Origin: a virus
Length of the DNA stretch: 36,998 nt
IMG/VR virus record: IMGVR_UViG_3300044294_000442
Span: 1-36,998 of that record
Strand: one strand, 5' to 3'
The notes beneath the pieces are model-generated. The model was not told the DNA's origin. It searched no databases and saw nothing but the letters and a program-made list of their open reading frames with translations. Each line of letters opens with the position of its first letter. Position 1 is the stretch's first letter. A program made the position numbers and the translations under genes. This document shows, in pieces, positions 1-36,998 of this stretch.

Positions 1-1765
1 CACCTACATAACAATCCCAATTATTTAATAACCAGTCAATAATATCATTAGTTTCACTACTATTATAACTAATTGTTACTGATGTATTTTGTTGTGTCCA
101 ACTAGTCTGTAATAGTTTATATCTATCAAGTTGATGCACTGCGCTTTCAAGATTAACTTCTTTACTATTACTCTTATGAAATGGTACATTATTCCATTCT
201 ACTGGAAATGTTACTAGTACACTAGTAGGATCTGTAGGATGATTTACTATTTTATATTTAGCCGCTCGTAATAATGGAATAATTGGATCATAAGTACTAA
301 ATTGTACATTATTAAATATATATTTACCTAATGGTTTATGAACGCCTTCTGTACAATCCATAATTTTACTTAGTGTACCACTAGGTTTAATACATGTTAT
401 ATTTTTAGGACGAGGTAACTCTAATTCATCAGCCATATTAATAGCTGCTGATGTAGCTGTACGTTTTAAATATTCATAGTCATAACTATTCATATCGGGG
501 CGCATTGCAATTCCTGTTAAACCTACACCACAGAGACGTAAGAAATAGTTGTTAAGGTGCCATGCTTCTTGTAAGATCCCATCTTTAAGATTAACACAGG
601 TTTGACGATAATTTGCCCGGGCAGCCAATCTGATCGCATCGTGTAATCCGGCAGTATTACCTTTAAACTTGGAAATATCTGTTTCTGTAAGATTACAAAA
701 GGCTTTATTACCCAATAAAATTTCGACGCAAGGATTTGCTCCTTTAAACCACGGAGCACGTCTAAGAGCTTCTTGTTCATTAATAAATCCTGGTTCGCTG
801 CCACCCGCCTCTTGCATAATATCAAATATATGTTTTAGCTCTTGGCGCGTTGGTTTTTCTTTAAATACTAAACTATTATTACTTTGTTGACGATGTTCGC
901 GATTATATAACCAAAAATCTTTTTTAGCTATAGCAAACTCTTCCCATTCTGGTTGACCATAATCAAAAAGAGCAATTTCAGCGCTTCTACGACTAGATAA
1001 AATTGTTCCAAGATGATTAATAATATCTAAGATATCCATCCTGGTAAGAAGAGTATCAGCTCTACCATTAAGTATATTAGCGATTGCAACATAAGCTTTT
1101 GAAATAGCATTACAACCTGAGCTAATCCATCCATAACCTTTTAATCTTTCACCAGCAGGTCTCAGTTGACTAAAATCAAGAATTAAAATATCAGCAGGAT
1201 ATTTACCTGCAAGCAATTTACCAATAGATTTTGCCCATGCTTCTGCACTATCTCCAACTTGTATTGTCCAAGTTTTTGTATTTTGATCCCAAGTTTCAGT
1301 ATTGTGTTCAAGTCCACCCTTAGTTGTTCGCTGACTTTTAATAGTTTGAATATTTTTTATTGGTTTTGAAAAACCATTAAGTGTTCCTACAATAGGTTTA
1401 AATCCTACCCCGCAACCTTGCAATAACAACCATAATACATCAACTACATCATATACTGTTTCTACTTGTGTAAAACTACAATTAAATTGACTAGCTTCTC
1501 GAGTTTGTGCTATTTTAGTACCACCTAACCATAATGTACGACCACTCATTAGTACTTTGCGATCTAGCATTAGTTGTTCTAGTTGTTCTAGTTCTTCTAC
1601 TTCATTAAAGTATAGTTGACGTCCAACGCTACGTTCCCATAACCAATGTTGATGATTACGAACTCTTCGTATTGTTTGTTGCCAATTTTCAAATTCTTTG
1701 CCATCATCAGTAATAGGTCTATTATATGTTCGTCTAGTAATTACTTGTGCACGTGTACTTACCAT
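1..1765 (-). CDS. nrdJ: Adenosylcobalamin-dependent (class II) ribonucleotide reductase, C-terminus cut by window edge
   Basis: Reduces ribonucleotides to deoxyribonucleotides with an adenosylcobalamin-generated thiyl radical, supplying precursors for phage DNA synthesis. The reading frame stays open from the ATG at 1765 to the window edge (588 codons seen), so the C-terminal redox cysteines are outside the window. Visible motifs fit the monomeric Lactobacillus leichmannii-type enzyme: NCSF with Cys96, GCGVGF near residue 120, NPCVEI near residue 343 (the radical cysteine) and CNLTE with its Cys exactly 11 residues later, as in RTPR, then a KPSGTLS loop. An AAGG ribosome-binding site lies upstream of the ATG. 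It is the last gene of the minus-strand replication/nucleotide cluster. Codons between about 520 and 830 are less AT-biased than the rest. No cobalamin riboswitch is visible in the short upstream gap. Confidence 0.93.
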   Translation of the reverse strand, partial: MVSTRAQVITRRTYNRPITDDGKEFENWQQTIRRVRNHQHWLWERSVGRQLYFNEVEELEQLEQLMLDRKVLMSGRTLWLGGTKIAQTREASQFNCSFTQVETVYDVVDVLWLLLQGCGVGFKPIVGTLNGFSKPIKNIQTIKSQRTTKGGLEHNTETWDQNTKTWTIQVGDSAEAWAKSIGKLLAGKYPADILILDFSQLRPAGERLKGYGWISSGCNAISKAYVAIANILNGRADTLLTRMDILDIINHLGTILSSRRSAEIALFDYGQPEWEEFAIAKKDFWLYNREHRQQSNNSLVFKEKPTRQELKHIFDIMQEAGGSEPGFINEQEALRRAPWFKGANPCVEILLGNKAFCNLTETDISKFKGNTAGLHDAIRLAARANYRQTCVNLKDGILQEAWHLNNYFLRLCGVGLTGIAMRPDMNSYDYEYLKRTATSAAINMADELELPRPKNITCIKPSGTLSKIMDCTEGVHKPLGKYIFNNVQFSTYDPIIPLLRAAKYKIVNHPTDPTSVLVTFPVEWNNVPFHKSNSKEVNLESAVHQLDRYKLLQTSWTQQNTSVTISYNSSETNDIIDWLLNNWDCYVG

Positions 1766-1881
1766 ATTATTTCCTTATTTTCTTATGCTTTCAAAGCCTC
1801 TAGTATTACGTTTTGTATTATTCTAACTATCAGTAAAATTACATAAAATAATAGAAATAATAAATCTTATATTATTTTTCA

Positions 1882-2280
1882 TTATAAATAATTTATTTGT
1901 TGTACTATAGGTATAACACTAGGTATAATAATTAAATTTGCTATATATTGATTATGAAACACCGTATAAGGTTTAATTCCATAATTAATAAGTTTTACTG
2001 ATAGAAAATCAGTATCTTCAGAAGTAATAATATTAAAATTTTCTATAAAATTAATTGATTGTAATTTTTGAGATCTAGTATTATACAATAGTCCAATATA
2101 AGAGCTAGCAATTTTAGTTGCTATTCCTAAATCAATTTCAATATAATCTTTTGGCAGTATTATTTCTTTACTTTTTTCATTATTTTTAATTATATTTGCA
2201 TATAAATGTATATTTAAATCATTATTATTTTTAGTAGGCAATTTAGCTGTAGTTTTGGTAAAAAAACTTAATGATTGCAT
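1882..2280 (-). CDS. Degenerate dUTPase-fold protein, probably catalytically inactive
   Basis: This 132-residue protein follows the trimeric dUTPase pattern from end to end. It starts with an AKLPT-like strand, has a motif-2 RS pair (TRSQKL), a motif-3 region that aligns without gaps to GVIDSDYRGE and ends LINYG, and a motif-4 region (YIANLIIIP, compare RIAQLVI). The catalytic positions are not conserved: motif-1 Asp is His, motif-3 Asp is Thr and its Tyr is Asp. The glycine-rich motif 5 at the C-terminus is absent. I infer a dUTPase fold that no longer hydrolyses dUTP, or a binding protein derived from one. It overlaps the flap-endonuclease gene by 13 nt with an AGGA ribosome-binding site. 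In T5 the dut gene also sits next to the flap nuclease, which supports the assignment. Another small beta-rich protein remains possible. Confidence 0.55.
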   Translation of the reverse strand: MQSLSFFTKTTAKLPTKNNNDLNIHLYANIIKNNEKSKEIILPKDYIEIDLGIATKIASSYIGLLYNTRSQKLQSINFIENFNIITSEDTDFLSVKLINYGIKPYTVFHNQYIANLIIIPSVIPIVQQINYL

Positions 2281-3104
2281 AGTATGTCCTGTAATTTTAT
2301 GTCAATAGTATTACAATTTTCTTTACCAATAGCATCTTTACAATAAGTAATTAAATCCATTAGTTGATAATTAAGCTCTAATTGTTCTTTACATTCATTA
2401 ACTGTTTGAATATACTTATAATGACCTTCTAAAGGAATATTATAAATAATATCCCAAGTAGTACCATATTTTTCAACAAGTTGTTGTGCACGTTTAATTC
2501 CAACACCGTTAACACCTATAATATTATCGCCGTTATCTCCCATAAGACACTTAATAGAAATATATTGTTCTGGTTTAAATGAATAATAATTATTCCAATT
2601 ATCCCATGTAATTTCTTTTCTAGTAATATAGCTAAATCTATTTACTCCTGGTTTAATTAATAGGTCCCAATCTTTATCACTACTTATTAACCATATATTA
2701 TCTATTTTTAGATGTTGTTTTTTATTAACAATATATGCAGCAATATCATCTGCTTCTACTCCAGAAAAACGTAATAATGTATAATGCTTTTCTACAAGCT
2801 CTAGTGCACCAGTAAAGTCTTCAAAAAATAGTTCAAATTCTAATTTTTCTTGTTCGGTTTGTTGCTCAAACTTTTCTTTACGATTTTGTTTGTAGTTTGG
2901 ATATAAATTTTTTCTATAACTGCTTGATCCTTGATCTGCTGCTACTATTACATAATTTGCTTTATAACTATTTTTTAAACTTTCTATTGTTTGTACATAA
3001 TCTTTTGCAAAATTTGTAGCACCACTATGTTTCCAACGAAAAGCTAAATTTAATGCGTCAACTATTAATAGTGTATTAGTTTTAAATTCTTCAAAAGTTT
3101 TCAT
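2268..3104 (-). CDS. 5'-3' exonuclease / flap endonuclease (T5 D15 type)
   Basis: Structure-specific 5' nuclease that removes RNA primers and flaps at the replication fork. The 278-residue length is close to T5 D15 and T4 RNase H. Acidic metal-binding motifs occur in order: IVDALN near residue 15, VAADQG near residue 56, GVEADD near residue 115, SSDKDWD near residue 142 and GDNGDN near residue 190. A helix-hairpin-helix (GVNGVGIKRA) follows directly. Between them is the basic arch region with conserved Tyr, Arg and Lys (SYRKNLYPNYK). It lies between the resolvase-like nuclease and the dUTPase-like gene, and overlaps the latter by 13 nt. No clear Shine-Dalgarno precedes the ATG. All visible catalytic residues are intact. 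Confidence 0.92.
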   Translation of the reverse strand: MKTFEEFKTNTLLIVDALNLAFRWKHSGATNFAKDYVQTIESLKNSYKANYVIVAADQGSSSYRKNLYPNYKQNRKEKFEQQTEQEKLEFELFFEDFTGALELVEKHYTLLRFSGVEADDIAAYIVNKKQHLKIDNIWLISSDKDWDLLIKPGVNRFSYITRKEITWDNWNNYYSFKPEQYISIKCLMGDNGDNIIGVNGVGIKRAQQLVEKYGTTWDIIYNIPLEGHYKYIQTVNECKEQLELNYQLMDLITYCKDAIGKENCNTIDIKLQDILCNH

Positions 3105-3150
3105 ATTATTTTTTAATATATTTAATTGTTATATTTTTGTATAAATAATA

Positions 3151-3615
3151 CTAGCTTATAAATTTATTATTATTCATTGTTATTAACCAATCTTCTAACA
3201 TAAAAATATAAAACTCATAGTTACCTGTATTATATAATAACCAACGTTTTTCTAAAAGTAGGGTATCATCAAATATTATAGTTCCTACAAATAATTTACT
3301 ACGATTATATTTAAATATTAGTAGAGGTAGTTTATTTATTTGACATGCTTGACGATTAGTTTGCTCCCACCATTGTAATAATTGTGGCATTTTATTGGTT
3401 AAAAGACTACTATTTATATGGTCTTCTGCATAACCTTTTACTTCAACACAAAATCGATTATTTACACCAGGTATATATAAATCGCCTTTTAATTGATGTT
3501 TAGGGTTAAGTGCACCACTATTAGGTACACGTTCCCAAATTAATCCCGTATATTTTCTTAATATATCTCTAACAATAATTTCAGTACGTGCTCCTTTTGC
3601 ACGACTATCTACCAT
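3151..3615 (-). CDS. PD-(D/E)xK nuclease, Holliday junction resolvase-like
   Basis: A 154-residue small nuclease. The N-terminal part has Glu12 in a helix (GARTEIIVRDIL), then GDLYIPG with an Asp, then an F-x-VEVKG strand giving the E-x-K pair. That is the D...ExK core of the PD-(D/E)xK superfamily in the arrangement of archaeal and phage Holliday junction resolvases. The likely role is resolution of branched recombination or replication intermediates. It lies between the SbcC homologue and the flap endonuclease, and a resolvase is expected in that position of a T5-type cluster. It overlaps the preceding small gene by 11 nt. The C-terminal half shows no further recognisable motif. A VRR-NUC or other restriction-like nuclease is the main alternative. 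Confidence 0.75.
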   Translation of the reverse strand: MVDSRAKGARTEIIVRDILRKYTGLIWERVPNSGALNPKHQLKGDLYIPGVNNRFCVEVKGYAEDHINSSLLTNKMPQLLQWWEQTNRQACQINKLPLLIFKYNRSKLFVGTIIFDDTLLLEKRWLLYNTGNYEFYIFMLEDWLITMNNNKFIS

Positions 3616-3751
3616 TAATTGCTCTTTTTATATATTTATTCCAATCTATTATTTCATCTTTATTTGTATATGGAAATAATTCTTGATTGTTAATAATTTG
3701 TTGAGTTGTAAAAACACTAGTCGTTTCTTTTGATTTAAGTTTTTTGTTCAT
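3605..3751 (-). CDS. Small basic protein of unknown function
   Basis: A 48-residue ORF (MNKKLKSKETT...) between the SbcC homologue and the resolvase-like gene. I prefer the ATG at 3751 because it lies just after the upstream stop at 3768. An ATG at 3808 in the same frame would overlap SbcC by 41 nt and adds a non-conserved-looking hydrophobic stretch. The protein is polar, Lys-rich at the N-terminus and ends IKRAINGR. No domain is recognised. Its end overlaps the start of the resolvase gene by 11 nt, which suggests translational coupling. Confidence 0.5.
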   Translation of the reverse strand: MNKKLKSKETTSVFTTQQIINNQELFPYTNKDEIIDWNKYIKRAINGR

Positions 3752-3767
3752 AATCTTTTTGGTTGTA

Positions 3768-5570
3768 TTAGGTTTCAATACAAGATATATTATTATGTTT
3801 AATAACATTTACTTTTTCTAATAATGGATGACTAAATCCATGACTTATTAAAAATGTATTTAAATGTTCTTCTTGTAATAATACTTCTATTAATTTTTCT
3901 TTACCATCGGCATCTAATGTTTCAACAGTTTCATCTAGTATTAGTAAATTAATTCTGCTTTTACTAAGTGTTTGCATCAATTTTCTAATTGATAAAAGAG
4001 TAGCTATATTAACTCTAGCTTTTTCCCCATTACTTAATGCATTAATATCTATATCTTTATTATTATCAGTAATTATTACATTTAATTTATCACTACTATT
4101 TACTTTAAAAGCAATTTGAAATCTACCATCACTAAGACTAACAAGATATTTATTAGTAATATCTTCTAAATCTTTTACTAAACACTCTATTTTATATGCT
4201 ACAAGTCCAGTTGTACTAAATGTTTTAATAAGTACTTGCAGTATACTCATTCGTTCATTAATTAAATTTAATTCAAAACTATATTCTTCTAATTCTTTAT
4301 TTATTTCTTGAAGTTGTTGTTTAATTATTTCAATTTTACTGTTATTTTGTTGAATTATTAAATTATTTTCTTCTGCTAATTTAATTTGTCTCTGAATATT
4401 TTTTAGATTAGCAGCCAATAAAGTATATTTTTCTTCTAATTCATTTTTTATTAAAGTTTTTTCTGGTAATGAATTATCTATTAATAGATATAATTTTTCC
4501 CATTCTTGCTGCTGTTTTAAATTATACTCGTATTTTTTATTTTGCTCTTCTAAATCATTTAGGGATAGCGTTGTAGTAGCTATAATTTCTTTAGCATTTT
4601 TTATTTCATCAATTTTTTTCTCTATTAATTCAATAGTTTTTTTACTATCAATACTACTAAAACAAGTAGGACATATCCCCTGAAGATTAGTTAGTTTTTT
4701 AATAAAAACTTCTCCATCACGTATACTTTTTGTATATTCTGCTTGTTTTTGTTGTAATTCTTTAATTTCTTGTAAATCTACTTTAGAATAATTAAATATG
4801 TCTAAAACAATATTATTTAATTCTTGTTTATATGTATTATTGTTCAATATTTTACGATTAATTTTATCTATATTAGAAATTTCTAATTCTAATTCTACTA
4901 CTTGTTTCGATAATTTATCATCTAATACTGGTACTATATCTAAATTTTTAATAGTTAAATCAGTTTTTTCATATTTATTTAACCAATTATTTATAGTATT
5001 AATTTTAGTTTGATACTCATTAATTTTTTTACCTAATTCTAGGCTTATTTCTTTAAATACTTCACTGGCACGAGTATATTTACTAAGATTTAGTATTTCT
5101 ATTAAAAATTTTTTTCTACTAGTATCTGCACTTGTTAAGAATTCTAAACTACTAGCACTACTTTGATATACTATTTGAGTAAAACTTTTATGATCTATAC
5201 CTATAATTTCTTCTATTATTTTATAAGTTTGTGTAGCAGTATGTGCACTAATATCTTGACCATTTTTAAATAATTTAACGGTTTGTTGCGTTCCTCTATG
5301 ACAGCGAATAATATATTCGTTATCATTACGGCTTAAACTTAATTCAATAGTATAATTTTTATCTTTACTATATCTATTTAATATATCAGATTTTTTAATA
5401 TTTTTACTATTTTTATTAAATAATACTTCTTCTAGAATAAGGGCTATACTACTTTTACCATGACCATTTTTACCTACTAATTGCGTTAGTGGAGTTTTTA
5501 TAAAATTAATAATATTATTAGGTCCATAGCTAAAACAATTACTCCACTTTAACTCTTTAATTGTTATCAT
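3768..5570 (-). CDS. SbcC/Rad50-like recombination ATPase (T4 gp46 / T5 D13 type)
   Basis: ATPase subunit of an SbcCD (Mre11-Rad50, gp46/gp47) nuclease acting on DNA ends and hairpins during recombination-dependent replication. The N-terminus carries Walker A (GKNGHGKSS, about residues 33-41). Two long Lys/Glu-rich coiled-coil arms flank a zinc-hook CPTC near residue 297. The C-terminal lobe has the ABC signature LSNGEKARV, Walker B NLLILDETVETLDADG and an ISHG switch histidine. At 600 residues it is short like the phage versions rather than the 1000-residue bacterial SbcC. The nuclease partner gene is immediately upstream. No clear Shine-Dalgarno is visible. Confidence 0.93.
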   Translation of the reverse strand: MITIKELKWSNCFSYGPNNIINFIKTPLTQLVGKNGHGKSSIALILEEVLFNKNSKNIKKSDILNRYSKDKNYTIELSLSRNDNEYIIRCHRGTQQTVKLFKNGQDISAHTATQTYKIIEEIIGIDHKSFTQIVYQSSASSLEFLTSADTSRKKFLIEILNLSKYTRASEVFKEISLELGKKINEYQTKINTINNWLNKYEKTDLTIKNLDIVPVLDDKLSKQVVELELEISNIDKINRKILNNNTYKQELNNIVLDIFNYSKVDLQEIKELQQKQAEYTKSIRDGEVFIKKLTNLQGICPTCFSSIDSKKTIELIEKKIDEIKNAKEIIATTTLSLNDLEEQNKKYEYNLKQQQEWEKLYLLIDNSLPEKTLIKNELEEKYTLLAANLKNIQRQIKLAEENNLIIQQNNSKIEIIKQQLQEINKELEEYSFELNLINERMSILQVLIKTFSTTGLVAYKIECLVKDLEDITNKYLVSLSDGRFQIAFKVNSSDKLNVIITDNNKDIDINALSNGEKARVNIATLLSIRKLMQTLSKSRINLLILDETVETLDADGKEKLIEVLLQEEHLNTFLISHGFSHPLLEKVNVIKHNNISCIET

Positions 5571-5627
5571 TTTATGTATTTTACTGTTATTGGATTAAAA
5601 TGTTTTTATAAATATTTTATATAATAT

Positions 5628-6587
5628 TTATTCTTGTTCAATTTTATCTAAATAATTTTGAACTTCGGTTGCTGCACGTTCAATAGTTTCTTCTGGTAAA
5701 TTAAGTATATATCGCAAATATTCTCGTATTTCTTCTAAAAAAGACATTTCTGATGATAAAATAAGTTGTACATCGTTTGTACGTTTAATTACTTTACGAT
5801 CAATTAATTCATTATCTTCTAGCTCACTTAATTCTTGTATGTCTCCTTCTACTTGATAAATTGTATGATGATATTCCGTCGAAGGTTTAGGGTCAGTAGG
5901 ACTAACTGTTTTTCTTATAAGTTGAGGTAAGTTTAATTTTAACCATTTATGTTTTAATGTTTCACTATCTAATAGTATGACTCCTGTATCAACAACTTGT
6001 CTATGAAAATTAGTAGTAATAGGACTACCAGGATATAAAATATTACCTTGGCTATTTTCATAGCTGTGTAAATCTCCGGCTAAAATTATTTTCCAAGGGT
6101 TAAATTTTTCAAGATTAATTTCTGGAGTTACATGAGGAGGTATTGCACCACGTACATGTGTGCATAATATATCTCCACCTTCTGGCCAAGGATTATTTTC
6201 TTCAAAATCTTTAAGCTTGTTATAAGGAACAAATTCTATTCCATAATCACTATAAAACTCATCAATTATTATTACTTTTTTATTAATTAGATTAGTTGCA
6301 CGTGCTAAATTTTTTAAGAAAGTTGTTGATTTTTTAACTGCTTCATGATTTCCACTATAGATAATTGTAGGAATATTACAACTATCTATTAAATTAAAAT
6401 ATATTTCAAGCTCATCCATACTAGGAACTTTGTCAAATATATCTCCGCCTATAATAAATACGTCAGCTAGTATTTGTTTAAGAGCTAATTCTTGCCATAA
6501 TAATTTATACCTATTTTTAGCCCAGTCTTGTGGAATATTTTTTTGACCTAATTTTATATGTATATCTGCTGTAAAAAGTATTTGCAT
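5628..6587 (-). CDS. SbcD/Mre11-like recombination nuclease (T4 gp47 / T5 D12 type)
   Basis: Metallophosphoesterase nuclease subunit partnering the SbcC homologue encoded next to it. The phosphoesterase signatures come in order: ADIH (residues 8-11), GGDIFD (about 47-52), SGNHE (about 78-82), CTHVRG and GDLHSYE, giving the usual two-metal site. The 319-residue length matches phage gp47 proteins, with a C-terminal capping region rich in Glu and Leu. A hairpin likely to act as a terminator lies just upstream (6613-6638), so this gene and SbcC may need readthrough or a promoter not recognised here. Confidence 0.93.
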   Translation of the reverse strand: MQILFTADIHIKLGQKNIPQDWAKNRYKLLWQELALKQILADVFIIGGDIFDKVPSMDELEIYFNLIDSCNIPTIIYSGNHEAVKKSTTFLKNLARATNLINKKVIIIDEFYSDYGIEFVPYNKLKDFEENNPWPEGGDILCTHVRGAIPPHVTPEINLEKFNPWKIILAGDLHSYENSQGNILYPGSPITTNFHRQVVDTGVILLDSETLKHKWLKLNLPQLIRKTVSPTDPKPSTEYHHTIYQVEGDIQELSELEDNELIDRKVIKRTNDVQLILSSEMSFLEEIREYLRYILNLPEETIERAATEVQNYLDKIEQE

Positions 6588-6612
6588 TATATAAATATAT
6601 CCTAAAATAAAT

Positions 6613-6638
6613 AGCCCAGTAAATTACAATACTGGGCT
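6613..6638 (-). terminator. Hairpin, probable weak terminator after the SSB-like gene
   Basis: AGCCCAGTA and TACTGGGCT form a perfect 9-bp stem with an 8-nt loop in the gap between the SSB-like gene (ends 6656) and the sbcD-like gene. On the minus strand it is followed by an interrupted T-rich tract (CTATTTATTTTAGG), so termination is probably partial. Confidence 0.55.
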
Positions 6639-6655
6639 TATTATTATTAATATTA

Positions 6656-7291
6656 TTAGTTTAATTCTTTAATTGCTTCTTGTTCATTCTCGTTAAATTC
6701 TTCGTTTCTTTGGCTGTTTAATTTTTCTAATAGTGCTTTTATTTCTTCAGCAGTAGGTCTAGGATATTTTTCTTCTATGCTTTGTGCTTTACCAACAAGC
6801 TCTCTTTCTTCAGAGGTTAGTTTTCGTGATTTACATCTTAGTACTTGTAAGGTATATTCTACATTAAAAAGTAGTGGACCGACTTTTTGTCGTTTGAATA
6901 CAACATCCCAACCAGTGTCATAATCTGTTGGATCACCTAAGTCTTCTGCTGCGGTAAGAATTTGTTCAAATAATTTTTTCTTTAAATTAAGAGCTTTTAC
7001 TCTGCCATCTTTAGGATCAATACAATTTATAGAATAGCTCCAACTACACTTTAAATCGGGGTAATAATCAGGCACATAATCTTTTTCTAAATTATCAAAT
7101 TTTTCTTTTTCGCGATTAAAAGCTAAACACTCTATTGGAATATCTTTGTTATTAGTACCTTTAATCCAATAAACATATCTTGGAAGTATTCCATCAATTA
7201 ATCTAACAGAATTTTCTCCGTCTTTATATTCATAAGTTTCAACTTTAGTAGCTATTGCTTTACCTTTTGTTTGTTTAAATGTTAATGTCAT
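6656..7291 (-). CDS. Probable single-stranded DNA-binding protein with acidic tail
   Basis: A 211-residue protein with a beta-rich, aromatic core (residues about 1-155) and a C-terminal segment rich in Glu and Asn, ending in an acidic tail. The core includes DGILPRYVYWIKG, ECLAFNREKEKF, a WSYSINCIDP segment and LGDPTDYDTGWDVVFKR. A compact DNA-binding core plus acidic tail and the setting between two helicase/nuclease genes fit a replication-fork SSB such as T4 gp32 or T7 gp2.5. I do not see the gp32 zinc motif, so the assignment rests on overall character and resemblance to phage proteins annotated as gp32-like. It has a good GAGGAA ribosome-binding site and overlaps the upstream small gene by 17 nt. 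Confidence 0.5.
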   Translation of the reverse strand: MTLTFKQTKGKAIATKVETYEYKDGENSVRLIDGILPRYVYWIKGTNNKDIPIECLAFNREKEKFDNLEKDYVPDYYPDLKCSWSYSINCIDPKDGRVKALNLKKKLFEQILTAAEDLGDPTDYDTGWDVVFKRQKVGPLLFNVEYTLQVLRCKSRKLTSEERELVGKAQSIEEKYPRPTAEEIKALLEKLNSQRNEEFNENEQEAIKELN

Positions 7292-7649
7292 TTGCTTCCT
7301 CGTACTTAAAATAAATTTTATTTTGTTTGATTGTTAGTATTGGATTAAAAATTATTGTATTTATATTTAAATCAGGATAGTAACTTAAATCTAAATATGT
7401 ATGATTTAAATCTTTATATTGTTGATAACTTCTATGTCCGGCTAATTGTATATATTGTGCTTTATATAATATATCTGTACTATGATCTAAAAAAAATTTT
7501 TTTGGGTTAAGTAAGTAACTATAACCTATTAAATTAATATTTGATTTTTGATAATATTTATGTAGTATATTTACTAGTTTTATTGGATTATTATTACTTA
7601 GTTTATTAAGTTTATTTAAGTTAAATCTAAATAATTTTCTTTTATTCAT
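7275..7649 (-). CDS. Protein of unknown function, first gene after an internal promoter
   Basis: A basic protein of about 124 residues rich in Asn, Lys, Tyr and Leu (start MNKRKLFRFNLNKLN). No domain is recognised. Two adjacent ATGs exist (7652 and 7649). I chose 7649 because a strong promoter (-35 TTGTAG, 17 bp, -10 TATAAT at 7655-7660) puts the expected transcript start at about 7648-7649, which would make the mRNA leaderless. Its stop overlaps the start of the SSB-like gene by 17 nt, so the two are probably expressed together, possibly boosting SSB independently of the upstream replication genes. Confidence 0.6.
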   Translation of the reverse strand: MNKRKLFRFNLNKLNKLSNNNPIKLVNILHKYYQKSNINLIGYSYLLNPKKFFLDHSTDILYKAQYIQLAGHRSYQQYKDLNHTYLDLSYYPDLNINTIIFNPILTIKQNKIYFKYEEANDINI

Positions 7650-7654
7650 CATAT

Positions 7655-7683
7655 ATTATAGCATACTAGATTAACTACTACAA
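7655..7683 (-). promoter_or_regulatory. Sigma-70-type promoter for the 7649/SSB-like pair
   Basis: -35 TTGTAG at 7683-7678 and -10 TATAAT at 7660-7655 with a 17-bp spacer, and TGC just before the -10 (extended -10). It has the same spacing as eleven other sites in this window. The expected transcript start falls on the start codon. Confidence 0.6.
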
Positions 7684-7693
7684 GTTAAAAATT

Positions 7694-8986
7694 TTATACC
7701 GTTATTATTTCCCAACCTTTTTTTAAGTATAGACTAAGTCTATTATTATTTTGTTTTTTGTCTAGCCAACCATTAAATTGAATATCAATTACAAGTGGAT
7801 TTAGTTTATCTTTATATTCACGCATAATACGACCAATAATTTGTTCAAGTAAACTATCATTACTTATAGGTATTGCTAATATAACGCAACTTAACGCATT
7901 GATAGAAATTCCTTCACTAAATATTTGTCTACTTCCAGCAATACACATTTTTGTTTTATTAAGTATTTGTTCTTTAGCAATTTGTCTTTCTTCTGCTGGA
8001 GTATCACCAGTAATTAATAAACATGTTTCTCCAACATATTCTTTTACTTTTTCTAAGAACTCTACCCGGTCAGCTATTATAAGTACTGAATGTCCTGCTG
8101 TAATATGATATTTAGCAATATTAGCAATAAATTTTCTATAATAATCATTTTGTGTTAATTCATTTATTTTTTCTGTCCAAGAAACATTAGATTTTAATGT
8201 AATATTACTTTTTACTAAATGTACAATAGGATTTATTGTATTAGATTGTTTGGGTTTAAATACTGTTGTACCAAAATAATCTTGAAAAATTACATGCTTA
8301 CCGTCTTTACGAGTCATAGTACCACTAAGACCTAATCGATATCTTGCATAAAAAGCATCAATAGTTGAACTAAAAGTAGTTGCTGGGCAATGATGTGCTT
8401 CATCTAATATTATTGTTCCAAATTCTTTATTTATTTTTGTAATATACTTTACAATACTTTGAACATTACCTACAACTATACAATGATCTTCAATATCAAA
8501 TAGTCCACTACCAATAATTCCTGGAGATATATTAAATAAAGTTTCTATTTCTTCATACCACTGATCGCGAAGAGCAGTGGTATGAGTTATTATAAGCGTT
8601 TTTTGTTGCCATTTTCTAGCAATGTGAAGTGCAGTAAATGTTTTGCCCCAACCAACTAATGCATTAATAAAACACGTATCATTAGCTATTTCATATATTT
8701 CTTGTTGTTCAGGTCTTAAATCGTATTTTATACTAGGAAACGGAACAACATTATAACTTCTTTTATCTATAACTTCATAGTTTTCTGGTACTAAATCAGT
8801 TCTACCTTGAGGTATACTTATCATACCGTTATTAAATAATTTATAATTTTTAATTGTTTCTACTGCTGCAAATTTTTTACTTCCGGTATTTTTAACAATT
8901 TTATATGTAAGAGTATTAGCTATGTATTTAGTAATAGCATTACCTGGATTATCCATATATATTCTATTACTTAGAATAGCTTTCAT
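7694..8986 (-). CDS. Superfamily 2 DNA helicase, UvsW / T5 D10-like
   Basis: DNA helicase of the DEAH branch, expected to remodel branched DNA (fork regression, branch migration). The 430-residue protein has a Q-like LRPEQQE start to the helicase core, Walker A LVGWGKTF near residue 113 (an unusual G-W-G-K-T form shared with UvsW-type enzymes) and DEAH near residue 196. Motif III is SGTM and motif V is FSEGIS. Motif VI (EQIIGRIMRE) supplies the arginine fingers. A roughly 95-residue N-terminal domain precedes the core, as in UvsW. It sits in the polymerase to SbcCD interval, where T5 has D10. Confidence 0.88.
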   Translation of the reverse strand: MKAILSNRIYMDNPGNAITKYIANTLTYKIVKNTGSKKFAAVETIKNYKLFNNGMISIPQGRTDLVPENYEVIDKRSYNVVPFPSIKYDLRPEQQEIYEIANDTCFINALVGWGKTFTALHIARKWQQKTLIITHTTALRDQWYEEIETLFNISPGIIGSGLFDIEDHCIVVGNVQSIVKYITKINKEFGTIILDEAHHCPATTFSSTIDAFYARYRLGLSGTMTRKDGKHVIFQDYFGTTVFKPKQSNTINPIVHLVKSNITLKSNVSWTEKINELTQNDYYRKFIANIAKYHITAGHSVLIIADRVEFLEKVKEYVGETCLLITGDTPAEERQIAKEQILNKTKMCIAGSRQIFSEGISINALSCVILAIPISNDSLLEQIIGRIMREYKDKLNPLVIDIQFNGWLDKKQNNNRLSLYLKKGWEIITV

Positions 8987-9006
8987 GTTTTTAACATCCT
9001 ATATAT

Positions 9007-9528
9007 TTATATTAGTTTCCAACTTGCTTTAATTTTTTCATTGCTTAATCCGTATAATAAATTTTTACCATTGTATTGTAAAATTGCCGCATATTTTTCT
9101 CCTTTAGGAACTAGTAAAGATTTAAATCTTTCTGCAAAACCTTCGACTTCTAAAACGCAACCAATACCATTAACAGGTAAAACTTGTTTAATTTTAAATA
9201 TTTGTAGTTTAGCACGCCTACTTTTTAAGTATTTAAATATAACTCCACTATTATCTATAAACCACATAGATTTAGTAGCTAATTTTATTAGATCTTGTAG
9301 TGTGTATATAGCAGTAGATATTTTTTGAAGTTTGTTTTTATTAATATTTAATCTGCGTAAGCCTAACGTAGGTGCTTGTATATTTTTATCATCAATTATT
9401 TTGATATTAGTAATTAAATTATTATTTTTATCAAAAGTTTCATTAATATAATATATAATTCCTGTATTTTGTTTTGGTTCTTTACTTCCTAGCTTAAATA
9501 CAGGCCAATTTATTGTTTCTAATTTCAT
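9007..9528 (-). CDS. Unknown protein encoded between polymerase and helicase
   Basis: A protein of about 173 residues starting MKLETINWPVFKLG. I chose the ATG at 9528. An alternative start at 9567 overlaps the polymerase by another 39 nt and adds a hydrophobic stretch that mirrors polymerase coding. Even so, the gene overlaps the polymerase 3' end by 35 nt. It is basic with mixed alpha/beta character, including IYYINETFDKNNN and a basic YLKSRRAKLQIFKI segment. No catalytic motif or domain is recognised. Its fixed position between pol and the D10-like helicase suggests a replication accessory role, but that is inference only. Confidence 0.6.
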   Translation of the reverse strand: MKLETINWPVFKLGSKEPKQNTGIIYYINETFDKNNNLITNIKIIDDKNIQAPTLGLRRLNINKNKLQKISTAIYTLQDLIKLATKSMWFIDNSGVIFKYLKSRRAKLQIFKIKQVLPVNGIGCVLEVEGFAERFKSLLVPKGEKYAAILQYNGKNLLYGLSNEKIKASWKLI

Positions 9529-11773
9529 AAGTTTTTTCAAAAAAACCAAAACTATAGTCATTACCAATATCTTGATCTACTCCAATTGGTAACTGATCAA
9601 TATTACAACCCCAATCATATTGAGTATTAGCTTGTAATATTTTACAATAAGTTTCTACGTGTTCATCCTTAACCAATGCCACGATTGAGTCGTGGACAAG
9701 CATGAAGATTCTTGCGTCAAGTCTAAGGTTGACAATTTCTTTAGCAGTTCTAATAGCTCCAAGTAGGTTAATGTCACTTGCCAGCGATTGGATTTCTGAA
9801 TTAATTCCACTTCGTATTTCGTGGGCTGCGATTCCTTTGTCACTGCTGAATACGTTAGGTAACCTTCTTTTTCGGCCAAAAAACGAGTAAGTATATCCAT
9901 TTTGTTGAATAAATTCCTTTCTGGTATCTAACCATTCTTTTAATTTTTTAAAAGTTGTAAAATATTGTTTAATATCTTCACGAGCACGTTCTACTGGATA
10001 ATACTGTCCTGTAGTTTTACTAACAGTTTTTGAAACTTTATCACTTCCAGATCCATATAAAATTCCAAATGATATTGCTTTGGCACTTTGACGCATATCT
10101 GGATATAATTTTTTTACTTCTTCTACACTACAATCAAGATCAAATACCATTTTAGCAATACTGCTATGAAAATCGCCACCATCAATAAATATTTTTTGTA
10201 AGTTTTTATCTTTGCTTAATACTGCAGCATAATACATTTCAGCAGTTCTTAGATCTTGGCTTACAATTTTATAACCTTCTGGAGCTTTAATACATCCTTT
10301 AATAATTGGGTCGTCTCTAGGAATTTGTTGTGCATTAAATTTTCCGCTACTAGATAAGCGACCACTTGTTGTAAATATAAGATTAAAATTAGTACGAATC
10401 CTATCATCTTTATCAAGCTCAGGAAGAATTTTATGAATATATGTATTTTGTATTTTGGATAATTTACGTACTTGTAATATTGCTTTAGGCAACTCGTGCT
10501 CGTCGCCTAGTTGCTCTAAAACTTCTGCATCTGTACTAATAGCACCTGTAGTAGTTTTTTTACCAGTTGGAGTTAATCCTACATAATCAAATAATATTTT
10601 TCTTAATTGGAGTACACTATTTGGATTAAATATTTTTTGTTCATTTTCTTCAAAAAGTTTAACTTCATTAAATGTATAAATGTGTTTTTTAGCTTCTTCA
10701 ATTTTAGAACTTAAATATGTATCAGCAAGTTGCATACGTTCACGATTAATAGGTATACCTACTTCTTCCATATCCATTAAAAATAAAGTACCTGGAATTA
10801 ATATTTCTGTATAAACTTTTAGTAAATTATCATTTTTTTGTATAACTGGCCAGAACTTATTAAATAATTCTAGTGTAACTGCTGTGTCGATTGCAGCATA
10901 TTCACTAATAATATCAAATGGAATTAGATCATAAGTAAAGTCTTCATTAAGTATACTATATTGACGACAATACTCTTTTTTAAATTCATCCAGTTTAGAG
11001 TCATAATCTCCATAATTTGTATACTTTAATGCTAGTTCTTTTAGTCCGTGACTATCTGTTTCATCTAAAACATAGTGCATAACCATTGTATCATGCACAC
11101 GATTTCTATCAAAATCTAGGTTTAGATGATACTTTAGCATTTTATAATCAAATTTCATATTATGAAATACTACAGTAAAACGTGTACAAATTTCTTGTAA
11201 TAATTTAAATGTATTTTCACTTAAACAATCGCAGCTAATATATCTACCATGATTTAATTTATAACTTATACTAATACCTAGTACATAACCATTTCGAGGA
11301 TAAAGACTTGTAGTTTCTGTATCTATAGCTATAACATTTTTTGCATTTTTTAATACTTCTTGAAAAAATGCATGTGCTTCTTCTTCAGAATTAATACCAA
11401 CAAAATCACCTTGTTTAATATTTTTTATTTCGCCCCGAATATACCTATGTATTCTATCTAATGCACGATCAAAGTTTGAACGTCCTTCTGGTTTAAATGT
11501 TAACATAGCAGGATTACTAATAGGTATAAATTTTTCATTTATTAATTGACCAGCATAATTTGTTACACTATTAATTTTAGCATATTCTTTGGTGGCTTCA
11601 GCACCCACTAAAATTATTAAATCATATAAATCTGTGTCAATATTTAAGTCTACGTCTTTTTTTAGTAATTTACTAATTTGTTTTGAACTCATATGATAAT
11701 GATCATAGTCAAACTGAAAATAATCACTATATCTTGTTTTATTTGGAGCTTTATCAATTATGGCAATTTTCAT
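9494..11773 (-). CDS. Family A DNA polymerase with 3'-5' proofreading exonuclease
   Basis: Replicative polymerase of 759 residues. After a roughly 140-residue N-terminal extension come the exonuclease motifs: DTETT at 151-155, NMKFDYKML (Exo II) and YAAIDTAVTLELF (Exo III), so proofreading appears intact. The polymerase domain has motif A aligned to SADYSQIEL as VSQDLRTAE near residue 505, retaining the catalytic Asp and the Glu steric gate. Motif B is RQSAKAISFGILYG near 559, with Phe at the position that discriminates against ddNTPs. Motif C is MLVHDSIV near 695. The normally conserved Glu after the motif-C Asp is Ser here. Primase overlaps it by 4 nt at the start. Codons around 9660-9900, covering motif C, are less AT-rich than the rest of the gene. 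Confidence 0.95.
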   Translation of the reverse strand: MKIAIIDKAPNKTRYSDYFQFDYDHYHMSSKQISKLLKKDVDLNIDTDLYDLIILVGAEATKEYAKINSVTNYAGQLINEKFIPISNPAMLTFKPEGRSNFDRALDRIHRYIRGEIKNIKQGDFVGINSEEEAHAFFQEVLKNAKNVIAIDTETTSLYPRNGYVLGISISYKLNHGRYISCDCLSENTFKLLQEICTRFTVVFHNMKFDYKMLKYHLNLDFDRNRVHDTMVMHYVLDETDSHGLKELALKYTNYGDYDSKLDEFKKEYCRQYSILNEDFTYDLIPFDIISEYAAIDTAVTLELFNKFWPVIQKNDNLLKVYTEILIPGTLFLMDMEEVGIPINRERMQLADTYLSSKIEEAKKHIYTFNEVKLFEENEQKIFNPNSVLQLRKILFDYVGLTPTGKKTTTGAISTDAEVLEQLGDEHELPKAILQVRKLSKIQNTYIHKILPELDKDDRIRTNFNLIFTTSGRLSSSGKFNAQQIPRDDPIIKGCIKAPEGYKIVSQDLRTAEMYYAAVLSKDKNLQKIFIDGGDFHSSIAKMVFDLDCSVEEVKKLYPDMRQSAKAISFGILYGSGSDKVSKTVSKTTGQYYPVERAREDIKQYFTTFKKLKEWLDTRKEFIQQNGYTYSFFGRKRRLPNVFSSDKGIAAHEIRSGINSEIQSLASDINLLGAIRTAKEIVNLRLDARIFMLVHDSIVALVKDEHVETYCKILQANTQYDWGCNIDQLPIGVDQDIGNDYSFGFFEKTYEIRNNKLACI

Positions 11774-12615
11774 TTAATATACTCTTTTATACTTTTAATC
11801 TGTATTTCATCTAATTCAGCAGGATCAGTATCATCTGAAAGTTTTATTATTTCTACTATAAAATTTTCTTCTAGTATTATTTTAAGTTGTTCTGATGCTT
11901 TTTTGCCTGCTTGATCTCCGTCAAATAATATATATATATTTGTAACACCTTGTGCTTTAAATGGTAATAATTTTTGTTGTAGTGTATTTTGTAAAGTATT
12001 TGTTCCAAAACAACACACTGCATTTTTTATCCCCTTATCATAAAGGTTAAGCATATCAAATATACCTTCTACTAAAATAATACTACAACTTGGTATATCT
12101 AAGTAACTAGGAAATAAAGGTAGTTCAACACCTTGTGGATAATTTATATATCTAGGATTTGCATTACTAAGTGTATGTCTACCAACAAATGCTTTAATTT
12201 TTTTTGTTACATCATAAATAGGAAATATTATTCTATTTTCTAGTTTTTCTACGCGAGTGGTATAAAAAGCATTAAAATGTTTAAAAGTTTGTGTACTGAT
12301 TCCTCGAAAGGGTTTTGTCCATGGAGTGTGCCCTATTGGAATTGTTATTTCTTCATTATCTTTTAATTTTTGTAATTTTTTCTTAAGGTTAGATATTTTA
12401 ATTGGTACTGGATTTGTAAAAATATTAAAATATTTAAATATATTAGTTTTAAATCCACAACTAAAACAATGAGAAACTCCATTTATTCGATCTACTCTAA
12501 GACTAGGATTATTATCTTTGTGATCTGGATTTAAGCATTTTATTAAATAATCTCTGCCGCTAACTGTAAATTTTAAATTATTCTTATTTAATAAATCTAG
12601 TACCGGGTCGCTCAT
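11770..12615 (-). CDS. DNA primase, DnaG/T7 gp4-type with zinc finger and TOPRIM
   Basis: Synthesises RNA primers for lagging-strand replication. In 281 residues it has an N-terminal zinc-binding motif (Cys27, His32, Cys50, Cys53: CLNPDH ... HCFSC). A TOPRIM domain follows, with the acidic VEGIFD motif near residue 180 and DGDQAGK near 234. It is compact compared with bacterial DnaG and lacks a recognisable helicase-binding C-terminal domain. The DnaB-type helicase gene lies directly upstream (stop and start abut) and the polymerase directly downstream (4-nt overlap). The three are probably translated from one mRNA and work together at the fork. Confidence 0.9.
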   Translation of the reverse strand: MSDPVLDLLNKNNLKFTVSGRDYLIKCLNPDHKDNNPSLRVDRINGVSHCFSCGFKTNIFKYFNIFTNPVPIKISNLKKKLQKLKDNEEITIPIGHTPWTKPFRGISTQTFKHFNAFYTTRVEKLENRIIFPIYDVTKKIKAFVGRHTLSNANPRYINYPQGVELPLFPSYLDIPSCSIILVEGIFDMLNLYDKGIKNAVCCFGTNTLQNTLQQKLLPFKAQGVTNIYILFDGDQAGKKASEQLKIILEENFIVEIIKLSDDTDPAELDEIQIKSIKEYIK

Positions 12616-13998
12616 TTATATATTCCAAGGTAAATCAATTACTGTATCATCTTGTTTTAAATTTTTATATTTAGATTTTTTAATTGTTTCTTTGTTTTGT
12701 TCGGGTTTATTAATACTTTGCGCACTAATTTTTAGTGTATCCCAGTCAATTGAACTAGTAAATTTCATTTCTTTAGCACCACGAATTTTTGTAGTTTCAA
12801 AGCTAATAGCTTCGCTACTTTTATCGTGTGCTTCCATTACTAGCGCAATATCTGCAGCATCTAAAATACCTTTGGCAAATCTGGCTTCACCAGTTGCATC
12901 AATTTGATATGGACTTACTAATACTATTTCATATTTTCTTGCTAAGTTTTTTAGTTTTTTTGAAATTTCTATTTGCGGTTTCCAGTCATACATATCACCA
13001 TTTTCTTGAACAATTTGATTTAGATAGTCTACTACCACAACCTGAAGTTTATCACCAAATTTTGCTTTTGCTTTTCCTATATGTAAATCAATACTACTAA
13101 TAGTAAGATCCCTATCATCAACAATAATCATTTGATTATTTTGTTTAAGTTGATGTGTACGTACTAATTGTTCTTCAAATTTAAATTTATCTCGATGCTT
13201 CATAAAGTCTAATACTATTTCATCAGCATTATTAAACATATTAGCTCTTACTTTTACTACTTTTAGTACTTCTTCATCTGTTAATTTATTTTGTTTTAGT
13301 CGTTGTAAGTTTACATTAGCTAATATACTTAAATTACGTTCCATTACTTCGTGGGCAGTCATCTCTATAGAGAAATAAATACTAGTATTACCATTTTCAT
13401 ATTGATTAACAAAAATATTGCTACTAGTAATACTTTTACCACTTCCTCTTTTACCACCTATAAGTACAAGTTCTTGTCGAGCTACACCACCAAGCACAGC
13501 ATCAAAAGTATTATTAAGTCCTAAATAAACACGCTCTTTTTCTAAATCTTCGGAATGTTTAAACAACATCATATCAGCCATAGTAAACACTTTTTCACTT
13601 GTATGTGTTTTTTCTTCTATGGTCATTGCTATGTTAGATAGATTCTCTTTTATTTCATTACTATCATAAAGAGGTAATTTATCTATAAATTTATCTAAAA
13701 GTTTTATTGTTTCGTTTTGAGTATAGTGATCTATTAGTGCATCAAGTGCAATTTCTGCTGAAACATCCGGCATTTCCGTTAAACGGAGAGTTGCCAACGT
13801 TTTAGACGCCGACTTCTCTCTTAGTGTTATAGAAAGATCATCAAAATTAGGTATTTGATGATATTTTTCGTAATGTTTATTAATCGCACTGTAGAGAGAG
13901 CTGTAGGCAGGATCTAAAAATACTAGCTTAAGCCTACTCCATAATTCTAGATTTTGCTCTGCTAGTAGTTTGTTTAAGACTACTGCGCTTATGTCCAA
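12616..13998 (-). CDS. Replicative DNA helicase, DnaB/RecA-fold type (T5 D6 position)
   Basis: Hexameric 5'-3' replicative helicase. The 460-residue protein has an N-terminal helical domain (about 1-150) and a RecA-like ATPase core. The core shows Walker A GGKRGSGKS near residue 176, FSIEMTAHEVMERNL (motif H1a-like), Walker B VVVVDYLNQIV, a sensor SPYQIDATGEARF and an ETTKIRGAKEM segment in place of the usual arginine-finger strand. The basic C-terminal tail (KETIKKSKYKN) may contact primase or DNA. It abuts the primase gene. Codons around 13740-13830 are less AT-rich than the rest. Confidence 0.92.
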   Translation of the reverse strand: MDISAVVLNKLLAEQNLELWSRLKLVFLDPAYSSLYSAINKHYEKYHQIPNFDDLSITLREKSASKTLATLRLTEMPDVSAEIALDALIDHYTQNETIKLLDKFIDKLPLYDSNEIKENLSNIAMTIEEKTHTSEKVFTMADMMLFKHSEDLEKERVYLGLNNTFDAVLGGVARQELVLIGGKRGSGKSITSSNIFVNQYENGNTSIYFSIEMTAHEVMERNLSILANVNLQRLKQNKLTDEEVLKVVKVRANMFNNADEIVLDFMKHRDKFKFEEQLVRTHQLKQNNQMIIVDDRDLTISSIDLHIGKAKAKFGDKLQVVVVDYLNQIVQENGDMYDWKPQIEISKKLKNLARKYEIVLVSPYQIDATGEARFAKGILDAADIALVMEAHDKSSEAISFETTKIRGAKEMKFTSSIDWDTLKISAQSINKPEQNKETIKKSKYKNLKQDDTVIDLPWNI

Positions 13999-14000
13999 AA

Positions 14001-14300
14001 TTAACCTACTTTCGATTCATTATCAATAATAACTTGATCTATAATTTCTGTTACTTTATAAAGTATTTCTTGACGTAATCTTTTAATATCTTGTTGATAT
14101 TTATTATTTTCTTCAAATAATATATTTAGTTGTTCGTGTGTTACGAGTTGTTGTAAACCAAAATAAATATGATCATATGCTAATGTTGATTCGGGCATTA
14201 CTTCTATTTGAGCTGTGCGACCATAGTTATGTATAGCCTGTTTTACAACTTCTTCTACTGTAAAACTTTCGTTATCATGGTAAGTTATTGTAACTTTCAT
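14001..14300 (-). CDS. Small unknown protein before the replicative helicase
   Basis: A 99-residue protein beginning MKVTITYHDNESFTVEE, with an N-terminal beta hairpin and a C-terminal helix likely to form a coiled coil (EENNKYQQDIKRLRQEILYK). Its stop is 3 nt from the helicase start, so the two are co-translated. A helicase loader or regulator would fit this position, but no family is recognised. A strong terminator lies just upstream (14320-14352), so expression needs readthrough or a promoter I cannot identify. Confidence 0.65.
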   Translation of the reverse strand: MKVTITYHDNESFTVEEVVKQAIHNYGRTAQIEVMPESTLAYDHIYFGLQQLVTHEQLNILFEENNKYQQDIKRLRQEILYKVTEIIDQVIIDNESKVG

Positions 14301-14319
14301 TATTAAACCTTAAAAGTAG

Positions 14320-14352
14320 AAAAAGCCGAGAGCATAACTATACGCTCTCGGC
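14320..14352 (-). terminator. Rho-independent terminator after the multi-HTH gene
   Basis: On the minus strand GCCGAGAGC and GCTCTCGGC form a perfect 9-bp GC-rich stem with a 10-nt loop, followed by TTTTTCTACTTTT. It separates the ligase/HTH genes from the helicase-primase-polymerase operon, a natural point for antitermination or differential timing. Confidence 0.85.
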
Positions 14353-14377
14353 CTACAGAAGCTTTTTTAGAAATTAA

Positions 14378-15127
14378 TTAACTAGCTCTAGCTTCTGCTT
14401 TGGCACGCTTTGCTGCTCCATCATAATCAGCAACTTTAATACCACGACGTGTTAGTAACGTTTTTAGTCCTCTTTCAGTCTTATCAACTACAGCAGCAAT
14501 TTCTGTAACAGTCATTTGATGAATACGATCTCCAATTGCAACAACTGGATCAATATGTTCTTTTGCATAACTTTGTTTTTGAGCAGGAATTTTTGCAATT
14601 TGACCTTTGCGAGTAAGACTAAGCGCTTTTCCTCGAACACTGGCTACAGTTTTATTTAAGGCCGTAGCAATATCTTCAATAAAGGCTCCTTTTTCCGCCA
14701 TAGAAATAAACTTAGCTTCTTCTACATCAGTATAAGTACGAGCAACTTCTACTTTTTCTGCTGGTTTTACACTACCAGTTAATTCAAGAGCTAACAATTT
14801 ACCTTGAATTTGCTTAGCTGTAAATTTACCTTCCATAAATTTTTCAGCAATTTGTTTATAAGTAAGTTTATTTTGATTACTAATTACAAATTCAGCTAAT
14901 TCTGCACTTTCATCTTCTGAAAAGGCACTTACTTTTTCTTTAGCCATACTAGCTACTTCAATGTCAAGTTGACGTAGTTTGCTAGCTACACTTCGCGGAG
15001 TAAACTCTTCTCCAAGATTTTCTGCTGTATGAATAATAGTATCTGCACTAACAGGGCGTTGTTTTCCGATAAGATCTAGTAATTGTTCAACGGTATTATC
15101 TGACCATTTTTTTGTTTTTTCAACCAT
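14378..15127 (-). CDS. Multi-helix-turn-helix DNA-binding protein (four tandem modules)
   Basis: The 249 residues contain four related HTH-like modules. Each has a charged start, a short IA-type helix and a recognition-like helix with a basic end: about residues 6-60 (WSDNTVEQLL ... RSVASKLRQL), 66-120 (FSEDESAELAEF ... KQIQGKLLALEL), 130-175 (YTDVEEAKFIS ... ASVRGKALSL) and 190-240 (IGDRIHQMTVTEIAAVVD ... LKTLLTRRGI). The C-terminal tail is Ala/Arg/Lys-rich. Base use is richer in GC than its neighbours, and it ends at a strong terminator, as an abundant protein might. It overlaps the ligase C-terminal gene by 8 nt. It is similar in style to the single-module proteins at 19491 and 33459. T5 has a DNA-binding regulator (D5) in its replication region, so an origin-binding or transcription role is plausible but unproven. 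Confidence 0.7.
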   Translation of the reverse strand: MVEKTKKWSDNTVEQLLDLIGKQRPVSADTIIHTAENLGEEFTPRSVASKLRQLDIEVASMAKEKVSAFSEDESAELAEFVISNQNKLTYKQIAEKFMEGKFTAKQIQGKLLALELTGSVKPAEKVEVARTYTDVEEAKFISMAEKGAFIEDIATALNKTVASVRGKALSLTRKGQIAKIPAQKQSYAKEHIDPVVAIGDRIHQMTVTEIAAVVDKTERGLKTLLTRRGIKVADYDGAAKRAKAEARAS

Positions 15128-15887
15128 TCGTATGTTCTCTTAAAAAGGTTTGTAAATCTGTAATAATTTTAATTCCGAGTTGTTCGGCTTTTTTACGTTT
15201 TGTACTACTTTTATTTTCTTCATCTACTAAATAATTAGTTGTTTTAGTTACAGACTCGACTATTGTATATCCAAATTGTTGTAGTATTTGATATGCTTGT
15301 GTTTTAGTTTTAAATGAAGATAATTTACCAGTTATACAAATATTATTTATAATATTATTTGTTTTAACTGTTTGTTCTACATAATAAGTAAACGGTAAAG
15401 TTTTTCTTATTTTATAGAATTCTGTTTCAAGCCAAGTTAATAAATTATTAGTTACTTTATCTCCTAATCCGGCTTGTTTACAAGTTTCATAGTTAATTTC
15501 ATCTATATGATTAACTACTGAACAAAGTTTTTGACTTGCTGTATTTCCAAATAACGGAATACTAAAACTAATTAGTACTTGATTAAGACTTGCTTGTTTA
15601 CTATCATTAATTTCTTGTAATAGTTTTTGTGCTATTTTTGTACTTCCTAATGTAGAGGCTACTTTATCCTTGTTTAGTTGATATAATTCTGTTATATCGC
15701 TTAAATCTAACTTCTCTAAAGTTTTACTGCCCATGCCTTTAATACCTAGAGCTTTACAAAAATGTTCTATCTTTTTTAGGATTTGAGCACCACATGCTTT
15801 ATTTCTACAAAATAATTGATCTTTTATTAATTCTAGTTTAGAATTACAACACGGACAGTGTGTTGGTATTTCAATTTTTGAATTCAT
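15120..15887 (-). CDS. NAD-dependent DNA ligase, C-terminal subunit (zinc finger, HhH, BRCT)
   Basis: The DNA-binding half of a bacterial-type LigA as a separate protein of about 255 residues. It has a four-cysteine zinc finger (HCPCC ... LFCRNKAC), helix-hairpin-helix repeats (LGIKGMGSKTLEKL and later AGLGDKVTNNLL) and a C-terminal BRCT domain (ICITGKLSSFKTKTQ ... TNYLVDEENKSSTKRKKAEQLG). The adenylation domain is encoded by the next gene upstream, and T5 likewise carries its NAD ligase as two genes. I use the ATG at 15887. A TTG start at 15914 is in frame but lies within a likely -10 box. It ends 8 nt inside the multi-HTH gene. Confidence 0.88.
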   Translation of the reverse strand: MNSKIEIPTHCPCCNSKLELIKDQLFCRNKACGAQILKKIEHFCKALGIKGMGSKTLEKLDLSDITELYQLNKDKVASTLGSTKIAQKLLQEINDSKQASLNQVLISFSIPLFGNTASQKLCSVVNHIDEINYETCKQAGLGDKVTNNLLTWLETEFYKIRKTLPFTYYVEQTVKTNNIINNICITGKLSSFKTKTQAYQILQQFGYTIVESVTKTTNYLVDEENKSSTKRKKAEQLGIKIITDLQTFLREHTNG

Positions 15888-15905
15888 TTTTTTATTTAAG
15901 ATATT

Positions 15906-15934
15906 ATTATACAATATTAAGTAAATTCTTACAA
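15906..15934 (-). promoter_or_regulatory. Sigma-70-type promoter before the ligase C-terminal subunit
   Basis: -35 TTGTAA at 15934-15929 and -10 TATAAT at 15911-15906, 17-bp spacer. The expected start near 15899 gives only about 12 nt of leader before the ATG at 15887. It lies in the 50-70 nt gap between the two ligase halves, so the second half has its own promoter. Confidence 0.55.
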
Positions 15935-15964
15935 GCTAAAATTTTTTTTGCTTTAATTATAAAT

Positions 15965-16918
15965 TTATATATCAACTTTATATAGTATGCAAGGAATAAT
16001 TTCTCCTGCTCTTGCTACAGCTACTGTATCACCAATCTGTAAATCAAGAGCCTCGATAAATCCACAATTATTTAATGTTGCTCTACTAATTATTGCATCT
16101 CCAACTTTAACTGGTTCTAGTATAGCTATAGGAGTAACTTTGCCAGTTTTGCCTACTTGCCATTCAACTCCTAATAATTTAGTTTCTACATGTTGTGCGC
16201 GTTTTTTAAGTGCATAGGCTCCACGAGGATGTTTACTAGTATAGCCCATTCGTTCAAATTCATAATTATTTTTTAGTCGAACAACTATACCATCACTAGG
16301 ATATATTTTATCTATATTTGGATCTAGAACAGTATTAAAATTATGTTTTTTTAACAAGGCCATGTCTTCACACCAATATTTGGAAATACTAGGTGTTATT
16401 TGATAAGCAAAAAATTCAATTGCACGTGTACGAAATTCGTCTAAATTTTTTAGATTAAGTGAACCTGCAGCATAATTTCTTGAGTTTTCTACATGAAGAG
16501 GAGCTACAATTTCACCAGTAATTTGTAAAGTTTGTTTTAAGTCAATTTTTAGAGGAACTAACTTATTATGTTCATATAATTTTTCTGTAATAATTTGACC
16601 TTCTATACCATCACCACGAGTTAGTGCTTGAACTAGTATACCGTTCATATATAATAAGCTAATTGCAGCACCATCAAGTTTAATACTGTTAATGGTATCT
16701 AAATGCGGAAAAATGTTTAGTTTTTGTTCATCTTCATATACTTTTTGTAAACTATACATATTATATAAATGTTTAGCTTTTTTACTGTGTATGTAAGTGC
16801 CTATTTTATTATAATTACAACTATCTGCTAATGTATCAAAAATTTGATTAGACAATATTGGTACACCAGCATAGTATGCTTGACTAGCTGTATCTAAAAA
16901 TTTATGTAATTTGTTCAT
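15965..16918 (-). CDS. NAD-dependent DNA ligase, N-terminal subunit (Ia, adenylation, OB)
   Basis: Catalytic half of a split LigA, 317 residues. Residues 1-60 resemble a shortened domain Ia that binds NAD+ (AYYAGVPILSNQIFDTL, then YNMYSLQKVYEDE). The adenylation motif is SIKLDG with Lys80 as the AMP acceptor. Downstream nucleotidyltransferase motifs follow (TRGDGIEGQ, AGSLNLKN, SDGIVVRL), then an OB domain ending GDTVAVARAGEIIPCIL. In LigA the next domain is the zinc finger, which starts the neighbouring gene, so the protein is cut at a domain boundary. Two of the conserved domain-Ia residues differ (Asp to Asn, Tyr to Phe). A promoter at 16925-16953 predicts transcription starting on the A of the ATG. 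Confidence 0.9.
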   Translation of the reverse strand: MNKLHKFLDTASQAYYAGVPILSNQIFDTLADSCNYNKIGTYIHSKKAKHLYNMYSLQKVYEDEQKLNIFPHLDTINSIKLDGAAISLLYMNGILVQALTRGDGIEGQIITEKLYEHNKLVPLKIDLKQTLQITGEIVAPLHVENSRNYAAGSLNLKNLDEFRTRAIEFFAYQITPSISKYWCEDMALLKKHNFNTVLDPNIDKIYPSDGIVVRLKNNYEFERMGYTSKHPRGAYALKKRAQHVETKLLGVEWQVGKTGKVTPIAILEPVKVGDAIISRATLNNCGFIEALDLQIGDTVAVARAGEIIPCILYKVDI

Positions 16919-16924
16919 TATAAT

Positions 16925-16953
16925 ATTATAGCAGTTTAAAATAAAAAATTCAA
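16925..16953 (-). promoter_or_regulatory. Sigma-70-type promoter giving a leaderless ligase mRNA
   Basis: -35 TTGAAT at 16953-16948, -10 TATAAT at 16930-16925, 17-bp spacer, with TGC before the -10. Six nucleotides separate the -10 from the ATG at 16918, so the predicted +1 is the A of the start codon and no ribosome-binding site is possible. Confidence 0.65.
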
Positions 16954-16954
16954 G

Positions 16955-17236
16955 TTATTTTTTTAATATTTGATTTGAAATATCTTCTATAATAAATTTG
17001 GCCTCAGAATAACTACAAATATCTAATAATCCATAAAGCATATTATATATATTTTCTAATGTTGCTGGTATACTAATACCTTCTTTACTAGGAATCCATT
17101 CACCTTCATAACTTAAAAAGTACTTTCTAAGTTGAATATATGTAATATTTTTAAAGTCATTTATTACTAATTTTACTTGAAAACCCTTTTCTAGATTTTC
17201 ATCTATTAATTTTTCATATTGGATATTATTATCCAT
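16955..17236 (-). CDS. PC4-like single-stranded DNA-binding protein
   Basis: A 93-residue protein whose middle matches the PC4/Sub1 fold pattern: QVKLVINDFKNITYIQLRKYF, then GEWIPSKEGISIP, then a C-terminal amphipathic helix (LENIYNMLYGLLDIC). The order of a curved beta sheet with I-x-LRKYF followed by P-x-KxGI and one helix is typical. PC4-like proteins bind ssDNA as dimers, act in transcription and replication, and occur in other phages. It abuts the TPR gene upstream (2-nt gap). The main doubt is that small beta-beta-alpha proteins can mimic this pattern. Confidence 0.6.
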   Translation of the reverse strand: MDNNIQYEKLIDENLEKGFQVKLVINDFKNITYIQLRKYFLSYEGEWIPSKEGISIPATLENIYNMLYGLLDICSYSEAKFIIEDISNQILKK

Positions 17237-17238
17237 AT

Positions 17239-17802
17239 TTATTTATATAAAACTTTAAGATTTCCTAGCATAGCGTCTAAGAACGAATTATCCATACTAT
17301 TAAAGTAATGTTTTATAATATATGCGTGCAGTTCTCTAGATTCATCGCCTTTGCCTATCCACCACGCAGATAATGCTTTTTGAAATAATATTAATACTTT
17401 ACTAGTATATTGTAATTTTTTACTATATATATCATCTATTTCATTTTTTTGTAAACCAAGATGAGAAAATGTGTAACAATCAAACCATTCAGCGTGCTGT
17501 TCATAAACTTTACTTAAAAAGTAGTATGCTTCTGGTCTATCTGGTAGTAAATGTATAGCATGTTTATATAGTGTCATAATACTATGTTTTCTATTACCAG
17601 GAATTTCAAAACATTTGGCACATCTTATTAAAGAATAATACTGCTTATCTTTATCTTCTGACATTTCAGCTACTTGTAAATAATATGATAACGCAGCGGC
17701 ATATTGCTGATTATCATAGTATTCATCAGCTAAATATAATCTATTTTCATTTGTTGGATTATATACATACGAATATAATAAATCTTTTAGTTTGGTATAC
17801 AT
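17239..17802 (-). CDS. TPR-repeat protein
   Basis: The 187 residues are almost entirely paired helices of tetratricopeptide type: NENRLYLADEYYDNQQYAAALSYYL, then YYSLIRCAKCFEIPGNRKHSIMTLYKHAI, then RPEAYYFLSKVYEQHAEWFDCYTFSHLGL. This is a protein-interaction scaffold. Its start overlaps the propeller/glycosidase-like gene by 16 nt, so it probably works with that protein or with the glycosyltransferases further upstream. No enzyme motif is present. A TPR gene beside sugar-modifying genes is a combination seen in other aquatic phages. Confidence 0.75.
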   Translation of the reverse strand: MYTKLKDLLYSYVYNPTNENRLYLADEYYDNQQYAAALSYYLQVAEMSEDKDKQYYSLIRCAKCFEIPGNRKHSIMTLYKHAIHLLPDRPEAYYFLSKVYEQHAEWFDCYTFSHLGLQKNEIDDIYSKKLQYTSKVLILFQKALSAWWIGKGDESRELHAYIIKHYFNSMDNSFLDAMLGNLKVLYK

Positions 17803-18773
17803 ATATTTTCTATAAAATTTTCTGGTACTTTTAATATATAACTTGCATTATCTTGATAACCAAAACTAATTAAAAAATTATTTTTATATTTGGTCATACC
17901 TGCACAAAATTCAATTTTTGCATCTAAAAAAGTAAATTCTGGTGTATGATTTACTACATTCCAATTTTCATCCCAAACTATAAAACAATGACGATATATA
18001 GCATTTTTTCTTTGTTGTTCGCTTTTAAATAGATTTACTGTATGTACACAACAAAAATTATATTTATCATTAAGTTTAATTACTTGACTTCCACCACGAA
18101 AATCTTTGTGATAAAAAAACGTAGAATTACTATGAAAAATTTGAGTAGTTTTATTATTACTAATATCAGCTTCTACAATTTCTGTAGGATTACACCATTT
18201 TACAAATTGCCAAGGTTTATCTACTATTGGCATCCAATTTTTTTCACAGTAACTGTCTCCAAACGGAGGCTGAAGTCTATACCTAGATACTTCTGTTATA
18301 TGTTCTTCATTTATAGTAATGCCACTTAGTTCTATTCTGCCTTGACCATTAGGAGTAGTATCTCTTCTAACTCCACTTAAATATAAATTATTATCCCATT
18401 TTGCAATTCTACAATCTTCTAAACCTACAAAATTCCATATAGGTTTAACATCTAATTTTGAAGTATCAACCTTAGATATAAAAATAGGATCAAATGTTTT
18501 CTTATTTAGCTCTCCAAAATAATTTGTTGTAGTTAATGTTAGATCATTTTCTGGATGACAATAATGCAGTGGACCCCAAAAATTTTCAAATTTGCCGTTT
18601 TCTGAATGATATAATGTAACTTGGCAATGTCTAACATTAAAATATAGTTTATCAACATCACTATCATAGTAAACACTAGGATTAAATATTCCTGTTCCAT
18701 TTGTTTTATTTAAATCTATTAAAATAGGGTGTATACTGCCACCATTATTTAATACTTGTTTTGCAAAAGTCAT
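17787..18773 (-). CDS. Five-bladed beta-propeller, glycosidase/phosphorylase-like (GH43/GH130 style)
   Basis: A 328-residue protein with repeated beta-blade segments. An opening FNPSVYYDSDVDKLYFNVR is followed by GLEDCRIAKWDNNLYLSGVRR, EKNWMPIVDKPWQFVKW, GGSQVIKLNDKYNFCCVH and a final KIEFCAGMTKYKNNFLISFG. That resembles the five-bladed fold of GH43, GH68 and GH130 carbohydrate enzymes, where NPS, ED and D/E residues line the central pocket. A specific reaction cannot be assigned. It lies between an HTH gene and the TPR gene and is probably part of a sugar-modification set. It could instead be a glycan-binding protein. Confidence 0.5.
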   Translation of the reverse strand: MTFAKQVLNNGGSIHPILIDLNKTNGTGIFNPSVYYDSDVDKLYFNVRHCQVTLYHSENGKFENFWGPLHYCHPENDLTLTTTNYFGELNKKTFDPIFISKVDTSKLDVKPIWNFVGLEDCRIAKWDNNLYLSGVRRDTTPNGQGRIELSGITINEEHITEVSRYRLQPPFGDSYCEKNWMPIVDKPWQFVKWCNPTEIVEADISNNKTTQIFHSNSTFFYHKDFRGGSQVIKLNDKYNFCCVHTVNLFKSEQQRKNAIYRHCFIVWDENWNVVNHTPEFTFLDAKIEFCAGMTKYKNNFLISFGYQDNASYILKVPENFIENICIPN

Positions 18774-18820
18774 TAATATCCGCCATAAATATGTATAATA
18801 TTATTGTTTATATAGTTTAC

Positions 18821-19438
18821 TTAAACTTTAACGCCTAATTCTCTTAAATGTTCTAAACTAGCTAGTTCATAGTGTGGTTGCCAACAATATTGTCGCCATT
18901 TATCATCTGTAAGCCAAAGATTATATATATATCCATGTTTAGGGTCTAATTTTTCAGAATATATTTTAGCTAAAGAAGTATATCTAGTACTCCATACCAT
19001 TTCATTAATGGTAAATCTATCTCGCATAGCATTTTCTGGGACAAGTTGCGGATTAAAATAAGTTTGACCAGGTATACGTAAAGGTACATTATAATAATTT
19101 AATACTTGTTTAATTAATGATATACCTCTATATGTACTTTTAGTAATACTATCAATACTATTACCACTAAGATATTCTTCAATAATAAATATTTTTTCTT
19201 CTTTTGAAAGGGGCTTGCCTCGTAATTTAGCGCGTTGTTCAGCGCAAAAACGTTGATGTTCTTTAAATTGCTCAATAATAGTTTTAAGTCTAGTAGTATT
19301 ATAGTTTATTCCAAGTATTTGACATGCTTCTTTTTTAGAAATAGCTTTTTTGTTATTTTCTGGTTCTAACAATTTAATAACATTACTAATATTAGTATTA
19401 GTTAGTTTTTCTTCTTCTGATTTAGTTTTTTTAGGCAT
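18821..19438 (-). CDS. Helix-turn-helix DNA-binding protein
   Basis: A basic protein of about 205 residues. I use the ATG at 19438 (MPKKTKSEEEK), because the longer version starts with TTG at 19450. The first half holds a probable HTH (ISKKEACQILGINYNTTRLKTIIEQF) and a second one (SKEEKIFIIEEYLSGNSIDSITKSTYRGISLIKQVLNYYNVP). The C-terminal half is Trp/Tyr-rich (NEMVWSTRYTSL ... WLTDDKWRQYCW). This suggests a phage transcription or recombination-related regulator. No closer family is recognised. The upstream terminator at 19463-19484 separates it from the next HTH gene. Confidence 0.6.
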   Translation of the reverse strand: MPKKTKSEEEKLTNTNISNVIKLLEPENNKKAISKKEACQILGINYNTTRLKTIIEQFKEHQRFCAEQRAKLRGKPLSKEEKIFIIEEYLSGNSIDSITKSTYRGISLIKQVLNYYNVPLRIPGQTYFNPQLVPENAMRDRFTINEMVWSTRYTSLAKIYSEKLDPKHGYIYNLWLTDDKWRQYCWQPHYELASLEHLRELGVKV

Positions 19439-19462
19439 TACAATTAACAATTTTTACAATAT

Positions 19463-19484
19463 AAAAAGGCGGCAAGAAGCCGCC
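19463..19484 (-). terminator. Rho-independent terminator after the 19491 HTH gene
   Basis: On the minus strand GGCGGC, TTCTT loop, GCCGCC, then TTTTTAT. This is a short, perfect, GC-only stem with a T-run immediately after the stop of the 19491-19865 gene. Confidence 0.85.
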
Positions 19485-19490
19485 ATAATA

Positions 19491-19865
19491 TTATGTTACT
19501 TTTTTAAGTACTGAAGTAAAATATACTGCAGCTTTACCTGTTAGTTTACTAAGAATATCTTCATCAATTGATGCGCCAATTTTAGTAATTACAGCCCTTA
19601 AGTCATTAATACTAGATTCTTTTGATACTCGCTTGCTACCTTCGCCACTAGCAGATTTAGTAGTTTTATTAGAACTACTAGGATCTTTTTTAACATATGC
19701 ACCTGCTTGTACTAGTACCATACGTACACCATTTGGACTCATTTCGATTTCTTCAGCTATATCTTTGATAATTTCGGTTGAGTTTTCTGGAGTGGGTTCT
19801 GCTTCTTTATACATAAGAATTACTTTAGATTTAAGTTCGTCTGTCCAACTTGATTGAGTTGCCAT
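19491..19865 (-). CDS. Single-module HTH protein, paralogue of the 33459 protein
   Basis: A 124-residue protein with an N-terminal HTH module starting SSWTDELKSKVI and continuing IIKDIAEEIEMSPNGVRMVLVQAGAYVKK. A Ser/Lys-rich linker and a small C-terminal helical domain (INDLRAVITKIGASIDEDILSKL) follow. The same architecture appears in the 33459-33764 protein: W/Y-T-x-E, IA..., S-x-x-x-V/I, G-x-YV-x-K, then a C-terminal domain with a D/N-L, a G and L-x-K-A/T elements. Its terminator and GC-richer codons suggest high expression. It is probably a phage DNA-binding regulator of a family that also includes the four-module protein at 14378. Confidence 0.65.
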   Translation of the reverse strand: MATQSSWTDELKSKVILMYKEAEPTPENSTEIIKDIAEEIEMSPNGVRMVLVQAGAYVKKDPSSSNKTTKSASGEGSKRVSKESSINDLRAVITKIGASIDEDILSKLTGKAAVYFTSVLKKVT

Positions 19866-19873
19866 TGTATTCC

Positions 19874-20125
19874 TTAGTGAATATTAAGATTGTTTGTAGG
19901 ATTTGATACTTGAATTAAGTCTTGTTCTAATAGTTTTTTGTACATAATTTCATTACTAATTACTATCATATATAGTATAGAACTAGGAACTATACTGTCT
20001 GGAATATCTTCTAAAGATTTTTTATTTGATATACATAATTCTTCTAGTTTTGTTTTAAACTGTATGCTATATTTTATACTTTCATTAAGTTGAAAGCTAT
20101 CCCAGACTCTAAACTTCTTAGACAT
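19874..20125 (-). CDS. Small protein of unknown function
   Basis: An 83-residue, mostly helical protein starting MSKKFRVWDSFQLNES. It overlaps the upstream gene (20118) by 8 nt and ends 9 nt before the 19491 gene, so the three form one transcription unit driven by the promoter at 20421-20449. No domain is recognised. Confidence 0.6.
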   Translation of the reverse strand: MSKKFRVWDSFQLNESIKYSIQFKTKLEELCISNKKSLEDIPDSIVPSSILYMIVISNEIMYKKLLEQDLIQVSNPTNNLNIH

Positions 20126-20390
20126 ACTCTATTTTAGTGTTAGTCATGTTTTCTGGTTTAAATCTTCTATAGCTGTGTTTAAGATCAAACTTATTTAGTA
20201 AATCTGCGATTTGTTCGAAATGACTTCTTTTAAGAACTGCCATTTCATTTATGAACAATGCTGCATCTAAATAATTTAGATTAGTAATATCCCAACCTTC
20301 AAAGAATTTATTAGGTACAGTTACTTCTATCACAGCGCGCTCACTGACTTCATTATTGTCTTTAGTGTATTTAAATTCAACTAGTTTCAT
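20118..20390 (-). CDS. Small protein of unknown function, first gene of a promoter-led unit
   Basis: A 90-residue protein starting MKLVEFKYTKDNNEVSERAVIEV, with an N-terminal beta hairpin followed by a helical part (FEQIADLLNKFDLKHSYRRF). No family is recognised. It has an AGAGGA ribosome-binding site within a roughly 24-nt leader from the promoter at 20421-20449. Confidence 0.65.
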   Translation of the reverse strand: MKLVEFKYTKDNNEVSERAVIEVTVPNKFFEGWDITNLNYLDAALFINEMAVLKRSHFEQIADLLNKFDLKHSYRRFKPENMTNTKIEYV

Positions 20391-20420
20391 GTAATGTTAA
20401 TCCTCTGTGATTGAAATAAT

Positions 20421-20449
20421 ATTATACATTATAAAGCAGGTAAATTCAA
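20421..20449 (-). promoter_or_regulatory. Sigma-70-type promoter for the 20390-19491 unit
   Basis: -35 TTGAAT at 20449-20444, -10 TATAAT at 20426-20421, 17-bp spacer, followed by ATTATT. It precedes a leader with a good ribosome-binding site. It is the best match to the consensus shared across the window. Confidence 0.7.
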
Positions 20450-20470
20450 TAAAAAATTTTTTATTCTTAT

Positions 20471-20731
20471 TTAGTCTTGTTTAAACATTTCTTTTTTTAG
20501 AGCGTTACAAAATTGTATTTCTTGATTTTTATCAAATAAAGGCATAAATATACCAGGAGCTATTAATATACTTAATATAATATATATTATTGAACTTAAT
20601 ATAGGATTTCTTACAAAAGAATTATTTATTTGTAAATTTTTAGCTTCAAATAAAATAGGCCTATAATAGAAGATCCAAGAACATATACCAGTTGTAGTAG
20701 CAAAAGTTAAGTATAGTATTAAACTTTCCAT
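20471..20731 (-). CDS. Small membrane protein, two predicted transmembrane helices
   Basis: An 86-residue protein with a hydrophobic segment at about residues 3-25 (LILYLTFATTTGICSWIFYY) and a second at about 45-66 (ILSSIIYIILSILIAPGIFM). The termini are polar. It is likely to sit in the host inner membrane. Function is unknown; holin-like or superinfection-exclusion roles are possible but nothing shows them. It starts 12 nt after the basic protein gene upstream. Confidence 0.6.
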   Translation of the reverse strand: MESLILYLTFATTTGICSWIFYYRPILFEAKNLQINNSFVRNPILSSIIYIILSILIAPGIFMPLFDKNQEIQFCNALKKEMFKQD

Positions 20732-20742
20732 ACTCTTGAGCC

Positions 20743-21126
20743 TTACTTATATCTAGCACGAGCACCAAGACTAAAATCAACCCTACTAATTTTATTTACT
20801 GTAATTAAAGTTTTTGGTTTGTTATATCCACTTAATGCATTTTGCTGAATTTTTTCGTTGCTATTAAACATATCTTTGTTAACATATCCAGCAAATTCTT
20901 TGAATAGTTTAGCAATATGAATCATACCAGGAGTCCAAAATGGATCTTTTGGAGTTTTTCGTCGATATTTAATATTTTCTAAAGCATTTTTAGCTACTTT
21001 ATCATTTACATGATTTTTTAAGTGTCTATTAAGTTTACGTTTACGATTTAATTCCCAAACTTTGTTAGCTTTATATCTTGTCCAATAATTAGTGTCACTT
21101 TTACTGCTAGTTTTAGATTTACTCAT
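20743..21126 (-). CDS. Basic protein of unknown function
   Basis: A 127-residue protein, strongly basic (KVWELNRKRKLNRHLKNHV, IKYRRKTPKD), with a conserved-looking FWTPGMIHIAKLFKEFAGYV segment. It may bind nucleic acid. It has its own strong promoter at 21180-21208 with a leader of roughly 47 nt. No family is recognised. Confidence 0.6.
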   Translation of the reverse strand: MSKSKTSSKSDTNYWTRYKANKVWELNRKRKLNRHLKNHVNDKVAKNALENIKYRRKTPKDPFWTPGMIHIAKLFKEFAGYVNKDMFNSNEKIQQNALSGYNKPKTLITVNKISRVDFSLGARARYK

Positions 21127-21179
21127 TTGGATAACCTTTGATATTATTACATTTTTTAATACTATAACATATATTAACT

Positions 21180-21208
21180 ATTCTAGCAAAATATAAATAA
21201 AATGTCAA
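21180..21208 (-). promoter_or_regulatory. Sigma-70-type promoter for the 21126 gene
   Basis: -35 TTGACA (perfect consensus) at 21208-21203 and -10 TAGAAT at 21185-21180, 17-bp spacer, with TGC before the -10. It lies between the tRNA and the basic protein gene. Confidence 0.65.
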
Positions 21209-21245
21209 TATAATTTTTTATTATTAAAATTTAAATTTTAAATTT

Positions 21246-21314
<69 letters not shown>

Positions 21315-21324
<10 letters not shown>

Positions 21325-22811
21325 AATGTTTTTTCTAGAATTGTTAAACCGTTGTTATTAGTTTTGTGTAATTTAACTTTCCACAAAGGATTATCTGATA
21401 AAAATTCTAAAATTGCTGGTAATAGTCCTATACCTAAAATATTTTCACTTAAATTATTTTCATTTTTAGTACCATAAGTATGTGTATCATGAAATACTAA
21501 ATATTTTTTAGCTTTATTAGCATGAACAAATAATTCTTGTTTTAATTGCTCATAAGTATGCCAAGTATCAATAAATAATAAATCTGAATCTTCGATTTCT
21601 AGATCTAGAACATTTTTTTGTAGATACTCTGCATTTTTTCCAATTTTTTTAGCATAATCAAATAAGGCTTGCACTGTAGAGTCTAAATTTAGATCATATG
21701 ACCTTATAATTACCGCTTTACTAGTTAAGAATGCACGTGTACTTTGACCATCTCTAGTTCCAAATTCTGTTACTGAAATACAATTGTCTGCTAAATTTTT
21801 TAGAATTGGTAAATGTTCATTAATATCAGTTTTTTTGTTACAGGCTAGAGTATATTCTATTTCTAGTAAGTCAATTTCTTTGGAATAATGTGGTAATAAA
21901 TAATCTTTTACTGTTGGTAGTAGAAATATCTGTAATGGTAATAAAGAGTCTGGATATAGTTTTAATACTGTATCTAGTTCTCCACTAGGAGAGATGCTAC
22001 CTTCTTTTGGGTCTAAACTATGAAATTCAGTTATAGCACTACTAGTATATTCATTACCTAATATGTTTTGAAATTTATCATTAAAATGTGTAAAATTTTT
22101 TCGTTTTAAATCTCTATGTTCTTTTTTACCCATCCAACTAAAATGCCATCCCATATCTTCTACCCGATTTCCGTTTTCATATAAATATTCTATCTTATAC
22201 GGATTATTTATATTAGATCTAATTTGTGTAGGGCTTGCAACCTTTAATTGTTTTTTTGTAGCCATAAACATACCACAATCCCATAATTTTGGGCTACCAC
22301 TATGTTTATATACTCTAAGATTAGCATAACCTTCTAAGTGTACTAAAGGTATTTTTATAATAATATCTTGACGAGATGATACTACAGAAGATAACCAAAA
22401 TAAATATTTTGGATTAATTATTTCATCACTATCGCTAACAATAAATAGTGTGTTATCATCGTATTCATGAAGTACATTTAGTAATGAATCTTTTTGTAAT
22501 CTTTCTCTAGTTCTAGCTCGAATAGATATTTTGTTTTTATTGTCTTCATAACAATTAAAAATGTCTATTAATTCTACTGGTAAGTTATTTTCTTCTGGAA
22601 TATCTAATTTAATTATCTGTATTTTTTCTTTAGGTAAATTAAATTCTTTTATTCTTTTATCTAATTCATATTTAATAGACATACCACTATGGGTTTTATT
22701 AGACTCGCAAATAACAAATTTATCTACGTAATCTTTTAAGATATTTATTCTTAATAATAATAATTCTTTTCCTGTACCATCAAAGTAAGGAAAAAAGTCA
22801 ATAATTTGCAT
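21315..22811 (-). CDS. GT17-like glycosyltransferase fused to a SAM methyltransferase-like domain
   Basis: The 498 residues form two domains. Residues 1-290 resemble family 17 glycosyltransferases: IIDFFPYFDGTGKELLLLRINIL, FVICESNKTHSG, IKLDIPEE, TRERLQKDSLLNVL and the acidic FIVSDSDEI (DxD-like). Residues about 330-498 resemble a class I SAM-binding or cephalosporin-hydroxylase-like domain: VTEFGTRDGQSTRAF, IIRSYDLNL, DSDLLFIDTWHTYEQLKQEL and LVFHDTHTYG. The fusion would transfer a sugar and modify it or the target. It follows the GT2 gene by 3 nt, and its end overlaps the tRNA coordinates by about 10 nt. The target (virion protein, DNA or host surface) cannot be read from the sequence. Confidence 0.7.
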
Positions 22812-22814
22812 AAT

Positions 22815-23618
22815 TTAAAATCCTAGATATTTATTTCGTGCAAAATATAAGTCAAAGAAACTTATTTTTAAATCAAAATCTGGCTTATTAAAAGGATGTT
22901 TATAAATATCTAACCAATGCCAGCCTGGCCCCCATTTTTTATTCATGTAGGCATTTTCATTTAAGTATCTAGCAAAGTCTATTTTATCTTTTAGCTCAGG
23001 ATTTGTCCTATGTGTTTGGCCCCCACTTTTAGCATAATCCATTGTTTCGCCATGATAGTAAGGTAACTCAACAGAAGTTTTTTCTATAGGATCAACAAGT
23101 GTTCTGAACAAATAATCTATATCCTCTGAATATGCTGGATATAAATTTTCATCAAAAAGACCAAATTTTTGAATAGTCCAATCTTTTATTAAAAATATAT
23201 CCCAAGAACCTAATGTAATTATTTCATTGTTTATATTTGATAAATAATTATGAGCTGTACTAAATACTATGCCTATTTTTGGATTTTCTGCTTTTTTAAG
23301 CATATTTTCTAACCATCCTGGAGTAAATGCTATGTCATGATTACAAATAATCCAATAGGGGGCCATTAAATATGATTTAATTATTAAATTCCAAGCTCCT
23401 GCACATCCTATATTTCCAGGAAGATTTGTTAAATATATATTTTTAATGTATAAATATTTTGTATTTTTAATTTCTTCTAGTTCTTTAGTAATTTGTTTAT
23501 TAGCACTGTTATTAACAATAAATAAATTATCAACATTATAATCTATACTATTAATTAATCTAACTAGCCAATTAGTTCCATTTACTATAGGTATACCTAT
23601 TACGGGTATAGATTTCAT
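22815..23618 (-). CDS. Family 2 glycosyltransferase
   Basis: A 267-residue GT-A fold protein. Visible motifs are PVIGIPIVNGTNWLVRLINSI at the N-terminus, NLPGNIGCAGAWNLII (the nucleotide-sugar loop), ICNHDIAFTPGWLENML (a DxD-like acidic site with His-Asp) and FDENLYPAYSEDIDYLFR, the ED base motif of GT2 enzymes. The C-terminal part resembles phage and capsule-type rhamnosyl or related transferases. It is expected in the cytoplasm, acting with the GT17 fusion 3 nt downstream. A TATAAT sits directly before the ATG but without a matching -35. Confidence 0.85.
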   Translation of the reverse strand: MKSIPVIGIPIVNGTNWLVRLINSIDYNVDNLFIVNNSANKQITKELEEIKNTKYLYIKNIYLTNLPGNIGCAGAWNLIIKSYLMAPYWIICNHDIAFTPGWLENMLKKAENPKIGIVFSTAHNYLSNINNEIITLGSWDIFLIKDWTIQKFGLFDENLYPAYSEDIDYLFRTLVDPIEKTSVELPYYHGETMDYAKSGGQTHRTNPELKDKIDFARYLNENAYMNKKWGPGWHWLDIYKHPFNKPDFDLKISFFDLYFARNKYLGF

Positions 23619-23734
23619 ATTATATACTTTATACTAATATTTAGTAGATAAATTTAATTTTAAAGATTTTAATTATGTAAAAAATTACACTCTACTGCTA
23701 AACTAATTAAACATATTAGTTTTATTAACAAATG

Positions 23735-24358
23735 CTATAATTTACTAGCTAAAACTATCTTGCAAATATGCTCTAATCTTTCTATGTGTTCAAATGCACG
23801 CCATGGACTTGTATCAACTGCAACTACACCATGATTAGCCATACCAATAATATTATATTTTATACTGCCATTAGCTAAATCATAACCAATATTTTTAATA
23901 CAAGCATCAGCTAATTCTTGTGTTATAGGAGGAATTAATGGAACTGTAGAGCCTATGCTAGTATATCTTGATAGTTCAGGAAACTCATTTACAAGATTAG
24001 GTAAGTTTAATTTTTTATACATAGCGGCTATAGTATATGTAGGATGCAAATGTAAAATTACTCTTACTTCTGTATTAATATTAGTCTGTAAACCAAAATG
24101 CATAGGTAACTCACCACTAGGTTTTAAATTATGACTTATTTTTGTATAAAATAATTCTTTTGGAATGGGAAATACTTTATCATAATAAAAACCTATTTTT
24201 TTAAACAACTCAGGTTGCAAAGTTTGTTTTCTAACCCCACTTGGAGTAATATAAAAAAATTGTTGTTCTTTATATCTAATACTAGCATTTCCATCTCGGG
24301 CAGTAATCCATCCTCTTATATAAGCTTCTTTAAAAATATCTGAAACAGTTTCTAACAT
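23735..24358 (-). CDS. Class II aldolase/adducin family protein
   Basis: Zinc-dependent aldolase or dehydratase of the L-fuculose-phosphate aldolase type, 207 residues. It has the substrate-phosphate loop GNAS at 24-27 and TPSG at 38-41, SGE with Glu83, the zinc ligands HLH (His103, His105) and a third His176 in MANHGVVAV. All catalytic ligands are present, so it should be active. It lies upstream of the GT2 and GT17 genes and may supply or divert a sugar phosphate. An AAGG ribosome-binding site precedes the ATG, and a strong terminator lies just upstream. Confidence 0.88.
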   Translation of the reverse strand: MLETVSDIFKEAYIRGWITARDGNASIRYKEQQFFYITPSGVRKQTLQPELFKKIGFYYDKVFPIPKELFYTKISHNLKPSGELPMHFGLQTNINTEVRVILHLHPTYTIAAMYKKLNLPNLVNEFPELSRYTSIGSTVPLIPPITQELADACIKNIGYDLANGSIKYNIIGMANHGVVAVDTSPWRAFEHIERLEHICKIVLASKL

Positions 24359-24381
24359 ATTTAACCTTATAAGATTTAATT

Positions 24382-24409
24382 AAAAAAAAAATAGGGTCAA
24401 AAAGACCCT
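24382..24409 (-). terminator. Rho-independent terminator downstream of the tmRNA/acidic-protein unit
   Basis: On the minus strand AGGGTC, TTTTT loop, GACCCT, A, then ten T residues. It closes the unit containing ssrA and the acidic protein before the aldolase gene. On the plus strand the hairpin is followed only by GTTTTG, so it works best on the minus strand. Confidence 0.85.
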
Positions 24410-24496
24410 GTTTTGTAGGTTTTTATTAATTTTTATACTTGAAAAATATATTTTTTGTTTTAGATAAAGAATATTAAATATTATTTAGCATAAACA

Positions 24497-24622
24497 TTAT
24501 TGTACGACTGTTTCTATCAATTTTAAGTTTAAAAATTGATATTTATCTAAATACCAGTATAAATAATTACGTAGTACTGCATATTTAACAAAATTTGTAT
24601 TATTGTTTAAATTAGCCGTCAT
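24497..24622 (-). CDS. Possible 41-residue aromatic small protein
   Basis: An ORF of 41 codons (MTANLNNNTNFVKYAVLRNY...) starting inside the acidic tail repeat of the preceding gene and overlapping it by 11 nt. It is rich in Tyr, Leu and Asn and would form an amphipathic helix (YAVLRNYLYWYLDKYQFL). It fills most of the otherwise empty stretch before the terminator. There is no clear ribosome-binding site apart from the GA-rich repeat, and no family is recognised. I treat it as a candidate. Confidence 0.35.
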   Translation of the reverse strand: MTANLNNNTNFVKYAVLRNYLYWYLDKYQFLNLKLIETVVQ

Positions 24623-24842
24623 CTTCATCATCTTCATCATCTTCATGATCTTCATCATCTTCTGTTTCAGAAGAGCTTAAAACATTATGATTACTTAATA
24701 CTATAAGACTTACACCAGTATGACTACTCAATTCTTTAACTAAATTTGCAATTTTATATAAAAGATCTACATGATCATAATGATCTTCTTCATCGCATTC
24801 AAAACTAACACTTAAGTCGGCATGTTTAAATTCTAATTTCAC
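24612..24842 (-). CDS. Small protein with hyperacidic repeat tail
   Basis: The 76-residue protein has a small alpha/beta N-terminal domain (MKLEFKHADLSVSFECDEED ... LLYKIANLVKELSSHTGVSLIVL) and a C-terminal run of about 16 acidic residues made from a GAAGATGAT-type repeat. It has an AAAGGA ribosome-binding site and begins just after the tmRNA coding piece. Acidic tails are common in SSB-like and DNA-mimic proteins, but nothing more can be assigned. Confidence 0.65.
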   Translation of the reverse strand: MKLEFKHADLSVSFECDEEDHYDHVDLLYKIANLVKELSSHTGVSLIVLSNHNVLSSSETEDDEDHEDDEDDEDDG

Positions 24843-24912
24843 TTTAATTCCTTTATATTGTTATGTGGCGGTTATTGGTTAATAAGGTTAACCGCCAAAA
24901 CCCCAGTCTTGC

Positions 24913-24945
24913 TTATGCTGCTAAGACAAATACCTCATCATTGGC
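24913..24945 (-). other. tmRNA tag reading frame: ANDEVFVLAA
   Basis: Codons GCC AAT GAT GAG GTA TTT GTC TTA GCA GCA TAA give ANDEVFVLAA-stop. The resume codon is taken as GCC by analogy with the GCA of ANDENYALAA in E. coli. An in-frame TAA lies four codons upstream (three intervening codons), so translation must enter by the tmRNA mechanism. The ANDE start and LAA end are of beta/gamma-proteobacterial style. Alphaproteobacterial tags are usually longer and end VAA. Confidence 0.85.
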
Positions 24946-25047
24946 ATTTATTTTTTATTTGCTTTTTAGGTATTAACCGTAACGACTTCTGCATTGCCGA
25001 GTTGTCCACTAGTTTACTCATTGCCGCGTCGAAACCATGTCAGGCCC

Positions 25048-25129
25048 ATCAAAAACATTATTGTTTGGATTTGAATCTTGTTCTAGTATTGTCTATTTGC
25101 GCTTCTCATAGTGCTGACAATAATGCTTT
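25048..25129 (-). other. tmRNA intervening (excised) segment with 13-bp stem
   Basis: Between the mature CCA end (25130) and the mature 5' G (25047). AAAGCATTATTGT (25129-25117) pairs over 13 bp, with one G-U, with positions 25064-25052. This brings the two mature ends together in the precursor and extends the acceptor stem. The loop (25116-25065) would be removed during processing to two RNA pieces. Confidence 0.75.
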
Positions 25130-25207
25130 TGGTGGACCTGGGCGGATTCGAACCGCCGTCCGCTGTAATTTTCTCTTCGTTTCATACAACTATAATTAAT
25201 TTTATAT

Positions 25208-25402
25208 TTAATAGGAACACTCTAGTTGATTTAATAAATAAGTATAAATTTTATTACGACCAATACTAGTATTCCATAAATCATCAGGTAATTCTTCATC
25301 AAATGCACGATTTGGGCTATTCCACCAACGTTCAACTAAGTCATCATTACCTAGTAAGTTTTTTAAAATTTTATTAGCTTTTTCTTTATCTGATATTAAC
25401 AT
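25208..25402 (-). CDS. Small protein resembling the MbcA/ParS/Xre antitoxin toxin-binding domain
   Basis: The 64-residue protein has LLGNDDLVERWWNSPNRAF, then LPDDLWNTSIGRNKIYTYLLNQLE. The pattern W-(L/W)-x-x-PN-x-x-(F/L)-x-x-x-x-P-x-x-(L/W)-W/L-x-T-x-x-G-x-x-x-(V/I)-x-x-(Y/L)L resembles the DUF2384 domain of Xre/ParS antitoxins. It is found alone in many phages with unknown function. No toxin gene is adjacent. It lies directly upstream of ssrA (stop to acceptor piece about 25-40 nt), so both are probably on one transcript. Confidence 0.5.
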   Translation of the reverse strand: MLISDKEKANKILKNLLGNDDLVERWWNSPNRAFDEELPDDLWNTSIGRNKIYTYLLNQLECSY

Positions 25403-25405
25403 ATA

Positions 25406-25621
25406 TTATACTTTAATTGTTCCATTAGTATATAAAATATATATATAATTATAATTTTTACGTAAAGATTCAATATCACGAATACTACAATAAGGACCAT
25501 TTTTTATAAGAAAATCTTTACCGGTTTGCCAATCGGCTGTAACTTCTTCACGAGTTTGAGTCTGACTTCTCCAAGGAGCTGGAGTTAAAAATAAATTATT
25601 AACTAATTTTTTAGTAGCCAT
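25406..25621 (-). CDS. Small conserved-looking phage protein of unknown function
   Basis: The 71-residue protein contains LFLTPAPWRSQTQTREEV, WQTGKDFLIKNGPYCSIRDIESLR and a final YIYILYTNG strand. I recall this PAPWR ... GKDF ... YCSIRD pattern from hypothetical phage proteins but know no function. It is first in a unit with the DUF2384-like gene and ssrA, under the promoter at 25661-25689. The leader has no visible ribosome-binding site. Confidence 0.65.
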   Translation of the reverse strand: MATKKLVNNLFLTPAPWRSQTQTREEVTADWQTGKDFLIKNGPYCSIRDIESLRKNYNYIYILYTNGTIKV

Positions 25622-25660
25622 TTATTTTTTATATAGTATACAATGAATAATAATAATAAT

Positions 25661-25689
25661 ATTATACACTATGTAGTTAGAAAGTTCAA
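25661..25689 (-). promoter_or_regulatory. Sigma-70-type promoter for the 25621-ssrA unit
   Basis: -35 TTGAAC at 25689-25684, -10 TATAAT at 25666-25661, 17-bp spacer, followed by ATTATT. It drives the 25406 and 25208 genes and probably the tmRNA. Confidence 0.65.
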
Positions 25690-25701
25690 CTATAAATTTT
25701 T

Positions 25702-25740
25702 ACTCTTTATAATTAATTACATTTTTCTGGTTTCTTTTTA
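25702..25740. repeat. 39-bp direct repeat, copy 1
   Basis: Identical over 39 bp to 25990-26028. It lies just after the 25745 gene and holds a copy of the last codons of the 28-residue Lys/Pro peptide gene, including its stop. Confidence 0.95.
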
Positions 25741-25748
25741 TAACTCAT
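25713..25748 (-). CDS. Eleven-codon mini-ORF made by the 39-bp duplication
   Basis: MSYKKKPEKCN-stop. Its ATG overlaps the TGA of the 25745 gene (ATGA), and its last eight codons (KKKPEKCN) copy the end of the 26001-26087 peptide. It could be translated by reinitiation. It may equally be a remnant without function. Confidence 0.25.
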   Translation of the reverse strand: MSYKKKPEKCN

Positions 25749-25960
25749 TTTTCAATTAATCTATATAAAACAATTATCTGCTCGCATGCTTTTTTTAAAG
25801 TTGGATTTGAATTTGCAATTTCAAAAATATGCATCCATTCTCTTTTTAATTTTTGTGTTTTAGCATAATCATCTTCATATAGTAGTTCTTGTTCATTAGA
25901 ATTAATATTTCTTTGATAAACAGTATGGCCGCCATCGGGACTTTCAAATATTTTTGTCAT
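25745..25960 (-). CDS. Small protein of unknown function flanked by 39-bp repeats
   Basis: A 71-residue protein starting MTKIFESPDGGHTVYQRN. I use the ATG at 25960, because a GTG two codons earlier would take away the AGG ribosome-binding spacing. The N-terminal strand is followed by a helical C-terminus (QKLKREWMHIFEIANSNPTLKKACEQIIVLYRLIEK). Both ends lie close to copies of a 39-bp direct repeat, so the gene may have been captured or duplicated with them. No family is recognised. Confidence 0.6.
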   Translation of the reverse strand: MTKIFESPDGGHTVYQRNINSNEQELLYEDDYAKTQKLKREWMHIFEIANSNPTLKKACEQIIVLYRLIEK

Positions 25961-25989
25961 TACCACGCCTGAATATAATTTATGATTTC

Positions 25990-26028
25990 ACTCTTTATAA
26001 TTAATTACATTTTTCTGGTTTCTTTTTA
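25990..26028. repeat. 39-bp direct repeat, copy 2
   Basis: Identical over 39 bp to 25702-25740. This copy overlaps the 3' end of the 28-residue Lys/Pro peptide gene and is probably the original. Confidence 0.95.
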
Positions 26029-26087
26029 GCAGGAGGTTTCTTTTTGTCAGGTTTCATTGGAACTTTATCATAATGATTTTTATTCAT
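26001..26087 (-). CDS. 28-residue Lys/Pro-rich peptide
   Basis: An ORF of 28 codons starting MNKNHYDKVPMKPDKKK with the C-terminal part PPAKKKPEKCN. It has a clear AAAGGA ribosome-binding site 6 nt before the ATG and fills the gap between its neighbours. The composition (about ten Lys and five Pro) resembles short basic nucleic-acid-binding peptides. No family is recognised. Confidence 0.5.
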   Translation of the reverse strand: MNKNHYDKVPMKPDKKKPPAKKKPEKCN

Positions 26088-26108
26088 AATTTTCCTTTTA
26101 ATGAGATT

Positions 26109-26423
26109 TTATAATGCTTCTATTTTAGTTAATGTACTTACTTTATGACCTACAATAGTATCTGTAGGTTTATATTGATTACTATTATTTAGTCTATACA
26201 ATCTAATTAAAGCTCCGGGGTCTTCTGGAGTACCTGTAATTTTAAAACTACTACCAGGTATATCTACACTGCCACTAGTAATTATACGCGTAACTTTACC
26301 TCTAGCTGTGCCGCCACTGCTTGACCAACTAACACTATCTCCCCGTTTGATAGTACCAGCTTTAGCTTTAACTAGTTGATTAAGTACAGTATTATAGAAT
26401 TCTAATGCATATAATTTGTTCAT
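26109..26423 (-). CDS. Tudor-like (hypervirulence-associated, DUF2945-type) domain protein
   Basis: The 104 residues carry the pattern KRGDSVSWSSSGGTARGKVTRII, then VDIPGSSFKITGTPEDPGALIRL and a final VGHKVSTLTKI. The GD-x-V-x-W-x-S-S-x-G-x-x-x-G-x-V core is typical of the small beta-barrel Hva1/Tudor domain found in bacteria and phages. The N-terminal 25 residues (MNKLYALEFYNTVLNQLVKAK) form an extra helix. An AGGAG ribosome-binding site is present. Function is unknown. Confidence 0.6.
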   Translation of the reverse strand: MNKLYALEFYNTVLNQLVKAKAGTIKRGDSVSWSSSGGTARGKVTRIITSGSVDIPGSSFKITGTPEDPGALIRLYRLNNSNQYKPTDTIVGHKVSTLTKIEAL

Positions 26424-26455
26424 ACTTATCTCCTATATTGGAATACTTTTTAAGT

Positions 26456-26485
26456 AAAAAATATCCCAATATATTTTATATTGGG
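26456..26485 (-). terminator. Rho-independent terminator after the UV endonuclease gene
   Basis: On the minus strand CCCAATAT and ATATTGGG form an 8-bp stem with a 5-nt loop, followed by ATATTTTTTAC. It lies between the uvdE-like gene and the Tudor-like gene. Confidence 0.7.
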
Positions 26486-26523
26486 TAAGTTTTTTATCTT
26501 ATATTTATATAATATTGGTATTA

Positions 26524-27534
26524 TTAGTTTAATAAGGCTGAAAATTCTTCACTAGCAAGATTTTTTTGTTTACTTTCACACATAATATCTGCCCAAGAAT
26601 TATGACTAGCTGCCCATTCATTTACTTTATTGTTCCAGTAATAGTCACTATGTGCTCGTAATTTAGTTGCTGTAAAACCCATGCTAGTAAGTAGTTTATA
26701 ATCTGGTAGTTCATCTGTTGAATGTTCAATAAGCACATCTTCTCTAGATATTGAATAATGTATAACAGGCCTAATTCCTCGCCACGAATCTTTAATTATA
26801 TTAATTCGTTGATCGTCTGGCTTAATATATTCTCCCTTACTGTAAATCCAGTGATGATGTATATCTAAAACTAAAGCACAATGTTTATGTAATTCTAAAC
26901 TATGTTCTAAGCCCCAAGTAAATTCAGCATTTTCAATTGTTAAAATATTGCGTGCTTCTGGACTTAATCTTTTAAGAGCATTAAGAATTCCTGAAGGTCC
27001 TTTTTTACCGCCGATATGTACATTGCACTTAAAATCTTGATATAATTTACCATAACCCATATAACGGGCAATATCAGTATGATATTCAAACTCAATGATA
27101 CTATTATCAACAATTTCATAGTTTTCGCTTGCTAATACACAAAATTGTCCCGGGTGAAAACTAAGGCGTACGTCTAAATTTCGTGCTATATTGCCTAGTT
27201 TAGTAAGATTATTTTCTAGATAATTTATTACATCTGGTTCAAAATAAAACCACATCCAATCTTTATGACTATATCCTGGGAATAGATCACTACTTAAACG
27301 AAACTGACGTTGTTTTTTAGGTAAGTTACCAACCCACTCTACTTGTCGTTTTAATACTTCGCAATTATGTTGTATAATAGTCCATAATTTTTCTACGGCT
27401 TTATCTTTAGTTTGTTTATTAAGATAAGCTAATGTTGTTGTAGTTGTATTTAAAGTTTTGTTTGCTTTATCATGACTACTTTGAATTTTGCACGCAAAAC
27501 CTATTCTTTTGATATTTATATCAAAGCTATGCAT
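26524..27534 (-). CDS. uvsE: UV damage endonuclease (UvdE/UvsE family)
   Basis: TIM-barrel DNA repair endonuclease that nicks 5' of UV photoproducts. The protein of about 336 residues starts MHSFDINIKRIGFACKI. I use the ATG at 27534, because the longer version starts at a TTG inside the upstream gene. Family motifs are present: RFRLSSDLFP-type QFRLSSDLFPGYSH, VRLSFHPGQFCVLAS, CNVHIGGKKGPS, LTIENAEFTWGL, LVLDIHHHWIY and KLRAHSDYYWNN. The His and Glu ligands of the metal cluster are all visible. It is useful to a phage of sunlit water. It overlaps nothing with this start and ends before a terminator. Confidence 0.93.
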   Translation of the reverse strand: MHSFDINIKRIGFACKIQSSHDKANKTLNTTTTTLAYLNKQTKDKAVEKLWTIIQHNCEVLKRQVEWVGNLPKKQRQFRLSSDLFPGYSHKDWMWFYFEPDVINYLENNLTKLGNIARNLDVRLSFHPGQFCVLASENYEIVDNSIIEFEYHTDIARYMGYGKLYQDFKCNVHIGGKKGPSGILNALKRLSPEARNILTIENAEFTWGLEHSLELHKHCALVLDIHHHWIYSKGEYIKPDDQRINIIKDSWRGIRPVIHYSISREDVLIEHSTDELPDYKLLTSMGFTATKLRAHSDYYWNNKVNEWAASHNSWADIMCESKQKNLASEEFSALLN

Positions 27535-27536
27535 TT

Positions 27537-27731
27537 TTACTGCCACCGTCCTGCAGGACAATGATTATTCGGTTTTTTGTTGTATATAGATATTATTTTA
27601 TCGTTTTTAGAACATATATCTGTTATAAAATTTCTATAAATACATAATTTGCATAATTTTTGTCGCAATTTATACATTTCTTCTAAGTTTATTTGTTGAG
27701 GAGGCTGTCCTCCTATATTTATATTTATCAT
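27537..27731 (-). CDS. Small four-cysteine protein, probable zinc-binding
   Basis: The 64-residue protein has KLCKLCIYRNFITDIC ... NNHCPAGRW, giving a CxxC-(9)-C-...-C pattern that ends CPxGRW. I recall this type from many phage hypothetical proteins, but not its function. It ends 3 nt before the UV endonuclease start and so is probably coupled to it. Confidence 0.65.
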   Translation of the reverse strand: MININIGGQPPQQINLEEMYKLRQKLCKLCIYRNFITDICSKNDKIISIYNKKPNNHCPAGRWQ

Positions 27732-27782
27732 AATATTTTATTATTTTAATATTAAAATTAATAATATTAATTATTTAAAAAA

Positions 27783-27986
27783 TTATTTAAGAAGACTTAG
27801 TTTATAATTTTCAATATATTTTGCATTTAATGATGCATAACTACGAAATTTATCTTTTCCGTACTTATCATATGTATAATTAGCAATTTGTTCAAGTTCT
27901 AATAAATTTTCTATAGTAATTTCAGGATTATTCAAAAATCGTGATAAATAGGCATCAATTAAAAATTCTCGAGTATAACTTGGCAT
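27783..27986 (-). CDS. Small helical protein of unknown function
   Basis: A 67-residue protein starting MPSYTREFLIDAYLSRFL, all helical, with a Tyr-rich C-terminus. It has its own promoter (28014-28042) and a leader of about 20 nt with an AAAGG ribosome-binding site. No family is recognised. It probably leads the transcript that continues into the zinc protein and UV endonuclease genes. Confidence 0.65.
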   Translation of the reverse strand: MPSYTREFLIDAYLSRFLNNPEITIENLLELEQIANYTYDKYGKDKFRSYASLNAKYIENYKLSLLK

Positions 27987-28013
27987 ATTTAAACCTTTAC
28001 AGTAAGAATATTA

Positions 28014-28042
28014 ATTATATCATACTAAATGTTTAAATTCAA
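28014..28042 (-). promoter_or_regulatory. Sigma-70-type promoter for the 27986-uvsE unit
   Basis: -35 TTGAAT at 28042-28037, -10 TATAAT at 28019-28014, 17-bp spacer, extended -10 TGA. The expected start near 28007 gives a short leader with a good ribosome-binding site. Confidence 0.7.
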
Positions 28043-28090
28043 GTTAATAAATTTATTTATAAGAAATATGTCTAGAAATTTAGAATAAAA

Positions 28091-28306
28091 TTATAATCCT
28101 GTTAAACTAACACAGTAACTACAAATCGGATTATTATCTAAATCTAGAATTAGATTTTTAGACCACATATTGCAATGTGTACATTGATTTATTTCTTTAG
28201 TAAGTTTTTCTAGATCAACGTCGTTTAAATCTATGCCAAGATCTACACAAACTTGGAATAAATTTTTATGGCTTCTATGTAAATTATTTACTAGTTTCTT
28301 GTACAT
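28091..28306 (-). CDS. Small zinc-ribbon protein
   Basis: The 71-residue protein has an N-terminal helix (KLVNNLHRSHKNLFQVCVDLGID) and a zinc ribbon, QCTHC ... PICSYC (CxxC ... CxxC about 20 residues apart). It overlaps the end of the diphosphohydrolase gene by 23 nt, so it is probably coupled to it. It is possibly a nucleic-acid-binding or adaptor protein. No named family is recognised. Confidence 0.65.
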   Translation of the reverse strand: MYKKLVNNLHRSHKNLFQVCVDLGIDLNDVDLEKLTKEINQCTHCNMWSKNLILDLDNNPICSYCVSLTGL

Positions 28307-28874
28307 TTACTTTATAACGATCGTCTAAATTTTTATGAGTTTTTTCAAATTCTAATAAAAACATGATACAACACGCTGCGTGTGCTAGGTGACTAAGTCC
28401 GCTTTCGACGTCTTTATCTTCTCCATTATTAAATGCCATTATATGTCTCATTGCTGCTGCTAGTGGTCGAGACCAGAAAAATCCATTTCTCCAATTATTG
28501 GGAGAATATTTTTCTGCACCAAATTTAAGTACTGCTGTTATTTGCATTAAAGCTTCTGTACTTAATAAATTAACCGGTAATTTATCTGTATCAAATTTTA
28601 ATGCATTATTTACATCAAAATTTACTTTGTAGTTATATTTTTTAATAAAATCTTCGCTAAGAGGATTAATTGAGCTAAGTTTTAATACACTAGAATTATT
28701 TAAGTTTGATACAAAATTGTTATTATTAAACGCAGTATTTTTTGTATCTTCTTTATTTTCTAAAGTTTTCTTACTTAAATTTTTATTTTCTAGTGAATTT
28801 TGTAAAGGTGGCGATGCACCACCAAAAAACATATCTAACTGTTTTTGTTGTAAAAAATCTTCTGACTTTGGCAT
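28284..28874 (-). CDS. dATP/dGTP diphosphohydrolase-like protein (DUF5664 type)
   Basis: The 196-residue protein has a low-complexity Asn/Ser/Lys-rich N-terminal third. Its all-helical C-terminal domain starts LKFDTDKLPVNLL and continues AVLKFGAEKYSPNNWRNG, LAAAMRHIMAFNNGEDKDVESGLSHLAHAACCIMFLLEF. This is the phage domain annotated as dATP/dGTP diphosphohydrolase N-terminal (DUF5664). Conserved Glu, His and Asp residues in EKYSPNNW, RHI and GLSHLAHA probably bind metal and nucleotide. A role in dNTP pool adjustment fits its company (ThyX, NrdJ and a dUTPase relic). Activity is inferred from the family name only. Confidence 0.75.
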   Translation of the reverse strand: MPKSEDFLQQKQLDMFFGGASPPLQNSLENKNLSKKTLENKEDTKNTAFNNNNFVSNLNNSSVLKLSSINPLSEDFIKKYNYKVNFDVNNALKFDTDKLPVNLLSTEALMQITAVLKFGAEKYSPNNWRNGFFWSRPLAAAMRHIMAFNNGEDKDVESGLSHLAHAACCIMFLLEFEKTHKNLDDRYKVNVQETSK

Positions 28875-28883
28875 AATGTTTTA

Positions 28884-28903
28884 AAGGGACAATACTGTCC
28901 CTT
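28884..28903 (-). terminator. Hairpin downstream of hsp20, possible terminator
   Basis: On the minus strand AAGGGACA, loop of 4, TGTCCCTT, then TAAAAC. A perfect 8-bp stem lies directly after the hsp20 stop. The T-run is poor, so termination may be partial. Confidence 0.55.
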
Positions 28904-28908
28904 GTAAT

Positions 28909-29313
28909 TTAGTTAATTATAATAACTTTTGGTTTTTTGTTTTCAGGAATTATTTGTTCTAAATATACATTTAACATACCATCTTTATATTCTGCATATT
29001 TAATTTTAATATTGTCTTGAATATACAAACTTTTTTCAAAGTTACGCATTGCTAATCCTCTATAGACATAATTTTTACGATCTTCTTGATCTACTTTACG
29101 TCCGCGAATTGCTAACATATTTTCATTAAGTTCTATAGATAGCTCAGTTTTAGTAAAACCAGCTGCTGCTAATTCTATAAGCCAATTATTTTCATCTAGT
29201 TTTATTACATTATGTGGGGGATAGGTTTTTGTACTACTACGTACATTATCTAGTTGATTAAAAATTCTATCAAACCCAATAATTGCGTGATTTACTAAAT
29301 CTAGTTGTGTCAT
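28909..29313 (-). CDS. Small heat shock protein, Hsp20/IbpA type
   Basis: ATP-independent chaperone that holds unfolding proteins, 134 residues. The alpha-crystallin domain runs from about residue 38: WLIELAAAGFTKTELSIELNENMLAIRGRK, then YVYRGLAMRNFEKSLYI and the family hallmark A-x-x-x-x-G-x-L as AEYKDGML. It ends with an I-x-I-like VIIIN tail that docks onto neighbouring subunits. The N-terminus is short. It has a strong AAGGAG ribosome-binding site that is predicted to be hidden in a ROSE-like hairpin, and a long structured leader starting at a promoter near 29591-29619. Hsp20 genes are known in cyanophages, where they may aid virion assembly. Confidence 0.9.
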   Translation of the reverse strand: MTQLDLVNHAIIGFDRIFNQLDNVRSSTKTYPPHNVIKLDENNWLIELAAAGFTKTELSIELNENMLAIRGRKVDQEDRKNYVYRGLAMRNFEKSLYIQDNIKIKYAEYKDGMLNVYLEQIIPENKKPKVIIIN

Positions 29314-29317
29314 GGAT

Positions 29318-29341
29318 ATCTCCTTGTAAATTAAGCAAGAT
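29318..29341 (-). promoter_or_regulatory. ROSE-like RNA thermometer hairpin over the hsp20 ribosome-binding site
   Basis: In the leader RNA, AUCUUGCUU (29341-29333) pairs with AAGGAGAU (29325-29318) through eight pairs, including one U-G, with a single bulged G and a 7-nt loop. The whole AAGGAG Shine-Dalgarno is enclosed. The U(U/C)GCU anti-SD element with an unpaired G is the hallmark of ROSE thermometers of proteobacterial small heat-shock genes. Upstream hairpins at 29348-29377 and 29386-29426 provide the multi-hairpin context. Melting on warming would allow translation. Confidence 0.65.
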
Positions 29342-29585
29342 TTAAAACGGAGGAATATTTTACTAGTTTAACCTCCGATTACTAGCCTCTAGTAGAAGGC
29401 TTCTACTAGAAAGCTTCTATTAGAGGATTTTTTGAGCGACCCTCAGTAACGGGATTTTTAATCTCGGCATCTAGTTGTCCCAGCACTATTACTGTAGCTA
29501 CTTTCGATACTAGATTTTTGCACAATTGAGTTATTTTTATAACTACGCGGTCAATGCACAAACACCGCGTTAATTTATTACTAAA
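29342..29585 (-). ncRNA. Structured hsp20 leader or independent small RNA, no protein gene supported
   Basis: About 240 nt downstream of a promoter and without a convincing ORF. An in-frame run (29600-29406) starts upstream of the expected transcript start. The RNA can form ACGCGG/CCGCGT (near 29565-29542), GTTAT/ATAAC, and ATCTAGT/ACTAGAT (about 29515-29470). It also has a pair of mutually exclusive hairpins at 29426-29386 (CUAGUAGAA/UUCUACUAG within CCUCUAAUAGAAG/CUUCUACUAGAGG) and CGGAGG/CCUCCG followed by UUUUAAA (29377-29344). It is richer in GC than the surrounding sequence. It could be a large 5' leader for hsp20 or a separate RNA ending at the last hairpin. I recognise no named RNA family. 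Confidence 0.5.
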
Positions 29586-29590
29586 ATAAT

Positions 29591-29619
29591 ATTTTAGCAA
29601 ATAAAAGAAAAATTTTCAA
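29591..29619 (-). promoter_or_regulatory. Sigma-70-type promoter for the structured RNA and hsp20
   Basis: -35 TTGAAA at 29619-29614, -10 TAAAAT at 29596-29591, 17-bp spacer with TGC before the -10. The expected start is near 29584, giving a leader of about 270 nt before hsp20. Confidence 0.6.
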
Positions 29620-29813
29620 GATAAAATTTTTTTAGGTTTTAGTAATGCTCCAGGATCTTTTTTCTGTTTTATTTCTGTTAGTATACTATAGTCAATATTT
29701 TTATTAGCTAAAGGACTAAAAGGATATCGTCTGCAATAATCTTCATATGCGGGTAAAAGGATATTTATTATTAAATTTTCTAATTTAATAGTATAATCAA
29801 TATTTTTAGACAT
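29616..29813 (-). CDS. Small protein of unknown function
   Basis: A 65-residue protein starting MSKNIDYTIKLENLIINILLPAYEDYCRRY. It has a helical N-terminal half and a basic tail (KQKKDPGALLKPKKIL). No family is recognised. It has its own promoter (29834-29862) and a GGAG ribosome-binding site. It is the first minus-strand gene at the divergent junction, a position often used by early genes. Confidence 0.65.
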   Translation of the reverse strand: MSKNIDYTIKLENLIINILLPAYEDYCRRYPFSPLANKNIDYSILTEIKQKKDPGALLKPKKILS

Positions 29814-29833
29814 TTGTATACTCCTTTTTGTAT

Positions 29834-29862
29834 ATTATAGCATCTATGGAAGTTTTTGTCTA
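29834..29862 (-). promoter_or_regulatory. Sigma-70-type promoter, minus side of the divergent junction
   Basis: -35 TAGACA at 29862-29857, -10 TATAAT at 29839-29834, 17-bp spacer, extended -10 TGC. It points away from thyX. Confidence 0.6.
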
Positions 29863-29906
29863 GTATATTTTTTTGCATGTTGGCGCTAACATATTAATAT
29901 TTTGGC

Positions 29907-29935
29907 TTGAAAATTTTTAATTAATTTTATATAAT
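29907..29935 (+). promoter_or_regulatory. Sigma-70-type promoter for thyX, plus side of the divergent junction
   Basis: -35 TTGAAA at 29907-29912, -10 TATAAT at 29930-29935, 17-bp spacer. The expected start near 29942 leaves about 25 nt of leader with no visible ribosome-binding site. Confidence 0.65.
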
Positions 29936-29966
29936 AAAGTATTATTAACATAAATATTTTCTACTT

Positions 29967-30620
29967 ATGCATACAGCGCGCATTTGGTGGGCAACACCAG
30001 AAATAGATAAAAATATAGCACAAATTGCTAGAGTAAGTAATCCTAAAAATCAAATGAATAGTGAGTATAGTAGATTACTTAATTATATGATTAAAGAAGG
30101 TCACGTTAGTCCGTTTGAAATGGTTAATGTTTGTATGGAAATTAATACAACTCGTGACATTGGTCGCCAAATATTACGACATCGATCATTTAATTTTCAA
30201 GAATTTTCACAAAGGTATCAAACAATTGAAAAACTTGGTCAGTTAGATTGTACACGAGAGCTTAGATTACAAGATAAGAAAAATAAACAAAATAGTCTAG
30301 ATTTAGACTATAACAATGACAATCATCGTATTTTAGAAGCAGAGTGGAAACATAGAGTAAAATGCATTGCCAAAAATATACAAAAACATTATGACTGGGC
30401 TATTAATATGGGGGTTGCAAAAGAACAAGCTCGAGCACTATTGCCAGAAGGATTAACTCCTAGTCGTATGTATATGAATGGAACATTACGTAGTTGGATA
30501 TTTTATTTAAAACAAAGGCTTGATCTTAGTACACAAAAAGAACATAGAATTATAGCTAATAATATTCTTAAGGAACTAAAACAAGTAGCACCTATAACTA
30601 TAGGAGTATTTTTTGAGTAA
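29967..30620 (+). CDS. thyX: Flavin-dependent thymidylate synthase
   Basis: Makes dTMP from dUMP using FAD, NADPH and methylene-tetrahydrofolate. The 217-residue protein carries the ThyX signature RHRSFNFQEFSQRY at 71-84 (RHRxxSxxxxSxRY with the first Ser replaced by Asn). HVSPFEMVNVCMEI precedes it. The C-terminal part has EQARALLPEGLTPSRMYMNGTLRSWIFYLKQR, which holds the substrate-binding Arg and the active-site Ser-Arg. It is the first gene on the right arm, so thymidylate synthesis and the class II reductase lie at opposite ends of this window. Confidence 0.95.
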   Translation: MHTARIWWATPEIDKNIAQIARVSNPKNQMNSEYSRLLNYMIKEGHVSPFEMVNVCMEINTTRDIGRQILRHRSFNFQEFSQRYQTIEKLGQLDCTRELRLQDKKNKQNSLDLDYNNDNHRILEAEWKHRVKCIAKNIQKHYDWAINMGVAKEQARALLPEGLTPSRMYMNGTLRSWIFYLKQRLDLSTQKEHRIIANNILKELKQVAPITIGVFFE

Positions 30621-30766
30621 TGTATAAGTACAAACTTTAAATACGGATTAATGAATATTAAATATTATCTGCATATGTATAGGCAAATAATAATTATAAT
30701 GCTAAATTAATAGGTAAACCCAATATGGATAAAATAATATATTCAACTATACAAGAGAAGAATAAT

Positions 30767-31087
30767 ATGTTAGTAATTACTAATAAAGCTTATAATCAAA
30801 TAGAACAAGTAATGCTAGAAGAAAATACTACAGATCCACTTAGAGTGTTTGTACAAGGAGGAGGCTGTAGTGGATTTCAATATGGATTTACTTTTGATGA
30901 AAATCAAGCAGAAGATGATTTTGTATTTGAACATAATAGTGTAAAAGTATTAGTAGATGCTATATCTATGACTTATCTTAGCGGAGCAGAAATAGATTAT
31001 AAGAAAGATATTGGTTCAGCACAATTTGTAATTAAAAATCCAAATGCTACTACTACCTGCGGCTGTGGGTCAAGTTTTGGAGCATAG
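30767..31087 (+). CDS. erpA: A-type iron-sulfur carrier, ErpA-like
   Basis: Carries Fe-S clusters from the scaffold to apoproteins. The 106-residue version starting at the ATG of 30767 (MLVITNKAY) is preferred because an AGAGAAG ribosome-binding site precedes it. An in-frame ATG at 30725 would add 14 residues. It closely follows E. coli Erp[16 protein letters not shown] with Cys34, and [16 protein letters not shown] with Cys98 and Cys100, the three ligands of A-type carriers. It is intact and near-canonical, unlike most phage copies of metabolic genes. Its stop is 2 nt from the iscU start. Confidence 0.92.
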
Positions 31088-31089
31088 TT

Positions 31090-31473
31090 ATGCCATATTC
31101 ATTACAAGTTTTAGATCATTATGAAAATCCTCGTAATGTAGGAAGTTTTTCTAAAGAAATAAAAAGAATAGGTACGGGTATGGTTGGTGCACCTGCTTGT
31201 GGTGATGTTATGAAATTACAAATACAAGTAAATAAAGAAGGATTAATTACAGATGCTAAATTTAAAACATATGGTTGTGGAAGTGCTATTGCAAGTAGTT
31301 CATTAATTACAGAATGGGTTAAAGGAAAAACACTTGATCAAGCAGCTAAAATTAAAAATGTTGATATTGCGGAAGAACTTTCTTTACCTCCAGTCAAGAT
31401 TCATTGTTCAATTCTAGCAGAAGACGCAATTAAAGCAGCTATAGCTGATTTTAAATCTAAATATCAAGAATAA
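31090..31473 (+). CDS. iscU: Iron-sulfur cluster scaffold protein IscU
   Basis: Scaffold on which IscS-derived sulfur and iron are assembled into [2Fe-2S]. At 127 residues it matches bacterial IscU over its whole length. It has Cys37 in GAPACGD with Asp39, Cys63 in YGCGSAIASSSL, the HscA chaperone-recognition motif LPPVK at 99-103, and Cys106 in HCSILAEDAI. All ligand and partner-binding positions are conserved. This implies it can use the host IscS and HscA/HscB, because no cysteine desulfurase or chaperone gene is present here. With the erpA-like gene 2 nt upstream it makes a scaffold-plus-carrier pair. Confidence 0.96.
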   Translation: MPYSLQVLDHYENPRNVGSFSKEIKRIGTGMVGAPACGDVMKLQIQVNKEGLITDAKFKTYGCGSAIASSSLITEWVKGKTLDQAAKIKNVDIAEELSLPPVKIHCSILAEDAIKAAIADFKSKYQE

Positions 31474-31519
31474 TACATTTAAATATTATTAATTTAACAA
31501 AGTTAAAGGTTAATATTTT

Positions 31520-31906
31520 ATGAATATAGTTTTATATACCCCAGACCTAGAGCCAATTACAGTTATAGATTTGCCTCTATCTTTATTAAAAGAAGCTGAA
31601 AATAGTAACGGAGTTAAATTACATATAAAACGTCCTTTTAGTATTGAATTTATTGAAAAAATAGCTAACAATAAATTTGAAGATACAGAATATATTACTA
31701 TTAAAGCTAAAAAAATAATCAGTTTTCCAGAGGACACAAGTAATATAGTATATATAACAAATGACGAAGAATTAGCTCTTACACTTATGCCAGAATGGTT
31801 ACCTGGGCAAAGATTAAGAATACAAAATTATCAAGGAACTATTAGATGGTTAATTAGTCAGCTTAGACATTTAGTAAAAAAATATAATCTTGACGATAAT
31901 GCTTAG
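31520..31906 (+). CDS. Unknown protein following iscU
   Basis: A 128-residue protein starting MNIVLYTPDLEPITVIDLPLSLLKEAE. The N-terminal half is beta-rich (VKLHIKRPFSIEFI, YITIKAKKIISF) and the C-terminal half helical (GTIRWLISQLRHLVKKYNL). I recognise the opening from other phage hypothetical proteins but no function. It lies 46 nt after iscU. Confidence 0.65.
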   Translation: MNIVLYTPDLEPITVIDLPLSLLKEAENSNGVKLHIKRPFSIEFIEKIANNKFEDTEYITIKAKKIISFPEDTSNIVYITNDEELALTLMPEWLPGQRLRIQNYQGTIRWLISQLRHLVKKYNLDDNA

Positions 31907-31918
31907 ATAGGTTATAAT
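31890..31918 (+). promoter_or_regulatory. Sigma-70-type promoter for the 31944 gene
   Basis: -35 TTGACG at 31890-31895, -10 TATAAT at 31913-31918, 17-bp spacer. It begins inside the end of the 31520 gene and leaves about 19 nt of leader. Confidence 0.6.
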
Positions 31919-31943
31919 ATATTTTTACTCAGTGAGATAAGTT

Positions 31944-32168
31944 ATGCACAAATATTTTCCTAATAAACTTCCTAAACTGCAACCTCCACCAGGTCGCGAA
32001 ATGCAATATATTCCTAGTCGTGACAGCGGTGTAGGTATAGGTGCTAAACGACCTTCAATGAAATATACAGGTACTAATATTATTGGTATTGCTACACTGC
32101 ACAAATCAAATGCTATACCTATTTTCACTAAACAAGAAGCTAAAGATATTAGTGCAATGAGAAGATAA
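31944..32168 (+). CDS. Small conserved-looking phage protein of unknown function
   Basis: The 74-residue protein contains PPPGREMQYIPSRDSGVGIGAKRPSM, then YTGTNIIGIATLHKSNAIPIF and a C-terminal EEAKDIS-like helix (KQEAKDISAMRR). The Gly/Pro-rich start and TLHKSN segment are familiar from many phage genomes, always without known function. It has its own promoter and a weak GAGATAAG ribosome-binding site. Confidence 0.75.
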   Translation: MHKYFPNKLPKLQPPPGREMQYIPSRDSGVGIGAKRPSMKYTGTNIIGIATLHKSNAIPIFTKQEAKDISAMRR

Positions 32169-32218
32169 TATATGTATATTTTTATATTAAATATAATTAA
32201 CATAAAAGAAAATTAATA

Positions 32219-32428
32219 ATGAATATTAAAATACAAAAATATTTTATTCAATGGGCATTTAATGAGCCGTTTCCTACTAATAAAAATAAGTATAATCGTA
32301 TAAAATTTTTACATTCTATGTTAGATGAAAATAAAATTGATAGAGATACATTACAGTATTGGCTCCAAGAAGCCTTTCATGAGGGTGCAAGAGCACAACA
32401 AAAACTTAGTTATGAAAATCAAAAATAA
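32219..32428 (+). CDS. Small helical protein of unknown function
   Basis: A 69-residue protein starting MNIKIQKYFIQWAFNEPF, helical and rich in Lys, Gln and aromatic residues, ending EGARAQQKLSYENQK. No domain is recognised. It is co-directional with 22-50 nt gaps to its neighbours. Confidence 0.55.
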   Translation: MNIKIQKYFIQWAFNEPFPTNKNKYNRIKFLHSMLDENKIDRDTLQYWLQEAFHEGARAQQKLSYENQK

Positions 32429-32449
32429 TTTTATTTTAGTATAGACTAT

Positions 32450-32713
32450 ATGAATTATGATAATAAACTAGAGTACAAATTAGCAGAATTGGAAAAACAA
32501 GTTATAGAATTAAAACAAACAATGATAAAATTAATTGAACACGTGCAACCAGTATCTTTTATAGGACAATATAAAAGATGTAAAATATGTTGTATAAATA
32601 CTAATAATATAGACTATAGTTGTTTACGCATAAATTGTCCTTTTATTATAACTTCAGCAAATATTACAACAGAGCCTGCATCTTACTTAGATTTAAGTAA
32701 AGAATTAGCTTAA
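32450..32713 (+). CDS. Coiled-coil plus cysteine-cluster protein
   Basis: An 87-residue protein with an N-terminal coiled coil (LEYKLAELEKQVIELKQTMIKLI) followed by a probable zinc site: YKRCKICCIN ... YSCLRINCPF (CxxC and CxxxxC). It may be a small adaptor that dimerises through the helix. No named family is recognised. Confidence 0.6.
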   Translation: MNYDNKLEYKLAELEKQVIELKQTMIKLIEHVQPVSFIGQYKRCKICCINTNNIDYSCLRINCPFIITSANITTEPASYLDLSKELA

Positions 32714-32726
32714 ACATAAAATATAT

Positions 32727-32816
32727 GTTAGTAGCTTAGTAGAAATAGAGCAACAATCTTTTATAAATTATAGACCAAAAGTTTAAATTTCTTATGCAGC
32801 AAACCATAGTACTTAA
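32727..32816 (+). pseudogene. Degenerate tRNA-like sequence (tRNA-Lys-like)
   Basis: TAGCTTAGTAGAAATAGAGCA matches the canonical D-arm of tRNAs. CTTTTAT resembles a Lys (UUU) anticodon loop, TTTAAAT resembles a T-loop, and the stretch ends GCAAACCA. However, the acceptor stem pairs at only about four of seven positions, the anticodon stem fails and the T-stem has a mismatch. I read it as a decayed tRNA or a tRNA-like RNA, followed by the terminator at 32825. It could be chance resemblance. Confidence 0.3.
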
Positions 32817-32824
32817 AATTAATA

Positions 32825-32853
32825 AGCATTGATATTTGTCAATGCTATTTTTT
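32825..32853 (+). terminator. Rho-independent terminator
   Basis: AGCATTGA, TATTTG loop, TCAATGCT, then ATTTTTTATAT: a perfect 8-bp stem with a T-run. It closes the unit from the 31944 gene to the tRNA-like sequence. Confidence 0.8.
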
Positions 32854-32906
32854 ATATATAATAAAAATCATACTATAATTAAATATTTTATTCGGAGAAA
32901 ATAACT

Positions 32907-33095
32907 ATGATGATGTGGATTGATCCGCCAAGCGGTTGGCGTTATGGTTTTCCTAAAATTTACAAAAGAGATAAGCCTATTAAACAATGGCTTATTGATA
33001 ATGGTTATCCAGAAAATGATGCAAATTGGGCTAGTAATCATATGCGTTGGTGGCCTGTAGGAGAATGCGATGAAGATGAGACAATGGATAAATGA
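32907..33095 (+). CDS. Small Trp-rich phage protein of unknown function
   Basis: The 62-residue protein contains MWIDPPSGWRYGFPKIY, then KPIKQWLIDNGYPENDANWASNHMRWW and an acidic C-terminus (ECDEDETMDK). The DPPSGWxYGFPK pattern is familiar from phage hypothetical proteins. It has a CGGAG ribosome-binding site and overlaps the next gene by 26 nt. Confidence 0.7.
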   Translation: MMMWIDPPSGWRYGFPKIYKRDKPIKQWLIDNGYPENDANWASNHMRWWPVGECDEDETMDK

Positions 33096-33297
33096 ATTTA
33101 AATCTAGTTTAAAAGATAAAACTTTTACTTGTAGTATATTTGTATATATAGTAACTTATTCGCTAATTATAGCTATTGGATTATTGTTGCCTTTAAAAAT
33201 ATTTATAGGTTTATTAGGTGCAATTGCTGGTTGGCAAGTAGCTAGTTGGAGCAAATTAATTGCCCCTAAATTTAAACAATTCTTATTTAAAGAGTAA
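33070..33297 (+). CDS. Small membrane protein
   Basis: A 75-residue protein with one long or two adjacent hydrophobic segments at about 19-52 (FVYIVTYSLIIAIGLLLPLKIFIGLLGAIAGW) between basic ends. It starts at the ATG of 33070, placed 6 nt after a GGAG inside the preceding gene, so translation is coupled by overlap. An inner-membrane location is likely. A holin-like role is possible but unsupported. Confidence 0.6.
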   Translation: MKMRQWINEFKSSLKDKTFTCSIFVYIVTYSLIIAIGLLLPLKIFIGLLGAIAGWQVASWSKLIAPKFKQFLFKE

Positions 33298-33307
33298 AAT
33301 TATTTAT

Positions 33308-33336
33308 TTGACTTGCTAACTGGATATCTGTATAAT
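33308..33336 (+). promoter_or_regulatory. Sigma-70-type promoter upstream of the right-arm HTH gene
   Basis: -35 TTGACT at 33308-33313, -10 TATAAT at 33331-33336, 17-bp spacer. It gives a leader of roughly 115 nt before the GTG at 33459. A second -10-like TATAAT lies at about 33413 with a poorer -35. Confidence 0.65.
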
Positions 33337-33458
33337 ATATTCTTAATTAGACGGGTATCAATAAAACCTAAATAAACTAAAAAATATTTACTTAATATTT
33401 TAAATTTTTCCCGTATAATTATATATATATTATTAATTAAATTTTTTAAGGAAAAGAA

Positions 33459-33764
33459 GTGGAAAACAAAAATCAAAATTATACTGCTGAACAAACACAA
33501 ATGCTTGTTGATCAGTATAAAGCAGGTACTCCAATTGAACAAATTGCAGTTACTCTTGGTAAAAGTACTCGTAGTATCGTCGCTAAACTTAGTCGCGAGG
33601 GTGTTTATGTAGCTAAAAATAAACTTACTCAGCCTCGTGTTCGTAAAAGCGATCTTGTTGAGCGTATTGCTAGCGCAGTTGGTGTTCCTAGCGAGCTTTT
33701 TGAGAGTCTTGAAAAAGCAAATTATGAAGTACTAGAACAACTAGCAACTAAACTTAGCGCTTAA
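33459..33764 (+). CDS. Single-module HTH protein, paralogue of the 19491 protein
   Basis: A 101-residue protein starting at GTG (MENKNQNYTAEQTQ), with an AAGGAAAAGAA ribosome-binding tract. The HTH module is YTAEQTQMLVDQYKAGTPIEQIAVTLGKSTRSIVAKLSREGVYVAKN. A small C-terminal domain (RKSDLVERIASAVGVPSELFESLEKANYEVLEQL) follows. It shares with the 19491 protein the same order of elements and the G-V/A-YV-A/K-K junction. Codons are richer in GC than its neighbours, and a strong promoter and terminator flank it, so it is probably abundant. This suggests a DNA-binding regulator or nucleoid-type protein. Confidence 0.7.
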   Translation: MENKNQNYTAEQTQMLVDQYKAGTPIEQIAVTLGKSTRSIVAKLSREGVYVAKNKLTQPRVRKSDLVERIASAVGVPSELFESLEKANYEVLEQLATKLSA

Positions 33765-33768
33765 AACA

Positions 33769-33793
33769 TTCTGGCCTGTTATGCAGGCCAGAA
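33769..33793 (+). terminator. Rho-independent terminator after the right-arm HTH gene
   Basis: TTCTGGCCTG, loop of 5, CAGGCCAGAA: a perfect 10-bp stem followed by TAAATTTTTATT. It lies just after the stop at 33764. Confidence 0.85.
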
Positions 33794-33830
33794 TAAATTT
33801 TTATTAAACTGTGATATATAAATAGTAAAT

Positions 33831-34013
33831 ATGAATTATCCTGAATACTTTACTGCTGATAATATCATGGAGTTTGAATATGAATATAATCGTTATCTTG
33901 ATCTAGAAGATCCTTATAATATTGAAACAATTAATGCAGAATTACAGTCAATAACATTAATTGAAGAAAAAGAATATTTTGAAATACCTAATCTATCTTT
34001 CTCCCCTTATTAG
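33831..34013 (+). CDS. Small acidic protein of unknown function
   Basis: A 60-residue acidic protein starting MNYPEYFTADNIMEFEYEYN, rich in Glu, Tyr and Asp. No domain and no clear ribosome-binding site are visible. It lies between the HTH terminator and the tRNA. It is kept because the frame is open, co-directional and fills the gap. Confidence 0.5.
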   Translation: MNYPEYFTADNIMEFEYEYNRYLDLEDPYNIETINAELQSITLIEEKEYFEIPNLSFSPY

Positions 34014-34047
34014 ACGTATTAAAAACTAAAGATACGAAGCATAATAT

Positions 34048-34124
34048 GCGGATGTGATGGAATCGGTATACATATCAGACTTAAAATCTGAGTCATGCGG
34101 GTTCGAATCCCGCCATCCGTACCA
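34048..34124 (+). tRNA. tRNA-Leu (anticodon UAA) with short, class I-type variable loop
   Basis: A 77-nt cloverleaf with encoded CCA. The acceptor stem is GCGGATG/CATCCGT (one G-U pair), the D-arm ATG/CAT with loop GAATCGGTATA, the anticodon stem TCAGA/TCTGA, the loop CTTAAAA (anticodon UAA) and the T-arm GCGGG/CCCGC with loop TTCGAAT. The D-loop and anticodon region resemble bacterial tRNA-Leu(UAA). However, the variable loop is only five nucleotides (GTCAT) instead of the usual long arm of leucine tRNAs. The folding is otherwise clean, so it looks functional. It reads UUA, the dominant Leu codon in this AT-rich phage. Confidence 0.92.
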
Positions 34125-34180
34125 AAAAATTAAAATATAAAATATTAGCTATATTATAAACTTAAAAAATGAGTTAAATA

Positions 34181-34693
34181 ATGATTAATATAAAAACCTT
34201 TATGGAATTAATTAATTATCGTATTACTGAGGGTAGTGAATGTTACACAAATATTCCAAATCTCTATTCATTTACTTTTTGGAATGGTAATCATAATGGT
34301 TGTAGTGCTAATATAATTTTTAGCACAAAAGATCAAACCGTATATGCTGTAGAGGTGTGCGATTACAAAAATAATTGTGCATACCGTATGATTGATTCTA
34401 GATTAGATAATGACAAAGAGGCTTGGGAAGGAGTTAATTTTATTGATCTTGAAGTAGATGAAGACTTTATTGATAAAGCACAGAGTATTATTGCCGGTAT
34501 TACATATAACACAAAAGTAAGTACTATAGTTAAATTAGAAAATAATGAATTGTTTCAACTTACTAAAATGGCAAATGAACAAGATATTACACTTAATAAT
34601 ATGATAGAAGAAATTATTAAAATAATTATTCGTGATCATAACAAAATTAAAGATATTACAGATGCATTTAATCTCATTAAAAGTAGTAATTAA
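34181..34693 (+). CDS. Unknown protein downstream of the tRNA
   Basis: A 170-residue protein starting MINIKTFMELINYRITEGSECY. The N-terminal half is beta-rich (SFTFWNGNHNGCSANIIFSTKDQTVYAVEVCDY), and the C-terminal half is helical (IVKLENNELFQLTKMANEQDITLNNMIEEIIKIII), with a segment that resembles a ribbon-helix-helix-like end. No family is recognised with confidence. Confidence 0.6.
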   Translation: MINIKTFMELINYRITEGSECYTNIPNLYSFTFWNGNHNGCSANIIFSTKDQTVYAVEVCDYKNNCAYRMIDSRLDNDKEAWEGVNFIDLEVDEDFIDKAQSIIAGITYNTKVSTIVKLENNELFQLTKMANEQDITLNNMIEEIIKIIIRDHNKIKDITDAFNLIKSSN

Positions 34694-34726
34694 CATAATT
34701 AAATATTTTTATATAAAGAATAATAT

Positions 34727-34963
34727 ATGAATGTCATTATATACACTATAGACTTTTGGATTGGTATTGTTTTTTGGTGCATGAATCAAAATTGTGGTTT
34801 GGCTACACATATGGATACTTTCTCAACTAAAGAAGAATGTTTAAAAGAAACAGCGGTTATGGAACAACATATTAAAATTGATAAAAACAGACCACCTATT
34901 GTAGAAAGTAGGTGTAGCCCACAGAAAATTAAATTTACTCTAACAGAACCAAAATATTATTAA
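34727..34963 (+). CDS. Small protein with hydrophobic N-terminus and four or more cysteines
   Basis: A 78-residue protein with a hydrophobic N-terminus (MNVIIYTIDFWIGIVFWCM) and a polar remainder with Cys in CGL, EEC and SRC, suggesting an exported, disulfide-bonded or membrane-anchored protein. The pattern M-x-TF-x-TKEEC is typical of small extracytoplasmic phage proteins. No signal-peptidase site is clear. Its stop (TAATG) overlaps the start of the next mini-gene. Confidence 0.55.
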   Translation: MNVIIYTIDFWIGIVFWCMNQNCGLATHMDTFSTKEECLKETAVMEQHIKIDKNRPPIVESRCSPQKIKFTLTEPKYY

Positions 34964-35049
34964 TGGATGAGATTGAGTTAATTATAACAAATAGTATTAT
35001 AATTAGTTTACTTATAATATTTGTATGTTTATTTTTTATAAAAAAATAG
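34963..35049 (+). CDS. 28-residue single-pass membrane peptide
   Basis: An ORF of 28 codons whose ATG overlaps the preceding stop (TAATG), indicating coupled translation. An acidic start (MDEIELIIT) is followed by one hydrophobic helix (SIIISLLIIFVCLFFI) and a KK end. It resembles phage accessory membrane peptides. No named family is recognised. Confidence 0.45.
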   Translation: MDEIELIITNSIIISLLIIFVCLFFIKK

Positions 35050-35084
35050 TATTATAAATAATTTCTTCCTTATAAAGGATTAAT

Positions 35085-35276
35085 ATGAGTAATAGATTTG
35101 ATTTAGAACAACAAATTTTAGAGTGTTGGAAAATTACAGATGAAATTTCTATGATGGAAGCACAGGGTGCTAATGTAGCAGATATGACATCTTTGGCCTG
35201 TGTATATGAGTTTAAATTTAAACGATTATGGCAAACCTTTGAGTCAATGGTAAAAGAAAAACAGTTTAAAAATTGA
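35085..35276 (+). CDS. Small helical protein of unknown function
   Basis: A 63-residue protein starting MSNRFDLEQQILECWKITDEISMMEAQGAN, helical with conserved-looking Trp and Glu. It has a clear AAAGGA ribosome-binding site. I recall similar short proteins in phage genomes, with unknown function. Confidence 0.6.
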   Translation: MSNRFDLEQQILECWKITDEISMMEAQGANVADMTSLACVYEFKFKRLWQTFESMVKEKQFKN

Positions 35277-35301
35277 CTCTATTTTTAATATTAAGTAAAA
35301 A

Positions 35302-36135
35302 ATGCAAAAAATCAAATATTGGTCATGTAGTAATTTTGCTGATTGGTTACGCGGTATAAAAAAACCCACTGTTGAAACCAGTTTAGGTTGGGCCAAATGG
35401 AAAAGAGCAAGTAAAGAAAAATATCCTATAAGATATTGGATGGCTGAAAAAGGTTTGGATTATATCCAAACCTTTCTATGGTGGCCTATAGATAAAATTT
35501 ACGATTGTAAATATTATATCAACAATCGTTGGATTACTCGCACTCATAGTCTTACTGCTCACCCTAGAGATATTAAACCTGGCCAATGGACAGATGTAGG
35601 TAATCGTTTTTTACCTTGTCTTTTTAATGAACTTGTTAATTTTGTTGAGTGTGAACTAGCATGGTGGCATGTTGCTTGGGATAAAGAAGCACAAAAAAAA
35701 TATAAAACCCCTTTTTACTCTTGGGGTTGGTTTCGTTGGAGAACATGGCGTTGCCGAGAAGCTGGATTAGATAATCTCAATTGGCAATGTAATCTAGTAT
35801 GGAACGAAGAAGATCTCGGAGAAAATCACGAAAACATTGGAAAGTCCACCTATCAAGCTATTAAAGCTCAAGAAATTTTAACACTTTATAAATGGTGGAC
35901 TGAAATTTATCCTAATCGTCCATATGTTCATGATGCAAGTGGTTGGACTGCCTATTGTGCTCTAAAGCGTAAGCGTGATGGTAGTATATTTGATATGGAA
36001 GACCGTACACCTGAGGAAGCAGAAATGGGTCGTGTAGCTCTAGATAAAAGTCAAGAAATTGAACAAGCTTATAAAACAGAAGATGAGGTTATGATGATTC
36101 GTCTTATAAAAATAAGAGACAGTCTTTGGACTTGA
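35302..36135 (+). CDS. Large Trp-rich phage protein of unknown function
   Basis: The 277-residue protein is unusually rich in Trp (more than 20), for example SWGWFRWRTWRCREAGLDNL, ELAWWHVAWDKEAQ and YKWWTEIYPNRPYVHDASGW. The N-terminal half has FADWLRGIKKPTVETSLGWAKW and the C-terminal part is acidic and helical (MEDRTPEEAEMGRVALDKSQEIEQAY). I recall this WRTWRC ... LDNLNW type from uncharacterised phage proteins. No enzymatic motif is visible. It ends 3 nt before the membrane protein gene. Confidence 0.75.
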   Translation: MQKIKYWSCSNFADWLRGIKKPTVETSLGWAKWKRASKEKYPIRYWMAEKGLDYIQTFLWWPIDKIYDCKYYINNRWITRTHSLTAHPRDIKPGQWTDVGNRFLPCLFNELVNFVECELAWWHVAWDKEAQKKYKTPFYSWGWFRWRTWRCREAGLDNLNWQCNLVWNEEDLGENHENIGKSTYQAIKAQEILTLYKWWTEIYPNRPYVHDASGWTAYCALKRKRDGSIFDMEDRTPEEAEMGRVALDKSQEIEQAYKTEDEVMMIRLIKIRDSLWT

Positions 36136-36138
36136 CTA

Positions 36139-36558
36139 ATGAATAAATCACTTTGTTATCTAAATAATTTTGGAAATATTTTAGTTGAAATTTTTCATAG
36201 GCTAGCTCTTTTTACTATAGGTGCTGCTACAGTTTGGGCTGCTATTTGGACTTTTGTGGGCCTGTTTGAAAAAACACATGCTACCGTAACTGATCTATTG
36301 TTGATGTTTATCTACTTAGAAATTGGTGCCATGGTAGGCATATATTTTAAAACCAATCATATGCCTGTAAGATTTCTACTTTACATTGCTATAACAGCTC
36401 TAACCAGACACATGGTTGACATAATGAGTCATTTGCCTGTTAACATACATGAAATGTTGGCAGTAAGTATTGCTGTATTCATTATTAGTCTAGCAGTTCT
36501 AACTATTAGGTATGCTAGTGCTAAATTTTCAAACGCTCAAAAAGATGATCTAATATAA
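36139..36558 (+). CDS. Multi-pass membrane protein, PsiE-like
   Basis: A 139-residue protein with about four transmembrane helices: about 18-42 (LALFTIGAATVWAAIWTFVGLF), 52-72 (LLLMFIYLEIGAMVGIYF), 77-95 (VRFLLYIAITALTRHM) and 108-125 (LAVSIAVFIISLAVLTI). The pattern with YLEIGAMVGIYF and VRFLLYIAITALTRHM resembles the phosphate-starvation-inducible PsiE family. It lies 3 nt after the Trp-rich gene. Assignment to PsiE is by resemblance only, and the role in infection is unknown. Confidence 0.7.
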   Translation: MNKSLCYLNNFGNILVEIFHRLALFTIGAATVWAAIWTFVGLFEKTHATVTDLLLMFIYLEIGAMVGIYFKTNHMPVRFLLYIAITALTRHMVDIMSHLPVNIHEMLAVSIAVFIISLAVLTIRYASAKFSNAQKDDLI

Positions 36559-36586
36559 TTTTAATATAATAAGAATTTGACTAACT

Positions 36587-36781
36587 ATGATTATACGTCC
36601 AAAATTTATGCCTGTACTTGAACAATGTATTGAAAATGGTACTCTTTTAGGTTATCGTAGAGCCTGCAAACATAATGACAATCCAACTGAGCAAGAAATT
36701 ACTAGTAAAGTATATGCCGCAATTATGGAAGAAATTTATGAATGGTTTGAAATAGAAGAGACAATCAAATTTTTAAAATGA
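36587..36781 (+). CDS. Small phage protein of unknown function
   Basis: A 64-residue protein starting MIIRPKFMPVLEQCIENGTLLGYRRACKHNDNPTEQEI and ending in an acidic helix (EIYEWFEIEETIKFLK). The ENG-x-x-x-GYRRA-x-KHND-x-P pattern is familiar from phage hypothetical proteins. Its TGA overlaps the next ATG (ATGA). Confidence 0.7.
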   Translation: MIIRPKFMPVLEQCIENGTLLGYRRACKHNDNPTEQEITSKVYAAIMEEIYEWFEIEETIKFLK

Positions 36782-36873
36782 GTATTAAATATAGTTTAAA
36801 TTGGATGGGTGTCGCCAATCTCATTACCAAAATAACTATTACTCTAAAAGAAAACATATCCACACTAATATGA
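36778..36873 (+). CDS. 31-residue peptide chained by ATGA overlaps
   Basis: An ORF of 31 codons (MSIKYSLNWMGVANLITKIT...) whose ATG overlaps the previous stop and whose TGA overlaps the next start. It is polar to weakly amphipathic. The double overlap suggests translation by reinitiation. No family is recognised. Confidence 0.4.
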   Translation: MSIKYSLNWMGVANLITKITITLKENISTLI

Positions 36874-36998
36874 AAAAAAAAATTATGAAATATTTTATTG
36901 GAGTTTTAATTGTTTTTATAATACCTATAGTTATTGGTCTAGGTCTGTGGTCTATTAAAGATAAACATTTTGGTTTTACTAATGTTTGTAACGAACAG
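36870..36998 (+). CDS. Probable exported or membrane protein, cut by window edge
   Basis: 43 codons are seen before the window ends. The start is Lys-rich (MKKKIMKYF), followed by a hydrophobic segment (IGVLIVFIIPIVIGLGLW), the shape of a signal anchor or signal peptide. SIKDKHFGFTNVCNEQ then follows. The ATG overlaps the upstream TGA. Function cannot be told. Confidence 0.6.
   Translation, partial: MKKKIMKYFIGVLIVFIIPIVIGLGLWSIKDKHFGFTNVCNEQ

Follow-up and report, generated by a model that had tools for sequence, protein, structure and literature searches.

Circularly permuted tmRNAs, which consist of two RNA pieces, are already published and common in phages. Two-piece forms account for 53 of the 133 unique phage tmRNA structures in one survey, 50 being from marine or aquatic samples, and such a tmRNA is carried by Methylophilales phage Melnitz (PMC9004378). 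Another study lists 79 unique bacteriophage tmRNAs, gives 10 residues as the most frequent tag length and describes a permuted bacterial tmRNA gene with a repetitive element in its intervening sequence (PMC11915505). The tmRNA of mycobacteriophage DS6A is little beyond a tRNA-like domain, and a molecule of this kind strongly inhibits tmRNA, perhaps by SmpB titration (PMC4131195).

A stringent scan for the permuted pattern matched at least 119 environmental viral contigs, and ARAGORN called tmRNA* at 76 of the 79 loci among the matches listed from that scan. Permuted copies were also identified with ARAGORN and RF04321 in isolates, namely Stenotrophomonas phages Yut2 (whose copy is annotated ssrA), Marzo and the Moby group, Xanthomonas phages X1 and Rb1, Alcaligenes phage QDWS595 and Acinetobacter phage BUCT628. 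The original prediction had regarded a permuted copy in a phage as unusual, a view that does not stand against the published structures, the annotated Stenotrophomonas phage copies and the viral contigs. The gene described here adds another of that type.

The window, that is, the whole stretch of DNA analysed, is a linear fragment of 36,998 bases from an IMG/VR virus record. This record is a fragment from an uncultured T5-like phage. The nearest isolates of its DNA polymerase are T5-like phages (approximately 47% identity), and many viral contigs encode polymerases that are 72–86% identical to it. A T5-type replication gene set is present, comprising the DNA polymerase, a two-part NAD ligase, a D5-like regulator and an SbcC/SbcD-like pair, and a DnaB-like helicase and a primase are also among the replication genes. 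The structural genes lie outside the fragment. Other genes of the fragment encode a UvdE UV-endonuclease (26524–27561, minus strand), a class II aldolase-like protein (23735–24358, minus strand), an Hsp20-like protein (28909–29313, minus strand) and, in two neighbouring genes at 30725–31473 on the plus strand, the iron-sulphur cluster assembly proteins Fe-S_biosyn (IscA-like) and NifU_N (IscU-like).

A complete circularly permuted tmRNA gene lies on the minus strand of this fragment at approximately 24822–25238. The Rfam model RF04321 (tmRNA_permuted) matched 25191–24913 (minus strand), scoring 108.6 bits where its cut-off is 47, with an E value of 1.7e-20, computed over the whole window and all 4227 Rfam families. 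ARAGORN called tmRNA* at 25222–24822 (minus strand) with the tag ANDEVFVLAA. Under permissive settings, the beta_tmRNA model RF01850 aligned over its full length (1–331) to 25238–24861 with an E value of 6.6e-23, and its score of 75.5 bits is below its own cut-off of 84, so that the gene is classed as nearest to beta_tmRNA and not as one; phage relatives such as L109, L115 and L117 exceed this cut-off. The parts of the gene are as follows, in transcript order and ending with the downstream neighbour.

25130–25222, minus strand: piece 1, first in the transcript (ARAGORN tmRNA* 24822–25222, RF04321 from 25191, direct reading)
25186–25191, minus strand: distal P2 strand AGTTGT of piece 1 (RF04321 alignment, phage-copy alignment)
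25141–25157, minus strand: T-arm GGCGG-TTCGAAT-CCGCC with a canonical T-loop (sequence; T-stem paired in 24 of 24 phage copies)
25134–25140, minus strand: 3′ strand of the acceptor stem, CAGGTCC, with U70 (7 of 7 pairs with 25041–25047)
25048–25129, minus strand: intervening segment of 82 nt, expected to be removed (fold)
25063–25118, minus strand: 56-nt element GTCAGCACTATGAGAAGCGCAAATAGACAATACTAGAACAAGATTCAAATCCAAAC in the intervening segment (BLAST, pattern search)
25041–25047, minus strand: 5′ strand of the acceptor stem, GGGCCTG (sequence, RF04321, phage-copy alignment)
25027–25040, minus strand: D-loop ACATGGTTTCGACG, without a D-stem (RF04321 alignment)
25000–25005, minus strand: distal P2 strand ACAACT of piece 2, partner of AGTTGT at 25186–25191 (fold, phage-copy alignment)
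24946–24999, minus strand: PK1 region and A-rich run ahead of the resume codon (phage-copy alignment)
24913–24945, minus strand: tag frame, GCC to TAA (ARAGORN, RF04321 alignment)
24866–24897, minus strand: 3′ hairpin TGGCGGTTAACC to AACCGCCA (beta_tmRNA alignment, fold, kept in relatives)
24612–24842, minus strand: acidic ORF of 76 aa, directly downstream of the tmRNA (tblastn)

Piece 1 contains the distal P2 strand, the T-arm, the 3′ strand of the acceptor stem and the CCA end, and its 5′ end is a prediction. CAGGTCC is followed by ACCA ending at 25130, so that CCA is encoded in the gene. Piece 2 is predicted to begin, once mature, at 25047. The acceptor stem is paired at all seven positions, with G3-U70 as its sole G-U pair; G3-U70 is the alanine identity pair. 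A D-loop without a D-stem is a typical tmRNA feature. The proximal P2 strand lies between the D-loop and ACAACT, and the distal P2 helix joins the two pieces. In PK1, P3 is formed by CGGC and GTCG, and the loop TGC pairs with a downstream GCA. The 3′ hairpin corresponds to the final hairpin in the beta_tmRNA model.

The tag ANDEVFVLAA-stop is encoded by GCC AAT GAT GAG GTA TTT GTC TTA GCA GCA TAA and has a hydrophobic end. Diverged relatives keep tags of the form ANDxx(F/Y)ALAA, and among the copies compared only that of the fragment has V in place of A at the fourth-last tag residue (GTC for GCC). Long tags of 23–33 residues are found in other phage permuted tmRNAs (L162, L167, L169, L172, L174, L191, L201, L224–L228, L230, L232, L235 and others). 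An example is ANADTFDFSAMSFTGNTVSGKSKVALAA, and synonymous differences occur between long-tag copies.

The gene shares with RF04321 the gene order, the G3-U70 acceptor, the T-arm, the stemless D-loop, the inter-piece P2 and the tag frame, but differs in its encoded CCA and in its 82-nt hairpin intervening segment with the 56-nt element. It aligns to RF01850 over the full length including the last hairpin, although with a score under the cut-off. As in Melnitz-type marine phages, a complete permuted ssrA is carried by a phage without its own integrase. The two differ in that Melnitz, a T4-like myophage, has a tmRNA of the alphaproteobacteria type together with a glutamine riboswitch, whereas the fragment belongs to a T5-like phage with a beta-type tmRNA, and Rfam gave no riboswitch match in the window. 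The ssrA genes of the Stenotrophomonas, Xanthomonas, Alcaligenes and Acinetobacter phages are likewise permuted with a related tRNA-like half, but these phages belong to unrelated families and have other tags, such as VAANDDSYTVRIAA and ANDNVYAAAA. In BLASTN searches against isolated phages, the fragment's tmRNA gene found no match as a query, and its relatives did.

Such a locus might be imitated by a normal one-piece tmRNA, or by two tRNA-like genes of which one supplies a T-arm and the other a D-loop in a chance pairing. False pairs of this kind do occur. A permuted host form was sought with stringent phage-like patterns across 84,980 genomes of bacteria and archaea and none was found, which does not imply its absence; one host-form scan gave 0 matches, and the other, with a broad pattern, gave four, which ARAGORN called one-piece tmRNA in three cases and no tmRNA in one. 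At the phage locus, the one-piece model RF00023 is absent at the gathering threshold, and both direct reading and ARAGORN place the T-arm and acceptor 3′ half ahead of the acceptor 5′ half, the reverse of the one-piece order. Within the tRNA/tmRNA clan, the top model at this place is the permuted beta_tmRNA, in a comparison that reports the best-scoring model and omits lower-scoring ones. The concordance of the permuted models with ARAGORN and the covariation of the two halves across 24 phage copies refute the one-piece or chance-pairing reading, which retains practically no probability. The original prediction of a complete circularly permuted two-piece tmRNA is thus borne out by RF04321, ARAGORN and all structural details tested. 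Its 7-bp pairing of GGGCCTG with CAGGTCC was confirmed in the sequence, the strand order and tag frame that it gave are correct there, as are its predicted ends (25130 and 25047), and the comparison of Rfam models that it proposed placed the permuted model over its cut-off and beta_tmRNA, not the one-piece model, at the top of the clan.

At least 21 out of 50 records of related phages, searched whole, gave an RF04321 score above the cut-off, a lower bound because the remaining records are fragments. For covariation, 24 copies were aligned with the two pieces re-joined in silico, comprising 22 environmental phage copies, some of them near-identical, and isolates (L117, L118, L137 and L138 were excluded). 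All seven acceptor pairs are kept in 24 of 24 copies and G3-U70 is invariant, with positions 4–6 varying by pair type (CG/GC, TA/AT/CG and others). The acceptor types are GGGCCTG, GGGCCAG, GGGGCTG, GGGCTCG, GGGCCCG, GGGGGTG and GGGGATG, in a comparison of acceptor types and intervening segments that excluded L129, L138, L145 and L155. Compensatory changes occur in P2, distal P2, the T-stem and P3 of PK1. Distal P2 is paired in 23–24 of 24 copies per position, P3 in 18–22 of 24 and the P4 core of PK1 in 24 of 24, the last with a few compensatory changes. Both P2 and PK1, which the original prediction had proposed to locate by folding the pieces together, were therefore found, with pairs that carry compensatory changes across phage copies. 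These changes were counted without tree-aware significance in related sequences that are not independent, and several of the exchanges are in distantly related copies. The RNA is under selection, as indicated by compensatory changes in the helices that join the pieces. Natural T-loop variants were also seen. The T-loop TTCGAAT is changed to TGCRAAT alongside a change of TGG to TAG in the D-loop, and GGCAGT-type T-loops occur with other D-loops (L114, L122, L126, L127; L123, L128; L129, L155). From their sequences, these variants suggest a rewired T-loop/D-loop contact.

In every contig in which tblastn found the acidic downstream ORF, the tmRNA lies directly upstream of it. This arrangement bears on the origin of the gene. 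Attachment sites are often located in tmRNA genes, and a bacterial ssrA could have been acquired by imprecise excision or as an attachment site and be a functionless relic in the phage; such an origin has been raised for the Melnitz tmRNA (PMC9004378). However, the gene is complete and is kept across phages with polymerases as low as 72–75% identical, its helices show compensatory changes where decay would be expected of a relic, its downstream neighbour is fixed, and the proteins checked in the fragment include no integrase. A relic is therefore very unlikely.

We consider the locus to be a working permuted ssrA of a T5-like phage that would keep ribosome rescue going together with host SmpB, with a probability of roughly 80%. 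We infer that it is expressed, processed and charged, uses host SmpB and benefits the phage in the following way. A single precursor would be transcribed from the minus strand, and host tRNA-processing enzymes would excise the hairpin-forming intervening segment. The two RNA pieces would stay joined through the acceptor stem and P2 helices and would be charged by host alanyl-tRNA synthetase through G3-U70. Host SmpB and EF-Tu would then deliver the tmRNA to ribosomes stalled on broken mRNA, where the ribosome would resume on the tmRNA frame and append A-ANDEVFVLAA, and the tagged protein would be degraded by host proteases such as ClpXP. The likeliest benefit would be that ribosomes are kept free for phage proteins while host DNA is destroyed and mRNA fragments accumulate. 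The phage may in this way control ribosome rescue and tagging, as the original prediction proposed. T5 destroys host DNA early, so the host ssrA would not be renewable. In several relatives, the tmRNA adjoins tRNA genes, as if in a translation kit. Points against a working gene are that promoter matches right upstream of the tmRNA occurred only at the level of shuffled sequence, that the tag has its singular V, and that the beta_tmRNA score stays under its cut-off.

SmpB (PF01668) was not detected in 27 phage records including this fragment, all of them incomplete. Host SmpB is therefore probably the partner, and a phage SmpB might sit on the missing part since all the records are fragments. 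The lack of an SmpB gene in these records, together with the DS6A precedent (PMC4131195), would also suit an interfering RNA that titrates host SmpB or retags proteins, blocking or redirecting host trans-translation instead of supplementing it. In contrast to DS6A, where mostly the tRNA-like domain is present, the fragment's copy keeps its tag and pseudoknot. The tag frame, PK1 and 3′ hairpin are intact and constrained, and mere titration would not need them. Because the tag and pseudoknot are kept, full function in ribosome rescue is favoured, and interference is considered unlikely.

A tag-less permuted tRNA-like RNA was found in other large phages (L146, L149, L150 and L154, and L156 at approximately 300–490 on the minus strand). 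Its order is T-arm, ACTCCCC-ACCA, hairpin spacer, GGGGAGT, D-arm-like hairpin and long outer helix, and these fold together with a 7-bp acceptor stem. The second half and the CCA region alone are present in L148, and four relatives (L157–L160) have a compensated T-stem and a different intervening loop. This RNA scores only 15.1 bits with the Rfam model tmRNA_permuted, has G-C in place of G-U at the third position of the acceptor stem, and received no call from ARAGORN. The phages that carry it have large tRNA arrays, and one contig is 218 kb. It may correspond, in permuted form, to the tRNA-like domain of DS6A.

In the predicted precursor fold of the fragment's tmRNA, the intervening segment folds into a long hairpin that stacks on the acceptor stem and continues it. 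Intervening segments are modular, with unrelated sequences but an outer hairpin in nearly all phage copies, and L124 is the clear exception. In L124 (1574–1729; L083:14407–14562 in the same contig), the segment carries a 52-codon open frame that starts ATGAAATCAGTAGAAGAA and, having crossed the 5′ strand of the acceptor stem, extends into the mature RNA.

The 56-nt element lies inside the excised segment in this fragment but stands free in relatives, immediately 5′ of the tmRNA in L129 (1808–1863) and immediately 3′ of it in L117 (1382–1437) and L118 (1887–1942), with a BLAST identity of 82–88% in these three. It is always closed by a complementary stem whose sequence differs between sites, and its pattern matched 12 contigs. 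The core of the element also occurs in the intervening segment of the tag-less RNA (L156:377–432 and others), where L129 and L156 are 100% identical. No Rfam family matched the element. A tRNA was considered on account of its T-loop-like ATTCAAATCC and was rejected, as there is no convincing T-stem and no ARAGORN or Rfam tRNA call. It can be tentatively speculated that the excised segment is not waste and that a single permuted precursor might give rise both to a two-piece tmRNA and to a small RNA of its own.

With this gene, a T5-like lineage whose synteny appears to be conserved joins the phages that encode their own ribosome-rescue RNA, and two dozen diverged copies are now available for comparison. 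These findings suggest that the permuted form is common among environmental phages and not a curiosity. Phages of Stenotrophomonas, Xanthomonas and Acinetobacter carry the permuted form, whereas these host groups generally have one-piece tmRNA; if those hosts are one-piece, the form of the phage tmRNA does not follow that of the host. The tag-less permuted relatives, long tags and modular excised segments raise concrete questions.
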